From: Nitrospinota bacterium
GTDB lineage: Bacteria; Nitrospinota_A; UBA7883; JACRGQ01
DNA: 64,000 nt
Assembly: GCA_016217735.1 (NCBI GenBank)
Contig: JACRGQ010000027.1
Location: forward strand, 1 to 64,000
Reading direction: 5' to 3'
Under the pieces are notes generated by a model. The model made no database searches, was not told the DNA's origin, and worked only from the letters and a program-made list of their open reading frames with translations. A program made the translations under genes and the position numbers. Shown piece after piece: positions 1 to 64,000 of this stretch; positions within the stretch are counted from its first letter, which is position 1, and every line of letters begins with the position of its first letter.

Positions 1-330
1 GCCAGCGGCGTGAACGAGATCGTGGAATACGCCCACATCCTCACCGGCGGCGTGCGCGATTTCTCGCCAAAATTCGCCAAGGGGGCCGTGTTCCACTTTA
101 TCACCGCGAAACCGGGCAAGCTGGCAAACGTGGCCGGATTTGAAGCGGCGCGCACAATGCCGGGTATAATTGAAGCGGGGCTGACAGCCAAGCCGGGGGA
201 CACGGTAAACGAAATACGAACCTCCTCCGACCGGCTGGGGTACTTCGTCGCCGCCGGCGAAACGGCGGGCGAAGCGTACCAGCGGGCAATGGCGGCGGAA
301 CAACAACTGACCTTTGAATACGGAAATTAA
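1..330 (+). CDS. ATP-grasp family protein, C-terminal part (5' end outside window)
   Basis: The gene is open at the left edge and reads in frame from base 1 to a TAA at 328-330, giving about 109 residues. The segment GKLANVAGFEAARTMPGI, then PGDTVNEI, RLGYFVAAGET and a final EAYQRAMAAEQQL helix match the small C-terminal lid domain of ATP-grasp ligases of the L-amino-acid-ligase or carbamoyl-phosphate-synthase-like type. The catalytic ATP-grasp core is not in the window, so the substrate cannot be named. The pterin synthase homologue starts 4 nt downstream, so the two are probably cotranscribed. The family call is inference from the tail alone. Confidence 0.6.
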   Translation, partial: ASGVNEIVEYAHILTGGVRDFSPKFAKGAVFHFITAKPGKLANVAGFEAARTMPGIIEAGLTAKPGDTVNEIRTSSDRLGYFVAAGETAGEAYQRAMAAEQQLTFEYGN

Positions 331-334
331 CCCG

Positions 335-814
335 ATGCACAAAATACGGCTGGTAAAACAAAAACTGAACTTCAGCGCGGCGCACTTCATAACCCTTGAA
401 AACGAGTGCGAGGCGCTGCACGGCCACAACTATTATACGCTGGTGGAAATCACCGGCACGCCGGACGAGAACTTTTATCTCATCGACTTCGGCGTGCTGA
501 AAAAAGAAATGCAGGCGCTCTGCGATTCGCTGGACCACAAAGTCCTGATGGCGGTCGAAAACCCGCACCTCATAATGGGCCCCAACGGCAAACAATTCGA
601 CGTGACCTACCGCGAAAAAAAATACTCGTTCCCCGCCGAAGACGTGGCCGCGTTGCCAATACCGAACACCACGGTGGAAATGCTTTCGCAATACCTCTGC
701 GTGAAATTGAAAGATGTTTTGGCGCATAAGGGGTATCTGGGCAAAATCCGCTCCATCGAGGTCGGCGTGGAAGAGACCGCCGGCCAGTTGGCCAGCTACC
801 GCATCGATCTATAA
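335..814 (+). CDS. 6-pyruvoyl-tetrahydropterin synthase / QueD family protein
   Basis: This 159-residue protein shows the family's zinc site: His17 in SAAHF, and His29 and His31 in LHGHNY, with the catalytic Cys25 just before in NECEALHGH. A conserved Glu lies near the C-terminus in VGVEETAG. The family converts 7,8-dihydroneopterin triphosphate either to 6-pyruvoyl-tetrahydropterin or to 6-carboxy-tetrahydropterin, the first dedicated step to queuosine. It is longer than typical QueD (about 120 residues) and closer to PTPS-sized members, so the product is left open. I chose the ATG at 335 over an in-frame TTG at 314 that would overlap the preceding gene; neither has a strong ribosome site. 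Confidence 0.82.
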   Translation: MHKIRLVKQKLNFSAAHFITLENECEALHGHNYYTLVEITGTPDENFYLIDFGVLKKEMQALCDSLDHKVLMAVENPHLIMGPNGKQFDVTYREKKYSFPAEDVAALPIPNTTVEMLSQYLCVKLKDVLAHKGYLGKIRSIEVGVEETAGQLASYRIDL

Positions 815-896
815 CCCATAGCCCGGGATAAATGAATAAGGGTGCGCGGCATTATATGTGCCGGGTTAAAAATACAAATTAGGCTAAAATGGAAAA

Positions 897-1550
897 ATGA
901 ACGTTATTAACGCTGAACTCATAATATGGGATCTCGACGGCACGCTGATCGACTCCAAAAAAGACATCGCTTACGCCGTCAACGAAACGCTGGAACGCAT
1001 CGACCACCCCCCTATTTCCGACGAGGAAATCTACAGCTACGTCGGCAACGGCGTCCGCCCGCTCATTGAGCGCGCGGTTGCGGCCACCGGCGGCGGCAAC
1101 TCGCTCGATACCGCCATCAGGCACTTTCAGGAAATCTACCTCGCGCACCTGCTGGATACCACCATCCTTTTTGACGGCATCCTTGACGTGCTGCGCCACT
1201 TTGAAAACAAAAAAATGGCGGTGGCCAGCAACAAGCCGTACAAGTATGTGGTGAAAATACTGGAGGGGCTGCATGTGGCCGACCTCTTCATGTCGGTAAA
1301 GGGGGGCGATTCGCTCCCGACACGCAAGCCTGATCCGGAAATGCTGAACGTGATTTTGCGCGAGGCGGGAATCGGCGCTAATAATGCCGTCTTTGTCGGC
1401 GACAGCGCGGTGGACATCCAAACCGGTAAAAACGCCGGCGTCCGCACCATCGGCGTATCCTACGGCTTCCGCCCCATGGCCGAGCTGATTGCCAGCGGTC
1501 CCAACCTGCTGGTGCCAACCCCTGAAGACCTGAAACGGGTGATACGGTAA
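897..1550 (+). CDS. gph: HAD-superfamily phosphoglycolate phosphatase
   Basis: The 217-residue protein carries all four haloacid-dehalogenase motifs: DLDGTLIDS at residues 12-20 (nucleophile and acid Asp), VASNKPYK (motif II Ser), RKPDPE (motif III Lys) and FVGDSAVD (motif IV acidic pair). The helical cap between motifs I and II has the size of PGP-type enzymes, which clear 2-phosphoglycolate made during DNA repair or oxygenation reactions. ATG at 897 follows GGAAAA closely, and a TAAAAT hexamer ends 6 nt before it. The YkgJ-type gene begins 6 nt after the stop. Substrate is inferred from family resemblance; a pyrophosphatase-like HAD is the alternative. Confidence 0.82.
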   Translation: MNVINAELIIWDLDGTLIDSKKDIAYAVNETLERIDHPPISDEEIYSYVGNGVRPLIERAVAATGGGNSLDTAIRHFQEIYLAHLLDTTILFDGILDVLRHFENKKMAVASNKPYKYVVKILEGLHVADLFMSVKGGDSLPTRKPDPEMLNVILREAGIGANNAVFVGDSAVDIQTGKNAGVRTIGVSYGFRPMAELIASGPNLLVPTPEDLKRVIR

Positions 1551-1556
1551 GCGGTC

Positions 1557-1889
1557 ATGAAAAAGAATAAGCCCGAACGCAAAGGGGAATGCGTCTCCTG
1601 CGGTGAATGCTGCCAGCGTGTCCGGATAACCTCGGTCTATAGCCACCTCGTCGCCAATCACGGATCCATCGATGAAGCGCGCATCTACTACTCGTACCGC
1701 GGCATCCGGTTGGCCGAGGCGCTGCCCGCCATCGACCGGGTGATGCTGGAGATCGACATCCCGTGCAGCCAACTCACCGCCGATAACAAATGCCGCCTGC
1801 ATGAAACGCCGGAACAAAAACCGCTCATCTGCCACAAATATCCCTGGTTTAAAGACGATATCGAAGAATGCGGCTACCGCTTCGAATAA
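1557..1889 (+). CDS. YkgJ-type cysteine-cluster protein
   Basis: This 110-residue protein begins with a lysine-rich stretch and then the motif CVSCGECCQ (Cys at about 12, 15, 18 and 19). Further cysteines follow in IPCSQL, KCRLH and LICHKYPW. This is the conserved pattern of the YkgJ/UPF0153 putative zinc- or iron-sulfur-chelating family, whose molecular role is unknown. It starts 6 nt after the phosphatase gene and is probably cotranscribed with it. The family assignment is firm; any function would be a guess. Confidence 0.75.
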   Translation: MKKNKPERKGECVSCGECCQRVRITSVYSHLVANHGSIDEARIYYSYRGIRLAEALPAIDRVMLEIDIPCSQLTADNKCRLHETPEQKPLICHKYPWFKDDIEECGYRFE

Positions 1890-2139
1890 CCAGGCCGATT
1901 ATTTGGCGTGAACGGGCATGGATATGCGGTCTTTGGAGATTAGCCGGCCTTTCAAAAAGCGGAACTCGAAGGGAAAAGCGGCTGAATCCAAAGCTTTCGA
2001 GGCCGGCTATACCTCCACTTTTTCACGGCTTTACACCCCCGCGCAATCGTTGTAACCTCATGGGGAAATGCGGGGTTGCGCGGGGATGGCCCAGCCGCCG
2101 CCGCATTGGCATTTTGCCGGCGCAATTGAGGAGATCAAC
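1890..2139. other. Intergenic region with long-range inverted repeat upstream of the chemoreceptor
   Basis: No gene is credible here. A perfect 10-bp inverted repeat (TAGCCGGCCT at 1941-1950 and AGGCCGGCTA at 2000-2009) could close a stem around a 49-nt loop. It may end the upstream transcript or belong to the 5' leader of the chemoreceptor. I do not see a recognisable riboswitch or a clear sigma-28 promoter. Confidence 0.4.
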
Positions 2140-4761
2140 GTGCTTAAACTGAAAAGCGTGCAGTCGAAACTGGTCGCCGCGTTCGCCAGTTTTATGCTGT
2201 TCATCATCTTCCAGGCTCTGTCCACCTTCATTATTATAAGCATGCAAAAAGGCAACTACGACGTTCGCAACATCGTCGGCAAACAGATCACCCTCACCCA
2301 GGAGATCGCCAAAGAGGCGCTGGAAGCCGGACACGACACCTCGCGAAAAACGCTTGAGGATGCTCTGGACCGCTTCAGCCGTTACCAGGCCGGCCTCATG
2401 GAGGGGAACAGCGGTCACAACATCCCGAAAGTGACCGATGCCGAGGCGCGCGAAACCCTTGAAACCATCGACGCCCTCTGGCGCAAGTACCAGGCGGAAA
2501 TCCATAGCATCTTGGCGGCCGCCCCATCCATCGCGCCCACGATAACGTTTGTGAAACAGAATGGCGAGCGGCTGCAAAACGAGGTCGACCGGTTGAACCA
2601 GACCCCAATCCGCACGCAAAGGCCGGAAAACTTCCAGGAAATTCATGGGCTGGGCGACAAGATACCCAAAGAGATCATGATGGTGATCGCGGGCGAAAGC
2701 CCCACCGCCGCCCTTCACAGCGACGCCGAACGCTTCGAGCGGAGCCTCCGCGCACTCAAGGCCACCGCGCACGATCCCGCCAGCGCCGCGCGCCTTGCCG
2801 ATGTGGAACGGGTATGGAGCGAACTGCGCGGGCATGTGGATAACGCCGTGGGCCGCGGCGGCGTTATGAACGCAAGCCTCCAGGAAATTCATAAGATAAA
2901 CCCGCTGATGTTGCGGGAACTGGAAAATCTGAGCGGCCGGATGGACAAGCTCATCGAGCAAAAAACTTTCATCATGGAGGTGAAGCCGGTAATTTTCCTC
3001 CTTGCCTCAATCGTGCTCTGCGTGGCGCTGGCGTTGATGGTGCGTAAAAACATCGTGGCGCCGCTGCTGGAATCGGTGGAATTGGCGAAGCGGATATCGA
3101 GCGGCAATATCACCGGCGGCGTCACCGTCGTCACGGATGACGAGGTGGGCAATCTGGGCCACGCGCTCAACGCCATGAGCAACAACCTGCGCGAACTGAT
3201 CGGGCAGGCGAAGGAAGGGGCCGGGCAGGTGGCCGGCAGCACCATGAACCTTACCGCCCAGGCCAACGCGATGAAATCGAACACCGACACGGTAAACGTC
3301 TCGATCACCGAAACCGCGGCGGCCGTGGAAAGCATGGGCAAAACAACCATCCGCATACAAACGCGGGCGAACAAGCTGGCCGAATCGTCTGAAGCGGTCT
3401 CATCCTCAATCGAAGAGATGGGGGTTTCGATACGGCAGGCCGAGGCGGTGGCAAATAAAATGGCGAAGTCGGTCGACGATGCGTCGGCCAGCATCGAGCA
3501 AACCGCCGTTTCCATCCTGGAAGTGACCGGGAGCGCCGATCAAATAGCCAAACTGGCCGATGCCGACGCTGAACGCGTCACCGGACTCTATGGGGCGGTT
3601 CGGGACTTCTCCAAGCGGGCCGATTCCATCGCCTCCGCCTCGGATCAGGTATTCGCCTCGGTGGAAGAGCTGGCCGCCAACATCCGTGAAGTGGCCGCCA
3701 ATTCGGGCGAGGCGGGAAACTTCTCCCGGCGCACCGCCGAAGACGCGGTCAATGGCACCAAAGCGCTGAACGAGGCCATCGCCGCGATGGAACGGATACG
3801 CCGCTTGGTGGAAGACGCCGCCCGCGTGATAAAAGGACTCAGCGGCCACGCCGATTCCATCGGCAACATCATCACCGTCATCGACGGAATCGCCGAACAG
3901 ACCAACCTGTTGGCGCTCAACGCGGCCATTGAGGCGGCCCGCGCCGGGGAACACGGCAAGGGCTTCGCCGTGGTGGCCGAGGAAATCCGCAAATTGGCCG
4001 AACGGAGCAGCATGGCCACCAAGGAAATCGCGGGCCTTATCAAAGGTGTGCAAAAAGAGAGCGCCTTGGCGGTGAATACCATGAACCGCGGCACCGCGGA
4101 GGTGGAACAGGGGGCATTGCTGGCCCAGAACTCCGGCGAAGCGCTCAAAACCATCGTGCTGGGCGTGGAAAAAACCGTGCAATTGGTAAATGCCATCGTC
4201 ACCGCCACGCGCGAGCAGCAGTCCGCGTCGCAGCAGGTATCCAAAGCGATGGGCGACGTGTTGGAGCAATCGGAGGAAATCAAGGAAAACTCCGCCAAAC
4301 TGGAGAAGGACGCCGCCGAGGTGATGGAGCATGTGAAACAGGTAAAACTCGCTTCCGGGCAGATAGCCCGCTCCACCAAAGAGCAGTCCTCCAGCATCGA
4401 ACTGATCGCCCGCGCCATTTCGGAATTGAACGACGTGGCCCAGCAGGTGCTTGCCGGCACCAAAGAGCAAACCGTGGCCGCCGATCAGATCATAAAAGCG
4501 GTGAACAACACTTCCGAACAGCTCTTCGAGATAAAGGGGGAAACCGACGCGCAAGCCGTCATCGCCAAGCAGGTGGGCGATGCGATGCGGAAGGTCTCCG
4601 CCCTTTCAAATGAAAACAGGAAACAGATCGAGACCGGCGCGGCGGAAATCGCCGCGATGGCCGCGCAAGCGCGGGACATGGCGGAACTGATAGCCAAGTT
4701 CCGCATCGATGAACAAGCGACACGGGCCATCACGCCCAGCAGGGATACCTACGCATCGTGA
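2140..4761 (+). CDS. Methyl-accepting chemotaxis protein
   Basis: The 873-residue chemoreceptor has an N-terminal membrane helix, a largely helical sensory region of about 270 residues, a second membrane helix ([18 protein letters not shown]), a HAMP domain and a long coiled-coil signalling domain. The conserved hairpin tip reads [19 protein letters not shown] and is followed by [17 protein letters not shown], which bind CheA/CheW. GTG at 2140 is chosen because GAGGAG lies 6 nt upstream; a longer frame exists without such a site. The stop overlaps the aguB start by 4 nt (GTGA), which couples a chemoreceptor to polyamine genes. Whether it senses an agmatine-related compound is speculation. Confidence 0.9.
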
Positions 4762-5660
4762 AGCGGAAAACAAAAATCGCCCTCGTGCAGATGGCGATGG
4801 GCCCCAACCCGGAAGCCAACCTCAAAAAAGCCGTTGATAAAACCGCCGAGGCCGCCGGGCGCGGCGCGGAGGTGGTCTGCCTGCCGGAACTTTTCAAATC
4901 GCTCTACTTCTGCCAGAAAGAAGACGCCTCGATCTTTGATCTGGCCGAGCCAATACCCGGACCGTCCACCGAAGCGCTCGGCGCACTGGCTAAAAAACAT
5001 GGCATCGTCATTATCGCCTCGCTCTTCGAGCGGCGCGCCCCCGGCCTCTACCACAACACCGCCGCCGTCATCGACCGCGACGGCTCGCTCGCCGGCGTTT
5101 ACCGCAAAATGCACATCCCGGACGACCCGGCATACTATGAAAAATACTACTTCGCTCCCGGCGATCTTGGCTACAAAGCGGTCGAGACATCGGCGGGAAA
5201 AATCGGCATTCTCATCTGCTGGGATCAGTGGTATCCCGAAGCGGCACGCCTCACCGCGCTGCAAGGAGCGCAGATACTTTTCTACCCCACCGCCATCGGA
5301 TGGCACCCGCATGAGAAGGCGCAATACGGCGCGGCCCAACACGATGCGTGGCGCACCATCCAACGCTCACATGCCATCGCCAACGGCGTCTATGTGGCCG
5401 CCGTTAACCGGATCGGTCACGAACGGCTGGATCCCGCCGCCCCCGGTATCGAATTTTTCGGCGGTTCGTTCATCGCCAACCCGTTTGGGGAAGTGATCGC
5501 CGAGGCTTCCACGGACAAGGAAGAAATTATCATTCAGGAGATAGACCCGGCCCGTTGCGAGGAAACCCGCCGCAACTGGCCCTTCCTGCGCGACCGCCGG
5601 ATAGACAGCTATGGCGACATAACCCGCCGCTTCCTCGACCCCGCTCCCGGCAGAAAATGA
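4758..5660 (+). CDS. aguB: N-carbamoylputrescine amidase
   Basis: This is a 300-residue carbon-nitrogen hydrolase (nitrilase superfamily). The catalytic triad is visible as Glu44 (LPELF), Lys117 (YRKMHIP) and Cys154 ([13 protein letters not shown]). Phe/Tyr-rich segments such as [14 protein letters not shown] and the C-terminal RRIDSYGDI are typical of AguB, which hydrolyses N-carbamoylputrescine to putrescine, CO2 and ammonia in the cytoplasm. GTG at 4758 overlaps the chemoreceptor stop, and the TGA overlaps the ATG of the agmatine deiminase gene. The adjacent aguA completes the two-step agmatine-to-putrescine route, which makes the assignment strong. Confidence 0.93.
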
Positions 5661-6703
5661 GCCTGCGCAAAACGCCCGCCGCGCTTGGCTTCGCCATGCC
5701 GGCCGAATGGGAACGGCATGAAGCGACATGGCTCGGCTGGCCCCACAACAAGCATGATTGGCCCGGAAAGTTTGCGCTCATCCCGTGGGTGTTTGGAGAA
5801 ATGGCGAAGGCGCTTTCGCCCGGTGAAAAGGTGCGCATCCTTGTGAACGATGCTCCGCGCGAAAAGGCGGCACGCCGCGTACTGGAAAAATGCGGCGCGG
5901 TTATGGAAAATATCGAGTTTTTCCGTTTTCCCACAAACCGGGGGTGGACGCGCGACCTCGGACCGGTCTTTGTGAAAGATGGAAAAGAAAGCGCCATCGT
6001 TAATTTCAAATTCAATGCGTGGGCGAAATATCCCGACTGGCAGAAAGATAACGGCATCGCCGGAAAAACGGCGAAGAAGCTGGACAAAAGGATATTTGAC
6101 GCACAACACTTCGTGTTGGAGGGAGGGGCCATCGACGTGAACGGGCGCGGCACCCTGCTGACAACCGAAGAGTGTTTGCTGGACACCGAAACGCAGGTGC
6201 GCAACCCCGGCATGGGACGCGCCGAAACGGAGGCGCAACTGCGCGCCCTGCTCGGCGTGAAAAATATCCTCTGGCTGGGAAAAGGGATCGCCGGAGACGA
6301 CACGCACGGTCATGTGGACGACCTCTGCCGCTTCGTGAACCCCACAACCGCCGTGCTCTGCCGGGAAAATAACAGAAACGACGCCAACTATGCGTTATTG
6401 GAGGAAAACCGCGAACGGTTGCAGGGGATGCGCCTTGAAGACGGAAGTAAAGTGCAGGTGGCCGCGCTGCCGATGCCCGCGCCGGTTATTTTTGACGGCC
6501 AGCGCCTCCCCGCTTCGTACGCCAATTTCTACATCGGCAACGCGGCGGTGATCGTTCCCACCTTCAACGACCCGAACGACCGCATTGCGCTCGGCATTCT
6601 TTCAGAATTTTTCCCCGGCCGCTCCGTCATCGGCATTCATGCCGTTGACTTGGTGTGGGGACTCGGCACGCTGCACTGCCTCACCCAACAGCAACCCGCG
6701 TAA
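5657..6703 (+). CDS. aguA: Agmatine deiminase
   Basis: The 348-residue protein belongs to the peptidylarginine-deiminase-like guanidine-modifying enzymes. The N-terminal EATWLGWPHN, the NRGWTRDLGP segment, LEGGAIDVNG, GDDTHGHVDD (catalytic His and Asp) and the C-terminal GTLHCLTQQ with the nucleophilic Cys are all present. It converts agmatine to N-carbamoylputrescine and ammonia. ATG at 5657 is picked because it makes an ATGA overlap with aguB. The TAA at 6701-6703 directly abuts the last base of the convergent copZ gene, so there is no space for a terminator between them. Confidence 0.94.
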   Translation: MSLRKTPAALGFAMPAEWERHEATWLGWPHNKHDWPGKFALIPWVFGEMAKALSPGEKVRILVNDAPREKAARRVLEKCGAVMENIEFFRFPTNRGWTRDLGPVFVKDGKESAIVNFKFNAWAKYPDWQKDNGIAGKTAKKLDKRIFDAQHFVLEGGAIDVNGRGTLLTTEECLLDTETQVRNPGMGRAETEAQLRALLGVKNILWLGKGIAGDDTHGHVDDLCRFVNPTTAVLCRENNRNDANYALLEENRERLQGMRLEDGSKVQVAALPMPAPVIFDGQRLPASYANFYIGNAAVIVPTFNDPNDRIALGILSEFFPGRSVIGIHAVDLVWGLGTLHCLTQQQPA

Positions 6704-6919
6704 TCAGTTCCCGCTGATGCCGGTTACGGTATACCCCGCTTCGCTGACGGCGCTCTTCAGCGCATCATCTGAAACGGGAGTATCGCCCTCGACCACCGCG
6801 TTTTTCTTCGCCAAGTCAACGGTTGCCGATTTCACCCCCGCCACTTCCCGCAACGCCTCCGTCACATGCTTTTTGCAGTTGTTGCAGGTCATTCCCTCGA
6901 TGGAAAGCACTTTCTTCAT
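6704..6919 (-). CDS. copZ: CopZ-like heavy-metal-associated chaperone
   Basis: A 71-residue single HMA domain with the metal-binding motif GMTCNNCKKH at residues 9-18 and the usual beta-alpha-beta-beta-alpha-beta pattern ending in SEAGYTVTG. It should carry Cu(I) in the cytoplasm and hand it to the ATPase. It lies 11 nt downstream of copA on the same strand, so the two form an operon. The gene ends exactly where aguA ends on the other strand. Confidence 0.88.
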   Translation of the reverse strand: MKKVLSIEGMTCNNCKKHVTEALREVAGVKSATVDLAKKNAVVEGDTPVSDDALKSAVSEAGYTVTGISGN

Positions 6920-6930
6920 GGCATCGCTCC

Positions 6931-9357
<2,427 letters not shown>

Positions 9358-9427
9358 GGTTTTACTATACTCCCTTCAAATGAAACCGTCTGCAATGCGT
9401 CCGGCTCCCCCCGCCATTCCTGATTAC

Positions 9428-9459
9428 AGGATACACCCTATACCTATGTATAGGGTCAA
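9428..9459 (-). promoter_or_regulatory. MerR-type copA promoter with operator dyad
   Basis: Read on the minus strand, -35 TTGACC (9459-9454) and -10 TATCCT (9433-9428) are separated by 20 bp, the long spacer of promoters activated by MerR proteins through DNA distortion. Between them lies a perfect dyad, ACCCTATAC (9435-9443) and GTATAGGGT (9448-9456), with a 4-nt centre. The arrangement fits metal-dependent activation of copA-copZ by the divergently encoded regulator. Confidence 0.85.
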
Positions 9460-9515
9460 GTGTGCGCTGCAAAATAATTGCACCCCGCGGGCGCGGCGCG
9501 GATTATCATAAAAGC

Positions 9516-9935
9516 ATGAAGGAAAATGGCGGACGGCGCCTCACCATCGGCGCGCTGGCGAAGGCGGCGGGGGTCAACGTGCAAACCATCCGCTTTTACG
9601 AGCGGAAGGGACTCCTTAAACCGTCCGCCCGGCTCTCCTCCGGCTACCGCCTCTACGACGCCGAGTGCCTGAAACGGCTGAACTTCATCATCCAGGCCAA
9701 AGGGCTCGGCTTCAGCCTTGCGGAAGCCAAGGGGCTGCTCGGCCTCCGGGTCCGTTCGGCCGGCAATCCAGACATTGTCCGGGAGAAAGTGGAGAAAAAG
9801 CTCGAAGAGGTCCGGCAGAAGATCGTGCGCCTCCGGCAGCTTGAAAGAACGCTTACGCGGCTGGCCGACGACTGCCGAGACCGCCGGGTGACCGATCACT
9901 GCCCCATCATCGAACGGATGGAAGGCCCCGTTTGA
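9516..9935 (+). CDS. MerR-family heavy-metal-responsive regulator, probably copper
   Basis: The 139-residue protein has an N-terminal winged helix-turn-helix (LTIGALAKAAGVNVQTIRFY, then ERKGLL), a long dimerisation helix and a C-terminal metal loop in which two Cys are separated by eight residues (DDCRDRRVTDHCP). ZntR and MerR share this spacing, while CueR has seven. No Cys is seen at the upstream position that ZntR and MerR use, so a two-coordinate monovalent ion such as Cu(I) is plausible. Its location divergent from copA with a matching operator supports copper. ATG at 9516 is preferred over an upstream in-frame GTG at 9462 that would lie next to the operator. Confidence 0.85.
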   Translation: MKENGGRRLTIGALAKAAGVNVQTIRFYERKGLLKPSARLSSGYRLYDAECLKRLNFIIQAKGLGFSLAEAKGLLGLRVRSAGNPDIVREKVEKKLEEVRQKIVRLRQLERTLTRLADDCRDRRVTDHCPIIERMEGPV

Positions 9936-9979
9936 AGCGCGGCCGTGATTAAAGTCATAGCGCGCCGTGAAGGCTTTGG

Positions 9980-9985
9980 TATCAT
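9980..9985 (+). promoter_or_regulatory. Extended -10 element, 9 nt before the membrane-protein ATG
   Basis: TTGGTATCATT at 9976-9986 contains an extended -10 (TGG TATCAT). It ends 9 nt before the ATG at 9995, and there is no Shine-Dalgarno sequence. The same 11-mer at the same distance precedes the pilin gene at 10550. This suggests a leaderless transcript. Confidence 0.45.
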
Positions 9986-9994
9986 TACGCCAAT

Positions 9995-10474
9995 ATGGCA
10001 TTTTTGGAACAGCACTACGGGCTGATTGTTTTCTTCCACATCATCTCGGCCGATATTTTCGCTTTCACGCTGGTGGTGATGCAGTACGCGGTATCTCCCG
10101 CGATGGCAAAAATGCCGGCGGGGCCGGAAAAGGACGCAGCGGTCAAATTCCTGCACTCCCGCTGGCATCCGGTGGTGGATGCGGCGATCATCGTTTTGAG
10201 CCTCACCGGGTTTCTCATACTGCTTTTGCGGTGGCGGACGATCGGCGCCGTGTTCACGCTCCACTGGAAGACCTCGTTCGGCTTCGTCGCCCTTCTCTGC
10301 GCGGGCCTGCTGCACTTTTACTTCCGCGGCTACAAAGCGCGGCTCAAAGCTGAAGGGCAAACCGAGCGGCTGAAAAAGATCAACAGACTCACCGGCTATA
10401 TGGAGAAAACGGCTTTAGTCACCGGCGTCCTCGCCTACCTCGCCGGCATCTCCCACAACCACTCCCCGTTCTGA
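9995..10474 (+). CDS. Small His-containing integral membrane protein (CopD/DUF2269-like)
   Basis: A 159-residue protein with about four predicted membrane helices (around residues 8-28, 58-78, 90-108 and 137-155). Histidines lie in or near helices: EQHYG, FFHIISAD, LHSRWHP, TLHWKTS and a final SHNHSPF. The pattern resembles CopD-like or haem-b-binding four-helix proteins, and the location next to copper genes fits, but I cannot assign a family with certainty. It is read from ATG 9995 with an extended -10 close upstream. Confidence 0.6.
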   Translation: MAFLEQHYGLIVFFHIISADIFAFTLVVMQYAVSPAMAKMPAGPEKDAAVKFLHSRWHPVVDAAIIVLSLTGFLILLLRWRTIGAVFTLHWKTSFGFVALLCAGLLHFYFRGYKARLKAEGQTERLKKINRLTGYMEKTALVTGVLAYLAGISHNHSPF

Positions 10475-10511
10475 CGGCGCATCCACCCTTTCCGCAACGG
10501 TAGAACGTACC

Positions 10512-10541
10512 TTGCCACGGCTTCATGCCGCTTGGTATCAT
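10512..10541 (+). promoter_or_regulatory. Sigma-70-type promoter of the minor pilin operon
   Basis: -35 TTGCCA (10512-10517) and -10 TATCAT (10536-10541) are separated by 18 bp, and each matches the consensus at five of six positions. The -10 is extended (TGG). The expected start site is within about 1-2 nt of the ATG at 10550, and no ribosome site lies between, so the message is probably leaderless. Confidence 0.6.
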
Positions 10542-10549
10542 TTGCACAC

Positions 10550-10993
10550 ATGAAGCGGCGAACCGGGGAGAGCGGCGGATTTACCATGATCGAAATAATC
10601 ATGGTCATCGTCATTATCGGCATCCTCGCCATCGCGCTTATTCCCCGCGCCAGCCTCATCGGCGGGCCTGCCCCGATGGCGGCCGATGTGATCGCCAGCG
10701 ACATTCGCGTGACGCAACGGGAGGCGATGAGCCGTGAAATTCCGCTGTCGGTTACTTTCGCGGCGGGAAACGCAACCTACCAATACGCCGCCGACGCGGC
10801 CGGCAACGGCGAGGCGCGCAATCTGGCGGAGTTCGGCCCAAACGCCGCCATCGCGCAGGGACAGACGATAACCTTCAACAGTTTGGGTGAACCGGCGGGA
10901 CTGACGGCCCCTCTCGCCATCACGGTCACGGACGGCGAAGCGGTAAAAACCATTTCAGTGGAACCGTACACCGGCGCGGTTACCACGCAATGA
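10550..10993 (+). CDS. Type IV pilin-like / GspH-MshC-like minor pilin
   Basis: A 147-residue prepilin. After a short basic leader (MKRRTGESGG) the prepilin peptidase site is G-FTMIE, with Glu at position +5, followed by a hydrophobic helix (IIMVIVIIGILAIALIP) and a globular beta-rich domain. The segment VIASDIRVTQREAMS resembles GspH/FimT pseudopilins. It overlaps the next gene by ATGA and is the first of four minor pilin-like genes. The processed protein would sit in the inner membrane and join a pilus or pseudopilus tip. Confidence 0.82.
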   Translation: MKRRTGESGGFTMIEIIMVIVIIGILAIALIPRASLIGGPAPMAADVIASDIRVTQREAMSREIPLSVTFAAGNATYQYAADAAGNGEARNLAEFGPNAAIAQGQTITFNSLGEPAGLTAPLAITVTDGEAVKTISVEPYTGAVTTQ

Positions 10994-11430
10994 ACCAAAG
11001 GGGAATCACGCTTCTCGAGATCATCATGGCAATCGTGGTGCTGGGAATAACGCTTCCCCTGCTGCTGATGCCGTTCATGCAGGCATCGAAAGGGATCGGT
11101 CAATCGGCGGAACTCCCCGCGCTCAGCGCCGCCGCCCGCTACTGCATGGAAAAGGAGATCGTTACCGTCCTGCCAAGCCCCGCCGCCTGGCCGAAAGCGC
11201 TTACCGGCGATTACCAGACCGCCTGCACCGATCCCAACAACCCGTCGTTTACCGCCACGATCACCGGCTTTTTCCATGACGCGGCGCTGACGGCGCGCAC
11301 CGATGGCACATTGGACAATCTCCCGCCCCCCGGCGGGAAGGACTCTTACCTCGTGCTCACCGTAACCGCAACCAACCCGGCGACCGGCCAAAGCGTTACC
11401 CTGCAAACCCTTAAAGCAAGGGCGCTCTAA
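10990..11430 (+). CDS. Minor pilin-like prepilin (MshD/PulI-like)
   Basis: A 146-residue prepilin with leader MNQRG and cleavage site G-ITLLEIIMAIVVLGI, Glu at +5, followed by a globular domain with two Cys (ARYCMEK, QTACTD) that could form a disulfide. The ATG overlaps the stop of the upstream pilin gene, which indicates translational coupling. By position it corresponds to mshD of MSHA clusters. Sequence similarity beyond the pilin helix is too weak to fix the ortholog. Confidence 0.8.
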   Translation: MNQRGITLLEIIMAIVVLGITLPLLLMPFMQASKGIGQSAELPALSAAARYCMEKEIVTVLPSPAAWPKALTGDYQTACTDPNNPSFTATITGFFHDAALTARTDGTLDNLPPPGGKDSYLVLTVTATNPATGQSVTLQTLKARAL

Positions 11431-11434
11431 CGCC

Positions 11435-12007
11435 ATGCGGATGGAACAACACGGCTTTACGCTGATCGAACTGGTAACGGTGATCGTCATCGTTGGCATC
11501 ATGGGGGGCTTGACCTTCGCATTTCTATCCAGCGCCGCGAATACCTGCCGCCTTGCCGCCAGCCAACAGGCGCTGCATGGCGAAGCGTGGGTGGCGGTGG
11601 AACGGATGGTACGCGAAATGCGATCGGCGGTACCTCCACCGGCTATCCCCCCCGCCCCGCCCCGCCTCACCCCCGTAACGCTCCCGATCCCCGGCGGCTC
11701 CGGCGGCACGCTAGCCTTTGACGACATACAAAAAAGCGACCCCGTAAAATGCGCGAAGTGCGTGGACAAATCGACAACCATCACCTACAGCCTCGCGGGG
11801 AACCAGTTGATGCGCACCGGTGATATTTCGGGCGCCCACCCCATAGCCTCCGGCGTCACTGCGTTCACGGCGCGCCACGATATTGACGGCGTGATATCGG
11901 TTCAGCTTACCTTGGCGGACGGCTCCGGCGCATTCACCCTTTCAGGCACGGCCATCCCTTTCATGAAGATAAATCCAAACTACACCCCGCGCGGAGCCGT
12001 GCAATGA
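11435..12007 (+). CDS. Minor pilin-like prepilin (PulJ/MshO-like)
   Basis: A 190-residue prepilin with a short leader (MRMEQHG), cleavage site G-FTLIELVTVIVIVGI and a globular domain that starts with an amphipathic helix (WVAVERMVREMRSA) seen in GspJ/PulJ and MshO proteins. A proline-rich linker and a CAKC pair follow. It starts 4 nt after the upstream stop and overlaps the next gene by ATGA. The Cys pair could form a disulfide in the periplasm. Confidence 0.8.
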   Translation: MRMEQHGFTLIELVTVIVIVGIMGGLTFAFLSSAANTCRLAASQQALHGEAWVAVERMVREMRSAVPPPAIPPAPPRLTPVTLPIPGGSGGTLAFDDIQKSDPVKCAKCVDKSTTITYSLAGNQLMRTGDISGAHPIASGVTAFTARHDIDGVISVQLTLADGSGAFTLSGTAIPFMKINPNYTPRGAVQ

Positions 12008-13125
12008 ACGCCGCACTCAATAATGCGCGGGGGATCACGCTGATAGCCGTCATCTTTCTGCTGGTTTTTCTGGGTGGACTCGGCATAGCCGTCTCGCGGC
12101 TGGCCCAAAATCAGGCGCTCACCGCCGACAGCGCATTGGCGGCGCAGGAAGCTTTCTACGGCGCATACGCCGGTGCCGAATGGGGGCTGCGCCAGCGGAT
12201 AGAGGCTCCCCTCAACACCCCATTCGCCACGCTCGCCGCCGATTTCACCGCGGGAGCCGCGATGCCGGGGGGTGTCTCTTTCACGACGGCTTACACGCGC
12301 GCGAACGATACGCTCACCGCGGCATCGACGGTGAGGGGCTGCACCCGCTCCCTGCAGGTAACCGGCTTCTGCTGCTCCGTGACAAACCTCTACGGATATG
12401 GATGGTGTTGCCCCGTAACCTGCGGCACCAGCAGTCCCCAAAACCTCTTTGCGTTGGCCGGAGGCGGCAACGGCATATTGGCCAATCAGCCGATCACTTT
12501 CGCGCCGCCGCAAGTGGCGAATGCGGCGGGAGCCGGGCTTGTTCTCGCCGGCGGCCAAACATACAGCGGAGTCGGCAACACCCTCCCCCCCGTTGGAACA
12601 GCCCCGGCATACATCAACATCACCGGCGATCTCACGCTGGGAGCCAACGCGCAAATGACGATCAACGGCCCCGCCGGGGGAAGCACGCTCACCGTCTATG
12701 TCGGCGGCAACATGACGCTCGGCGATGCCGCCGCAATCACCGTCAACGGCAATGTCCAGTTCGTGATAACCGGCTCGCTCACGATGCTCCCGAATAGCGG
12801 ACTGTTGCTCAATCCAAACGCTGAACTGCTGGTGCAAACCGGCGGCGGCGTAACGCTCGGCAACAATGCCGCGCTCAATAGCGGGCCTGGTAATGGCGGC
12901 GGCGCCGCCAACGCCCTCATCATGAGTGTGGGAAACGTCCAGATGGGATCGGGGGTTTTGTTCCAGGGCGGAATTTATGCGATGGGAAACGTCGCGGTTG
13001 GGCAAAACAATATAATCACCGGAGCGATTGCCGCCGGCGGCGCCATCACCGTTGGCGCAAATGCCACCGTTGCCCCCGGCCCGGCCACCGCCACACAGTC
13101 ACTTGCCGCCATCAGCCCCTGCTGA
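12004..13125 (+). CDS. PilX/MshP-like pilin-locus protein with repetitive beta-helix-like tail
   Basis: A 373-residue protein. The N-terminal RGITLIAVIFLLVFLGGLGI helix and following LTADSALAAQEAFYGAYAGAEWGL match PilX/GspK/MshP-type proteins, which lack the +5 Glu (here Val follows LIA). The middle has six Cys (TGFCCSV, GWCCPVTCG). From about residue 195 the sequence becomes a Gly/Asn/Ala-rich series of short turns (GDLTLGANAQ, GNMTLGDAAA, GSLTMLPNSG, GNVQMGSG, GNVAVGQNN) that looks like a right-handed beta helix. It could be an exposed adhesin-like domain. It is the last gene of the pilin operon. Confidence 0.72.
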   Translation: MNAALNNARGITLIAVIFLLVFLGGLGIAVSRLAQNQALTADSALAAQEAFYGAYAGAEWGLRQRIEAPLNTPFATLAADFTAGAAMPGGVSFTTAYTRANDTLTAASTVRGCTRSLQVTGFCCSVTNLYGYGWCCPVTCGTSSPQNLFALAGGGNGILANQPITFAPPQVANAAGAGLVLAGGQTYSGVGNTLPPVGTAPAYINITGDLTLGANAQMTINGPAGGSTLTVYVGGNMTLGDAAAITVNGNVQFVITGSLTMLPNSGLLLNPNAELLVQTGGGVTLGNNAALNSGPGNGGGAANALIMSVGNVQMGSGVLFQGGIYAMGNVAVGQNNIITGAIAAGGAITVGANATVAPGPATATQSLAAISPC

Positions 13126-13144
13126 GCGGCAACTCAACGCACAT

Positions 13145-13157
13145 GGCGGTGCCCGCC
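13145..13157. terminator. GC-rich hairpin between convergent pilin and nrdJ genes
   Basis: GGCGG TGC CCGCC forms a perfect 5-bp stem in the 58-nt gap between the pilin operon stop (13125) and the nrdJ stop (13184). Neither strand has a convincing T-tract directly after it, so it is only a candidate bidirectional terminator. Confidence 0.3.
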
Positions 13158-13183
13158 GCGCCGTGTGGCGTACCGCTAAAAAA

Positions 13184-15520
13184 TCAGCTGCACTTGCTGT
13201 AGCCGCAGCCGCGGCAGGTCATGCACCCTTCGGCGTATTCCAGCGAGCCGCCGCAGTCGGGACAGGCCCCGATGCTGATGGTGGCATCGGCGCCGCCCGC
13301 GCTGTTGCCGTTGCCGTGGCCGCCGTCGTACCCTTTCTTCGGGTTGGTGCCGGAAAAATCCTTGCGGACGAAGCGGCCCAAGGCCTTGCCGATGGCATCG
13401 GCGCAGGAAAGTATCTTGCCGCCGCCGCTTTCCCATGCCGGCTGGTGGCAGGAAACGCCGATGAGCTGCTTGTGCAGCTCGTTCGCGTCTATGCCGGAGC
13501 GCATGGCGAGCGACACGAGGCGGCCGATGGATTCCGTTTGCGACGCGGCGCAGCCGCCGGCCTTGCCGATCTGCACGAACATCTCGAAGGGATTCCCTTC
13601 TTCGTCCGCGTTGATGGTGACGTATATCTTGCCGCAGCCGGTGGTAAGCCGCTGCGTGCTGCCGGAAACCACCGCCGGACGCGGTTTCGGCTGGAGTTTT
13701 ACATGGATGGTCTGCATTTCCGGATCGGCGGATTTCGCGTCTTCCTTCTTCGTGCCGGTCTTGCCGGTGGAAAGCACCTGCCCCTCGCGCGAGCCGTCGC
13801 GGTAAATGGTCACCCCTTTGCAGCCGAGACTGTAGGAGAGCATATACGCCTCGCGCACGTCGGCCTCCGTCGCGCCATCATTGAAGTTCACGGTCTTGGA
13901 GACCGCGTTATCGGTGTGCTTCTGGAATGCGGCCTGCATCCGGATATGCCACTCCGGCGTGATCTCGTGCGAGGTGACGAACGCATCCCGCACATCCTGC
14001 GGCACTTCGGAGAGGCCGTGGAGCGACCCCTTGAGGGCGATGGTCTGCATCAGATCCTTCGAGTAGAAACCCCGCTCCTTCGCCACCTCTTCAAACAGCG
14101 GGTGGACTTCCACCAGCTTGTCGTTATCCATCACGGTGCGGATGTACGACACGGCGAAGAGCGGCTCGATGCCGGAACTGACCGCCGCGATGATGGAGAT
14201 GGTGCCGGTCGGCGCAATAGTCGTGGTGGTGGCGTTGCGCATCTTCGGCGAACCTTTCTTGTCCCAGGCGCTGCCGGGGAAATTGGGAAACGCGCCGCGT
14301 ATCTCGGCCAGCTTTTGCGAGGCCTTTTTTGATTCGGTATCGATGAACTGCATCACCTTTTCGCCCAGTTCGACCGCCTTTTGGCTGTTGTACGGCACAC
14401 CGAGCATGATCAGCATGTCGGCCCAACCCATGACGCCGAGGCCGATCTTCCGGTTGGCTTTGGTCATCTGCTCGATTTTCACGATCGGGTAACGGTTCAT
14501 GTCGATGACATTATCGAGGAAGTGGACCGCGCCGTGCGTGATCCGCTCCAGGCCGCGCCAGTCGATATCGCCGTCCTTCACGAACTTGGTGAGGTTAATG
14601 GAACCGAGGTTGCACGACTCGTACGGCAACAGCGGTTGCTCGCCGCAGGGGTTCGTGCTTTCCATCTGGCCGATGTGCGGCGTGGGATTGTCCTTGTTGA
14701 TCCGATCGATGAAAACGATGCCGGGGTCGCCGTTCAGCCAGGCGTACTTCACCATCTCGTCCATCACCTCTTTGGCGCGCAGTTTGCCGGCGGGCATCCT
14801 GCGGTACGGGTCGACCAAGCCGTATTCGCCGTCTTCCAAAAGCGCGTTCATGAATTCATCGGTGATGGCGACGGAGATGTTGAAGTTGGTAAACGAAACG
14901 TGATCCGCCTTGCACGCGATGAAGTCCATGATATCCGGATGGTCCACGCGGAGGATCCCCATGTTGGCTCCACGGCGGGTTCCCCCCTGCTTCACCGATT
15001 CGGTGGCGGCGTCGAACACTTTCATGAAGGAGACCGGGCCGGACGAGACGCCGCTGGTGCTTTTTACCCGGCTTCCCTTCGGGCGCAGGCGCGAAAAGCT
15101 GAAGCCGGTGCCGCCGCCACTCTTGTGGATCATCGCGGTGTCTTTCACCGTTTCAAAAATGGAGTCCATCGAGTCTTCGATCGGGAGCACGAAGCAGGCG
15201 GAAAGCTGCTGCAGTTCGCGGCCGGCGTTCATCAGCGTGGGGGAGTTCGGCATGAATTCCAGCTGCGCCATCATTTGGAAAAACTTTTCCTCAACCTCGG
15301 TAATGTCGATGTCCGGCTGATAAAAGGCATCCGCTTGGCAAACATTCCGGGCAACCCGGCGGAAAAGCTGCGAAGGGGATTCAATCACCTTCCCGTCTTC
15401 GTTCTTGGTCAGATAGCGCCGCTCAAGGACTTTTATCGCGTTTTCCGTCAACGCGGTTTTTTCGTCTTTCGCGATGGTTTTTGAATTTGCGCGGCCTTTG
15501 ATCGTCTTAGAATCCCCCAT
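13184..15520 (-). CDS. nrdJ: Class II (adenosylcobalamin-dependent) ribonucleoside-diphosphate reductase
   Basis: The 778-residue enzyme has the active-site region NPCGEQPLLPYESCNLGSIN, the PTGTISIIA loop, LGCKGVTIYRDGSREGQV, and the C-terminal TSCxxC-like region (GCAASQTE; SCHQPAWESGGG). It ends in a zinc-ribbon-like tail (CPDCGGSLEY, GCMTCRGCGYSKC) typical of the long NrdJ_Z form. It makes deoxyribonucleotides with a cobalamin radical, so it works with or without oxygen. Start ATG 15520 has GGGGGTGA at 7 nt. It is a single-gene unit under two NrdR boxes. No cobalamin riboswitch is evident. Confidence 0.95.
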   Translation of the reverse strand: MGDSKTIKGRANSKTIAKDEKTALTENAIKVLERRYLTKNEDGKVIESPSQLFRRVARNVCQADAFYQPDIDITEVEEKFFQMMAQLEFMPNSPTLMNAGRELQQLSACFVLPIEDSMDSIFETVKDTAMIHKSGGGTGFSFSRLRPKGSRVKSTSGVSSGPVSFMKVFDAATESVKQGGTRRGANMGILRVDHPDIMDFIACKADHVSFTNFNISVAITDEFMNALLEDGEYGLVDPYRRMPAGKLRAKEVMDEMVKYAWLNGDPGIVFIDRINKDNPTPHIGQMESTNPCGEQPLLPYESCNLGSINLTKFVKDGDIDWRGLERITHGAVHFLDNVIDMNRYPIVKIEQMTKANRKIGLGVMGWADMLIMLGVPYNSQKAVELGEKVMQFIDTESKKASQKLAEIRGAFPNFPGSAWDKKGSPKMRNATTTTIAPTGTISIIAAVSSGIEPLFAVSYIRTVMDNDKLVEVHPLFEEVAKERGFYSKDLMQTIALKGSLHGLSEVPQDVRDAFVTSHEITPEWHIRMQAAFQKHTDNAVSKTVNFNDGATEADVREAYMLSYSLGCKGVTIYRDGSREGQVLSTGKTGTKKEDAKSADPEMQTIHVKLQPKPRPAVVSGSTQRLTTGCGKIYVTINADEEGNPFEMFVQIGKAGGCAASQTESIGRLVSLAMRSGIDANELHKQLIGVSCHQPAWESGGGKILSCADAIGKALGRFVRKDFSGTNPKKGYDGGHGNGNSAGGADATISIGACPDCGGSLEYAEGCMTCRGCGYSKCS

Positions 15521-15581
15521 GGCAAGTCACCCCCAGAAACTTAAATTTAATCAAAACTTCAACCCCTGCCTGACAAACAAC

Positions 15582-15634
15582 AAACTATATGTAGTGTGTA
15601 AGTTATTTATAAACCCCATATGTTGTGTCGTCAA
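15582..15634 (-). promoter_or_regulatory. nrdJ promoter with two NrdR boxes
   Basis: On the minus strand -35 TTGACG (15634-15629) and -10 TATAAA (15611-15606) are 17 bp apart. One NrdR-box-like 16-mer (15613-15628, ACCCCATATGTTGTGT on +) fills the spacer. A second (15582-15597, AAACTATATGTAGTGT on +) lies just downstream of the -10. They match ACACwATATaTwGTGT at about 13 and 14 of 16 positions and are 31 bp apart start to start, three helical turns, the usual NrdR geometry. An NrdR gene is not in this window. Confidence 0.8.
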
Positions 15635-15848
15635 CTGAAAAAAGACGATTTGGGTGAACTTTGGGAAAAATGCCCCTTGAGTGTTAGATGAAAAGACGGG
15701 GATGTATGGACCAGCTAACTGTTTTAACGCTATATTTCAATAAGATATAGCATTTTAAGAAGAGAAACGTTATGCGTTTTTGCATAAATCATTTCATTTC
15801 TTTCAAATCTTTCAAATTCAGCAAATAATAATCTTAAAACGCATCCTG
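15635..15848. other. AT-rich intergenic region without a gene
   Basis: About 210 bp of clearly lower GC. It holds a 7-bp stem GCTATAT/ATATAGC and a small TTATGC/GCATAA stem, but no coding frame that I can support. It separates the nrdJ promoter from the end of the PEGA gene. Confidence 0.5.
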
Positions 15849-15874
15849 AAAAGGCTCATGGCGTTGCCTGAGCC
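15849..15874 (-). terminator. Rho-independent terminator overlapping the end of the PEGA gene
   Basis: On the minus strand GGCTCA-(10 nt)-TGAGCC is followed by TTTT. The 3' arm includes the TGA stop of the PEGA gene. On the plus strand the same stem is followed two bases later by eight T, so it could act in both directions. Confidence 0.6.
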
Positions 15875-16479
15875 TGTTTTTTTTCCACCATCAATGCGCT
15901 TACGCGCATCCCCTTATACGCGTTGAACTTGTGCTCCCACTCTTCATAGCCGGGATAGATAAGGCGCAAAGTGTGGTTTCCCTCCCTGATCGGCAACTCA
16001 AGCGGCGTACTGCCGGCGTAATAACCGTCCACCACCACTTCAGCGTTGGGCGGTGTGCTTTGAAACAGCACGTAGACCTGGCCGGGGGTTTTGGGTTTTT
16101 CCGTTTTGATAATTTTTTCGGGCGTCCGCTTTTCAGAAGCCGTCTTTTCCGCGGCAGGCCTGGGGAGCAGCACCATGGCTGGCTCGGGAGCCATGTGCGG
16201 CGCGTCCGCCTTGGCCTGCTTCTGGGCTTCGTTCCCCACCGGCTGCACCAGCGCCTCATTTTGGGATGCGGGCGGAGCGACTTTCCTCTTTGTTTTTTTC
16301 GCCGCCTTGGGAGCCGCCTTTTTCGGCGTTTTTTTGGCGGAAACTTTTTTGGCCGGCTTCGCCGGTTCCTTCATCTCGTCCGCCGGGGGCGAAACGACCG
16401 ACAGCACCTGGCCGTCGGCATACGCGATACCGCCCCAAACCAGCGCCGCCAACAAAACCGCACCGATTGTTTTAACCAT
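15856..16479 (-). CDS. PEGA-domain periplasmic protein
   Basis: A 207-residue protein with a signal peptide (MVKTIGAVLLAALVWGGIAYA), then about 110 residues of Lys/Ala/Pro-rich low complexity, and a C-terminal PEGA domain (about 135-200) with QVYVLFQSTPPNAEVVVDG, GSTPLELPI and REGNHTLRLIYPGYEEW. PEGA domains bind or scaffold at the cell surface; the Lys-rich linker may cross or bind peptidoglycan. It is the last gene of a leftward operon, 11 nt after the FlgO-like gene. Confidence 0.78.
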   Translation of the reverse strand: MVKTIGAVLLAALVWGGIAYADGQVLSVVSPPADEMKEPAKPAKKVSAKKTPKKAAPKAAKKTKRKVAPPASQNEALVQPVGNEAQKQAKADAPHMAPEPAMVLLPRPAAEKTASEKRTPEKIIKTEKPKTPGQVYVLFQSTPPNAEVVVDGYYAGSTPLELPIREGNHTLRLIYPGYEEWEHKFNAYKGMRVSALMVEKKQAQATP

Positions 16480-16490
16480 ACGTCATCCCC

Positions 16491-17042
16491 TTAAAACGGG
16501 GTAGTCCCCTGGATCAGGCTCTGTATTTCCTGGGTCATCGCCACTTCAAAGCTCACGGTGGAGATCACCGCCGGACTCTTGGTATCGATGAGGCGCGCGT
16601 TGATGATCACCGACTGCTCGGTGGCCACATAGGTGCCGGCCAGCACGGTGCGCGCGCTGGCGTTCCCGGCAAGCTCCGCCACGTCGCGGGTGAGAATCAT
16701 CTCCCCCACGTCCTTTTTCATGAAGAGGTCCTGTGCGCGGCGCACTTCCAGCACCTTGAATCCCTTTTTGCTCAATTCGTCGATCAGCCGTTCGGCCATC
16801 ATCCGCCCGAAGACGGATGTTTTATTGAGGTCGTTGAGGTCCACAAACGTCGTGACAATCACCGGCGCGGCCATGATGTCGCGTTTTTGGAGATTGCGGT
16901 GCAGCTCGGTGGCGATGTAGAGCGTGCCGAAACGGTCGTCACGTTCCGACGTCATGATGTTCTTGGGGGGCGGCATGCGCAACAGGCTGCACCCGGCGGC
17001 AAACAGCGCCAGCAGCGCCACGGCGATAAGTTTGGTTTTCAT
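16491..17042 (-). CDS. FlgO-family lipoprotein, single domain
   Basis: A 183-residue lipoprotein (lipobox LFAAGC at about 14-19) with one FlgO domain: VTTFVDLNDLNKTSVFGRMM, ERLIDELSKKGFKVLEVRR, GEMILTRDVAEL, VLAGTYVATEQSVIINARL and IDTKSPAVIS. FlgO of Vibrio is an outer-membrane lipoprotein linked to flagellar stability, but no flagellar genes are nearby here. The start overlaps the upstream gene's stop by ATGA. Confidence 0.82.
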   Translation of the reverse strand: MKTKLIAVALLALFAAGCSLLRMPPPKNIMTSERDDRFGTLYIATELHRNLQKRDIMAAPVIVTTFVDLNDLNKTSVFGRMMAERLIDELSKKGFKVLEVRRAQDLFMKKDVGEMILTRDVAELAGNASARTVLAGTYVATEQSVIINARLIDTKSPAVISTVSFEVAMTQEIQSLIQGTTPF

Positions 17043-18238
17043 TTGCGCACCACCTCTTCAACGTAATTGTTGGCGCCCACCCGTTCATACGGCTCCTCGA
17101 ACATCCGCTTCATGAATGGATCGTCGCGGCGGAGGTTCATCTGGAACAGCCCAACCGATACCACCCGGCGCGATTCCGGCAGCACCAACCGCGCATGGAC
17201 GATGACGGTATCGCCCGCCTTGGCGTAGGTTCCCAACACCACGGCATCGGCCGCGGCCCCCTCTTTCACTTCATCCGGCTCGCGGGACAGCGCATGCTCC
17301 CCCACGTTGGGCTGCGGCATCAGTTCCCGCGCGGTGCGCGTTTCCACAATGCTGAAGCCGCGGCGGGCCATCCGGTCCATCACCCCTTCGGTGAGGAACC
17401 GCCCGAACGTATTGGTGCGGTTCAGCTTGTCCACATCCACAAACGAGGCGACCGCCACGGTCTGCCCCGGTTTCCCGCGCGTCATGTTGCGGGCAATTTC
17501 ACGGGTAAGCCGGTCGATTTTCAGCGCGAGCATCTTGGGGGTGGAATCGGTTTCATCCACCGCCAGTTCGCGGATTTCCATCATGCTTTGCGGCGTCCCG
17601 CCCTCCGCTCCCGCCTCCTCTTCGCCGTGCATCAGCGCGGCGGTAAACGGATCGTCATCGGTGCGGAAATCGGAGGTGGCCACCGACACGATGCGCGAGG
17701 TGGCGGCATCCAGCAGGCGCGCCTGAACGGTGATCACGCTTCCCGCCGTTTCGTAAGTCCCCACCAGCACCGCATCGGGCTTGTAGGGGGCCGCCATCTC
17801 CTCCAGTTTTCGGGTAAGGGCGAATTCGCCGTTGTTATCCACAACGTTCACGTCCTTCCCCATCCGCAATTCGAAAACGCGGTATCCCATGGTATGAAGC
17901 GCATAGACCAGCCGCTCGGAAACCTGGCGGCCGAAACGGCTTCCCCCTTTGAGATGCCCCAGATCGACAAACGTGGTGACCACCACGGTGTGGGTGCCGG
18001 CATCATAGTTTTGCAGATAGCTTGAAAGCTGGCTGGCCAGCGATACCACTTTGGCATTGAAATTATCCGGGCTGAAACTTTGGGCGGCGGCCGCCGCGGT
18101 TGCGGCGGCTGTGGCGTTTTTTTGAACCGGCTCCTGCTTATCAGCCCCGCCGAACATCCCCTTGACCGACTGACAGCCGATGCCCAATACCAGCGCAATC
18201 ATGACAGCGGCGGCAATCTTCATATTCGCTATTTTCAT
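17039..18238 (-). CDS. Lipoprotein with two tandem FlgO domains
   Basis: A 399-residue lipoprotein (lipobox VLGIGC). Two FlgO domains are readable. The first has VTTFVDLGHLKGGSRFGRQV, RLVYALHTMGYRVFELR, GEFALTRKLEEM, VLVGTYETAGSVITVQARLL. The second has VASFVDVDKLNRTNTFGRFL, VMDRMARRGFSIVETR, GEHALSREPDEV, VLGTYAKAGDTVIVHARLV. Together with the next gene the locus holds three copies, which points to duplication. The ATG at 18238 has AGGG at 8 nt; longer frames upstream lack a proper site. Confidence 0.82.
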   Translation of the reverse strand: MKIANMKIAAAVMIALVLGIGCQSVKGMFGGADKQEPVQKNATAAATAAAAAQSFSPDNFNAKVVSLASQLSSYLQNYDAGTHTVVVTTFVDLGHLKGGSRFGRQVSERLVYALHTMGYRVFELRMGKDVNVVDNNGEFALTRKLEEMAAPYKPDAVLVGTYETAGSVITVQARLLDAATSRIVSVATSDFRTDDDPFTAALMHGEEEAGAEGGTPQSMMEIRELAVDETDSTPKMLALKIDRLTREIARNMTRGKPGQTVAVASFVDVDKLNRTNTFGRFLTEGVMDRMARRGFSIVETRTARELMPQPNVGEHALSREPDEVKEGAAADAVVLGTYAKAGDTVIVHARLVLPESRRVVSVGLFQMNLRRDDPFMKRMFEEPYERVGANNYVEEVVRK

Positions 18239-18355
18239 ATTTTCTGCCCTAATCATCCCTCTCGCACCCGCTGCATGCGGATTGCGCACATGTATATTTT
18301 CGGCAAACGGCGAAAATTACTTAAGTCTTTCTTTTTCAGATAAGCGGAAGTCAGT

Positions 18356-18408
18356 TCAGGTCTTGCTTTATAGATTTTACGGAAACAATGCTATAAAGCA
18401 AGACCTGA
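18356..18408. repeat. Perfect 18-bp palindromic hairpin
   Basis: TCAGGTCTTGCTTTATAG (18356-18373) and CTATAAAGCAAGACCTGA (18391-18408) are perfect inverted arms around a 17-nt loop. A related half, GGTCTTGCTTTGTAGCATT, occurs alone at 45653-45671. The element abuts the broken IS3 gene and could be a REP- or MITE-like repeat. Confidence 0.75.
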
Positions 18409-18410
18409 CA

Positions 18411-18656
18411 CTAATCCCCTTTCTCAGTTCCCCGACCTTCTTCATTGTACTGTTCCAGCCCCCGCTCCAACTGTTTTTCCCGCGCGGACGGCTTGGAACG
18501 CGGGGTTCCCTCGTGGATTTGCCGCTTCCAGCGGTCTACAAGGGATGAGGCAAGGTTATGCTCCCGGCAAGCCTGCGACGCTGTGATCTCTCCGCTGTCG
18601 ATCCGGGCGACGAGGTCTCGCTTAAACTCTTCGTCAAAATGCCGATACTTCTTCAT
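18411..18656 (-). pseudogene. IS3-family transposase OrfA remnant
   Basis: 81 codons: MKKYRHFDEEFKRDLVARI, an HTH segment (TASQACREHNLASSLVDRW) and REKQLERGLEQYNEE match the start of IS3-group OrfA proteins. After QYNEE the frame runs into unrelated residues, but a +1 shift restores VGELRK, the family continuation, so a frameshift is present. No OrfB follows; the element stops at the 18-bp palindrome. On its 5' side (18657-18715) the sequence TGTCCGATAATGGGGAGAAC, read leftward, has the look of the IS left end. Confidence 0.7.
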
Positions 18657-18830
18657 CTGTCCGACTCCTTACGGGGGTTCTCCCCATTATCGGACAGGTA
18701 CCCTAATTCAGCTCGGAACACGCTCCAATCCCAGGGGCGCAGTCCAATCCGCGCGGGGGCAAAAACCATGTTTTCGAGGCGGATATTTCTGCAACAATCC
18801 GGGACAAACGGCCTTGGGGCCGATGCGAGG

Positions 18831-18877
18831 AAGCTTTGATAATAATTTCTGGGCGCCGGTTCAAGACCGGCATGACA
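18831..18877 (+). repeat. Family A palindromic repeat, copy 1
   Basis: A 47-bp unit starting AAGCTTTGATAATAATTTCT and ending in CATGACA. Its stem is GCCGGT/ACCGGC around TCAAG (18855-18871). Five related copies occur at 28876, 44206 (minus), 44305, 45692 and 59882. Confidence 0.7.
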
Positions 18878-18887
18878 CGGAAAGCGG

Positions 18888-20396
18888 TCAGATGAACTGG
18901 TCGTGTATCTTCTGGATGGCGCCGTCCTTGAAAATCTTGTTGAACGCCTCCGCCACCAACGGATCGAAATGCCTGCCGGCCCCCTCGATGACGTACTGGT
19001 ACGCCTTTTCCATCGGCCACGGCTCCTTGTACACCCGCTTGTTGGTCAGCGCGTCGAACACGTCGGCCACGGCGGTGATGCGGGCGGCCAGCGGTATCTG
19101 GTATTCCACCAGTCCATCGGGATAGCCGCTGCCATCGAACCGTTCGTGGTGCCAGCGGGCAACCTCGCGTCCCATTTTGAAGAAGCCGCTCTTGCTGTTC
19201 AGTATCGCCTCCCCGTGAACGGAGTGCCCTTTCATCAGGTTGAACTCCTCATCGGTCAAGCTCCCCGGCTTTTTGAGGATGGCGTCGGGGATGGCGATTT
19301 TTCCCACATCGTGCAGGATGCTGGAATAGCTGATCTCTTCCGCCTTGGTCTCGGAATAATTCATAGCCAGCGCGATATGGCGGGTATAGCCCGCGATGCG
19401 GCGGACGTGGTTGCCGGTGTCGGTGTCGCGGTATTCCGAAGCGACGGCGAGCATCATCAACGCTTCCATATTCGCCTCGTGCAGTTCGCTGGTGCGGAAC
19501 TCCACCATTTTTTCCAGGGACTCGTTGAAGGTCTTGAGGCGCAAGTTCGCCATGGAAAGCTCGCTGTAGAGATGGCGCACGCGGATATGCGCCTTGAGCC
19601 GCGCCAAAAACTCCTCGGTGGCGAACGGCTTTATCACATAGTCGTCGGCCCCGGCGTTGAGCAGCATGGCGATGTCTTCCTTGTCCGCCATCGTGGAGAC
19701 GATGAGGATCGGCATGAACGCGTGCTCCTGGCTGCCGCGCACCATGCGGCAAAGCTGGTGCCCGTCCATGTTGGGCATATTGATGTCGCTGACCAGAATG
19801 TCGATGTCCTTGCGCTGTTGCAGGCAGTTCCATGCCTCCATGCCGTCGCGCGCTTCCACCACCGTGTGCCCCTGCTTTTTGAGGATGCCGACGATGATGG
19901 CGCGTATGGTTTCGCTGTCTTCGGCCACCAGTATCGTCTGGGGAACCGTCACATGCTTTACGTCCAGCAAACGCTGAATGCGGGACGCCAGTTTGCCGCG
20001 CGGGAACGGGGTAACGAGGTAATCCACCGCGCCGGCGGCGAACGCCGCGCGTTGCTGTTCAGGAGTTCCCCGCTGCGTCACGAAAAGCACCGGAATGTCG
20101 CGGGTGGCGCGGATGCTTTTCAGGCGGCGGCAGACATCGATGCCGCCCATCTTCGGCAGATCCACCTGCATGGTGATGGCGTCCGGCCTTTCCTTTTCCG
20201 CCAATGCCAGCGCCATTTCACCGTCTTCGGCGATCAAAAATTCCAGCGAAAGCTCGGCCAATTCGCTTTGCAGTACCATCCAGGCGATTTTATTGTCTTC
20301 AACAATCAATATCGTGCGCGGTTTGGCCGGCTCCGATAGAAGGGCGGCCGCATTGTCGGCGGACATTTTCGCTTCGGCCTCTTTCGTTTTTGGCAT
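18888..20396 (-). CDS. Dual-receiver HD-GYP response regulator (cyclic-di-GMP phosphodiesterase)
   Basis: A 502-residue protein with two receiver domains and an HD-GYP domain. Receiver 1 (about 28-146) keeps the acidic pair (VEDN) but has Gln77 instead of the phosphoacceptor Asp (TMQVDLP) and Thr129 instead of the conserved Lys (LVTPF). Receiver 2 (about 153-270) is canonical: AEDS, Asp204 in SDINMPNMDG, VST, IKPF. The output domain has SILHDVGK and HHERFDGSGYPDGL, the catalytic HD and GYP motifs that hydrolyse c-di-GMP. The ATG at 20396 lacks a Shine-Dalgarno sequence but has TATACT 7 nt upstream; an internal ATG at 20366 is the alternative. Confidence 0.92.
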   Translation of the reverse strand: MPKTKEAEAKMSADNAAALLSEPAKPRTILIVEDNKIAWMVLQSELAELSLEFLIAEDGEMALALAEKERPDAITMQVDLPKMGGIDVCRRLKSIRATRDIPVLFVTQRGTPEQQRAAFAAGAVDYLVTPFPRGKLASRIQRLLDVKHVTVPQTILVAEDSETIRAIIVGILKKQGHTVVEARDGMEAWNCLQQRKDIDILVSDINMPNMDGHQLCRMVRGSQEHAFMPILIVSTMADKEDIAMLLNAGADDYVIKPFATEEFLARLKAHIRVRHLYSELSMANLRLKTFNESLEKMVEFRTSELHEANMEALMMLAVASEYRDTDTGNHVRRIAGYTRHIALAMNYSETKAEEISYSSILHDVGKIAIPDAILKKPGSLTDEEFNLMKGHSVHGEAILNSKSGFFKMGREVARWHHERFDGSGYPDGLVEYQIPLAARITAVADVFDALTNKRVYKEPWPMEKAYQYVIEGAGRHFDPLVAEAFNKIFKDGAIQKIHDQFI

Positions 20397-20403
20397 AATA
20401 ATC

Positions 20404-20464
20404 AGTATACCCCAAAGAAGAATGCCGCGCGATTCAAGAATTGCTCGTAACATTCAAGAATTGC
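20404..20464 (-). promoter_or_regulatory. Promoter region of the HD-GYP gene with 13-bp direct repeats
   Basis: TATACT (20409-20404 on minus) ends 7 nt before the ATG. Upstream lie two identical direct repeats, ATTCAAGAATTGC at 20432-20444 and 20452-20464, exactly 20 bp apart. This spacing places them on one DNA face, as for tandem binding of a regulator. Confidence 0.45.
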
Positions 20465-20483
20465 GCCGCGTGCGCAAGGAGGG

Positions 20484-20516
20484 GCCCCCGGAGTGTGTCC
20501 GGCTCCGGGGGCTTTT
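20484..20516 (+). terminator. GC-rich hairpin with T-tract
   Basis: GCCCCCGGA (20484-20492) pairs with TCCGGGGGC (20504-20512), followed by TTTT on the plus strand. The gene that ends nearest is the haem-porin gene on the minus strand, for which this hairpin lies 35 nt past the stop but without a T-tract. The direction of action is therefore uncertain. Confidence 0.45.
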
Positions 20517-20550
20517 GAATGAGACTGGGCGTTTTAGAGAGGAGGAGGAG

Positions 20551-21963
20551 TTAGATCGCCCAATCCCATAGGAGGAACAGCTTGTTTTGCAGGTCATAAC
20601 TCCCGCCGTTGCCCATCATCCGCGCCTGTTCGTTCGAGGTGTCAAGCGTCCACTGCAAGCTGATGCGCGCGTTCTGCGCGGGCAACGCTTCCCACTTAAG
20701 CTCGAACTGCGACACTGTGGCGGGGGCAATGGAGGCCGTGACGCCGTTCACGGTCTGCTCGTAATCCTTCACGGTGGAAGTGCCGTAACGCATGCCGAAA
20801 TTCATGAAGGGGCTGATGCGGTAAATCCACGCCACCGCCAAACCGGTCCGCTTCATCTGCGTCTGCGTGTATGTATTAACCCCGCTCACCCTCTGTCCGA
20901 CGGAGAAATTATTCATGTCATAGGCCGCTTCCAATTCCCATCGGTCGGCACGGTAATTCATGGCGAAAAGATAGTCCTGCGTTTTTTCGTCGGTGTTCAG
21001 GCGATCCGGGGCGAACTCGTTAGCCGCCGCGGCCGTCTGCCCCAAGTCGTAGGCATAGCCCGGTGCGGCCGGCTTGAAAAGGAGCTCGCCGCTCTTGTTG
21101 TCCCAGTAGCGGAACGAGCCGGCAAAACCGCCGAGATCGACACGGGCCATCAGGCTGTATGCGCTGCCGCGGGTGCTCACCCCTTGCCCCACGCGGCGGC
21201 TGCCGGAGACCACCACCACATCGTAGCTGAACGGGCCGTAATCCGGATTGCCGAAAAAGCGTAATCCGCTGTCGGTATAGCCGAGCCCCAGCCCCACATC
21301 GCGCGCGCCGGCGTTCAGGTTTCCGAAAAACGCCGGATTGGCCGAACCGAACCATTCACGGTTCGGTGAAACGGCGTCCGAATCGGCGGTGCGGAGACCG
21401 CCAAGGTCGACGCCTAAATAACCGGGACCGAAAATATTGGCGACACTGAGGTGCCCTTGGTCGATGTCGGTTTTGCCCACTTGGTACGCGGCGAAGTAAC
21501 CGATGTCCTGCTCAATCGTGCCGGCGGCATACAGACCCATCGTATTGCCGTTCATGCAGCAGGGAAAATTGTTCGCCTGATCGCCGTTCGGCCCCGACTT
21601 CGGCCCGAACACCGAAAGCCCTCCGCTCATCCGCAAACTTAACGGGGGATTTGCCTTGCCGGTATCAAGATGCAGGTCCAGCGCGGGGGATATTTTTCCC
21701 GTCTCGGAGCCATCGCGGGAGTCGGACATCTGGTAGGCATTCATCTTATACTTGAATCCCTCCGCATTGAGCCGCGGCCAAACCGTGTGGCAGAGGGTGC
21801 AGGGAGCGTTGTGCTTTTTGGCAAACGCGGGAATCGCCTCGGCCCGGTCGGGCACGGCGAAAAACGCCAGCGCCAAAGGAATTAAAAAAACGAAACCGCG
21901 AAGGCGGACACTGGCATTAATATGCCTGATTGCGGTGGTGATGCTGTACTGAATGGAACCCAA
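20551..21963 (-). CDS. Monohaem cytochrome c-porin fusion (Cyc2-like outer-membrane protein)
   Basis: A 470-residue protein. After a signal peptide ending near DRAEA comes IPAFAKKHNAPCTLCHTVWP with a single CxxCH haem site, followed by RLNAEGFKYKMNAYQ. The rest is rich in alternating aromatic/polar beta strands (for example YFAAYQVGK, SYDVVVVSG, AGSFRYWDN, WELEAAYDM, INFGMRYG-like, ISLQWTLD) and ends LFLLWDWAI, as expected for an outer-membrane barrel. The family includes Cyc2, which oxidises extracellular Fe(II), but also unproved relatives. TTG at 21963 is chosen because AAGGAGG lies 6 nt upstream. CcmH in this window would support haem attachment. Confidence 0.72.
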   Translation of the reverse strand: MGSIQYSITTAIRHINASVRLRGFVFLIPLALAFFAVPDRAEAIPAFAKKHNAPCTLCHTVWPRLNAEGFKYKMNAYQMSDSRDGSETGKISPALDLHLDTGKANPPLSLRMSGGLSVFGPKSGPNGDQANNFPCCMNGNTMGLYAAGTIEQDIGYFAAYQVGKTDIDQGHLSVANIFGPGYLGVDLGGLRTADSDAVSPNREWFGSANPAFFGNLNAGARDVGLGLGYTDSGLRFFGNPDYGPFSYDVVVVSGSRRVGQGVSTRGSAYSLMARVDLGGFAGSFRYWDNKSGELLFKPAAPGYAYDLGQTAAAANEFAPDRLNTDEKTQDYLFAMNYRADRWELEAAYDMNNFSVGQRVSGVNTYTQTQMKRTGLAVAWIYRISPFMNFGMRYGTSTVKDYEQTVNGVTASIAPATVSQFELKWEALPAQNARISLQWTLDTSNEQARMMGNGGSYDLQNKLFLLWDWAI

Positions 21964-22116
21964 GTCAGTCCTCCTTGTTGGAAAATGTATATCAACAGTA
22001 AATAAAAGTCAACAAATATCTTTTAAATATTTATATGTTATTCTTAGCATATATGAAAGGGTTAACCTATTCATTTTTTCATCGTCCCTCCCCACCCCCG
22101 TCCCGAATCTTGGAGG

Positions 22117-22146
22117 TTTCAATTGCCGCACGATGCGACATATAAT
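22117..22146 (+). promoter_or_regulatory. Candidate promoter of the CHASE2 cyclase gene
   Basis: A perfect -10 TATAAT at 22141-22146 has a weak -35 (TTTCAA, 22117-22122) at 18 bp. The ATG is 20 nt downstream with GGGAG in between. The AT-rich stretch 21980-22080 upstream may act as an UP element. Confidence 0.4.
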
Positions 22147-22166
22147 CGTTCCGGGAGCGCAGGGGA

Positions 22167-24290
22167 ATGAATAAAAAGAAAGCCACAACCGTTTTAGGCC
22201 TCGCGGGGGGGGCATTCCTCATCACTTTTTTACTCTTCCAGTTCGGCTTCTTCAAAAAATTCGAATACCTGGTTTATGACCAGGCGGCGAAATGGGTACG
22301 TATCCCCAAAGCCGCATCAGATCAGGTGGCAATCATCATGGTCGACGAAGCATCACTCCAGGCGCTTAACGCAACGGTCGGCCGCTGGCCTTGGCCGCGC
22401 GCCCTGTTCGCCGACTTTCTCGAATTCATCATGATGGGGGAACCGCGGGCCGTCCTCTTCGATATCCTTTTCACTGAAACGCATTTTCCCCGCGATGCCA
22501 AAGGAAAACTCAACCCCGACGACAACGCGCTGGTGGCCGCCACGGCGCAAAGCGGCCGGATGACCCTTTCGATGCAACTTATCAAGGATACCGAAGACGA
22601 AAAGAATAAAGGCCTCATGAACCGCCCCCTCCCGCGGGACTTTCTCGACCGCTACGCGATGAAAGGGATCACCGGCGCGATGCCGGGGGCCGGAGAGAAC
22701 AACAACTACTACATCCCCATCACCGAACTCTACCGTGTGGCGCACAACGTCGGCGTGGTTGAATTCGCGCCCGATGAAGACGGAGTATACCGCCGCACCC
22801 GTCCCCTCCGCGAATACGGGGGGTACTATTTTCCCGTGCTGGGCGACGCCCCCTTCCTTGAGGGAAAGCGGGTCGTCACCACCGGCTCGTCCCTCGTCAC
22901 GGAAGACCACACCGTTCCGCTCGACGCCGAGGGGAAATACCTCATCAATGTTTACGGCAAATTCAACACCTACTCGATCAGCGGCATCTTCGCCTCGCTG
23001 CAAAAAATCCGCGCGGGCGAATTTGAAAACCTCATGGTCGACCCGGCGGAATTCAAGGACAAAATCGTCTATGTGGGGGCAAGCGCGGTGGGGGTGGAAG
23101 ATTTGAAGCCGACCGCCATGGCCCCCCTCTCTCCCGGCGTCTTCCTGCACGCATCGCTCGCCAGCAATTTCATCCTCAACGATTTCCTCGTTCCGCCGCG
23201 CCCCGGCGTCACCGTGGCGTTGCTGCTGCTCTTCTCGGTCATCGGCTCCGCGGGAACGTTCTACGTGCGCTTTTTCGCGCTTAAATTAGCGATCCCCGCC
23301 GCCGCGGCGGCGGCGCTGGCGGGAGGTTACTACTACAGTTTCTCGCACAACCAACTGATCGATTTCATTCCCCCCTTCGCCGCCATCGTCCTTTCCAGCG
23401 CCGGCTCCTTCGCCTACCAGGTGCTTACCGAAGGGCGCGAAAAGGCGCGGGTGCGCCAGATGTTCTCGCAGTACGTCTCCCCCGAGGTGCTGACGATGAT
23501 GACCGAATCCCCCACCGACCTCGCCCGCCTGGGCGCCGGCACCAAGGAGGATATCTCGGTGCTCTTTTCCGACATCCGCGGTTTCACCACCTTCTCGGAC
23601 AAGACCTCCCCCGAACAGGTGGTCGCCATGCTCAACACCCACTTCAACCACATGACGGACGCAATCTTCCGCACGCGGGGAACCATCGACAAATTCATCG
23701 GCGACGCCATCATGGCCTACTGGGGCGCGCCCGTGAGGCTGCCGGATCACGCCATGCGGGCGGTCGCCGCCGCCATCGACATGACCAAACTGCTGACGAC
23801 GGTCAACGCGGAACTGGCGCAGAAAGGAATCGTGATGGATCTGCACATCGGCATCGGCATCAACTCGGGCGAAGCAATCGTGGGAAACATCGGCTCGGAA
23901 AAAAAGCTGAATTTCACCGTTATCGGCGATACGGTGAACCTCGCCTCCCGGCTGGAGTCGCTCAACAAAAATTACGGCGCGCCGATCATCATCTCCGAAT
24001 TTACTTACCGCAAATTGGATAGTAAAATGATTTGCAGGACTTTGGACCGCGTGCATGTGCGCGGCAAAGCCGAACCGGTCCGGATTTACGAAGCGATGGT
24101 CTATGGCGGCGATGCGGAAAAGGGCGCCGCCGAAGAACAGGCGGCCCTCACCAACCGGGCTTTCGAGGCATACGAAAAAGGTGATTATAAATCGGCCCTG
24201 GAAATGTACAATAGAGTCGATAACGCCACGTTGAAGGAACTTTTTACGTCGCGGTGTAAAAAAGAACTTGGAGAAGGGAATGAACGGTAA
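22167..24290 (+). CDS. Membrane adenylate cyclase with CHASE2 sensor
   Basis: A 707-residue protein: N-terminal membrane helix, a large extracytoplasmic CHASE2 domain (about 40-330; VAIIMVDEASLQAL, GRWPWPRAL, AVLFDILFTE, KIVYVGASAVG), three membrane helices (about 345-420) and a class III cyclase domain. Metal Asp residues sit in FSDIRGFT and FIGDAIMAY; the substrate Lys precedes FIGD and a Thr (TVIGDTVN) takes the adenine-selecting Asp/Thr position, with Asn and Arg in VNLASRLE. These residues predict cAMP synthesis as in CyaB. A short TPR-like C-terminal helix pair (RAFEAYEKGDYKSALEMYN) follows. Confidence 0.92.
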   Translation: MNKKKATTVLGLAGGAFLITFLLFQFGFFKKFEYLVYDQAAKWVRIPKAASDQVAIIMVDEASLQALNATVGRWPWPRALFADFLEFIMMGEPRAVLFDILFTETHFPRDAKGKLNPDDNALVAATAQSGRMTLSMQLIKDTEDEKNKGLMNRPLPRDFLDRYAMKGITGAMPGAGENNNYYIPITELYRVAHNVGVVEFAPDEDGVYRRTRPLREYGGYYFPVLGDAPFLEGKRVVTTGSSLVTEDHTVPLDAEGKYLINVYGKFNTYSISGIFASLQKIRAGEFENLMVDPAEFKDKIVYVGASAVGVEDLKPTAMAPLSPGVFLHASLASNFILNDFLVPPRPGVTVALLLLFSVIGSAGTFYVRFFALKLAIPAAAAAALAGGYYYSFSHNQLIDFIPPFAAIVLSSAGSFAYQVLTEGREKARVRQMFSQYVSPEVLTMMTESPTDLARLGAGTKEDISVLFSDIRGFTTFSDKTSPEQVVAMLNTHFNHMTDAIFRTRGTIDKFIGDAIMAYWGAPVRLPDHAMRAVAAAIDMTKLLTTVNAELAQKGIVMDLHIGIGINSGEAIVGNIGSEKKLNFTVIGDTVNLASRLESLNKNYGAPIIISEFTYRKLDSKMICRTLDRVHVRGKAEPVRIYEAMVYGGDAEKGAAEEQAALTNRAFEAYEKGDYKSALEMYNRVDNATLKELFTSRCKKELGEGNER

Positions 24291-24393
24291 CCGCGCCCGG
24301 TTATGGCGCGGGAACCGGGCATTGGCGCACGGACATTAAGGAACTCATTACCGCGCGGCGCAAGGAAAAACTTGAACTACAGGAGGATTTCCA

Positions 24394-24873
24394 ATGAAAC
24401 GAGCATTGTTGATAACCGCCATTCTGGCTCTGCTGCCCGGCATGGCCGCCGCCGCGGATGCCCTGTTCGTGCAAAGCGCCAAAGCCAAAATAATGAGCGA
24501 GCCCAACTTCAAGGCGGAGACGGTCGGTACCGTTAACCGCGGCGACCGGCTGGAGCGGATGGAAACCAAAGACGCATGGTTCAAAGTGAAAACGGGCGGC
24601 AAAGCCGGCTGGATTAACCGCCTGGCGGTGGCCGATACGCCGCCGATGGATAAAGTAACCGTAATCACCGCCGATGCGGAAGACCTGCAGGAAAAATCGC
24701 GCAAGCGGAGCAGCGCCATTACCAGCGCCGCGGCCGCCCGCGGCCTTTCGGACGCCGAACGCAAACGGATGAGCGACATCGGGCAGGCCGATCACCAATC
24801 CCTGGCCCGCCTGGAAAAAGTGTCCGGCTCGATAACCGACCAGGAACTCCTGGACTTTGAAGCGGGGAACTGA
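24394..24873 (+). CDS. Periplasmic SH3-domain protein
   Basis: A 159-residue protein with a signal peptide (MKRALLITAILALLPGMAAA) and one bacterial SH3 domain (about 23-78: FVQSAKAKIMSEPNFKAETV, GTVNRGDRLERME, WFKVKTGGKAGWINRL). The rest is a charged helical region. AGGAGG lies 7 nt before the ATG. It starts a run of four envelope genes in which the next, an M48 peptidase, follows after 4 nt, so the SH3 protein may be a cell-wall-binding partner. Confidence 0.78.
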   Translation: MKRALLITAILALLPGMAAAADALFVQSAKAKIMSEPNFKAETVGTVNRGDRLERMETKDAWFKVKTGGKAGWINRLAVADTPPMDKVTVITADAEDLQEKSRKRSSAITSAAAARGLSDAERKRMSDIGQADHQSLARLEKVSGSITDQELLDFEAGN

Positions 24874-24877
24874 CGCC

Positions 24878-25708
24878 ATGATGAAAAAAATCATTTTTGC
24901 CACCGCAGCCGCCGCGCTGTTCGTCCTCCCCGCCGCCGCCGAAGACACCAAACACCTCCGGCAGCACCATATGATGCAGACCGTCAGCGCGGACGACATC
25001 AAGGCCGAGATCAGCTTCGGCAAAGAGGTTGGCGCCCGCATCCTGGGCAAATACCCGCTCGTGCATAACGAGCCCCTTACCCGCTATGCCAACCTCCTGG
25101 CGAAATCGCTGGCCCAATATTCCAACCGCCCTGAAATATCCTTCACCGTGGGAGTGCTGGACACCGACATGATCAACGGCTTCGCCGCCCCCGGCGGCTA
25201 CATCTTCATTACCCGCGGCGCCATCGAAGCGATGGACGATGAGGCGGAACTGGCCGCGGTTATCGGACACGAGATGATACATGTCTGCCAGCGCCACATC
25301 GTAAAAGAGCTGAACATACACGGTTCGGACAGTTCCCCCGTTTCCGGCTTTGCCCACGTCATCGGGGGCGCGGGGGAAGCGGCGAACCTCACCTTCGTCC
25401 GCGCGTTGGACGAAGCGATAAACATCCTCTTCGAGCGCGGCTACAAAAAGCAGGATGAGATCGAGGCCGACACCTTGGGGATAACGCTGGCGGCCAACAC
25501 CGGCTACGACCCCGCCGCCCTCGTCCGCTACTTCAAGAAAATAAAAGGGGGGCTGGAAAAGGAAACCGCCTCAATACGAAAACTGCACCCGTCCTTTGAT
25601 GAACGGATACAATGGATCAACTTGGCCATCGAAAAGGACGGTCTGGGGGGAAACGGCTTTAAAACAGGCAAGGAGAGGTTTAATGGCATCCTGGCACGAA
25701 AGGGTTAA
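24878..25708 (+). CDS. Periplasmic M48-family metallopeptidase
   Basis: A 276-residue protein with a signal peptide (IIFATAAAALFVLPAAA) and a zincin core: HEMIH (in VIGHEMIHVCQRH) and the downstream Glu in QDEIEADTLG. The GFAAPGGYIFITRG segment precedes the motif as in BepA/LoiP-type peptidases, which survey outer-membrane proteins. There is no C-terminal TPR. The following outer-membrane protein gene overlaps its last 26 nt, suggesting shared expression. Confidence 0.88.
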   Translation: MMKKIIFATAAAALFVLPAAAEDTKHLRQHHMMQTVSADDIKAEISFGKEVGARILGKYPLVHNEPLTRYANLLAKSLAQYSNRPEISFTVGVLDTDMINGFAAPGGYIFITRGAIEAMDDEAELAAVIGHEMIHVCQRHIVKELNIHGSDSSPVSGFAHVIGGAGEAANLTFVRALDEAINILFERGYKKQDEIEADTLGITLAANTGYDPAALVRYFKKIKGGLEKETASIRKLHPSFDERIQWINLAIEKDGLGGNGFKTGKERFNGILARKG

Positions 25709-26921
25709 AACGTGGGCATGCGCCGCCGCAATGCTGCTGGCCTTCGCCGGCGCGGCGGCCGCGGACGAGTATCACTATAACAGCACCATCATCGGCGAAC
25801 GTCCCGCGGGCATGGCCGGAGCCTACACCGCCGTATCGGACGACGCCTCCGGCCTCTTCCACAACCCGGCGGGAACGGTCTACTCCTATGGCTCGAACCT
25901 ATCCGTCAGCGCCAACGCGTGGACGCGCATCACCAAAAAATATGATAACGCGGGGTTGAATTTCGCCTACGAACGGAAATCGGACAACCTCCAGCCAAAC
26001 TTTTTCGGCGTCGTGCAACACTCCCCTTACGGCACCATCGGCTTCTCCTATGCCGTGCAGGATTCGCTGCTGGAAGAACAGAACCAGACTTTTCCCAACC
26101 CCACGCCGGTGATTGACGAATGGACCATCAACTACCTGAAGGAATACAACGTCTATAACATCGGCCCCTCGATAGCCTGGGACGCTTCCAAAGATCTCAA
26201 GGTGGGCGTCACGCTGTACTTCCACTATAAAAGATACAAACTTTCCAATAATAGCTTCCAGTTTTACGCCGATGGCACCCGCCGGTGGCAGAACAGCGTT
26301 GCCAACCTGACGGAGCAGGGACTCCGCCCCATTGCCGGAGTGCTCTACTCCCCCGAAAATGGCAAGTATTCCATTGGCTTCACCGTAACGCAGACGCTCC
26401 TCCTCGATTCCAGCATCTATATCCAGCAAACGGAAAAAACGCCCAGCGGGACGTATACCACCAACCCCTCCTTCGCCGTGGCGCGCATCAGTGAAAAAGC
26501 AAACTACCCCTACACCGCCAAAATCGGCGCCGCCTACTTCCCGTCAAACGCGCTGCTGATCTCCGGGGATATCTCCTACACCAGCCCCGTCACCGACACT
26601 ATATGGCTCGACCGCCAGCCGGTGGTCAACGCCGCGATTGGGATGGAATACTACACCTCCCCCTCCTTTGCCATCCGCTGCGGTCTTTTCACCGACCGGG
26701 CAAACACCAAAGCGCCGGCCACCGCCGCCGACCCGGAACATATCGACCTGCTGGGACTCTCCCTCAGCGGCAGCTATTTCGTGAAGGGTACCTCCCTCAC
26801 CTTCGGATTTACCGACAGCTTTGGCACTGGCCAGCACTGGATCAACAGCGCAAGCACCGCCAGCGGCACCATGACCGAAAACAGCCTGATGATATTCCTC
26901 GGCACATCCTACAGTTACTAG
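25683..26921 (+). CDS. FadL/OmpP1-like outer-membrane protein
   Basis: A 412-residue barrel protein. A signal peptide (AAAMLLAFAGAAAA) precedes the typical N-terminal element GERPAGMAGAYTAVSDDAS, then GLFHNPAG, the hallmark of FadL/OMPP1 transporters and PorV-like relatives. Many amphipathic strands follow, ending in SLMIFLGTSYSY with a terminal aromatic. ATG at 25683 has GGAG at 7 nt and starts inside the M48 gene. The substrate is unknown; hydrophobic compounds are usual for the family. Confidence 0.8.
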   Translation: MASWHERVKTWACAAAMLLAFAGAAAADEYHYNSTIIGERPAGMAGAYTAVSDDASGLFHNPAGTVYSYGSNLSVSANAWTRITKKYDNAGLNFAYERKSDNLQPNFFGVVQHSPYGTIGFSYAVQDSLLEEQNQTFPNPTPVIDEWTINYLKEYNVYNIGPSIAWDASKDLKVGVTLYFHYKRYKLSNNSFQFYADGTRRWQNSVANLTEQGLRPIAGVLYSPENGKYSIGFTVTQTLLLDSSIYIQQTEKTPSGTYTTNPSFAVARISEKANYPYTAKIGAAYFPSNALLISGDISYTSPVTDTIWLDRQPVVNAAIGMEYYTSPSFAIRCGLFTDRANTKAPATAADPEHIDLLGLSLSGSYFVKGTSLTFGFTDSFGTGQHWINSASTASGTMTENSLMIFLGTSYSY

Positions 26922-26954
26922 CCGTGGAACCGTCATGACAATGACCGTTCCCGC

Positions 26955-27953
26955 ATGAAAAAACTGCTTGCCCTGGCGGGCGCGGCATTTCTGGTTCTGA
27001 TCCTGTTGCTGTTCGCCGCCCTGAAGGAGATCAACGCGCCCGCCGCCGCCACGCACGGCGCGGTAACCGCAACGATAACGCCCGGCATGCACCTTTCACA
27101 GGCGGCCAAGATGCTGGAGGCGGCCGGCGCGGTGAAATCAGCCGCCGCGTTCATCATCGTGGCGAAACTGCACCGGCTGGGCAACAATCTTAAAGCGGGA
27201 GAATATGAACTCGACCCGGGCCAAAAACCGGTCGAACTGCTCCGCCAGCTTGCCGAAGGACGCGTGAAACTGCACCCCTTCACCGTGCCGGAAGGATTCA
27301 CCATGAGGCAGATCGCCGAACTGGCCGCCGCCAAAGGTCTTTGTTCCGCCGCGGATTTCCTCAAGGCCGCCGCCGACAAAAAGTTGCTTGACGAATTTGC
27401 CATCAATGCCGCCAGCGCCGAAGGATACCTGATGCCGGAGACCTACCACTTCCGCAAGGAAGCCGGCGGTTCCGCCGTCGTCCGAACGATGCTTGCCACC
27501 TTCACGAAAAAAACGGCGCCCCTGCGCCGGAAATACCAAGGCCAAACCGCCACGCTGCACCAGATCGTCACCCTCGCCTCCATCGTGGAGAAAGAGGCGG
27601 CCGGGCCGGATGAATACCCGCTCATCGCCGCCGTGTTTTACAATAGGCTGCGCCGCGCCATGCCGTTGCAGGCCGACCCAACCGTGATATATGCCATGCC
27701 GGATTTCGACGGCAACATCCGCAAGAAAGACCTCTCCATCGATTCACCCTACAATACCTACCGCTACCGGGGCCTCCCCCCCGGCCCGATAGCCAACCCC
27801 GGCATGGGCGCCATGGAAGCGGCGTACGCTCCCGCTTCGGCGCATTATCTTTACTTCGTGGCGATGGGCAAGGTTAAAAAACACCACTTCTCCGCCACCC
27901 TCAAAGAGCACAACGAAGCGGTGCGGAAATACCAATTGGGCGGCCGGGGCTGA
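26955..27953 (+). CDS. mltG: Endolytic peptidoglycan transglycosylase
   Basis: A 332-residue YceG-like protein with one N-terminal membrane helix. It has the LysM-like segment and the conserved catalytic region: GYLMPETYHF, LASIVEKEA with the catalytic Glu, PLQADPTVIYA, and SPYNTYRYRGLPPGPIANPG. MltG cuts nascent glycan strands at the inner membrane and sets their length. The gene is followed by a perfect hairpin. The rodA and mrdA genes elsewhere in the window belong to the same wall-synthesis process. Confidence 0.93.
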   Translation: MKKLLALAGAAFLVLILLLFAALKEINAPAAATHGAVTATITPGMHLSQAAKMLEAAGAVKSAAAFIIVAKLHRLGNNLKAGEYELDPGQKPVELLRQLAEGRVKLHPFTVPEGFTMRQIAELAAAKGLCSAADFLKAAADKKLLDEFAINAASAEGYLMPETYHFRKEAGGSAVVRTMLATFTKKTAPLRRKYQGQTATLHQIVTLASIVEKEAAGPDEYPLIAAVFYNRLRRAMPLQADPTVIYAMPDFDGNIRKKDLSIDSPYNTYRYRGLPPGPIANPGMGAMEAAYAPASAHYLYFVAMGKVKKHHFSATLKEHNEAVRKYQLGGRG

Positions 27954-27980
27954 CCCGCTTTATTCACAGAATAAAGCGGG
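27954..27980 (+). terminator. Perfect 11-bp stem after mltG
   Basis: CCCGCTTTATT, loop CACAG, AATAAAGCGGG begins directly after the mltG stop. There is no T-tract, so its strength as an intrinsic terminator is uncertain. Confidence 0.5.
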
Positions 27981-27992
27981 AAAACCGTCAAG

Positions 27993-28089
27993 CTTTTGAA
28001 AAGACGCGGCGGCGATGGATTTTTCGAGAGAAACATACTAAAGTATGTTGACTGAGAAAAATGCAAGCCAACGCGATAATTTTCAAAAG
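27993..28089. repeat. Triple nested palindrome
   Basis: Three concentric inverted repeats: CTTTTGAAAA/TTTTCAAAAG (27993-28002, 28080-28089), ATTTTTC/GAAAAAT (28019-28025, 28056-28062) and AACATACT/AGTATGTT (28032-28039, 28042-28049). The whole 97-nt stretch can fold into one interrupted hairpin and encodes nothing. Confidence 0.65.
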
Positions 28090-28142
28090 ATCGGCGGTTA
28101 CCGGATTATGAACGGCAACGCCGTGAATAAGCCGGGCTGACC

Positions 28143-28820
28143 GTGCTGCTCTGGCGGAACGCATTCGAACGGCATATGCGGGAAGCGTTGGGACGCAACC
28201 TGCGGCTCATCTGGACCGTGAACCGGCGGGTGATGATCTCGTTGCGGCGCAAGAACGGGCTGCCGGTGCTCCGTGTGCACGAAAGCTTCGCCACCGCGGG
28301 CCAGCAACTGCTCGGCGACCTCGTGACATTCCTCCTCCGCGGACATAAAGCGCCGCAAAGCATCAAAGATTTTGTGCGGACAATAGAAAGCACGCGGGAA
28401 CCGCGGGCAATCCGCATCGTCACCCGCGGCAAGCACCATGATCTGCGCGATATCTACCGCAAGCTCAACGCCGAATATTTCGGCGAAAAGCTTGCCGGCC
28501 ACATCACCTGGGGACGCAGGGCCTTCGGCGTGAAACGCTCCATCACCTTCGGCACCTATACTTTCGAGCGGAAGCTGATACGCATCCACCCGGTGCTGGA
28601 TACCGGGCTAACACCTCTCTTCTACCTGGAAAGCGTGGTGCACCACGAGATGGTTCACGAATACCTCCACACGGTGGAAGGGATCGGCCGCAAGCGCGGC
28701 AAGATGCATACACGCGGATTCCGCGAACTGGAACGGGGATTCAAGTTTTACGAAATGGCCAAGGCGTGGGAAAAACGCCACCTGAACAAACTGCTCCGCT
28801 ACCAACCAGCGGAGGAGTAA
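28143..28820 (+). CDS. SprT/YgjP-like zinc metalloprotease-domain protein
   Basis: A 225-residue protein with the zincin motif HHEMVHEYLH (about 173-182), preceded by DIYRKLNAEYFGEKL and the WGRR segment, and followed by HTRGFRELE with a third His. This is the SprT-like pattern. The N-terminal 80 residues are basic and not recognised. GTG at 28143 is taken as the start with little ribosome-site support; ATG at 28176 is an alternative. Confidence 0.75.
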   Translation: MLLWRNAFERHMREALGRNLRLIWTVNRRVMISLRRKNGLPVLRVHESFATAGQQLLGDLVTFLLRGHKAPQSIKDFVRTIESTREPRAIRIVTRGKHHDLRDIYRKLNAEYFGEKLAGHITWGRRAFGVKRSITFGTYTFERKLIRIHPVLDTGLTPLFYLESVVHHEMVHEYLHTVEGIGRKRGKMHTRGFRELERGFKFYEMAKAWEKRHLNKLLRYQPAEE

Positions 28821-28833
28821 GTTCTTTAGGTGG

Positions 28834-28872
28834 GTACATGCTCTTGGCATGTACATTGCCGCGGGGCGGCAA
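28834..28872. repeat. GTAC-hairpin repeat (family B), short copy
   Basis: GTACATGC-TCTTG-GCATGTAC (28834-28854) is followed at once by TTGCCGC-GGG-GCGGCAA (28856-28872). Both stems are perfect. Longer modular copies are at 46493 and 50602. Confidence 0.7.
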
Positions 28873-28875
28873 GAA

Positions 28876-28921
28876 AGCTTTGATACTATTTCTGGGTGCC
28901 GGATCGGTGTCCGGCATGACA
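28876..28921 (+). repeat. Family A palindromic repeat, copy 2
   Basis: AGCTTTGATACTATTTCTGG start and CATGACA end, with stem GCCGGA/TCCGGC around TCGGTG (28898-28915). The stem sequence differs from copy 1 by a compensating change. Confidence 0.7.
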
Positions 28922-28941
28922 AAAAAAGGGGCGGCGCGGCG

Positions 28942-29331
28942 TTACTTTTTGATCGGCTGGCCGCAGGAGGCGCAGAAGCGGTCGCCCGCATCGGCCTTCG
29001 CGCCGCAATCGGAGCAGAAACGGGCCTTTTCACCGGCACGCGCGGCTGGCTGTTCCTTGGGGGCGTTATCCAGACGCTTCATCACCTTCACCGCCTCCGC
29101 CTCGTAGCGGCTCTTCAGGGCGGCGTAATCGGCTTCGTCGATCTTGCCGGTCTTGTAATCAAATTCAAGATCCTTCAGCGCCACAAACGCCGCTTCCTTG
29201 GCGGAAAGCAGCTTGTGCCGCTCGTCTCCTTCATCCACTTCCCCTTCGGCAAGCGACGGTTTGACAAACAGCGGATACCCGATAGCGGCCATCACCGCCA
29301 GCGCCAACAACACTTCAACTATGGTAATCAT
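28942..29331 (-). CDS. Zinc-ribbon protein paired with CcmH (CcmI-like N-terminus)
   Basis: A 129-residue protein with one N-terminal membrane helix, the helical segment KEAAFVALKDLEFDYKTGKI then DEADYAALKSRYEAEA that resembles CcmI-type partners, and a C-terminal zinc ribbon (FCSDCGAK, FCASCGQP). It overlaps ccmH by ATGA and so is translated with it. A role in cytochrome c maturation is inferred from this coupling. Confidence 0.72.
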   Translation of the reverse strand: MITIVEVLLALAVMAAIGYPLFVKPSLAEGEVDEGDERHKLLSAKEAAFVALKDLEFDYKTGKIDEADYAALKSRYEAEAVKVMKRLDNAPKEQPAARAGEKARFCSDCGAKADAGDRFCASCGQPIKK

Positions 29332-29831
29332 TCTTCGTATTTATCCAATTCATCGCGCATTTTTTTCAAATAGGGGTCGCCTTCGCCGCTCTCCGCCGTT
29401 TTCTTGGGGGAGGCGTCCGGGGAAACCGCGGCGCGGTTGCCGCTCCACCGCTTGAGGATCATCGCCACCAACATGCCGACGGCGACAATCGCCACAAACG
29501 GCGTTACCCACGCCATCACATTAAATCCCTTAAAAGTGGGGGCCGCGAGAATCGCTTCGCCGCGGCTTTTCACCATTTGGTTTATGATCTCCTGCCGGGG
29601 CGTGCCGCTATCCACCATCTGGCATATCTCCTTGCGCGCCGGAATGGCTTTGTCGCAATTCTCATGCGGGCAGGTCTTCAGCGTGGTGCCGCAGCCGCAC
29701 AGGCAGGCCATGTCCGAAATGAGGCTCTCATACAACGCGTCTTTGTCCGCCGCGCCCACGGGGATTTGTTCCGCCGCCCGGACGGAAGCGGAAAGGGCCA
29801 GAATCAAAAGGAGCATCACAAGTTGTTTCAT
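29328..29831 (-). CDS. ccmH: CcmH-family cytochrome c maturation protein
   Basis: A 167-residue protein with a signal peptide, a periplasmic domain with MACLCGCGTTLKTCPHENC, the helical QMVDSGTPRQEIINQMV segment, and one C-terminal membrane helix. Classical CcmH has LRCxxCQ for reducing apocytochrome thiols; here the Cys-rich CLCGC version replaces it, as in a divergent branch of the CcmH/NrfF family. A TAAAAT -10 with TGG extension ends 6 nt before the ATG. The rest of the ccm system is not in the window. Confidence 0.82.
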   Translation of the reverse strand: MKQLVMLLLILALSASVRAAEQIPVGAADKDALYESLISDMACLCGCGTTLKTCPHENCDKAIPARKEICQMVDSGTPRQEIINQMVKSRGEAILAAPTFKGFNVMAWVTPFVAIVAVGMLVAMILKRWSGNRAAVSPDASPKKTAESGEGDPYLKKMRDELDKYEE

Positions 29832-29869
29832 GTTTTCATTTTACCATAATCGCGGCGGCATCTACCCGG

Positions 29870-32350
29870 TCAAGAAACGGCGGAGGAGACTTTTTGCGCG
29901 GGAACCTTCATAACCGCGCCGTACTTCACCATCTTGCGCAGCCCGGTCAGCCGGAATCCGGGGAGCGCCGCGCGGAGTTTTCCCCAAAACCCTTCCAGTG
30001 TGCTTTCAAAGCGAAGCACCGCCTTCTCCCCCTCCCGTTCAAGGGAAATAACGGTAAGCCCCTCGATGCCGTCGAACGCCGCTTTCACCGCCTCGATGGC
30101 GGGCTCTTCGGGTCCGGTATCCGTCATCGTCCAGAGGGTTTTTTCGGTGGCGGATTGTATGGAGCGGTACGGCGGCGTTCTCAGTTCGGCCCCCTCGATG
30201 GTAATCCCCCGTTCAAGCTCGGCGTTGAGCCGCTGGACTATCACGGCCGGTTCCACCGGATGCTCGAAGTCGATATCGACCATCTCGCACAATGAAACCG
30301 TGCCGACCGGCAATGCGGTGCCAAACGCCATCTTGATATGCGGATGAAATCCCCCGCTGTGGGCGACCGGCAGGGCGGCACGCCGAAGCGCGCGGGAAAA
30401 GCCGTTGAGCATCTCCAGATGCGCCAGGTAGCGGGCCATCCCCTCTTTCCGGAACGTGAGGCGGTACTTAAACACCGGGGTCTCCCCTTCGATGTGCGGC
30501 GCGGGGGAAACCGGCGGCACGGTGGACGGCGGATAAATCACGTTATCGTTGGCCGGCAGACCGCAGCCCAGGCATTTGTCGAAACGGCAGTCGGTAGTGA
30601 CAACTTCGGCGAGAGCGTCTTTCAACTCCCGTTTGAGGTATTTTTTCGCAATGCCGATATCGAGGTGATCCCACGGCAAGGTTTCGTCAAGGCCGCGCCG
30701 CCGCAGGGCGTACTCGTCCGGATCAACCCCGCATTCGGCGAATGCCGCGCGCCACGCGTCAAGCTTGAAGTATTCGCTCCAGCCGTCAAGGCGGCACCCT
30801 TTCTCATAGGCGCGCCGCACCACCGCCGCCAGCCGCCGGTCGCCGCGGGAAAAGACCCCTTCCATCCAGCTCATCTCCACGTCGTGCCCCTTGAGCTGCA
30901 CCCCCCGCATCCTGCGGAACGCGTCGGTGAGCATCATCTTCTTGCGCATGTTCTCTTCCATCGCCTGCATCGGTTCCCACTGGAACGGCGTGTGGGCTTT
31001 GGGAACGAATTGGCCCACCCCCACATTGATGTTCTGGAATTTATGGTTCCCCTCGCGCAGGCGGTTGATATCCTGTACCAGCCGGACAATCCCCTCCACA
31101 TCATCATCGGTCTCGGTGGGAAGCCCGATCATGAAATAAAGCTTCAGTTGCCGCCACCCCCCGGCCAACACCTTGCGGGCGGTTTCAATAATCTCTTCAT
31201 TGGTGATCTTTTTGTTGATGACGCGGCGCAACCGTTCGCTCCCCGCTTCGGCGGTGATGGTGAAACCGGTTTTGCGCACCCGCGCGATCTGCCGGATGAG
31301 CGGCGCGGTGAGCGTGCCGGAGCGGAGCGACGGCAGCGAAACGGAGATATTCTCCCGCGCGGTTCTATCCATCAGCATCGTCACCAACGGCTCGATGTTG
31401 CTGTAGTCGCCGCTGGAGAGCGAAGCGAGCGATACGTCGTCATAGCCGGTTTTCTTGAGCGCCGTGTCGATGATCGCCAGGACTTCTTCCGGACGGCGTT
31501 CGCGCACCGGGCGGTAGGTCATCCCCGCTTGGCAATAGCGGCAGCCGCCGGTGCAGCCGCGGTCGATCTCCACCGTCAGGCGGTCGAACACCGGCTGGCC
31601 GTAGGGAATCACCATATCCATCGGAAACGGACTTTGCGAAAGATCCTTGAGAATCGCGCGGCGCGGCTCCGGCAACCCCGCGGCCACCGGCGTGATGGCG
31701 GCAACGCGGGGGCCGTCGTATGTCACGTTAAAAAGCGACGGGACGTAAACCCCCTCGATATCGGCCAGCGAGCGCAGAATTTCTTTCCGCTCCGTTTTTC
31801 GCGCTTTCAGTTCGGCATAGCGGTTGGCCAGCAGCGGCAAAACCTCTTCGGCGTCTCCCATCACAAAAAGGTCGAAGAAGGCCGCCACCGGTTCGGGATT
31901 GAAAACCGACGCCCCGCCGCCGATCACCAGCGGGTCGGCTTCGGAGCGCTCCGCCGCCTCCAGCGGCACCTTGCCAAGCTCAAGCATCGCCAGTATCTCG
32001 GTGAAGCAAAGCTCGGTGGAGATGCTGAAGCCGGCGATATCGAATGCGTTAAGCGGGTCGTGCGATTCAAGGGAGCGGAGCGGCTGTCCCTCGCGGCGGA
32101 GCAACGCCTCCATGTCCGGTTCCGGCGCGAAAAACCGCTCGGCCCAAAGCCCCTCGGCGTTATTCACGACGGAATAAAGGATTTTGAGGCCCAGATGCGA
32201 CATGCCGATCCGGTACAGTTCCGGAAAACATAACGCCACGCGGCAGCGAACGCGCCCCTTCTCCTTCACCACGGCGCGCACTTCGTTCCCCACATACTGC
32301 GAGGGGTTGTGCGCTTCATCCAAAAACGGTTCGTAGGGGTGGCTAATCAT
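29870..32350 (-). CDS. B12-binding-like radical SAM protein fused to a DUF2344 domain
   Basis: An 826-residue protein. The N-terminal part resembles the TIGR03960 family, with a cobalamin-binding-like fold and radical SAM cluster motif CTGGCRYCQAG in DRGCTGGCRYC. The LASLSSGDYSNIEPL and EAGSERLRRVINK segments are typical. The C-terminal about 210 residues (YRLTFRKEGMARYLAHLEML, RRAALPVAHSGGFHPHIKM, FGTALPVGTVS) form a TIGR03936/DUF2344 domain, often encoded separately. The reaction is unknown; links to RNA modification have been suggested. It overlaps rodA by 8 nt. Confidence 0.88.
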   Translation of the reverse strand: MISHPYEPFLDEAHNPSQYVGNEVRAVVKEKGRVRCRVALCFPELYRIGMSHLGLKILYSVVNNAEGLWAERFFAPEPDMEALLRREGQPLRSLESHDPLNAFDIAGFSISTELCFTEILAMLELGKVPLEAAERSEADPLVIGGGASVFNPEPVAAFFDLFVMGDAEEVLPLLANRYAELKARKTERKEILRSLADIEGVYVPSLFNVTYDGPRVAAITPVAAGLPEPRRAILKDLSQSPFPMDMVIPYGQPVFDRLTVEIDRGCTGGCRYCQAGMTYRPVRERRPEEVLAIIDTALKKTGYDDVSLASLSSGDYSNIEPLVTMLMDRTARENISVSLPSLRSGTLTAPLIRQIARVRKTGFTITAEAGSERLRRVINKKITNEEIIETARKVLAGGWRQLKLYFMIGLPTETDDDVEGIVRLVQDINRLREGNHKFQNINVGVGQFVPKAHTPFQWEPMQAMEENMRKKMMLTDAFRRMRGVQLKGHDVEMSWMEGVFSRGDRRLAAVVRRAYEKGCRLDGWSEYFKLDAWRAAFAECGVDPDEYALRRRGLDETLPWDHLDIGIAKKYLKRELKDALAEVVTTDCRFDKCLGCGLPANDNVIYPPSTVPPVSPAPHIEGETPVFKYRLTFRKEGMARYLAHLEMLNGFSRALRRAALPVAHSGGFHPHIKMAFGTALPVGTVSLCEMVDIDFEHPVEPAVIVQRLNAELERGITIEGAELRTPPYRSIQSATEKTLWTMTDTGPEEPAIEAVKAAFDGIEGLTVISLEREGEKAVLRFESTLEGFWGKLRAALPGFRLTGLRKMVKYGAVMKVPAQKVSSAVS

Positions 32351-33464
32351 GGCGGAATCTCCTCATTCGTATGCTGATCAGGATGCCGAGCGCCGCGTAG
32401 TTGGTGAGCAGGGCCGAACCCCCATAACTAAATAACGGCAGGGGGATGCCGACAATCGGGGTGATCCCGATGGTCATGCTGACATTATACAGGAAGTGAA
32501 AACCGATCATGCCGGTGATGCCGGCCGCCAGCAGGCTGCCAATGCGGTCCTTCGAATTGATGATGAGGTCCATCATGCGCAGCACGAGGGATACGAACAG
32601 GATGAGCAGCAGGAATACCCCTAAAAAGCCGACCTCTTCGGCGTATACGGCGAAAATGAAATCGGTGTGTTTTTCAGGCAGGAAGTTCAGCTTGCTCTGT
32701 GTGCCGGCGAAAAACCCCTTGCCCAAAAAACCGCCGCTGCCGATGGCTATCTTGGACTGGATGGTGTGATAGCCGGTGCCGAGCGGATCGGTGGTGGGAT
32801 CAATCATCGCCAATACGCGGTTCTTCTGGTAATCCTTCAGGTTGAACCAGCCGACCGGAACAAGCACCATCATGCCGATGATGATGGCGATGAGCGCATT
32901 TTTCCTGATGCCATTGATGAACGCCATCGCGAAAAAAATGACGATAAGCACGCTTGCGGTGCCAAGATCCGGCTGCTTGGCTATCAGGAGCGCCGGGATG
33001 AGCGTGAGGATGGCCGGCACAAGAAGCTGCTTGAATCCCAGCTCTTCGGCAAGCTCCCGCGCGTAATTGAAATATTTGGTCAGGGCCATGATGAGAACCA
33101 CCTTCATCATTTCAGAGGGCTGCACGTTAAGGCCGCCGAACCCGAGCCACCGCTGCGAACCGCCGATCACCCGCCCTCCGGCCAACACGGCCACCAACAG
33201 GCCAAGGAAAATGATATAGAAGAGATAGGCGGGGCGCTCCCAAATACGGTAGTCCATCATCGCCACGCCGGACATCAGAATAATGCCGTAGATATTCCAC
33301 TCAAGCTGCTTGAGATACAAGCCGCGGAACGCCGCCGAATCGCTGGCGAAGTTCGCGCTATAGATCACGAACACGCCGAGCAGGGAAATCGACAGCGCCA
33401 GCAGGAACAGAGGCCAGTCGAACAGGCCGAACCATTTATCGCCGAGCGTGGAGTTTTCGTTCAT
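32343..33464 (-). CDS. rodA: Rod-shape peptidoglycan glycosyltransferase RodA
   Basis: A 373-residue SEDS protein with about ten membrane helices. Signature segments include GGRVIGGSQRWLGFGGLNVQ, PSEMMKVV, KQPDLGTASV, FLPEKHTDFIFAVYAEEVGF and IPLPLFSYGGSALL. It polymerises lipid II together with PBP2. It starts 2 nt after the mrdA stop and overlaps the radical SAM gene, so the three are one leftward unit. Confidence 0.95.
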   Translation of the reverse strand: MNENSTLGDKWFGLFDWPLFLLALSISLLGVFVIYSANFASDSAAFRGLYLKQLEWNIYGIILMSGVAMMDYRIWERPAYLFYIIFLGLLVAVLAGGRVIGGSQRWLGFGGLNVQPSEMMKVVLIMALTKYFNYARELAEELGFKQLLVPAILTLIPALLIAKQPDLGTASVLIVIFFAMAFINGIRKNALIAIIIGMMVLVPVGWFNLKDYQKNRVLAMIDPTTDPLGTGYHTIQSKIAIGSGGFLGKGFFAGTQSKLNFLPEKHTDFIFAVYAEEVGFLGVFLLLILFVSLVLRMMDLIINSKDRIGSLLAAGITGMIGFHFLYNVSMTIGITPIVGIPLPLFSYGGSALLTNYAALGILISIRMRRFRHD

Positions 33465-33466
33465 CT

Positions 33467-35332
33467 TTACGAAACCGGCTTTCGCGGAGCCTCGGTCTTC
33501 CGGGCCTCCGCCGCCTTTATCATCGCATCAAGGTACGCGGTGAACATGGCGCGGGCCACCGGGGCGGCCGCCGTGCCGCCGTGGCCGCCGTGCTCCACGA
33601 TAACGGCCACCGCTATTTGCGGATCCTCCACCGGGGCGAAGGCCACGAACCACGCGTGGTCACGGAACTTTTCGGGAAGCTTGTCGGGATCGAGGTTGTG
33701 TTCCCCTTCTTTCAATTTCACCACCTGCACGGTGCCGGTTTTCCCCGCCACGCGGATATGTGGAACGCGGCAACTCCAAAAAGCGGTTCCCCGTTCGGAG
33801 TTAACCACCATCTCGAGCCCTTCTTTGATAAGGCCGACATTTTTCTGCGAAAGACCCGTATGCTGTCCCCCAAGCGCTTCGGGTGTGGCCGCTTCATGTT
33901 CTCCCAAGCGGGTCAGCCGCAGGTTCGGCATCCAGCCGCCATTCGCCACGGCCGCAACCGCGCGGGCCATCTGTATCGGTGTTACCTGATTGTATCCTTG
34001 TCCGATCGCCACCGAAAGCGTTTCCCCCGCGATCCACGGCTCTTTCCGGTATTTCTCCTTCCATGCGGTGTTCGGGATAAGCCCCCCCTTTTCATGGTCG
34101 AGGCCAAGGCCTGTGCGTTGGCTCAAACCAAACTTCACCGCCATATCGTGAATCTTGTCCACCCCCAAACGCAGCCCGACGTTGTAAAAGTAGACGTCAC
34201 AGCTTTGCTCCAGCGCGTGCGTCAGGGTCATATTGCCGTGTCCCGCTTTTTTCCAGCAGCGGTAAACGCGCCGCCCAAGCCGGAATGAGCCATTGCAATT
34301 GAAGGCCGTGTTTTCATCGATCACCCCTTCTTTCAGGCCCGCGGCGGTCATCACAAATTTGAAAGTGGATCCGGGAGGATAGACCCCCTGTATGGCACGG
34401 TTGTTCAGCGGATGATACTCGTCATTCAGCAGGCTGCGCCAATACTCGGTTTCCACCCCGCTGGCGAACTCGTTGGGGTTGAAATCCGGATGGCTCACCA
34501 TCGCGAGTATCTCGCCGGTTTTAGGATTGATAGCCACCGCAGCGCCGTTTTTCCCTTCCATCGCCTGCTCGGCGGCAAATTGCGTTTTATAGTCGATGGA
34601 AAGATAAAGATCGGTTCCCGCGCCGGGAGGGATGCGCCTGATCATCTTCAACTCCCGGCCCGTGGCATCCACTTCGATGATGTTGACCCCCTTTTGGCCG
34701 CGCAGCAACGGCTCGAAACTTCTCTCGATGCCGAACTTGCCGATAAAATCCCCTTTGCGGTAATCCTTGTAAAAACCCTGGCCGATTTGATCCTTGGAAA
34801 TTTCCCCCAGATAGCCCAGCAAGTGCGAGCTGAAACGTTCATACCTGTAGCTGCGGACAGGCCTCACATCAAGCGAGACCCCCGGCAGTTCGTAACGGTG
34901 TTCCTCCAGCCGGGCGGCATCGTCGCGGCTGATGTCATGGGCCAGAACGTAAGCTTGGAATGGTTGCAACGCTTTGATTTTACGCATAGTATCTTCCTTG
35001 TTGAAGGAGATGAGCGTGGCAAGCTTATCCATGACCGCGCCGAAATCGGGCATGTCTTCGCGGATGATCACGATGTTGAACGATGCGCGGCTGCTCACCA
35101 GTTCCACCCCGGACCGGTCATAGATTGTCCCGCGGTAATCCGGCAGCGGTATTTGGCGCAAACGGTTGCTTTCGGCCAGTTCCTTCAGGTCATCCCCTTG
35201 TATAACCTGCAGATACCATAGGCGGATCAGCAGAACAAGGAACACGGTAAGGATGAAACCGGCGAAGATAAAAAGGCGTGACCGGACCATCCGAAAATAT
35301 TTTTCATCCGAGCCATACGCGAAATCCATCAT
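33467..35332 (-). CDS. mrdA: Penicillin-binding protein 2 (transpeptidase)
   Basis: A 621-residue class B PBP with an N-terminal membrane helix, a dimerisation domain, and transpeptidase motifs: STFK in YPPGSTFKFVM (nucleophilic Ser), SCD in EQSCDVYFYN and KTGT in AGKTGTVQV. It cross-links peptidoglycan in the elongasome with RodA. The phosphomannomutase gene ends upstream at 35363, 30 nt before the ATG, so all may be transcribed together. Confidence 0.95.
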   Translation of the reverse strand: MMDFAYGSDEKYFRMVRSRLFIFAGFILTVFLVLLIRLWYLQVIQGDDLKELAESNRLRQIPLPDYRGTIYDRSGVELVSSRASFNIVIIREDMPDFGAVMDKLATLISFNKEDTMRKIKALQPFQAYVLAHDISRDDAARLEEHRYELPGVSLDVRPVRSYRYERFSSHLLGYLGEISKDQIGQGFYKDYRKGDFIGKFGIERSFEPLLRGQKGVNIIEVDATGRELKMIRRIPPGAGTDLYLSIDYKTQFAAEQAMEGKNGAAVAINPKTGEILAMVSHPDFNPNEFASGVETEYWRSLLNDEYHPLNNRAIQGVYPPGSTFKFVMTAAGLKEGVIDENTAFNCNGSFRLGRRVYRCWKKAGHGNMTLTHALEQSCDVYFYNVGLRLGVDKIHDMAVKFGLSQRTGLGLDHEKGGLIPNTAWKEKYRKEPWIAGETLSVAIGQGYNQVTPIQMARAVAAVANGGWMPNLRLTRLGEHEAATPEALGGQHTGLSQKNVGLIKEGLEMVVNSERGTAFWSCRVPHIRVAGKTGTVQVVKLKEGEHNLDPDKLPEKFRDHAWFVAFAPVEDPQIAVAVIVEHGGHGGTAAAPVARAMFTAYLDAMIKAAEARKTEAPRKPVS

Positions 35333-35362
35333 GTCAGTGCCGTTGCCCCTATCTAGCTGTTG

Positions 35363-36730
35363 TCAAAAGGGTTCGGTGTTTTTTAACGGCCCGAATGTGA
35401 TGAGTTTTTCGTACACTTCCCGCTTGTAGCGTTCGAGCGCGTCTTTTGTTTCCGCTTCGAAACGCATCACCAGCACCGGCTGGGTGTTGGAGGCGCGAAT
35501 GAGCCCCCACCCGCTGGCAAAATCAATTCTAACGCCATCAATATCAATAACTTTGTACTTAGCGCGGTAATACTCCACCAGTTCTTTCACAATAGCGAAT
35601 TTTTCGCTGTCGGGGCATTCCACGCGGATTTCGGGGGTGCTCTCCATATGTGGCACGTCTTTCAGGAAGGCGCTCACCGGTTCACTAGCGTTATCAATGA
35701 TTTTCAGCATCCTAGCGGTGGCGAAAATGGCGTCGTCGTAACCGTAGTAGTCCTCGCCAAAAAAGATGTGGGCGCTCATTTCGCCCGCCAATGGCGCACC
35801 TTCGTCAAGCATCCGCTGCTTGATGATGCTGTGTCCGGTGGCGCTCATAATAGGAATACCGCCATGTTTTTCAACCCATTGTGGCAGGTTTCGGCTGCAC
35901 TTCACGTCGAATATCACCTTCGCCCCTTTGCGGCGTGAAAGGAGATCGCGGGCGAAAATCATCAGCACTTGGTCGCCGTAGAGCAGGTTCCCCTTTTCGT
36001 CCACCACCCCGATCCGGTCGGCGTCGCCGTCATAACCGATACCGATGGCAGAGCCATGTTTTACAACGGCTTCTCGCAGTTGGAGGGTGTTTTTCAGCAC
36101 TGTGGGGTCGGGGTGGTGGTTGGGAAAGCGGCCATCCGGTTCGCTGAAAAGCTCGACGACTTCGCATCCCATCTCCTTGAAAAGACGGGGGGCAAGCAAT
36201 CCGCCACAGCCGTTGCCGCTGTCGATCACCACCTTGATTTTGCGGGAGAGTTTTATTTTCCCCTTCACCATTTCGATGTACGGATTGATGACATCCGCTT
36301 TTTTTACAATGCCTTTGCCTGTGGTGAACTTCCCCGCCTGCATCTCGCGGGCGATTTCCTGTATCTGCTTGCCCCAAAAACCCACCTTGTTGATTATCAA
36401 CTTGAAGCCGTTGAATTCAGGAGGATTGTGGCTGCCGGTAATCATCACCGCACCATCGGTTTTCAGGTGGTATTCCGCGAAGTAGAGCGCCGGAGTCGGA
36501 ACCCTTCCGATATCAACGACATCACAGCCAGCGGCGGTGAGTCCTTTGGAAAGCGCCGCGAAAAGCATATCGCCCGAAAGCCGGACATCGCGCCCTACGG
36601 CTACGGTCTTGCCCTTCGCGCCTATCACACGCGAGCCGAATGCACGGCCAAGTTTTTCAACAACATCGGGGGTGAGGTCTTTCTCCACCACGCCGCGAAT
36701 GTCATACTCACGAAAAATTTCCAGATTCAT
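35363..36730 (-). CDS. Phosphomannomutase/phosphoglucomutase
   Basis: A 455-residue alpha-D-phosphohexomutase. The phosphoserine loop is MITGSHNPPEFNG, the metal loop GYDGDADRIGVVD, the sugar-binding loop GEMSAHIFF and the phosphate-binding loop RASNTQPVLV. This is the AlgC/ManB type that interconverts hexose 1- and 6-phosphates for surface polysaccharides. ATG 36730 has GGGAGG close upstream. dusB ends 16 nt upstream of it. Confidence 0.93.
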   Translation of the reverse strand: MNLEIFREYDIRGVVEKDLTPDVVEKLGRAFGSRVIGAKGKTVAVGRDVRLSGDMLFAALSKGLTAAGCDVVDIGRVPTPALYFAEYHLKTDGAVMITGSHNPPEFNGFKLIINKVGFWGKQIQEIAREMQAGKFTTGKGIVKKADVINPYIEMVKGKIKLSRKIKVVIDSGNGCGGLLAPRLFKEMGCEVVELFSEPDGRFPNHHPDPTVLKNTLQLREAVVKHGSAIGIGYDGDADRIGVVDEKGNLLYGDQVLMIFARDLLSRRKGAKVIFDVKCSRNLPQWVEKHGGIPIMSATGHSIIKQRMLDEGAPLAGEMSAHIFFGEDYYGYDDAIFATARMLKIIDNASEPVSAFLKDVPHMESTPEIRVECPDSEKFAIVKELVEYYRAKYKVIDIDGVRIDFASGWGLIRASNTQPVLVMRFEAETKDALERYKREVYEKLITFGPLKNTEPF

Positions 36731-36746
36731 GCGTCCTCCCTTTTTT

Positions 36747-37781
36747 TCAAGCCGCGCATTGCTCCGCTTTTTTATTGAAATATTTTTCCGCCAATTCTTT
36801 CAAATCCGCCAAATCCTCCAATTCAGTCACTTCCTGGCGGAAGCGCCGGGCATCGGTCAATCCCTTCGAGTAATACATCATGTGGCCGCGCAACGGACCG
36901 ATGCAGCGCCGCGCGCCGAAAAATTCTTCCATCCAGACGATGTGTTGCAGGATGGTGGCCGAATCTTCCACGGCGGGCGCCGGTTCGCCGCGCTTGATGG
37001 CGGCGAAGACGGAGGGATGCCCCACCGCGCCGCGTCCGATCATCAGGCCGTCGACGCCGGTCCGCTCCAGCCACCGGCGCGCGTCGGCGGCGGAATGGAT
37101 GTCGCCGTTTCCGATAAGCTCGATGCGCGGCAGGTCGGCGCGCAGACGGGCCACCGCGTCGTAGTCGATGGGACCGCTGAATGCGTCCGCCACGGTGCGG
37201 GCGTGTACGGTGATCCGATTCACGCCGGCGTCGGCGGCAAGGCGGGCAACGTCGAGTCCGGTTTTGCTCCCGCCGTGCTTGCCGGTGCGTATCTTGATGC
37301 TGACGGGGGTTTTTACCGCGTCCACCACCGCTTTCACGATGGCGGCGGCGTGTTGCGGGTTTTCCAGCAACGCCGCGCCCGCGCCGTTCCTGGTTACTTT
37401 TTTCGCGGGACAACCCATGTTGATGTCGATGAACAGCGGCTGAAGGTGCTCCACCCGCCGGGCCGCCTCTGCCATCACCGCCGGGTCCGACCCGAAAATC
37501 TGGATGGAGGCCGGCCGCTCGCCCTCGTGAATGGCGGCCATGCCGTGGGTCTTCCTGTTTTCGCGCACGAGGGCGTTGGCGCTGATAAGCTCGGTCACCA
37601 CCTCGTCGGCCCCGAAGAGGCGGGCGACGCGGCGGAACGGCTGATCGCTGAACCCCGCCATCGGGGCGAGGATGAGTTTCACATCTCCGCTACAGCGGAC
37701 TTCCGCGCCGGGTTGCATGCGGCCGGCTTCGCAGGCTTCGCCGCCGCTTTGCCGATTCCGGCGCTCTTGGGTATTTTGCAT
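36747..37781 (-). CDS. dusB: tRNA-dihydrouridine synthase
   Basis: A 344-residue Dus protein: LILAPMAGFSDQPFRRV, INMGCPAKKVTRNGAGAAL with the catalytic Cys, SIKIRTG, HARTVADAFSGP, LIGNGDIHSAADA and GLMIGRGAVGHP. It reduces uridines in tRNA with FMN. The first 30 residues precede the barrel and are unusual. I keep the ATG at 37781 because a promoter with -10 TACAAT ends 8 nt upstream. A GTG at 37682, next to LILAPM, is the alternative. Confidence 0.9.
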   Translation of the reverse strand: MQNTQERRNRQSGGEACEAGRMQPGAEVRCSGDVKLILAPMAGFSDQPFRRVARLFGADEVVTELISANALVRENRKTHGMAAIHEGERPASIQIFGSDPAVMAEAARRVEHLQPLFIDINMGCPAKKVTRNGAGAALLENPQHAAAIVKAVVDAVKTPVSIKIRTGKHGGSKTGLDVARLAADAGVNRITVHARTVADAFSGPIDYDAVARLRADLPRIELIGNGDIHSAADARRWLERTGVDGLMIGRGAVGHPSVFAAIKRGEPAPAVEDSATILQHIVWMEEFFGARRCIGPLRGHMMYYSKGLTDARRFRQEVTELEDLADLKELAEKYFNKKAEQCAA

Positions 37782-37789
37782 ATCTTTTT

Positions 37790-37818
37790 ATTGTAGCGCA
37801 AAGCGGCCCCCGTGGCAC
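37790..37818 (-). promoter_or_regulatory. dusB promoter, near-leaderless
   Basis: On the minus strand -35 GTGCCA (37818-37813) and -10 TACAAT (37795-37790) are 17 bp apart. The -10 ends 8 nt before the ATG at 37781, and no ribosome site lies between. Confidence 0.5.
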
Positions 37819-37845
37819 GAAGGATATGCGGGAAGCTATAAGGCG

Positions 37846-40653
37846 TTACGCATCTGCTTTGTTCTGCGTGTTGTAATGCCGCTTCAAGATACTTTCGATC
37901 TCGCTGATATGGCGGGATTCCGTCCGCGCCCACTTCCCAAATCCGCCGTGGGCATTCACGCCGTTAATCCATTCATCAAGTGCCTGTTGTTTGGCCCGTT
38001 TTTCATTTGTGGCTTCGCCGGATACTTCCAACACCAAGTGAACGCCATCCTTCAAGCGGATTATGAAGTCGGGCCGATACTTCCGCACCACCCCTTCATA
38101 GATATACAGAATCTCAAAGCCCAAATGGTCGTTTTTCACCCATGCGTCAACCAGCTTATCGTTCCTGTCCAGCGCGTATGCTTCCGATGCTTCCCATGTG
38201 CTGTCGAAAACGCAAAAATTCACATGCGATAGGCGGGCATACTCATTCGGCTTGCTGGTGTACCACGGGCGCATATCCCCCGTCCGGCGGATGGGGCGTT
38301 CCGGATCAAAAACCAGATTAACGGTCTGAGCGTTCCCGCACTTGATGGCCTCCCACACATGCTGCACCACTTTACCCATATTCAGCATGATAACAATGCG
38401 CCGCCGCAGTTCATCCCGATTGAAAAGCGGCGGGTCAATTTGGATAGCGCCGCTTGCCGCGTATTTTTCCACCAGTTTGATAAGCTGAGCCAGCAGATAT
38501 TCCCGGTTTCCCTTCCACTGGGGCCGCATCTGGTCATAAACGTCGCGCGCCGTTTCAAAGATGATGCGTTGCATACGAAACCGGGCCGCCAGTTCTTCAA
38601 GCGTAATTTGCTCAAGATTTGTCACAGCCGGTTGACCGCCGACGATAGGGGCCATTTCCGCGATAGTCCGCGTTTCCGCCGCGTTCAGCACCAGCGGCTT
38701 CAGTTTTTCCGTTTCAAGCGTAAGCACCGGCTTATATTCATAGTCTATGCGGACGATGTTCGGCCAGCTTATCTCATGCCGGGCTTTTTCGGAAATCGGC
38801 TTGATTTCCGTTTTGGGGTTTGGCGGCGGAGGTGGTTGTCCCTCTCCCCCTTCATGCGGAAGAAAGCTGAACGGTATCCCAAAAATATTTACATACTCCG
38901 CTTGCAGCAGTCCGCTTTCCGGGTTTACTTCATAAGAGGTGCGCCGCAATCCGCGCCCCACCACCTGTTCACACAATAATTGGCTGGTGAAGGCGCGCAA
39001 TCCCATGATGTGGGTGACGGTCTTAGCATCCCATCCCTCGGAAAGCATCCCCACGGAGATCACATTTTGGATTGCCTCGCCGGGTTTTTCGGCTTGTCCC
39101 ACCGTATCCACCATCCGGCGCAGTTGTTCGGCCTGTTGCACTTTGGTCAAAGCCTTTTTTGGCGAATCTTCCTCGTCCTCTTCGGTCTCATCCTTGATTT
39201 CAACGGCCTCTTCACGCGCTTCCGCTTTATCTAATACTTTGCTGTCGATATGAAGCGTCTTTTCCGGAGCGCACAGTTCCTCGATTTTGATTTTCCCGTG
39301 GTCGAAGGAGTATTTAACCCGCGCCGCCGTTTCGGTGCGGTTGGCCACCGTTATCATTACCGGGGGGACAAGGGCGCGGTTCTCATCCCATTTCTTCTTG
39401 GTTTCAAGCCAATCCTTCCCCAGCAGGTAATATGCGTTGGTCACAAGGTCGGGCAATCGTTCATGCTCTTCCGCGCGGCGGGTGAGGTCGTCACTCACGC
39501 CGTCCTGCATATAGATGTGGTACAGCTTGGATTTGTAGTTCCCCGCATCCGGCATTCCGTCATCCCGTACAACCACGCGGGGGGTTTTTACCAGCCCGCT
39601 TTCAATTGCGTCGTACAGGCCGAAGTCGCTTACGATCCAGCCGAAAAGCGTTTCCTCTTCATTCCGTTTGCCCGTGGGGGCAAACGGCGTTGCCGAAAGG
39701 TCATAACAGGCAAGTATCTTGTTGGTCTTGTGGATGCGGTCAAGGCCGCCCACCCACATGGCCGCTTCTTCAATATCTTCTTTCAACACGTCTTTTAGCC
39801 GCTCTTTGGGCGGCACCCGCCATGCGTGGTGCGCCTCGTCATTTATAACCACAATGTTTTCGGTTTTTGCCATGTCATCCAGCACACGCTTGGCAAATGC
39901 CTTGTCGCTTTCAGCCCCTTTCTTCACCACTTTGGGGCCGGCGCCGGGGTCAAGCGGCATAAGGCAGTGCCAGTTGTGTATCAGCACCTTCCCTTGCCGC
40001 AATTGATCGTGCATTCCGGGGGGTACGATGTTGAACTGGTCGTAATAGCTGTTTTCCGCGCTTGGTTGTAATACCCGAAGCCGCTCCCGCACGGTGAGGC
40101 CGGGCGCGACTATAAAAATGTGTTTGCTGTATCGCTTATCTTGCGGGTAAGCCGCCTTGTTCAGGATGTGCCACGCGATCAGCATGGACATTACGATGGT
40201 TTTACCCGTGCCGGTCGCCATCTTGGTGCAAAGGCGCATAAACTGGCCGCCGTCGCCGGGTATTTCTATCCCCACCCGCTCGTTAGCGGGGGCTTCCGCC
40301 ATCCAGATGATAGTCTCTATAGCTTCCAGTTGGCAGAAGAAAAAACGCCGCCCCTCGCGTTGCTCCGGGTCATTCCAATGTTCCAACAGCCGCTTGGTAA
40401 CGCCGGTTACTCCCTGATAGCCACCCTCACGCCATCTGTTCACCCGCTCCCGGATGGCGTTCACCATCGGCAGTTCGTTGAAGATGCCGGGATCGTCAAA
40501 AGATTTTCGCCCCGGCGTGGCGGTTATGTATCCGGCGGGCCGCCGCCGCTGTTCGCGCGAAAATTTCTTTTCTTCCGGAATGTACTTCCAGTGTTCTTTC
40601 GGCTCAACGTAAGGGGGATTAAGAATAAGCTGGTCTATCTGGTCATACAGCAT
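37846..40653 (-). CDS. Type III restriction endonuclease Res subunit
   Basis: A 935-residue protein with a superfamily 2 helicase core: Walker A MATGTGKT (about 144-151), DEAH in INDEAHHAW, motif III LSATPFAP, and VGRGLRRTSYE as motif VI. The C-terminal nuclease region has YRPDF and then LVLEVSGEA, where the PD-ExK lysine expected after EV is Ser (codon TCC). DNA translocation should be intact; cleavage may be lost or use another residue. Its ATG is 2 nt after the hepT stop, at the end of the mod-mntA-hepT-res operon. Confidence 0.9.
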   Translation of the reverse strand: MLYDQIDQLILNPPYVEPKEHWKYIPEEKKFSREQRRRPAGYITATPGRKSFDDPGIFNELPMVNAIRERVNRWREGGYQGVTGVTKRLLEHWNDPEQREGRRFFFCQLEAIETIIWMAEAPANERVGIEIPGDGGQFMRLCTKMATGTGKTIVMSMLIAWHILNKAAYPQDKRYSKHIFIVAPGLTVRERLRVLQPSAENSYYDQFNIVPPGMHDQLRQGKVLIHNWHCLMPLDPGAGPKVVKKGAESDKAFAKRVLDDMAKTENIVVINDEAHHAWRVPPKERLKDVLKEDIEEAAMWVGGLDRIHKTNKILACYDLSATPFAPTGKRNEEETLFGWIVSDFGLYDAIESGLVKTPRVVVRDDGMPDAGNYKSKLYHIYMQDGVSDDLTRRAEEHERLPDLVTNAYYLLGKDWLETKKKWDENRALVPPVMITVANRTETAARVKYSFDHGKIKIEELCAPEKTLHIDSKVLDKAEAREEAVEIKDETEEDEEDSPKKALTKVQQAEQLRRMVDTVGQAEKPGEAIQNVISVGMLSEGWDAKTVTHIMGLRAFTSQLLCEQVVGRGLRRTSYEVNPESGLLQAEYVNIFGIPFSFLPHEGGEGQPPPPPNPKTEIKPISEKARHEISWPNIVRIDYEYKPVLTLETEKLKPLVLNAAETRTIAEMAPIVGGQPAVTNLEQITLEELAARFRMQRIIFETARDVYDQMRPQWKGNREYLLAQLIKLVEKYAASGAIQIDPPLFNRDELRRRIVIMLNMGKVVQHVWEAIKCGNAQTVNLVFDPERPIRRTGDMRPWYTSKPNEYARLSHVNFCVFDSTWEASEAYALDRNDKLVDAWVKNDHLGFEILYIYEGVVRKYRPDFIIRLKDGVHLVLEVSGEATNEKRAKQQALDEWINGVNAHGGFGKWARTESRHISEIESILKRHYNTQNKADA

Positions 40654-40655
40654 CG

Positions 40656-41009
40656 CTACTGCCCGGCCCCCTCATCATGGAGTACTGTGTTCAGCGTTGC
40701 CATCAGGGGCGGCAGGGCCTCGACGGCTGTTTTCCAAACAATGTCGTGGTTTATGTCGAAATACACGTGGATTATCCGGTTCCTCATGTTCACTATCTTC
40801 CGCCACGGAACGGACGGATATTTTTCCTGGGTTTCCCTAGAAACCCGCGAAGCGGCCTCCCCGACTATTTCAATGCAATGGAAGACCGAAAGGCGGAGCG
40901 TGATCTCCTTGTCAAAATCCTCCCTTGTCTTCCCATTAAGTATCGTCAGCGCATCATTCGCCGCATCCCGCATGTGGCGGATACGGATGAAGTCCTCCTT
41001 ACGCGGCAT
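40656..41009 (-). CDS. hepT: HepT-like HEPN ribonuclease toxin
   Basis: A 117-residue all-helical protein of the DUF86/HepT family. The HEPN active site reads RNRIIHVY, an exact R-x4-H-x-Y motif; in characterised systems Arg and His cleave RNA and the Tyr is AMPylated by the partner. IRHMRDAANDAL and FHCIEIVGEAASRVS are also typical. ATG at 41009 has GGAG at 4 nt and overlaps the mntA stop by 11 nt. It lies between mntA and res, all codirectional. Confidence 0.88.
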   Translation of the reverse strand: MPRKEDFIRIRHMRDAANDALTILNGKTREDFDKEITLRLSVFHCIEIVGEAASRVSRETQEKYPSVPWRKIVNMRNRIIHVYFDINHDIVWKTAVEALPPLMATLNTVLHDEGAGQ

Positions 41010-41301
41010 ACTGCTCCACGGCGGCACTCACTACTTCTTCGCGGAAATAGGGACTTAGGTCTTCCGGCGTCCGCAGGTCAACCTTGTGTCCCAGCGTGTC
41101 GCCAAGCTCCAATTCCATCCCTGAGAGGGTGATCAAATCCGGCAGATGGTCTTCCTCAAAGACCACCAGCATGTCAATGTCGCTTTCGGGGCCAAAGTCA
41201 TCCCGCAAAACGGAGCCGAAAAGGGAAAGCTTGCGTATATGCCATTTTTTGCAAAAAGCGGAAATCGTCTCTTTAGGCAATTCGATATGCGGTTTTCCCA
41301 T
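40999..41301 (-). CDS. mntA: MntA-like minimal nucleotidyltransferase antitoxin
   Basis: A 100-residue protein with the GSx10DxD motif (GSVLRDDFGPESDIDM, about 29-44) of minimal nucleotidyltransferases. Such antitoxins inactivate HepT by transferring AMP to its Tyr. LFGSVLRDDFG and LGHKVDLRTPEDL fit the family well. Start ATG 41301 has a strong AGGAGG at 5 nt. It starts 14 nt after the mod stop and overlaps hepT. Confidence 0.88.
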   Translation of the reverse strand: MGKPHIELPKETISAFCKKWHIRKLSLFGSVLRDDFGPESDIDMLVVFEEDHLPDLITLSGMELELGDTLGHKVDLRTPEDLSPYFREEVVSAAVEQYAA

Positions 41302-41315
41302 TGTTCCTCCTAAAT

Positions 41316-44006
41316 TTACTCCACATCGAGCAGTTTAAGGCTTTCGATGCCACGGTCGTCTATGATTTTCACCGCCGCCTTTTTGTGTTCCCCCGCGCCG
41401 AATGGCAGGGAGACGGTTCCGGTATAGGCGGCGGCCAATTCCGGGTCTATCTCCGCTTTCAAGTTTTTAGCCAGCTTGCTCCATCCTTCTTTTTCATCCG
41501 CCATAGGGAAGAAAACTTGGCGCGGGAAAATGCACCGCCCATCGTAGTCGGGATCGAGCATCCACATAGCTATCCGGTCGTGGCCTCCCGATTCTATGTT
41601 GCCTGTCTTGGTGTTGTAGTAGTCGAAACCGTGAACAGTAATGCGGTATTTCCCTTTGTCTTCTCCGCTCTTTATTTTTTCCAACCGGATGTCCGGCTGG
41701 CCGATAAGCCAGAAACTTTCGTTGCTGCTCCGTTTCTTTTTCAGGTCGTCGGTCAAAAGATCGGCGTTCATCTGCGCTTTCAGCAGGGTAACACCCGGCC
41801 ACTCGGTTTCGTCAATGTCTTTGGCCGCTTCGGGATCGAATTGGAAAGCGGCAAATACGATTATTTTTGGTTTTGGCACCAGCTTGTGCGCTTCTTGAAT
41901 GGCGTGCTCCACTTGACGCTGTTCCAGCGGCGCGTGTTCAGGGCCAAAGGATATGACCACCCGCTCCGGGATACCCAGATGCTCGCCAGCACGGGAAGTC
42001 CCAGCCCTAAACGCTTTAGCGGTGGCATCGGCATGTAGCCAGCGCGTTCCGGGCAATGTTTCCACCCGCTCAAATTCTATTTTGTTGCCGTGTTTGCCGC
42101 GTATGCCGGTGCGGAGCAGTTCGCCACGCCATTCACTTTGGCGCAGGGTGGCGCCGCTCCGGGCGATGGTTGCATCTACCACTTGCGGCTGTTCCTTGCC
42201 GTCAATTTCGTCTATCGATTTAACCGATGGGGCGGGAACAGCCTCCACGGTGAACGGGCCGGTAACGCGCACCTTGCCGCTTTCTTTTATCGGCTGGTCG
42301 TAGAGCGTTTCCTGCTCTGCATATTTTGCGATTGCCCGCTCGATCTGCTCCTTGCCCATCCCCTCTTTTATTTCGGGATTGTTGGCGATTGATTTAAGGG
42401 TAACGTGCGGAACGGTTTTATAGTTGAACCCGCTCCCCACCCCTTCGTGCGGATGCGCCAATTCGTAATAGTCGAAGGTTGCGGTCATCAACCGTTGCTT
42501 GGCAAGGGCAGTGGCGACGCGGGAGGTATCACAGGTTATCCACCGCCGCCCCCATTGTTCCGCGACCGTCGCTGTCGTACCAGAACCGCAGGTGATATCA
42601 AGCACCAAATCACCGGGGTCCGTGGTCATGAGAAGGCATCTTTGAATTACTTTTGCATTTGTTTGGACTACATAAACTTTGTCCGTCGCTCCTCCAAAGT
42701 CAGTCCACATATTGTTTCTTGCCGTTGCTGCAAAATCACCAAAGTAGCGGACGTAGCGAAGCACATTCCCTACAGGTTCTATTCTCCCCGCATCGATCAA
42801 CTTTTTAAAACCCATCTCACCTGTTTTCCAAAAATTTGTTCGAGGTACATATGTTTTACCGCGAAACAAAACTGGAAAACTGCCGGGCGGTCGTTGGCTA
42901 GTGAGATCGCCTAAGGTGAAAGGCTTGGCGTCTTGTGGCAATTTATTAATGTCTTCAATCTCTTCAGGAGTGAGAGGTCTGCGAGTTCCATCAGAAAGTT
43001 CAACGCGACTATAAGAGGTGGCTTGTGAGAGTTCTTTTACTTCAAATAGATCACGATACTTGATCGATTCTTTGTTTTTACCGTACCACAATAGGTAATC
43101 GGCAACACCAGCAAGCAATTCAGTTGTTGCACTGCTGGTCTTGGTTACGCTAATGAGTGAAACAAAATTCTCAACTCCAAACACCTCATCCATTAAATTG
43201 CGTACAAGGTGGACGTTTTCATCTGAAATTTGCACAAAAATGCTTCCCGTTTCAGCGAGCAAATCGCGGGCGAGTAAAAAGCGGTCGCGGAGGTAGGCCA
43301 GGTAGGAATGGATTCCCAACTCCCAGGTATCGCGGAAAGCCTTTATGGTTTCCGGTTCGGCGGTGAGGTCTTCGTCGCTTCCGTCCTTCACTTGCCGCTT
43401 GTTCACGAAGGGCTGGAAATTGCTTCCATATTTAATGCCATAGGGCGGGTCTATATAGACCATCTGCACATGGCCACCCAGCCCTTCCTTTTCCAAAAGG
43501 GAGTTCATCACCAGCAGGCTATCCCCCGCTATCAGGCGGTTGCTCCAGCCATGCTTGTGCTTGTAAAACTCCACCGCTTCGCGCAACGGCGGATTGAAAG
43601 CGGGCATATCAAAAAACGAGGTTTGCGGCCCGCCGTTCTTTTTCTTTATCGCCTCGATAATTTTCTTCGGGTCTATCCGTTCATGCACATGCAATGAAAC
43701 GGTGGGGATTTCAAAGGAGGTGCGCTCCGCCTTCCCGGCCCACTGCAAGGCGGGGTCTATATGCGGATCGTAAGCGTATTGCTTCTTTGGGGATGCTGCG
43801 TCGCTATCGGTGCCGCTATCCACCAGCCCAACCGGGGGATTGTTCAGCCGCTCTTTATCATCATGGGTATATTGAACAATGGGCCGTTTCCGCCCGCCGC
43901 TTTCCATCCCGCCCAGCGCCGTTTGCCGCGCCCCGGTCACTTTCCCGGAAGCTTCCACCCCCTTCTTGGGCTTTTGCTTCCCTTCCTCTTTCTTTCCCCT
44001 CGCCAT
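41316..44006 (-). CDS. Type III DNA methyltransferase Mod subunit
   Basis: An 896-residue beta-class N6-adenine (or N4-cytosine) methyltransferase. Motif IV DPPY is at 186-189 (VYIDPPYGIKYGSNF) and the AdoMet motif follows later as LDITCGSGTTATVAEQWG. Between them lies the target-recognition region. The DNA for about residues 255-455 (42640-43240) drops to 32-50% GC per 60-nt line in my counts, against near 60% elsewhere, so that segment was probably replaced. The N-terminal 150 residues are charged and poorly conserved. It is the first gene of the operon. Confidence 0.92.
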   Translation of the reverse strand: MARGKKEEGKQKPKKGVEASGKVTGARQTALGGMESGGRKRPIVQYTHDDKERLNNPPVGLVDSGTDSDAASPKKQYAYDPHIDPALQWAGKAERTSFEIPTVSLHVHERIDPKKIIEAIKKKNGGPQTSFFDMPAFNPPLREAVEFYKHKHGWSNRLIAGDSLLVMNSLLEKEGLGGHVQMVYIDPPYGIKYGSNFQPFVNKRQVKDGSDEDLTAEPETIKAFRDTWELGIHSYLAYLRDRFLLARDLLAETGSIFVQISDENVHLVRNLMDEVFGVENFVSLISVTKTSSATTELLAGVADYLLWYGKNKESIKYRDLFEVKELSQATSYSRVELSDGTRRPLTPEEIEDINKLPQDAKPFTLGDLTSQRPPGSFPVLFRGKTYVPRTNFWKTGEMGFKKLIDAGRIEPVGNVLRYVRYFGDFAATARNNMWTDFGGATDKVYVVQTNAKVIQRCLLMTTDPGDLVLDITCGSGTTATVAEQWGRRWITCDTSRVATALAKQRLMTATFDYYELAHPHEGVGSGFNYKTVPHVTLKSIANNPEIKEGMGKEQIERAIAKYAEQETLYDQPIKESGKVRVTGPFTVEAVPAPSVKSIDEIDGKEQPQVVDATIARSGATLRQSEWRGELLRTGIRGKHGNKIEFERVETLPGTRWLHADATAKAFRAGTSRAGEHLGIPERVVISFGPEHAPLEQRQVEHAIQEAHKLVPKPKIIVFAAFQFDPEAAKDIDETEWPGVTLLKAQMNADLLTDDLKKKRSSNESFWLIGQPDIRLEKIKSGEDKGKYRITVHGFDYYNTKTGNIESGGHDRIAMWMLDPDYDGRCIFPRQVFFPMADEKEGWSKLAKNLKAEIDPELAAAYTGTVSLPFGAGEHKKAAVKIIDDRGIESLKLLDVE

Positions 44007-44205
44007 TCATCCCCCTGAACAGTGCTTTCAGCGTTATACCCGGTTGCGTACCGGGACATCTGTTTTTCCCATTCGTAAGATACGTCCGTATTTATATCAC
44101 GCAATCAGTCAATAACGAATGGTGATGGGTGCAACGGGCTGTGCTTCCCTTAGCCGTCAAATCGAACGGCTAGAGTATTTTAACTTTTCATGGAAACGGC
44201 ATTTT

Positions 44206-44252
44206 TGTCATGCCGGACACCGATCCGGCACCCAGAAATATTATCAAAACTT
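44206..44252 (-). repeat. Family A palindromic repeat, copy 3
   Basis: Read on the minus strand it starts AAGTTTTGATAATATTTCTG and ends CATGACA, with the same stem type as copy 2 (GCCGGA/TCCGGC). It is the left half of the composite element. Confidence 0.7.
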
Positions 44253-44304
44253 CCCTCATCGGCCCAAAGGGCCGATTCTGCTTGGCGCTTCCCGGGAAAA
44301 TCAA

Positions 44305-44352
44305 GAGAGCTTGGATAATATATCTGGGTCCCGGGTCAAGCCCGGGATGACA
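44305..44352 (+). repeat. Family A palindromic repeat, copy 4
   Basis: Stem CCCGGG-TCAAG-CCCGGG (44330-44346) replaces the GCCGG type of other copies, a compensated change on both arms, within the same flanks (AGAGCTTGGATAATATATCT start, ATGACA end). Confidence 0.7.
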
Positions 44353-44391
44353 GCAACATCGTATCCATGAAAAGTTATAATGCCCTAGGAC

Positions 44392-44499
44392 TTATGGGGC
44401 CTTCTCAACGCCTTCCCGCTGGGCGTAATTGAACACTTCGGCGTCGCTTTTTCCGCGCAGGCCCACATCCCGCACATCGAAAGCTTCAAAACCTGTATC
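44392..44499 (-). pseudogene. Fragment of a DUF5615 PIN-like toxin
   Basis: On the minus strand about 35 codons read DTGFEAFDVRDVGLRGKSD, then AEVFNYAQREGVEKAP and a stop. VRDxGLRGxxDxEVxxYAxxEG is the central signature of DUF5615 PIN-like proteins of toxin-antitoxin loci. Both ends are missing, and upstream sequence is repeat DNA. The frame is short, so the assignment rests on this signature only. Confidence 0.5.
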
Positions 44500-44527
44500 C
44501 TTATAATGCCCGCAGCGCCAAGAAGGG

Positions 44528-44544
44528 TCGGCCCGTTAGGCCGA
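44528..44544. repeat. Degenerate TCGGCC hairpin
   Basis: TCGGCC-CGTTA-GGCCGA, a decayed version of the TCGGCCC-GAA-GGGCCGA module found at 46514 and 50623. The surrounding stretch 44500-44633 holds no credible gene. Confidence 0.45.
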
Positions 44545-44633
44545 TTGTCCCCTTGAAGGGGATTCCCGGAGCGGATTGAAAAATCATTCCGCACCTCCTT
44601 CGGGAAAAGGGGGAGAGGGGCTGGAGAAAACGC

Positions 44634-45029
44634 TCAGAACGGTATTTTGCTTTTGACGAAAGCCATACACTCTTCCGCTTTTTTCACCGCCTCTTGCGCT
44701 TCGTCGATCAGGATTTCCCGCCAATCGTCCGGATATCTTTCCGTAATGGCATATGCACTCATTCCCCTTAAATCGGGCAGCATCACAAGAAAAGAACCAT
44801 CCAATTTGCCGCAAGCGTCAACCAGCTTTCCCAAGTCATGCGTTTTCTCGACTTGCCGGTCGTGGAAAACCAGAAAAGCCTTGAGGGATTTTTCCGCGCA
44901 CTGCTGGGCGTGAAAACATGCCATATCTGTAAGGGGGTCGGCCATTAACAATGCGGCATACGCCATTTTAATATCGTGCTCGGATTTGATAAACCAACGT
45001 TTGATGGTAATCCGCTTATCATCATCCAT
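44634..45029 (-). CDS. HEPN-domain protein
   Basis: A 131-residue helical protein of the PF05168-type HEPN family: DMACFHAQQCAEKSLKAFLV, KTHDLGKLVDAC and SAYAITERYPDDW. It lacks the R-x4-H-x-Y ribonuclease motif seen in the HepT-like protein at 40656, so it may be non-catalytic or act differently. It overlaps the upstream nucleotidyltransferase gene by 8 nt. Together they form a second MNT/HEPN pair next to the restriction operon. Confidence 0.82.
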   Translation of the reverse strand: MDDDKRITIKRWFIKSEHDIKMAYAALLMADPLTDMACFHAQQCAEKSLKAFLVFHDRQVEKTHDLGKLVDACGKLDGSFLVMLPDLRGMSAYAITERYPDDWREILIDEAQEAVKKAEECMAFVKSKIPF

Positions 45030-45327
45030 AGCAAACGACTCCCGTTTCCGCAACTTCGCGGGCAAGGGTATTTGCGATCTTTTTATATCTTTCAAGGTGA
45101 TCGGGAGTCATCACGATAACATCCATGGAAAAGTCGCGTGGAAAGAACAAATCTTCAATTTCCAATTCCACTTCCCGTTTTGTTTTCTGACCGGAGTAGA
45201 TAACCACAAGGTCGATGTCGCTTTCCTCGGTGGCGGTGCCTCTGGCGCGGGAGCCGAACAGGATTATTTTATCGGGATGTATCGCCTCGGCGATTTTCCG
45301 CGTGACTCTTTCAACCAGCGCATCCAT
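45022..45327 (-). CDS. Minimal nucleotidyltransferase (MNT) protein
   Basis: A 101-residue protein with the GSx10DxD motif (GSRARGTATEESDIDL, about 25-40), followed by DFSMDVIVMTPDHLERYKK. This is the partner type for HEPN proteins in toxin-antitoxin or defence loci. No ribosome site is evident before ATG 45327; a promoter places the transcript start at or near the ATG. It overlaps the HEPN gene. Confidence 0.85.
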   Translation of the reverse strand: MDALVERVTRKIAEAIHPDKIILFGSRARGTATEESDIDLVVIYSGQKTKREVELEIEDLFFPRDFSMDVIVMTPDHLERYKKIANTLAREVAETGVVCYG

Positions 45328-45333
45328 GACTAA

Positions 45334-45362
45334 ACTATATGAAAAAAGCGGACAGTCCGCAA
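45334..45362 (-). promoter_or_regulatory. Promoter of the second MNT/HEPN pair, leaderless
   Basis: On the minus strand -35 TTGCGG (45362-45357) and -10 TATAGT (45339-45334) are 17 bp apart, and the -10 ends 6 nt before the ATG at 45327. GCGGAC/GTCCGC around the -35 forms a dyad that could be an operator. Confidence 0.55.
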
Positions 45363-45573
45363 GGACTGTTCCGTCTTTTTGAAATGAGCGGCGAAATACA
45401 ATAAAACCTGCGGCTTCAATGGGAAGTTTGCAGAAAACGAAACCCCAAGCCGGAAAGACGGCTGATGCTCGACATCATGATCTACCTTTATCTTGGAAAT
45501 TTCGATTAGCGGAATGGTATTACATGTCAAGCTTATAACTTTAAGCGGAAATACACCAAGGACGCAAAGCGGC

Positions 45574-45630
45574 CTAGCCGCCCTCCCCTTCGAGGCAGTA
45601 CACCTTTTCGCGCAGGCCTAAATCCCGCAC
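45574..45630 (-). pseudogene. Duplicated C-terminal remnant of the TPMT-like gene
   Basis: Read leftward the frame gives VRDLGLREKVYCLEGEGG and a stop. The intact gene just upstream ends GLTAMREKVYCLEGKGE. The shared REKVYCLEG and identical end position point to a partial duplication left behind by recombination. VRDLGLR also resembles the DUF5615 signature, so a hybrid origin is possible. The rest of 45330-45764 contains repeats only. Confidence 0.45.
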
Positions 45631-45652
45631 GGCGGGAAATGCGCCGTATCGG

Positions 45653-45671
45653 GGTCTTGCTTTGTAGCATT
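45653..45671 (+). repeat. Half copy of the 18-bp palindrome
   Basis: GGTCTTGCTTTGTAGCATT matches the left arm of the perfect palindrome at 18356 in 14 of its first 15 bases, without a partner arm nearby. Confidence 0.45.
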
Positions 45672-45691
45672 TGGCGGGGCGTAAGACAAAG

Positions 45692-45738
45692 AGAGCTTTG
45701 AAAGTATTTCTGGGTGCCGGTTCAAGACCGGCATGACA
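45692..45738 (+). repeat. Family A palindromic repeat, copy 5
   Basis: AGAGCTTTGAAAGTATTTCT start, stem GCCGGT-TCAAG-ACCGGC and CATGACA end. It lies 27 bp after the stop of the TPMT-like gene, which reads towards it. Confidence 0.7.
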
Positions 45739-45764
45739 AGAGCGGAGAGGAGCGTAAAGCGTCC

Positions 45765-46430
45765 CTACTCCCCCTTCCCTTCCAGACAGTACACCTTTTC
45801 GCGCATTGCGGTCAGGCCGCGTTTTCTGAACGGCTCCAGTTCTTCGCCCGTCATTTCCACTTCGCAGAGTTTGGCGATCTTGAAACGGGGGGAGTAGAGC
45901 CGCGCCACCTCATCCTCGGCGACCGCGAAGGGGGGGCCGGACATCCGGCCTTGATCGTATTCCACGGTCACCAGCGCCACCCGCGCGGCGGTGGGGAGCT
46001 TTTCCATGATGGCATCGGTATACCGCTCCCGCATGGCAGGCGGAAGCGCGATAAGCGAGGCGCGGTCGTACATCGCCCCCGCCGCCGCCAAATGCGCGGC
46101 GGTAAGCGCGAAGAAATCGCCGCAATAGATGGTGACGCCATCGGCCGAATATTTTTTGAACCCCGGCTCGTGCGCCACCGTTGGTTGAAGCCGGTTCTCG
46201 CTGAAAAAACCGTTCACCGCCAGCCCGCTGAGCTCCACGCCGATGACGTGATGCCCTTGCGCGCGGAGCCAAAGCATATCGAAGCTTTTGCCGCACAGCG
46301 GGACGAAAACCGCCGCGCCGGGCGGCACGCCAAGTCCGGGCCAGAACGCCTGAAGATGGGCGTTGATGGTCTCCTGGTGAAAACCGATCTGGTTCTCTTG
46401 CCAGCGCTGATGCCAGAAATCAGGTTCCAT
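45765..46430 (-). CDS. Thiopurine S-methyltransferase family protein
   Basis: A 221-residue class I AdoMet methyltransferase. The N-terminal DFWHQRWQENQIGFHQ is the TPMT family signature; VFVPLCGKSFDMLWL and GHHVIGVELSG are the AdoMet site. Bacterial members methylate thiols and can detoxify tellurite or selenite. ATG 46430 directly precedes the signature; longer frames run back into repeat DNA. It has its own promoter. Confidence 0.88.
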   Translation of the reverse strand: MEPDFWHQRWQENQIGFHQETINAHLQAFWPGLGVPPGAAVFVPLCGKSFDMLWLRAQGHHVIGVELSGLAVNGFFSENRLQPTVAHEPGFKKYSADGVTIYCGDFFALTAAHLAAAGAMYDRASLIALPPAMRERYTDAIMEKLPTAARVALVTVEYDQGRMSGPPFAVAEDEVARLYSPRFKIAKLCEVEMTGEELEPFRKRGLTAMREKVYCLEGKGE

Positions 46431-46437
46431 AACGAAA

Positions 46438-46466
46438 ATACTACGCGAGAGCGCAAGGTATCTCAA
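46438..46466 (-). promoter_or_regulatory. Promoter of the TPMT-like gene, leaderless
   Basis: On the minus strand -35 TTGAGA (46466-46461; five of six) and -10 TAGTAT (46443-46438) are 17 bp apart. The -10 ends 7 nt before the ATG at 46430, with no ribosome site between. Confidence 0.55.
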
Positions 46467-46492
46467 GTTCTTCCCCCCTTCCTCCCCGGTGG

Positions 46493-46575
46493 GTACCCAA
46501 TTTATTGGGTACATCGGCCCGAAGGGCCGACAGGGTTGGCGCTGTCGCGCCAACGTACATGCTGAGAGCATGTAC
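46493..46575. repeat. GTAC-hairpin repeat (family B), four consecutive stems
   Basis: Four perfect hairpins in 83 bp: GTACCCAAT-TT-ATTGGGTAC (46493-46512), TCGGCCC-GAA-GGGCCGA (46514-46530), GTTGGCGC-TGTC-GCGCCAAC (46535-46554) and GTACATGCT-GAG-AGCATGTAC (46555-46575). The outer two share only GTAC ends. The block sits between the TPMT-like gene and the end of the large kinase gene. Confidence 0.85.
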
Positions 46576-46609
46576 CCGCCAGGGAAAATCAGGAAGGGTT
46601 CGGATAAAT

Positions 46610-49600
46610 TTATCCGATGAATCTTCTCACGCGCGGCAAAAATTCGGCTTTGTCGATTTTCTTGGTTACGAAATCATCGCCGCCGAATTTGAAAATGGAA
46701 TCCCGTATTTCCATGCCGTATTCGCCGATCATCACGATGACCGGTATATCCTTGGTCTCGGGCGCGCCTTTGATCCGTTTCAGCAGTTCAAGGCCGTCCA
46801 TAACCGGCATCTGGATATCGGTGATAACCAAATCGGGCCGGACGCCGGCCATCTTATTCAGCGCATCCTCGCCATTTTCCGCCTCGATGATATCGGCCTT
46901 CATCTCCCGCAGTTGCAGCGTTTGGAGGAGACGCGCATGCCCGTCGTCATCCACCAGAAGAATCTTGGGGCGGACGTACGGCAGTGTAAGGCAGAACAGG
47001 CACCCCTTGCCGGGTTCGCTTATCACCCCCACCCCCCCTCCGTGAAGTTCCATGATGTTTTTAACAAGCGGAAGCCCAAAGCCGGTGCCGGTTTCACCGG
47101 CGGTTCCCGGTGTGGAGGTCTTTTTCTCGAACTTGAAAAGATCGGCCAGCAGATTGGGCGGGATGCCCGGCCCGGTATCCCGGACACAAATGGTTGATGC
47201 GTTTTCTTCCGCGAGGGATATGGAAATGCGGTCGCCGTTTTTGCAGAACTTTATGGCGTTGGTGACGAGATTCTGGACCGCCTCGGCCAGCAGGGTCTTG
47301 TCGCCGTAAACGCGGCTGTTTGCCGGTATCGTGCTCTCAATTTCAATCCCCTTTTGCCGCGCAAGATGGGCATAATTGCCGGCCATTATCACACCCAAAT
47401 ATTGCGCATCGAAGAATTGCCTGTTCAGTTTCAGTTGGCCGGTTTTAAACCTGCTTATCGTCAGCAGATCGTCGATGAGGCGGACCATCGCTTCGCCGGA
47501 TTCCGCCGCCCTGTCCAATATCAGTTTTGCGCCTTCGTTCAGCGGTTCGGCGTAATCATCGCGCACCAAATGTAAAAACCCGATCATCGACGCCAGCGGC
47601 GTTTTAAGGTCGTGGGACACCAGCGACACGAACTTGTCCTTCAGCTTGGTCGCCTCTTCCGCCGCCTCTTTGGCCGCTTTCAACTTCTCCTCCGCCGCTT
47701 TCCGTTCGGTGATGTCGCGGATGATGCCGGTAAAGTATGTTTTTCCTCCCTCTTCCCAAGCGGCGAGTGAGAGTTCCAGCGGAAATTCGGCGCCGTCTTT
47801 CCGCAGCCCTTCCAAAGTGGCGGTTTTCCCGATTAACCGGTAGGGCCCGCCGGCCGTCGCCCGCGCCAAGCCCCGCCGGTGCGCCTCATCGTAGCGCTTC
47901 GGTATCAGCAATCCCACCGGCTTGCCCAGCGCCTCGCTTTCGGCGTGGCCGAACATCTTTTCGGCTCCCTTGTTCCAGTGGATGATCTCGCCCGCGCCGT
48001 TGATGGATATGATGGCATCGGCGGCCGATTGGGCCACGGCACGGAACTTTCGTTCGCTGGCACGCAGGTTATCTTCGGCCCGTTTGCGTTCGGTGATGTC
48101 GCGGACGACGGAAAGCGCCATCGTCTTTTCGCCGAGCGGAAACTGGCGTGAAATGATCTCAACGGGTATCAGCCGCCCGTCCTTGGCGCGATGCACCCGC
48201 TCAAACCGCACGCTTCCATGCTCAAGATTTTCCCGTTCCAGCCACCCGTACTCTTCCGGCTTGGTGACGGTCTCCCCGGTGTCGATGTCATCCGGCCCAA
48301 TCGTCAGCATCTCCGCGCGGAAATAGCCGAGCCTTTTGCACATCGCGTCGTTGACATCGACGAAGGTTCCCATCTTTTTTGTGACGGGATCGAACTCGTG
48401 CAACACCAGTCCGTCGCTGATGACGTTAAACAGCTCGGCGTAGGTTTTCTCGGCCTCTTTCCGCGCGGTGATGTCGATAACCTGTACGTACAGATGCATC
48501 GGCCTGCCATTTGCGTCTTTTATAAGGGCAACCGCCACCGAACACCAAATGACATGGCCGTCCCTGTGCATAAACCGTTTTTCGACTTCCCGCTTTACCG
48601 CCTCGCCCCGCGCCACTTTCCGCAGGAACTTTTCCCCCATTTCCATATCAAGGGTGTGGGTGAAGTCCTGGAACGATTTCCCGATAACTTCCTTTTCGGC
48701 ATAGCCGAACATCAGGCATAAGGCGTCATTTACCCGCGTAAACTTGCCGTCAAGGTTGAGAAACGCCAAGCCGAATGCGGCATTATCAAACGTTACCCGC
48801 AGCCGCTCTTCGGATTCCCGTATGGCCTGTTCCGCCTTTATCCGTTCGGTGATGTCGCGGATGGAGGTCACCCGCGCTTTTTGGCCGTGATAAACGGCGC
48901 CCCGCCCCTGTATCTCTATGGGGAACAGCGTGCCGTCCTTTTTGAGTCCCACCGCCTCGTAACACTCTTCGCTCCCCCGCCCGATATGATCCGCCACGAT
49001 GGCGTACGACTCCGGCGGAACCAGATCGAGGGGAGTCTTGCCGATGATCTCATCCCGCGCGTAACCGAACTTCCGGGCGAAAGAGGTGTTGCAATCCACT
49101 ATCTTTCCACCAACCGTTATCGTGACTCCTTCAAAGCTCGCCTCGGAAAGCTGGCGAAAGCGTTCTTCGGATTCCCGTATGGCCTGTTCCGACTTCACCC
49201 GCTCGCTAATGTCGCGCACCGCGGTAATACGGGCTTTTTGGCCGCGGTAGAGGATGACGCGGCCCTGCATCTCTATGGGGAACAGCGTGCCGTCCTTTTT
49301 GCGCCCCATCACGTCGTAAACTTCTTCGCTCCCCCGCCTGATATGATCCATGATGACGGCTTGCGATTCCGGCGGGGAGAGATCGACTGGAATTGTGCCG
49401 ATGATTTCCTCCGGCGCGTAGCCGAACATCCGGGCAAAGGCGCTGTTGCAGTCCACCACCTTCCCTTCGACGTTGATGACGATCCCTTCAAAACCCGCCT
49501 CAGAAAGCTGGCGGAAGCGTTCTTCGCCCTCGCGCAGGGTTTCTTCCGCTTTTTTACGTTCCGTAATGTCCTTGCCCACCCCTATGAAGCCGAGCAACTC

Positions 49601-50566
49601 GCCGTCCGGACTTTTCCACGCCGCGCCGTTGCACAGGTGCGGAACCAGCGCGCCGTCATGCCGTATGAAACGCACCTCGATGGAGGCCAACCCTTTTTCG
49701 AGCACCTCTTTGATGCCGTCAAACACCACCTGCCTGTCCTCTTCGCAAACGAAATCGGCGGCCGGACGTTCCATCATCTGTTCGCGGGTGAGGCCGCATA
49801 ACTCCTGAAGGGCCGAGTTCCATTTGATGAGCGCGCCTTTCGTGTTGATGACATACAGTATGTCCGGCTGCGCTTCCATGATGGAGATCAGCTCCTTTTC
49901 CGCCTTTCTGCGCTCCGACACGTCGCGCATGTCGATGACGAACGATATTTCGGAATTCACCAAGCACTCGGAAGAGGCGCATTCAACCATCAGCTTTTTG
50001 CCGGATTTCGTGACCGCCACCGCTTCGGCCACCGGCGCGGCGCTGTGGCCGTCCCACCCGTCCAGCGACGCCGCAAAGCCATCCACCAACACCCTTTCAT
50101 ATCCGTCCGGCAGCAGGAGGGAGATATGTTTATTCTCAAGCTCGGTTTTGCCGTAGCCGAACATATAGTGCGCGGCGGGATTGGCGGAGAGGATGGCGCC
50201 GTCACTGTTTATCCGGATGATGGCATCCGCCGACGAAGCTATGACCGCGCGGTGCAACGCTTCCGAAAATTCCAGTTGGACGGTTCTTTCCCGCACCCGC
50301 CGTTCAAGGGCGCCGGAGAGCGCTTTGAGGTCTGTTACGCTCCGTGAAAAAGGGCGGTAAATAAAAAAGTAGAGCAACGGCAGGAGAACGGTGGTGAGGA
50401 TCAAGGCATCCATCGTGTAGTATGCGGTTTCGGCGAACTCGTGGAAGAAACTCATGATGATCACTTCCGTCAGGTACAGGGCGCCGACAACAGTCGCCAC
50501 CAATATCAGCGGGCGTGGAAGGGCGTTTACGGCCCCGTCCTCTTTTTTCAGGCTCTCGTTATCCAT
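46610..50566 (-). CDS. Seven-PAS hybrid sensor histidine kinase
   Basis: A 1318-residue hybrid kinase. Two N-terminal membrane helices precede seven PAS/PAC units (the repeated endings are DITERKKAEE-like). PAS 3 and 4 are near-duplicates (EERFRQLSEAGFEG and EERFRQLSEASFEG). The kinase core follows with SHDLKTPLASM (phospho-His), NLVTNAIKF, RDTGPGIPPNLL and TGFGLPLVKNIM. The C-terminal receiver has DDDG, Asp in ITDIQMPVMDG and Lys in VTKKID, but Ile replaces the switch Thr (VIVMIGE). ATG 50566 is preferred over a start inside the upstream repeat. Confidence 0.92.
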   Translation of the reverse strand: MDNESLKKEDGAVNALPRPLILVATVVGALYLTEVIIMSFFHEFAETAYYTMDALILTTVLLPLLYFFIYRPFSRSVTDLKALSGALERRVRERTVQLEFSEALHRAVIASSADAIIRINSDGAILSANPAAHYMFGYGKTELENKHISLLLPDGYERVLVDGFAASLDGWDGHSAAPVAEAVAVTKSGKKLMVECASSECLVNSEISFVIDMRDVSERRKAEKELISIMEAQPDILYVINTKGALIKWNSALQELCGLTREQMMERPAADFVCEEDRQVVFDGIKEVLEKGLASIEVRFIRHDGALVPHLCNGAAWKSPDGELLGFIGVGKDITERKKAEETLREGEERFRQLSEAGFEGIVINVEGKVVDCNSAFARMFGYAPEEIIGTIPVDLSPPESQAVIMDHIRRGSEEVYDVMGRKKDGTLFPIEMQGRVILYRGQKARITAVRDISERVKSEQAIRESEERFRQLSEASFEGVTITVGGKIVDCNTSFARKFGYARDEIIGKTPLDLVPPESYAIVADHIGRGSEECYEAVGLKKDGTLFPIEIQGRGAVYHGQKARVTSIRDITERIKAEQAIRESEERLRVTFDNAAFGLAFLNLDGKFTRVNDALCLMFGYAEKEVIGKSFQDFTHTLDMEMGEKFLRKVARGEAVKREVEKRFMHRDGHVIWCSVAVALIKDANGRPMHLYVQVIDITARKEAEKTYAELFNVISDGLVLHEFDPVTKKMGTFVDVNDAMCKRLGYFRAEMLTIGPDDIDTGETVTKPEEYGWLERENLEHGSVRFERVHRAKDGRLIPVEIISRQFPLGEKTMALSVVRDITERKRAEDNLRASERKFRAVAQSAADAIISINGAGEIIHWNKGAEKMFGHAESEALGKPVGLLIPKRYDEAHRRGLARATAGGPYRLIGKTATLEGLRKDGAEFPLELSLAAWEEGGKTYFTGIIRDITERKAAEEKLKAAKEAAEEATKLKDKFVSLVSHDLKTPLASMIGFLHLVRDDYAEPLNEGAKLILDRAAESGEAMVRLIDDLLTISRFKTGQLKLNRQFFDAQYLGVIMAGNYAHLARQKGIEIESTIPANSRVYGDKTLLAEAVQNLVTNAIKFCKNGDRISISLAEENASTICVRDTGPGIPPNLLADLFKFEKKTSTPGTAGETGTGFGLPLVKNIMELHGGGVGVISEPGKGCLFCLTLPYVRPKILLVDDDGHARLLQTLQLREMKADIIEAENGEDALNKMAGVRPDLVITDIQMPVMDGLELLKRIKGAPETKDIPVIVMIGEYGMEIRDSIFKFGGDDFVTKKIDKAEFLPRVRRFIG

Positions 50567-50601
50567 GCTGCCCCCAGCGTAGTGGCGGCATTTCCTGGTG
50601 G

Positions 50602-50737
50602 GTACGGACTTTAGTCTGTACATCGGCCCGAAGGGCCGACCCTTTCTTGGTGGGTACGGACTTTAGTCTGTACATCGGCCCGAAGGGCCGACCTCTCTCT
50701 TGGCGCTCCGCGCCAATGTACACAATAAATTGTGTAC
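50602..50737. repeat. GTAC-hairpin repeat (family B), tandem copy
   Basis: A 52-bp unit occurs twice: GTACGGACT-TT-AGTCTGTAC (50602-50621; 50654-50673), each followed by TCGGCCC-GAA-GGGCCGA (50623-50639; 50675-50691). Then come TTGGCGC-TCC-GCGCCAA (50700-50716) and GTACACAAT-AA-ATTGTGTAC (50718-50737). The first stem contains a G-T pair, so it fits RNA pairing. Confidence 0.85.
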
Positions 50738-50800
50738 CTACCGGCGCCGCCGCGCCAACGTCACACAAGAATGTGCGGCCTGCCGGCGCCGCCGGCTGCG

Positions 50801-50868
50801 TGTCATCCTGAGCCGCAGGCGAAGGATCTCTTTCCGGAAAGGGATTCTTCGCTGCGCTCAGAATGACA
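50801..50868. repeat. TGTCATCCTGAGC palindrome (family C)
   Basis: TGTCATCCTGAGC at the left and GCTCAGAATGACA at the right end a 68-bp imperfect palindrome whose centre is GGATCTCTTTCC-GGAAAGGGATTC. The centre recurs at 55247-55278. A related decayed unit follows at 50876-50925. Similar TCATTCTGAGC repeats are common in bacterial genomes. Confidence 0.65.
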
Positions 50869-50951
50869 ACCAAGGGATTCTTCGCGGAGTTTACACTGAG
50901 CGGAGCGAACGTGCTTAGAATGACATGCTTGCGGCTTCGGGATGAAAATTT

Positions 50952-51026
50952 CCTCCCCTTTGCAAGGGGAGGTGCGGGAGGGGTAAAAAAAACCTCCCCT
51001 GTATCCCCTCCTTGCAAAGGAGGGGA
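50952..51026. repeat. CCTCCCC palindromes (family D)
   Basis: CCTCCCCTT-TGC-AAGGGGAGG (50952-50972) and TCCCCTCCTT-GCA-AAGGAGGGGA (51004-51026) are two perfect hairpins 31 bp apart. They complete a gene-free 500-bp stretch (50567-51083) that consists almost only of palindromic repeats. Confidence 0.65.
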
Positions 51027-51083
51027 TGACTCTATATTCGATGCCCGATTGGTATTAATCGTCTTTTCCAAACTAATGCCCCC

Positions 51084-52658
51084 TTACCTCACCGTGTTCC
51101 GCTGGTCGCCAAAGGCGTCCTTGCGCTCGGCCTGCTCGGCGGCTTTTTTGGCCTCCTTGAAGGAGGGGTCGATGGCAAGCGCCTTCTTGAAACAGGCGGC
51201 GGCCTTTTCCCTTTGGTTGTTCTGGAGATGGGCCTTGCCGAGGTTGAAATGGATGTTCTGGTCGTCCGGGTCTATCTTGAGGGCGGTGAGATAGTAATTG
51301 ACCGCCGCGTCGAGTTCCATAAGGCGCCGGTGGCATATCCCCAGATAGTTGTAGAGGCGGACATCCGAAGGGTTTGTCTCAAGGGCGTCCTCAAACTGGG
51401 TTATCGCTTCCCGGAACATCCCCTGCCTGATGTATGCTTCGCCCGCCATGCAGAGGATGCGCTGGTTTTCCGGATCGATCTTTACCGCGCGCTGGAGGGC
51501 GTACCGCGCCTTTCCCATATCGCCGTTGGCGAGGTATATCTCGAAAATCCCGGCCCAGTCTTCGGCCTCCGTCGGCGTGATGTGCAAAGCCTGTTCCATC
51601 GTCCGCTTCGCCTCGGCGAACAGCCCCAGCTTGCGGTACGCCAAGACCAGATTGTTGTACGCCGCTATAAGCGTGGGGTCGGTGTCCATCGCGGTGTGGA
51701 ATTCGGTCTTCGCCATTCCAAACTTTGCCTGAACGCCGGTATCCTCCCCCTCCATATAATGCGCTTTGCCGAGGCCGACGTGCATCTTGGCTTTTCTGCG
51801 CGGCTTTCCCGGCGGAATGAAATTCTCGATGGCCTCCTTGAAATACGCCGCGGCCGATTCATAATCCCCTTCGCGCAGCGCCGCTTCCCCTATGCGCAGC
51901 AGCAGATCGGACGAGACGGAGTCGGCCTTCAGCATCTCCTTCAACTCCGCCAACTCGTCGAACGCCTGCCCGGTGCGCCGGTAACAGAGCGCCAGCAGGC
52001 GGTGCGCCTCCTGCCGGCTGAAATCCAGCGCAATGGCGGCCTTAAGGTGCGGGATGGCGCGTTCGTGCCTGTTGCATCCGGCATATACCTTGCCCAGGGC
52101 AAGATGGGGCAGCGGGGACCACGGGGCATACCTGAGATATTTCTCCAGCCGCCGCGCCGAACTCATATACAGGTCGTCAATCGCGGTGGAAATATCGCTG
52201 GCCGCGCCGGCGCGCATAAGCCACTCTATCGCGGCGGCGCGGCCCGCCTCTTCCCGCGCGATAGCCGCGGCAAACTTAAGCTCCATCGATTTTGTCAGGT
52301 GCTCGAACGTGAAGGGGAGTTCCAGCAGGACGACGCTTTCGGGAAGAACGCCCTCCATTTTCAGCTTCTCGTCGAACCTGTCGGCGAACAGGACGAATGG
52401 GATGGCCGGTTCCAGTTCCCGCTCCAGCAGCACGCGCGACCAGCAAATGTCGGCTTGCAGGGCATCGATTTGGTCTTCGGCGATAACAAGATCGTAGCCC
52501 TTCCCCTTGGGATGGCCGGCAAGAACGGCGGCGACAAGACCCTCGGCCGGAGCGGTGCCAACCACTTCGTGCGGCGGATTTGCGGCGGGGAGATTGCCCA
52601 TACATTCCGAAAATCGCGCCGCGACCTCGGCATAATGGGCGGACACCAGAACCCTCAT
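51084..52658 (-). CDS. TPR protein with degenerate receiver-like N-terminus
   Basis: A 524-residue protein. The first about 125 residues (MRVLVSAHYAEVAARFSECM, YDLVIAEDQID, IPFVLFAD, SVVLLELPFTFEHL) look like a receiver fold without a clear phosphorylation site. After a helical linker there are at least seven TPR units (such as PHLALGKVYAGCNRHERAIP, AAYNNLVLAYRKLGLFAEA, NIHFNLGKAHLQNNQREKAA). It should be a cytoplasmic scaffold. It lies between two PAS kinases on the same strand, so a role in their signalling is possible but unproved. Confidence 0.82.
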   Translation of the reverse strand: MRVLVSAHYAEVAARFSECMGNLPAANPPHEVVGTAPAEGLVAAVLAGHPKGKGYDLVIAEDQIDALQADICWSRVLLERELEPAIPFVLFADRFDEKLKMEGVLPESVVLLELPFTFEHLTKSMELKFAAAIAREEAGRAAAIEWLMRAGAASDISTAIDDLYMSSARRLEKYLRYAPWSPLPHLALGKVYAGCNRHERAIPHLKAAIALDFSRQEAHRLLALCYRRTGQAFDELAELKEMLKADSVSSDLLLRIGEAALREGDYESAAAYFKEAIENFIPPGKPRRKAKMHVGLGKAHYMEGEDTGVQAKFGMAKTEFHTAMDTDPTLIAAYNNLVLAYRKLGLFAEAKRTMEQALHITPTEAEDWAGIFEIYLANGDMGKARYALQRAVKIDPENQRILCMAGEAYIRQGMFREAITQFEDALETNPSDVRLYNYLGICHRRLMELDAAVNYYLTALKIDPDDQNIHFNLGKAHLQNNQREKAAACFKKALAIDPSFKEAKKAAEQAERKDAFGDQRNTVR

Positions 52659-52905
52659 TTGCGCATGCCCTTATGTTTCCGCCTCAATCCCCGTTTTTTG
52701 GCAATTACCCACATATAACCATTTTAGGTTATTTTGACCGAATATAATATCCAATTTTATCTTCGTATTCCAGCGTTATCCGTTTGATATTCAATTGCAT
52801 TAACTCAATAACATTGATACGTTTACCTTCAAAAAACGTAACGCTTAGTAACATAAATGGCCGCCCGGTTTTTTACGGATGGGAAGAGTGGGGGGGGGGG
52901 GCGAA
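52659..52905. other. AT-rich intergenic region with a 12-G tract
   Basis: The left part (52700-52855) is AT-rich and probably holds the promoter of the TPR gene, though I see no clear hexamer pair. A run of 12 G at 52890-52901 lies 4 nt after the stop of the downstream-reading kinase gene. No gene is present. Confidence 0.4.
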
Positions 52906-55080
52906 TTACGCCTGGATGGCGCCTTTGGGAGGGGGCGGCAAGACGATATAGAAGGTGCTCCCCTTCCCCACTTCCGATTCCACGCGCAAGTCTCCCCCGT
53001 GCGCTTTCATGATGTCGCAGCTGAGCGGCAGGCCAAGGCCGGTGCCGCTCTCCCCCGCCGTGCCGCAGATTGACGTTTTTATCTCGTACTTGAAAATATT
53101 CGGCAGCAGGGATGGGGGGATGCCCGTACCGGTATCCTCCACGGCCACCGTTCCCGGTTCCGGCAGGTAAATCCGCACCCTGCCCCCTTCGCGGCAGAAT
53201 TTTATGGCATTTGAAAGGAGATTCTTGAAGACTTGCAGCAAAAGATGCTCGTCCGCGTAAACGGCGGCTTTAGGGGGAACCTCATTTTTAATCTCAACCC
53301 GCTTCCCGGCGGCATAATTCGCATACGCCAACCCCGCCTTGACGGCGATGGAATGCAGATCGGTCAAACCGGCACTGGGCCGCAGTTGCCCCGTTTTGAT
53401 CCTGCTTATGTCCAGCAGGACATCGATAACATTGAGCATCTCGTTGCTGGCATCGAGGGCGCCGGTAATCATCGACCTGGCTTCATTTTTGCCCATATCG
53501 CCATGTTCACGGTGCAGTATCTTAAGGTATCCCTGCATGGTGGTGAGCGGGTTTTTCAGGTCGTGGCTCACCAGTGAAACAAATTTGTCTTTCAGCAGCG
53601 TGGCTTCTTCCGCCGCATCTTTCGCCGCTTTCAGTTTCTCCTCCGCCTCTTTGCGTTCGGTGATGTCGCGGACGGCGGTAACCCGCGCGTTCACGCCGCG
53701 GTACGGAATGGAGCGGCCCTGCAACTCTATGGGAAACAGCGTGCCGTCCTTTTTGCGCCCGATCACATCGTAAACTTCCTCGCTCCCCCGCCTGATATGA
53801 TCCATGATGACGGCCCGCGATTCCGGCGGGGAGAGGTCAACCGGTACCGTGCCGATGAGGTCCTCCGGTTCGTAGCCGAACATCCGGGCGAAGGCGCTGT
53901 TGCAATCGACAATCTTCCCTTCGATATTGATGACGATCCCTTCAAAAGCCGCCTCGGAAAGCTGGCGGAGCCGCTGTTCGCTCTCGCGCAAGGCTTCTTC
54001 CGCCTTTGTGCGCTCCGAAATGTCCTTGGCGACCCCTATGAAACCGATAGGCTCCCCGGCCTCGTTTTTCCACACCGCGCCATTGCACAGGTGCCAAACC
54101 AATGCGCCGTCATGCCGTATGATACGCACCTCGATGGAGGCGGATCCTTTTTCGAACACCTCCTTGATACCTTCAATTACCAAAGACCTGTCCTCTTCGT
54201 AAACAAACTCGGTCGCCGGCCGTTCCATCAACCGCTCCGGCGCAAGGCCGCAAAATTTTTGAAGGGTCGAGTTCCATTTGATGAGCGCGCCGTTCAAGTT
54301 GTATACATAGAGCATGTCCGGCTGCGCTTCCATAATGGAGATCAGTTCCTTTTCCGCCTTCACCCGCTCGGCGATTTCGACGCGCAGCTTTTGCACGGCG
54401 GACTCCGCCCCGTCCCGCGCCTTCCTCATCTCCTCCGCCAGCGCCCTGTTTTCCAATGCCAGCGCGATGGCGCTTTGTATGGTGCGGGTGTTGTTCCGCG
54501 TGATGACAGCCAGCACAAGGTAATAGATCGCCAGCATGATGCCGACGGGGAGATGCTCGACGGTTCCCATGGCAAGGTTTACGCCGATAATGGGAAAAAG
54601 CGCGACAACTAAAAAGAACTGGGCCGTCCGGGGCATCGCGGCATAGGCAAAGGTGCCGCCAGCCGCCATCCCCCCCACCATTAAGACGACAAACATTTGT
54701 GCCGAAAGCGAATTCGGCGGGTAGGACACCAGCGGCACCGCGCCCCATATCAGCCCCGCGACAATGGTGAGGAAAGACTGCATTCCGCCCCAAAAAACCG
54801 TATCAAATGCTTCCCGCGCATGGCGCCGGAACGCCAGGTAAAACCAAAAGCGGAGCCCCATCCAGAACAGAATCAGCGCGAACCAGGCAAGGAGGTGGGT
54901 GGATCCTATTTCGTCTTTCAGGATATACAGAAGGAGCGCGGATCCCACCGGCACCGCGGCAAAAACGCCGATCAGGTTTTGATGGAAATGGCGAATGCAC
55001 TCCCGCTCCAGTTCCAGTGACGAAGAATCAATCGGCGGCGCGGAAAAGGCTCCGCCAATGCCATTTCCGATACCCGTCAT
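52906..55080 (-). CDS. PAS sensor histidine kinase with seven-helix-like membrane region
   Basis: A 724-residue kinase. The first about 200 residues contain six or so membrane helices (VGSALLLYIL, LLAWFALILFWMGLRFWFY, FLTIVAGLIWGAVPLV, MFVVLMVGGMAAGGTFAYAA, FFLVVALFPIIGVNLAMG, VGIMLAIYYLVLAVIT), then a coiled coil, two PAS domains, SHDLKNPLTTM with the phospho-His, NLLSNAIKF, EDTGTGIPPSLL and GTGLGLPLS. There is no receiver. Both PAS domains closely match PAS 2 and 3 of the kinase at 46610, so the genes share a recent ancestor. Confidence 0.9.
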   Translation of the reverse strand: MTGIGNGIGGAFSAPPIDSSSLELERECIRHFHQNLIGVFAAVPVGSALLLYILKDEIGSTHLLAWFALILFWMGLRFWFYLAFRRHAREAFDTVFWGGMQSFLTIVAGLIWGAVPLVSYPPNSLSAQMFVVLMVGGMAAGGTFAYAAMPRTAQFFLVVALFPIIGVNLAMGTVEHLPVGIMLAIYYLVLAVITRNNTRTIQSAIALALENRALAEEMRKARDGAESAVQKLRVEIAERVKAEKELISIMEAQPDMLYVYNLNGALIKWNSTLQKFCGLAPERLMERPATEFVYEEDRSLVIEGIKEVFEKGSASIEVRIIRHDGALVWHLCNGAVWKNEAGEPIGFIGVAKDISERTKAEEALRESEQRLRQLSEAAFEGIVINIEGKIVDCNSAFARMFGYEPEDLIGTVPVDLSPPESRAVIMDHIRRGSEEVYDVIGRKKDGTLFPIELQGRSIPYRGVNARVTAVRDITERKEAEEKLKAAKDAAEEATLLKDKFVSLVSHDLKNPLTTMQGYLKILHREHGDMGKNEARSMITGALDASNEMLNVIDVLLDISRIKTGQLRPSAGLTDLHSIAVKAGLAYANYAAGKRVEIKNEVPPKAAVYADEHLLLQVFKNLLSNAIKFCREGGRVRIYLPEPGTVAVEDTGTGIPPSLLPNIFKYEIKTSICGTAGESGTGLGLPLSCDIMKAHGGDLRVESEVGKGSTFYIVLPPPPKGAIQA

Positions 55081-55246
55081 TTTATGCCCCGCCCCCCGAT
55101 GCCATCCGGCAGCCCCATCGTTCCCCTATGGAATAGCCGCTCCGTTCCCATGAAAACATTATACTGTTTTTCCCGGTTACATTTCACCGCGTGTCCCCTT
55201 TCGAGGACTTCCACGGCTTCAGCCACCCTGAGGGAGCGTTGGCGAC

Positions 55247-55278
55247 CGAAGGGTCTCTTTCCGGAAAGGGATTCTTCG
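55247..55278. repeat. Family C repeat core
   Basis: CGAAGGGTCTCTTTCC and GGAAAGGGATTCTTCG repeat the centre of the palindrome at 50801 with one change. The 55081-55311 gap contains this repeat and no gene. Confidence 0.55.
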
Positions 55279-55311
55279 CCGCTTCGCCGCCCGGTCACGG
55301 AATCGAAGATA

Positions 55312-56220
55312 TCACTTCTGCTGCTTAACCACGCTCATCGCCGCCGTAACCAGCGAGCCGATATCGGCAAAGTTCGCGGGAAGAATCATGGTGTTGCCGG
55401 CCTTGGCCAGCTTGCCGAATTGTTCCACCAGATTTTCGGCCACACGCAATTGAACCGCCTCTATTCCCCCCTGTGCCTGTATTGCCCCCGCCACGGCCTT
55501 TATTCCTTCCGCCGTGGCCAGCGCTATGGCCTTTATGGCCTCCGCCTGCCCCACAGCCTCGTTTATCTGTTTCTGGCGCACCGCCTCCGATTCAAGGACA
55601 ACTTTCTGTTTCTGGCCTTCGGCCACGTTTATCGCGGACTGTTTTTCACCTTCCGACTGCAATATCGTCGCGCGCTTTTCCCGTTCCGCCTGCATCTGCT
55701 TTTCCATGGCGCTCAGAACCGACTTCGGCGGATTGATGTTTTTAATCTCATATCTGAGTATCTTGACGCCCCATTGCCGGGCCGCCTCATCAATGGCCGA
55801 GACAACGGCCGCGTTAACGGTCGTCCTTTCCTCAAAGGTCTTATCAAGGTCTATCTTGCCCATCTCGCTGCGCATGGAGGTCTGGGCAAGCTGGGTTATC
55901 GCAAAATAATAATTCCCTATCCCGTACGATGCCATCTTCGCGTCCATGACCTGGATGAATATGACGCCGTCGACGCCCACCTGCACGTTGTCCTTTGTTA
56001 TGCATATCTGCTCCGGTATGTCTATGGCCTGCTCCTTGAGGGAGTGCTTATAAGCAATCCTGTCTATAAAGGGGATAATGAAATTCGGCCCCGCTTGCAA
56101 AACCCGGTCCGCCTTGCCAAGACGCTCCACCACATACGCGCTTTGCTGCGGGACCACACTTACGCCAAAGGCAATGGCCACAACGGCCAGAATGGCAATA
56201 AGAGCGAAAACCTGTACCAT
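55312..56220 (-). CDS. qmcA: SPFH/Band 7 membrane protease-associated protein
   Basis: A 302-residue stomatin/prohibitin-like protein: one N-terminal membrane helix, then VPQQSAYVVERLGKADRVLQ, IPFIDRIAY, the SPFH core with ITQLAQTSMRSEMGKIDLD and EIKNINPPKSVL, and a long Ala/Gln/Glu-rich coiled coil. QmcA-type proteins organise membrane microdomains and work with NfeD partners. It starts 22 nt after the nfeD stop. Confidence 0.9.
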   Translation of the reverse strand: MVQVFALIAILAVVAIAFGVSVVPQQSAYVVERLGKADRVLQAGPNFIIPFIDRIAYKHSLKEQAIDIPEQICITKDNVQVGVDGVIFIQVMDAKMASYGIGNYYFAITQLAQTSMRSEMGKIDLDKTFEERTTVNAAVVSAIDEAARQWGVKILRYEIKNINPPKSVLSAMEKQMQAEREKRATILQSEGEKQSAINVAEGQKQKVVLESEAVRQKQINEAVGQAEAIKAIALATAEGIKAVAGAIQAQGGIEAVQLRVAENLVEQFGKLAKAGNTMILPANFADIGSLVTAAMSVVKQQK

Positions 56221-56242
56221 AAAACACCCCTCCTTTGTAAAA

Positions 56243-56677
56243 TTACCGCGATGCGGGCCGTACCTTAAGCCGTATTCCGTCCACCGCCATTATTTCCACG
56301 GTACCGCCCGCGGGGATGGCCGCCTCCGCATCGCTGAAGGCTATCCACCTGGAACCGCGATATAAAACGCTCCCTTCACCTCTTGCCGGTATTTCGTTTA
56401 TGACGGTTACCTTTGCGCCAATCTGTTCGGACTTATACTCATCGCGGAAATAAAGTCCTTTGGCGGTCTTTCGCAGCAAGACCGCCGAAATAACCGATGT
56501 CGCGGAAAACACCGCCAACTGAACGCCAATATCCGTGGTGAGCCCCAATCCTGTTGTAATGGCCGTAACAATGGCGCCTATCCCCAGGAAAACAAGGATA
56601 AAGGTAAAAGTCATCACCTCGATAATAATGAGGATTATTCCGAGGGCCGCCCAAAACCACGCCGATGAGATATGCAT
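56243..56677 (-). CDS. NfeD-family membrane protein
   Basis: A 144-residue short NfeD (no ClpP-like protease part): three membrane helices (AALGIILIIIEVMTFTFILV, GIGAIVTAITTGLGL, AVFSATSVISAVLL) followed by a C-terminal OB-fold (IGAKVTVINEIPARGEGSVL, YRGSRWIAFSD, GGTVEIMAVDGIRLKV). It pairs with the SPFH protein encoded just downstream. Confidence 0.9.
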   Translation of the reverse strand: MHISSAWFWAALGIILIIIEVMTFTFILVFLGIGAIVTAITTGLGLTTDIGVQLAVFSATSVISAVLLRKTAKGLYFRDEYKSEQIGAKVTVINEIPARGEGSVLYRGSRWIAFSDAEAAIPAGGTVEIMAVDGIRLKVRPASR

Positions 56678-56787
56678 TATTCCCGCCCTTCCGCTTCTTT
56701 TGCGCGCCGCGCACCCCTTGGACTTTTTTAGATTGTAAGCCCTCGCGGGGATTCATGCAAACGCCGCGGGGGAAAAGAAGGGAATGA

Positions 56788-57810
56788 TTAAGCCGCTCCC
56801 TCCGGCGTGTTCAGGTTCTTGAGGCGGGCGGCGTCGAACAGGCGGGGATCGCCTTTGACGCCGAATTTTTCGAAGAGGCGGGTTATCGACATCTCGCCGC
56901 CATGTTCGCGCGCGATGCGGGCCAGCAGTTGCGACGAGTAGCAGGAGGCCAGCGGCTCCACCCCCTTTTCCGAACGCGGCCCCATGAACCGGAACGCCGG
57001 TTTGCGCCGGACAAGTTGGCCCACATAGCCGTCGTCGATATTCGGCAAGTCCACGGCGAAGACGAGCCAATCGACGCCGGGCGCGAACCGGTGCGCCGCC
57101 ACGAGGCCCGCCAGTGGCCCTTCAAACCCCGGCGGGTCGGCGATCCGCTCCGCTTCGGCCAACGCGGGGGGCAGCGGGCCGGAGCCGAGAAGGTACGTGC
57201 GGTTGGCGTGATGTTTCACCACGCCGTACACATGCTCCGCCAGCGTGGCGTTGCCGGCGGGGAGCAACGCCTTGGGGCGGCCCATCCGGCTGCTTTTCCC
57301 CCCTATCAAAATGCCGGCATAGAGCGGCTTCAGCAGCAACGCCCGTATCAGCCAATAACCCACTTGGTCGGCGATCTTGCCGGTTTCATCGTGCCGCAGC
57401 GATCCATGCCCGCCGATGTCGTAGAGAACCCTGTCCGCGGTTACGGGATCCTCCCTCCCGATGCGGGGATGAACCCAAAATTTATCCCACGGGGCGTTTT
57501 TGTATCCTTCAACGATGATGATGTCGCATTCGGCGAACGAGGGGGGGCAGACGAACTCCTCGCCGCCCTGCGTCCGCAAAAAACCCTCGCCGGGCGACCC
57601 GGCGGCGATCACCCGCGCCCCCGCTTTGAAAATGCGGTCGGTGTCCTTTCCCACCCGGTCCACCTGAAGGCCGTGCGCATCGTGCTTCAGATAGGCTACC
57701 GCGAGGCCGCGCCGCGCCAGCGCGGGAACGATCCGCTCGATGATGGTGGTCTTGCCGGAGCCGCTGTAGCCGCAAAAGCCGATGACCGGCACGCCGTTCA
57801 GAAATTCCAT
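56788..57810 (-). CDS. Fused MobB-MobA molybdenum cofactor guanylyltransferase
   Basis: A 340-residue fusion. MobB part (1-160): Walker A GYSGSGKTTIIE, YLKHDAHG, DIIIVEGYKNAPW. MobA part (about 165-340): AGILIGGKSSRMGRPKALL, PGFEGPLAGLVAA, VFAVDLPNIDDGYV. MobA adds GMP to molybdopterin for bis-MGD enzymes; MobB is a GTP-binding helper. ATG at 57810 overlaps the moeA stop by 13 nt. A long open frame continues upstream to 58365, but that part is antisense-like shadow over moeA. Confidence 0.9.
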   Translation of the reverse strand: MEFLNGVPVIGFCGYSGSGKTTIIERIVPALARRGLAVAYLKHDAHGLQVDRVGKDTDRIFKAGARVIAAGSPGEGFLRTQGGEEFVCPPSFAECDIIIVEGYKNAPWDKFWVHPRIGREDPVTADRVLYDIGGHGSLRHDETGKIADQVGYWLIRALLLKPLYAGILIGGKSSRMGRPKALLPAGNATLAEHVYGVVKHHANRTYLLGSGPLPPALAEAERIADPPGFEGPLAGLVAAHRFAPGVDWLVFAVDLPNIDDGYVGQLVRRKPAFRFMGPRSEKGVEPLASCYSSQLLARIAREHGGEMSITRLFEKFGVKGDPRLFDAARLKNLNTPEGAA

Positions 57811-59018
57811 GGATGGAACTCCACCACGGTTCCGGCGGGAAGTTCCCGCGTCTCTTCGGGAATGACGATCAGGCCGTCGCTGCGGCCGGCCGAAACAAAA
57901 TCGCCCGACCCCTGATACCCCGGAACGGGGACGACCGCCGCCCCGCCATCGGCGTAACAGCCGACGCGGAACTCGCGCAGCCCGTGCTTCTTTTTCGCGG
58001 GGGCCGCCAGCGGCAAGCGGAGCGGGGGCGGAACCGCTTCGCCGAAGCCGGCCATCTTCCGCAGCGCGGGGAGGACAAACTCGCGGAACGTGGCCGCCAC
58101 CGATACCGGGTTGCCCGGCAGGCCGAAGACGGCGGTCTTGCCTTTGACGCCGAACCAGACAGGCTTGCCCGGCCTGATGGCCGATTTGTAGAGGCGGTTT
58201 TGCACGCCGCATTCCATCAGCACGTCGGGGATGTGGTCGCGCTCCCCCATCGAAACGCCGCCGGTGACGATCACCACGTCGTTTTTGTTGAGCGCCGACG
58301 CCAACGCGCGGCGCAACGCGCGCGGATCGTCTTTTATCACGCCGCCGAAAGTGGCGGTTGTCCACGGTATCGCCGCCAGCCGCGCCATCAGGAACCGGCT
58401 GTTGGAATCGCGTATCTGGTACGGGGCCGGTTTCTTCGCTGTGCCGACCAACTCGTTACCGGTGGCTATCACCGCCACCCGTATCGCGCGGGTAACGGCG
58501 ACCGCCGCCGCGCCAACCGAAGCCGCCACCGCCACCCGGCCGGGGGTCAATGGCAGGCCCGCCGCGATGAGGCGCGCCCCTTTTTTGCAATCGGCTCCCA
58601 AGCGATGGATGTGTTGCCACCGCTCCGGCGCTTCGGTGAAAAGCTCGACGTATGCGCCGTCGGCTTTACTTTTTTCCACCTGCTCCACCGCGTCGAGTCC
58701 CGCCGGAACCGGCGCGCCGGTCATGATCTTGAGGCACTCCCCCGGCCGAACCGGCCCGCGCCACGCGGCGCCGGCTTCCAGCGTGCCGGCGCGGCGGAAC
58801 CGGCGCAGCCCTTTGGCGAGATCGGCGTAACGGACGGCGTAGCCATCCATCGCGGAACGGTTGAACGGAGGGAGCGGGCGGTCGGCCCGGATAGTTTCGC
58901 GCAGCACGAAGCCGAAAGCTTTTTCGAGGGGAAGGCGGACGGCGGGGAGCGGCTTCACCGCGCGCAAAACGGCGGCCTGCGCCTTGGCGAACGGGGTGAG
59001 CGCCGCGATATTCTTCAT
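57798..59018 (-). CDS. moeA: Molybdopterin molybdenumtransferase
   Basis: A 406-residue MoeA: LPPFNRSAMDGYAVRY, IMTGAPVPAG, GADCKKGARLIAAG, TGNELVG, IVTGGVSMGERDHI and FGLPGNPVSVAATF. It inserts molybdate into adenylylated molybdopterin. A perfect -10 TATAAT (59030-59025 on minus) ends 6 nt before the ATG. mobBA is coupled downstream, so the window has two steps of cofactor synthesis but no molybdoenzyme. Confidence 0.94.
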   Translation of the reverse strand: MKNIAALTPFAKAQAAVLRAVKPLPAVRLPLEKAFGFVLRETIRADRPLPPFNRSAMDGYAVRYADLAKGLRRFRRAGTLEAGAAWRGPVRPGECLKIMTGAPVPAGLDAVEQVEKSKADGAYVELFTEAPERWQHIHRLGADCKKGARLIAAGLPLTPGRVAVAASVGAAAVAVTRAIRVAVIATGNELVGTAKKPAPYQIRDSNSRFLMARLAAIPWTTATFGGVIKDDPRALRRALASALNKNDVVIVTGGVSMGERDHIPDVLMECGVQNRLYKSAIRPGKPVWFGVKGKTAVFGLPGNPVSVAATFREFVLPALRKMAGFGEAVPPPLRLPLAAPAKKKHGLREFRVGCYADGGAAVVPVPGYQGSGDFVSAGRSDGLIVIPEETRELPAGTVVEFHPWNF

Positions 59019-59024
59019 CCGGCG

Positions 59025-59030
59025 ATTATA
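59025..59030 (-). promoter_or_regulatory. moeA -10 element, leaderless position
   Basis: TATAAT on the minus strand, 6 nt before the ATG at 59018; the -35 region is weak (CATAAA at 17 bp). No ribosome site is present. Confidence 0.45.
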
Positions 59031-59081
59031 GATGATTATTGGAAATTTTTATGCAGGGAAGAAGCCGTAACCGGGCATGGG

Positions 59082-59114
59082 AATACGGAAGCGCATTGGG
59101 GGCGCTTCCGTATT
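59082..59114. terminator. Perfect 13-bp hairpin
   Basis: AATACGGAAGCGC-(7 nt)-GCGCTTCCGTATT lies 13 nt past the stop of the 19-residue ORF and could end its transcript. No T-tract follows on either strand. Confidence 0.5.
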
Positions 59115-59127
59115 GCGGTAATGCGGG

Positions 59128-59187
59128 TTATTTCTTTTTGTCCGCCTTCGGTCTTTTCTTTTTGCCGTCCTTCACTACTTTTGCCAT
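59128..59187 (-). CDS. 19-residue lysine-rich small ORF
   Basis: ATG 59187 to TAA 59128 encodes MAKVVKDGKKKRPKAD plus three Lys: ten Lys and one Arg in 19 residues. An excellent AAGGAGGT Shine-Dalgarno lies 7 nt upstream, the best in this part of the window, and a perfect hairpin follows the stop. These signals argue for translation. I recognise no family. It could be a nucleic-acid-binding peptide or a leader, or the signals may be chance. Confidence 0.5.
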   Translation of the reverse strand: MAKVVKDGKKKRPKADKKK

Positions 59188-59303
59188 GAACGCCACCTCC
59201 TTCATTTTCAAATTTCAGGGTTAACCGTCATTCTTATTTATCCCCTCGCACAACAATATACCACCGCCCCTGAAAAAGTGGAGAAGATGAAAAGGAAAAT
59301 AAC

Positions 59304-59420
59304 TGAACCACGAATGGCACGAAGGACACGAATAAGGGATGAAGCGGAATGGGGGAAGGAAATCCATTGTTGTCCCTTCTTGGCTTTCCCATTCGTGATC
59401 TTCGCGTCATTCGTGGTTGA
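59304..59420. repeat. AACCACGAATG inverted repeat
   Basis: Two 30-bp arms, 59304-59333 (TGAACCACGAATGGCACGAA start) and 59391-59420, are inverted and match at 25 of 30 positions. Related CACGAATGxCACGAAGGACACGAAT repeats are widespread in bacterial intergenic DNA. Confidence 0.6.
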
Positions 59421-59482
59421 AGCTGAAAGGGATTCTTTCGCATCGTATTCCGCCGCTCCCGCGCCGCGCCCGGAATGGCGGA

Positions 59483-59797
59483 TTATTTTCCCTGCAGGAT
59501 ATCCTGATAATTCGGCGGGAGCATCTTCTGAAGCTCTTCCAGGCTCTTGCCTGAAAGCTCCGCGCAGACCCTGCGGCACTCATCCGGTATCCGCCCGTCG
59601 TCGGCCGGGCATGCGGCGGGATCCTTCGGGTGGTTCTTCCGGCACTGGTCAAGCGCCTGCTTCGTCCCCTCTTCGCACATGGCGGGACAATCGAACCCCT
59701 CTTCCGCGAACGCGCCATGCCCGGCGAAAAGAACCGCCGCCAGCGCAATGAAAAAAGCGAATACAAGTGAATAACTGTACGTGGATGAAATCCGCAT
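59483..59797 (-). CDS. Small secreted Cys-containing protein
   Basis: A 104-residue protein with a clear signal peptide (LVFAFFIALAAVLFAGHGAFA) and four Cys in the mature part (DCPAMCEEG, DQCRKN, AACPADD, ECRRVCAEL gives six counting all). The C-terminus KSLEELQKMLPPNYQDIL is helical. It is probably a disulfide-bonded periplasmic protein of unknown function. TATAAT ends 7 nt before ATG 59797. A longer frame upstream runs through the tRNA gene and is not used. Confidence 0.7.
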   Translation of the reverse strand: MRISSTYSYSLVFAFFIALAAVLFAGHGAFAEEGFDCPAMCEEGTKQALDQCRKNHPKDPAACPADDGRIPDECRRVCAELSGKSLEELQKMLPPNYQDILQGK

Positions 59798-59881
59798 TCT
59801 TTGGATTATAGAACAAAACCGAACCAGCCGCGATTCATGCGCGGGCGTTGGACCGCATGGTGGACACCACAACTGAATAAT

Positions 59882-59929
59882 GAGAGCTTTGAAAATATGA
59901 CTGGATCCCGGGTCAAGCCCGGGATGACA
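59882..59929 (+). repeat. Family A palindromic repeat, copy 6
   Basis: GAGAGCTTTGAAAATATGAC start, stem CCCGGG-TCAAG-CCCGGG as in copy 4, end GGATGACA. It lies 12 bp from the tRNA-Phe gene. Confidence 0.7.
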
Positions 59930-59940
59930 AGGGTGAAAAA

Positions 59941-60018
59941 TGGTGCCCGGGGATGGAGTTGAACCAACGGCACGAGGATTTTCAGTCCTCTGCTCTACCA
60001 CCTGAGCTACCCGGGCAC
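59941..60018 (-). tRNA. tRNA-Phe (GAA)
   Basis: On the minus strand the gene starts GTGCCCGGGTAGCTCAGG and ends CCCGGGCACCA. The acceptor stem is GTGCCCG/CGGGCAC, the anticodon loop CTGAAAA gives GAA, and the T-loop is GGTTCAACTCC. CCA is encoded. The length is 78 nt including CCA. Confidence 0.96.
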
Positions 60019-60115
60019 TCTTGACGCGGCAACGCTTTGCAAGGAGCAAATACTAGCATCCCCGCATGCGCTTTTACAAAACTTTTTTTGCCGTCCCGTC
60101 CCGCGGCAACGCGGG

Positions 60116-62434
60116 CTATTCGGCGGCTTCTTCGGGAGCTTCTTCGGAGGCCGCGTTAAGCGGCTTGGTGTAGCCGCATTCCTTGACGGGACACTTGAGC
60201 GACTGTTCGCCCCCCTTCTTGCCGCCGAAGACGAGGAAAGGGCTTTGGCATTTGGGACACGGCTCCTTCACCGGCTTTTCCCAGCTGACGTAATCGCAAT
60301 CCGGGTAGGCCGAGCAGCCGTAGAAAAAGCGGCGGGCCTTGCTGCGGCGCTCCACCAGTTCCCCCTTGCCGCACTTGGGACACTTGATGCCCAGCGTGAT
60401 CGGCTTGGTGGTCTTGCAGGTGGGATAGTCCTCGCAGGCGATGAACTTGCCGAACCGTCCGGAGCGCAAGGTCATGTCCTTGCCGCAGGTTGGGCACTTG
60501 TCGCCGGTCTTTTCGGGTTCGGCGACGGTGACGCCGTCCTCCTTCAGCGGCTTGGCGTTGCGGCACGCGGGATAGGCGCTGCACGCCATGAACCGGCCGA
60601 AGCGGCCGCTTTTTATCACCATCGGCGCGCCGCATTTTTCGCAAATGACATCGGTCGGCTCCGCCATTACGCGCTGGGGCAGCGCGATATCGGCCTTTTC
60701 CAGCGCGATGCTGAAGGGGCCGTAAAACTCGCGCAGCAGCTCGATCCAGTCCTTGCCCCCCTCCTCCACTTTATCCAGCCCGTCTTCCATCTGCGCGGTG
60801 AATTGCAGATCCAGGATGGTGGGGAAATGCTCCAGCAGCAGTTCGGTTATCATCCGCCCCAGTTCGGTCGGCTTGAGGCGGCGTTCCTCCAGCACCGCGT
60901 AGTCGCGGCCGCGGATGGTCTCCATGATGGCGGCGTAGGTGCTGGGGCGGCCGATCCCTTTTTCCTCCAGCTCCTTGATGAGCGACGCTTCGGAGTACCG
61001 CGGCGGCGGCTGGGTGAAATGCTGGTTCGGGACGATCTCGGCCAGTTTCACCGCCTCGCCCTCTTCAACGCGCGGGATTTTGTTGCCATCCTCCTCGCCG
61101 TTCTTCTCCTCCTCGTCGTCCTTGTAGACCTTGAGGAAGCCGGCGAACTTGAGCTGCGAGCCGGTGGCGCGCAGGGTGTATTTGCCGGCGGCGGTATCCA
61201 CCGTGAGGGTGGCGATGACGGCGGGGTTCATCTGGCTGGCGACAAAACGTTTCCAGATGAGGTCGTACAGCCGGTATTCCTCCGCCGTCAGGATTTTTTT
61301 CAGCGATTCGGGCGTGCGCGCAACCGACGTGGGCCGGATGGCCTCGTGCGCCTCCTGCGCGGATTTGCGGCTGGCGTAGATGTTCGGCTTTTCGGGCAGG
61401 TAATCACCGCCGATCTGTTCCTTTATATACTGGCGCGCCTCGGCGATGGCGTCATCCGATATGCGGGTGGAATCGGTGCGCATATAGGTGATGAGACCGA
61501 CCGTCTCGCCGTGGCCCACATCCATGCCTTCGTACAGCTTCTGGGCGATGCGCATGGTGCGCCCGGCGTTGAATCGGTGGCGCTGCGAGGCGGCCTGCTG
61601 CAGGGTGCTGGTGATGAACGGCGCGGCGGCGTTGCGGCGGCGGTCCTTCAGCTCGATGGAGGCGATCTTCAGCGTCTCCCGCCGTATTCCCTCCACCGCG
61701 GCGGCGGCGTCCGCCCCGTTGGTGATCTCGAATTTTTTGCCGTCTATCTGGTGCAGCTTCGCCTCGAAGGTCTCGCCCGCCGCGGTGCCCAGCACGGTTT
61801 TGACGGACCAGTATTCCTTCGGGATGAACGCTTCGATTTCCTTTTCGCGGTCGACGATGATCCGCATCGCCACGCTCTGCACACGCCCGGCCGAAAGGCC
61901 GCTGCGCACTTTGGCCCAGAGCAGCGGGCTTAATTTGTAGCCCACCAGCCGGTCCAGCGCGCGGCGCGCCTGCTGCGCGCGCACCAGCGATTCGTTTATC
62001 TTGTGCGGGTTTTCGATGGCCGCCGTGACCGCCTTCTTGGTGATTTCGTTGAACATCACGCGGTAGATTTTTTCCGGGGCGTTCACCACGTCGAAAATGT
62101 GCTGGGCGATAGCCTCCCCTTCGCGGTCGGGGTCGGGGGCCAGATAGACGGTGTCGGCCTTCTTGGCGGCCGCTTTCAGTTCCTTGATGACGGCGGCTTT
62201 TCCCTTGATGGTGACATATTGCAGGGCGAAGTTGTTATCCACGTCGATCCCCAGCTTGCTCCGGGGGAGATCGCGGATGTGGCCGATGCTCGCCTTCACC
62301 TCGAAGCCGGAGCCGAGATATTTGCGGATGGTGGCGGCCTTCGCGGGAGATTCCACGATGACGAGGCTATGCCCCTTTTTTTTCGCCGTCTTCTTGGCGG
62401 CGGCGCTTTTTTCCTTCTTTTCTTTTTCAGCCAT
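60116..62434 (-). CDS. topA: DNA topoisomerase I
   Basis: A 772-residue type IA topoisomerase: Toprim domain (SLVIVESPAKAATIRKYLG, DPDREGEAIA), active-site Tyr in GLITYMRTDSTR, and four C-terminal zinc-finger units (CEKCGAPM, CPTCGKDM, CPKCGKGE, CPKCQSPF). It relaxes negative supercoils. ATG 62434 begins a Lys-rich leader (MAEKEKKEKSAAAKK); longer frames upstream cross a promoter. It is divergent from the PhoX-family gene. Confidence 0.96.
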   Translation of the reverse strand: MAEKEKKEKSAAAKKTAKKKGHSLVIVESPAKAATIRKYLGSGFEVKASIGHIRDLPRSKLGIDVDNNFALQYVTIKGKAAVIKELKAAAKKADTVYLAPDPDREGEAIAQHIFDVVNAPEKIYRVMFNEITKKAVTAAIENPHKINESLVRAQQARRALDRLVGYKLSPLLWAKVRSGLSAGRVQSVAMRIIVDREKEIEAFIPKEYWSVKTVLGTAAGETFEAKLHQIDGKKFEITNGADAAAAVEGIRRETLKIASIELKDRRRNAAAPFITSTLQQAASQRHRFNAGRTMRIAQKLYEGMDVGHGETVGLITYMRTDSTRISDDAIAEARQYIKEQIGGDYLPEKPNIYASRKSAQEAHEAIRPTSVARTPESLKKILTAEEYRLYDLIWKRFVASQMNPAVIATLTVDTAAGKYTLRATGSQLKFAGFLKVYKDDEEEKNGEEDGNKIPRVEEGEAVKLAEIVPNQHFTQPPPRYSEASLIKELEEKGIGRPSTYAAIMETIRGRDYAVLEERRLKPTELGRMITELLLEHFPTILDLQFTAQMEDGLDKVEEGGKDWIELLREFYGPFSIALEKADIALPQRVMAEPTDVICEKCGAPMVIKSGRFGRFMACSAYPACRNAKPLKEDGVTVAEPEKTGDKCPTCGKDMTLRSGRFGKFIACEDYPTCKTTKPITLGIKCPKCGKGELVERRSKARRFFYGCSAYPDCDYVSWEKPVKEPCPKCQSPFLVFGGKKGGEQSLKCPVKECGYTKPLNAASEEAPEEAAE

Positions 62435-62443
62435 ACCCGAACC

Positions 62444-62472
62444 TGTATAAGAAACTTCATTGAACTTTGCAA
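62444..62472 (-). promoter_or_regulatory. topA promoter, near-leaderless
   Basis: On the minus strand -35 TTGCAA (62472-62467) and -10 TATACA (62449-62444) are 17 bp apart; the -10 ends 9 nt before the ATG at 62434. Confidence 0.5.
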
Positions 62473-62595
62473 GGTATATTTTTTCCGGCGTGCCGCCGCG
62501 CGGGCAACAACCCGCCGCCGCCATGGGGTAGAATAAAGCCGTTTAACACGCTGTTTACGCCCATGCAATGCCGTAACCCGGCGGGGAAAAAGGGG

Positions 62596-64000
62596 ATGAT
62601 GAAGCATCGTATTATTTTCGCGGCGCTGCTGGCGTTTTTCGCGCTGGCCGCCCTCCCCCGCGCCGCGCGCGCGGAAAAGGAAACGCCGCCGCCGCTTTCG
62701 TTCGAGCCGCTTCCGATCCCATCCACCGGCGCCGAAAAAAGCGCCATCCGCATCTCGCCCGCGGCCACCACATACTGCTGCGGCGGCAAGCTGGAGAAAC
62801 ACGCGCTGGAGTACCGCGTGCTCCTGCGCAGCGGCATGGAGGACAAGTACGGACACATCGCCGGCCTCATCGCCGGCGCGGACGGCCTGCCGCTGAAACG
62901 GGCCGGCGGATACGCCTTTATCAGCAACAACCCGGACGCCAACAGCCTGATAACCGCCGGCGGCGGCTATTACCTCTTCACCCATTTCGAGGAAGTGCCG
63001 GGGGCGGTCTACCTCACGGCATTGGACACGGACAAAGAAGGGAATTTTTCCGTGAAGGAATCCGCGCCGGTCGATTTCAGCGGCGTGCGGGGAACGCTGA
63101 TGAACTGCGCCGGAAGCAAAACGCCCTGGGATACCCATCTGGCTTCGGAGGAGAATTATTTGCTGGACGCCTACTGGTTCACCCCCGGATCGGAACCGTA
63201 CAGCCCCCAACACATCGCGCACTGCGCCAAAACGGAAACCGGCGCGCTGACCGGCGGTTTCGAGCGGACGATGGACGAACCGGATTTTTCGTGGTGGTGC
63301 GGCGCCGTGAAACGGATGCGCGACGACTACCTGAAAAATCCGGGCGCGTTCAGCCCGTACCGCTACGGCTTCAATATCGAGCTGGCGGTGGACCGCAACG
63401 GCGCGCCCTCCATCAAAAACGGCGTGAAACGTTTTGCGATGGGGCGGTTCGCCCCCGAGATGGCGCTGGTGATGCCGGACCGCCGCACCGTCTACCTGAC
63501 CGACGACGGGGCATACTCCGGCTTCTTCATGTTCGTCGCGGACGAACGGAACGACCTCTCGTCCGGCACGCTCTACATCGCCAAGTGGATGCAGCAACCG
63601 CACGGGGCCGACATCAAATGGACGCCGCTGGCACACGGCACCGACAAGGAGATCGGGGCGATACTCGACCTCCAGCCCGATCTGTCCGACATCTTCGACG
63701 TGGGCGATCCGCTGGTATGCCCCGCCGGATTCCGCATCATCAAGGCGGGGCCGAGCGGCGCCAACTGCCTCCGGCTGCGCGACGGCAAGAACGGCGGCTC
63801 CGTGTCGCCCAAATTCGGCACGCGGATAAGCCCGCTCACGGCGGCGGCGTTTCTGGAGCCGCGCCGCTACGGCGCGCTGCTGGGGGGAACCACCGAATGG
63901 AACAAGACCGAAGGGTTGGCCTATGACGACGATCATATGGCGCTTTTCATGGCGGTGAGCGGCATCGATGGCTCGATGCTCAACAACCTCGACCCGGTCA
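62596..64000 (+). CDS. PhoX-family (DUF839) secreted protein, 3' end outside window
   Basis: The frame is open from 62596 to the right edge (468 codons). It starts with a signal peptide (IIFAALLAFFALAALPRAARA) and has the PhoX hallmark NCAGSKTPWDTHLASEE, GAYSGFFMFVAD-like and KWTPLAHGTD segments. PhoX enzymes are calcium/iron phosphatases of the periplasm, often Tat-exported; here no twin Arg is seen, so a Sec route is likely. ATG 62596 is chosen over 62563 and 62599 because the signal peptide begins there. Activity is not certain from this part. Confidence 0.82.
   Translation, partial: MMKHRIIFAALLAFFALAALPRAARAEKETPPPLSFEPLPIPSTGAEKSAIRISPAATTYCCGGKLEKHALEYRVLLRSGMEDKYGHIAGLIAGADGLPLKRAGGYAFISNNPDANSLITAGGGYYLFTHFEEVPGAVYLTALDTDKEGNFSVKESAPVDFSGVRGTLMNCAGSKTPWDTHLASEENYLLDAYWFTPGSEPYSPQHIAHCAKTETGALTGGFERTMDEPDFSWWCGAVKRMRDDYLKNPGAFSPYRYGFNIELAVDRNGAPSIKNGVKRFAMGRFAPEMALVMPDRRTVYLTDDGAYSGFFMFVADERNDLSSGTLYIAKWMQQPHGADIKWTPLAHGTDKEIGAILDLQPDLSDIFDVGDPLVCPAGFRIIKAGPSGANCLRLRDGKNGGSVSPKFGTRISPLTAAAFLEPRRYGALLGGTTEWNKTEGLAYDDDHMALFMAVSGIDGSMLNNLDPV

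Follow-up and report, generated by a model that had tools for sequence, protein, structure and literature searches.

Hairpin Units in the Window

The 64,000-nucleotide window, which comes from contig 27 of a draft Nitrospinota assembly, contains six GTAC-bounded hairpins at three sites (28834, 46493, and 50602). All six hairpins listed in the earlier note exist, but their pairing is not uniformly perfect, as three of them carry a G·T pair. Each is part of a longer unit, present on either strand, that consists of a GG(T/C)(G/A)G head, an outer hairpin (hp1), usually one base, and an inner hairpin (hp2). The hp1 stem is 9 bp, with a loop of 2–3 nt in the GTAC classes, and the hp2 stem is about 7 bp. 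Two outward-headed units make a dimer (BIME) of about 92 bp.

At the first site, in the gap after a predicted gene (28143–28820), lies a single REP unit (28829–28872, + strand) with head GGTGG and hp1 GTACATGC-TCTTG-GCATGTAC (28834–28854, RAYT-A class), whose top pair is T·G. Its second hairpin, TTGCCGC-GGG-GCGGCAA (28856–28872), is complementary but different in sequence; it replaces the TCGGCCC and TTGGCGC modules, which the earlier note placed at all three sites and which are present at 46.5 and 50.6 kb. The second site is a dimer (46488–46580). The left half (46488–46530, + strand) has head GGTGG, hp1 GTACCCAAT-TT-ATTGGGTAC (46493–46512, RAYT-F class), and hp2 TCGGCCC-GAA-GGGCCGA (46514–46530, TC type). 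The right half (46535–46580, − strand) has head GGCGG, hp1 GTACATGCT-CTC-AGCATGTAC (46555–46575, RAYT-A class), and hp2 GTTGGCGC-GACA-GCGCCAAC (46535–46554, TT type). This hybrid F/A dimer folds into four adjacent hairpins (−33.6 kcal/mol, z −7.9), and the DNA-fold z-scores of the window units range from −6.5 to −8.4. Beyond it, on the − strand, lies a very long predicted gene of about 1,300 aa (46610–50566) that by eye resembles a hybrid histidine kinase with multiple PAS segments, which nearly repeat one another.

The third site begins with a REP unit (50597–50639, + strand; head GGTGG, hp1 GTACGGACT-TT-AGTCTGTAC at 50602–50621 with one G·T pair, hp2 TCGGCCC-GAA-GGGCCGA). A tandem copy with a 52-bp period (50649–50691, + strand; hp1 at 50654–50673) forms the left half of a dimer whose right half (50700–50742, − strand) has head GGTAG, hp1 GTACACAAT-TT-ATTGTGTAC (50718–50737, RAYT-F class), and hp2 TTGGCGC-GGA-GCGCCAA (TT type). 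Next to it, a degenerate further unit can be read from the sequence (50743–50785, − strand): head GGCAG, GCCGCACATTCTTGTGTGAC in which two pairs are mismatched, and an inner hairpin rich in GGCGC. It resembles the GTCACACA units that adjoin RAYT-E genes. After this cluster, at 50800–51030, there are two further repeat types, TGTCATCCTGAGCCGCAGGCGAAGGATCT and a CCTCCCCTTTGCAAGGGGAGG hairpin pair. Where five different self-complementary stems had been counted, we distinguish four classes (ATGC/ATGCT, CCAAT, GGACT, and ACAAT), with ATGC at 28834 and ATGCT at 46555 forming a single class. The GGACT stem is present twice, as the tandem copy, and GGACT/AGTCT is imperfectly complementary because of its G·T pair.

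A dimer core with no recognizable outer hairpins lies at 44259–44300 (no strand assigned) and consists of TCGGCCC-AAA-GGGCCGA (44259–44275) followed by TTGGCGC. Palindromes of the form TGTCATGCCGGA...TCCGGCACCCAGAAATATTATCAAA occur beside or around REP cores at 44195–44350 and 28875–28925 and resemble CGTC/TGTC-type REPs. A CGTC/TGTC-like palindrome in matching orientation was found within 200 bp of 6 of 53 GTAG clusters (about 0.2 expected); nesting within such palindromes was rejected as a general explanation of the dimers, as it applies to this minority only.

Copy Number and Genomic Placement

Copies are not confined to the three sites: the 2.11 of 2.53 Mb of draft assembly that were covered contain about 70 units with both hairpins, and in 37 of these hp1 is of the GTAC type. 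Further copies are present in relatives belonging to the same Nitrospinota family, the named carriers being Nitrospinota MAGs. Outer stems outside the GTAC type include CGCGGACA, GTGCGACA, and GTCACACA. Exact GGTGGGTAC-N9-14-GTAC sites number 37 genome-wide, against 1 for the reversed pattern, which is clearly more than chance would give; one sister species (G003) has 94 exact GTAC-class sites. The reported constancy of the TCGGCCC module is true of the window only, since genome-wide the stem is conserved but the loop differs greatly among copies, and other types of inner stem are also present. Five scattered matches to the pattern were seen in viral contigs.

Among 4-mers preceding perfect hairpins in the 2.11 Mb, GTAG is the most enriched (43 sites, 12.8-fold), and GTGG precedes 47 (3.8-fold). 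The GT(A/G)G tetranucleotide immediately 5′ of a palindrome is the hallmark of GTAG-superfamily REPs, and the high copy number, extragenic location, and regularly spaced inverted dimers also agree with this superfamily. Outward-headed dimers with regular spacing (n = 52) span 87–113 bp, with a mode of 92. By our own simple gene predictor, 65 of 70 units lie outside predicted genes at a coding density of 86%, where about 14% would be expected. Two of the five units scored as genic look like chance hairpins, and the 46488 unit was apparently placed in a gene by a predicted start too far upstream of an ATG at about 46430. Convergent gene pairs are over-represented around the units (15/40, against a background of 16%).

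RAYT Transposases

RAYTs are tyrosine transposases of the HUH type whose substrate is folded single-stranded DNA. The search for a partner transposase, as the earlier note had suggested, was productive. A profile built from repeat-flanked Y1 proteins retrieved about 17 RAYT-like ORFs in the sequence examined, nearly all with units within 500 bp, mostly on both sides. Three of five RAYTs score above the cutoff of 80 for NF047646 (REP_Tyr_transpos, NCBIfam) and the other two reach 79.3–79.4. They also match PF01797, their best PDB match is 4er8 (TnpA_REP), and the HxH and conserved C-terminal Tyr motifs align. The IS200/IS605 elements (IS608, ISDra2) share the HUH-Y1 transposase family and single-stranded DNA hairpin ends, but the RAYT model and the TnpA_REP structure match better here (NF033573, transpos_IS200, gives 29 bits, far below its cutoff of 55), and we find many dispersed short elements rather than a few IS copies. 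A second PF01797 match in the genome under study (G000; C53, L005) was rejected as a RAYT, being a conserved gene without REPs. A short conserved protein (MIISDIDYHFVLP...; L005 1489–1860, also L129, L132, L133, and L138) matches Y1_Tnp weakly in several relatives and has no adjoining REPs.

The stem class of the flanking units varies with the RAYT. ATGCT/AGGCT units adjoin RAYT-A, which is syntenic in the sister species G001, G002, and G003 and is interrupted by a stop in G001. RAYT-F (G003 C125) sits among CCAAT, ACATT, ACAAT, and CCATT units. CACGGACA units adjoin the RAYTs of G000 C23 and G003 C91, and GTACACACA/GTACACGCA units adjoin that of G005 C31. The G000 C23 RAYT (L015) is flanked not by single inverted REPs but by two whole dimers of about 120 bp (5230–5350 and 5930–6050), nearly identical and in direct repeat. 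Beside the G003 C125 RAYT (L053 4908–5950), tandem copies of the dimer recur every 102 bp. The RAYT tree is poorly supported (3 of 14 branches).

The window's four stem classes may represent at least two RAYT families together with compensated variants. Units of the RAYT-A and RAYT-F classes are the commonest GTAC classes of G000, which retains two other RAYTs (C23 and C57). We found no close orthologue of RAYT-A or RAYT-F in its draft assembly (best matches 48–52% identical), and the window units thus look like relics or elements served by other RAYTs. No cognate RAYT for the GGACT units was found among the RAYT-like ORFs examined.

Mobility and Stem Complementarity

Among the four sister species (G000–G003), many sites with flanks about 80–93% identical hold a unit in one species while a second species has no unit there or a different one, indicating that the units have moved. 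For example, a G000 C57 site is empty (a 34–39 bp gap) where an ACAAT/CCATT dimer is present in G003 and a CCATT unit in G001, with flanks 88–91% identical. The case for mobility is built on such site differences between species about 85% identical.

Given the GT(A/G)G head, the TY loop of the commonest class, the outward dimers, the intergenic placement, the RAYT-specific flanking stems, and the site polymorphism, the hairpins are very probably REP elements of the GTAG superfamily in a BIME/REPIN arrangement, which are short, non-autonomous mobile sequences that RAYTs disperse.

Covariation was examined across the four sister species in 162 copies, which were chosen by the head and two GTACs without requiring pairing. 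Rather than the non-complementary stems that had been considered for related genomes, all five inner positions pair in 151 copies, 135 of them without G·T; when the 3′ arms were dealt out anew, 17% paired fully. Because the copies share descent, the counts should not be read as independent events. Two independent base pairs distinguish the stems ACAAT, CCAAT, ACATT, and CCATT; every one of the four combinations is found, each complementary, around one RAYT. Loops of hp1 are few (TT, TC, and CTC), and hp2 combines few stems with many loops. The frequency of full pairing and the four complementary stems around one RAYT support the selection on structure that the earlier note had proposed.

Structured RNA elements (terminators, mRNA stabilizers, or riboregulators) with stems kept co-varying by selection acting on the transcript would also be intergenic, enriched between convergent genes, and tolerant of G·T pairs, and secondary RNA roles have been proposed for REPs (PMC3733652). 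We consider this origin unlikely. Curated Rfam covariance models match one tRNA and nothing else in the window, and the T-run that marks a Rho-independent terminator follows none of the window hairpins as read from the sequence. Moreover, copy presence differs between relatives, the units flank transposase genes, and the head is conserved although it is unpaired.

The earlier note had also raised a copying mechanism that rewrites both arms. Acting on a resident hairpin, for instance by template switching or hairpin-templated repair, it would create new perfect stems in place. Many perfect stems of differing sequence would fit such a process, as would one orthologous RAYT-flanking inner hairpin with a compensated pair, TTTCCCC/GGGGAAA in G002 and TTTCTCC/GGGAGAAA in G001. 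However, most of the orthologous loci that we checked differ in presence or whole-unit identity, not by rewritten stems. Stem classes track RAYT genes, and a vertically inherited copy carries single-armed damage (GGACT/CGTTT at G002 C197 against GGACT/AGTCT at G000 C20, orthology being judged from the matching unit pair and spacing). Rewriting in place is therefore quite improbable, and it is unneeded because several co-existing REP families, each paired with a RAYT of its own, account for the different stems, along with compensated variants within families. MITEs of the ordinary kind, tied to a DDE transposase and not to RAYTs, share the short inverted structure with outward ends, but with no evident target duplication in the occupied/empty alignments inspected, and with REP head, hairpin anatomy, and RAYT adjacency all consistent with an HUH system, this origin is extremely improbable.

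Under the REP/RAYT interpretation, a RAYT would bind the head and hp1 folded in single-stranded DNA and copy or move the unit or dimer. Copies with mismatched stems would be poor substrates and leave no progeny, such that a one-arm change would persist among mobile copies only with a matching change in the other arm; this could explain why the stems stay complementary. Cleavage of a perfect-palindrome REP by TnpA_REP is reduced or almost abolished by mid-stem mismatches, and a loop base is critical (PMC8266576).

Asymmetric Inner Hairpins of the Dimers

The two inner hairpins of a dimer are almost always unlike. We classified hp2 as TC type (TCGGCCC, TCATGCC) or TT type (TTGGCGC, TTGCCGC), assigning a few variants by eye. 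Of the 42 dimers from the four sister species that could be classified, 40 join opposite types; random pairing gives a mean of 21 and never more than 34 in 100,000 shuffles. In this genome alone, the ratio is 11/11 (p ∼ 0.003). The pattern is seen in dimers with caps from different hp1 families, and in 17 of 46 dimers, grouped by stem, the hp1 hairpins of two families are joined. A single RAYT–REP pair cannot explain every dimer, as some carry outer hairpins of two RAYT families. Shared ancestry of the dimer core could explain part of the asymmetry; all 46 dimers are distinct, as are nearly all inner spacers.

The hp2 hairpins may belong to the dimer spacer, where their near-obligate unlikeness would prevent one long inverted repeat between the halves. 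In 41 of 46 dimers, less than 16 bp is common to both halves; the excess of unlikeness that we tested concerns the inner hairpins only. Spacers with stem-loops, together with an argument involving SbcCD, have been described (PMC3733652). We tentatively suggest that a common asymmetric core, with one TC and one TT inner hairpin and variable loops, is used by several RAYT families, whose specific outer hairpins are swapped like exchangeable caps.

Relation to Known REP Systems

The closest likeness is to the GTAG REPs of the Stenotrophomonas type (e.g., GGTGGGTGCCGACCGTTGGTCGGCAC), in which a GT(A/G)G head directly precedes an 8–9 bp perfect palindrome with a 2–4 nt loop, RAYTs are flanked by cognate units, several RAYT/REP families share a genome, and hybrid BIMEs and complementary stem changes occur (PMC2817692, PMC3686654). 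Inverted REPs flanking RAYTs and "selection for complementary mutations" were described there (PMC2817692), and GTAG subfamilies with alternative complementary stem residues, TY loops, and heterodimers are also on record (PMC3733652). In contrast to the Stenotrophomonas type, most units here have a second hairpin that starts a single base past the REP, and they occur in a Nitrospinota host. Dimers of unlike REPs with structured spacers and mosaic composition are known from A. tumefaciens (CGTC-3), Enterobacteriaceae (GTAG-3), and E. coli BIMEs (PMC3733652); here, however, the spacer hairpins are opposite in 40/42 dimers and common to dimers capped with hp1 of different RAYT families. Complementary REP stem changes, hybrid dimers, and structured spacers are thus already published, and we have seen no earlier description of opposite-type inner hairpins common to several RAYT families. 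Our search of the open-access literature turned up no paper on Nitrospinota RAYTs or REPINs.

The element is of a known kind; what is new is the host phylum and the asymmetric four-hairpin dimer. These results add Nitrospinota to the hosts of RAYT/REP systems and provide, across four sister species, a set of RAYT families together with the stem classes paired to them. If the outer hairpins are indeed exchangeable caps, the specificity of mobilization would be modular, and the unlike inner pair would itself be selected or required in a transposition intermediate. Nearly obligate unlike hairpins, together with caps common to RAYT families, suggest a testable rule on which dimers move or survive.
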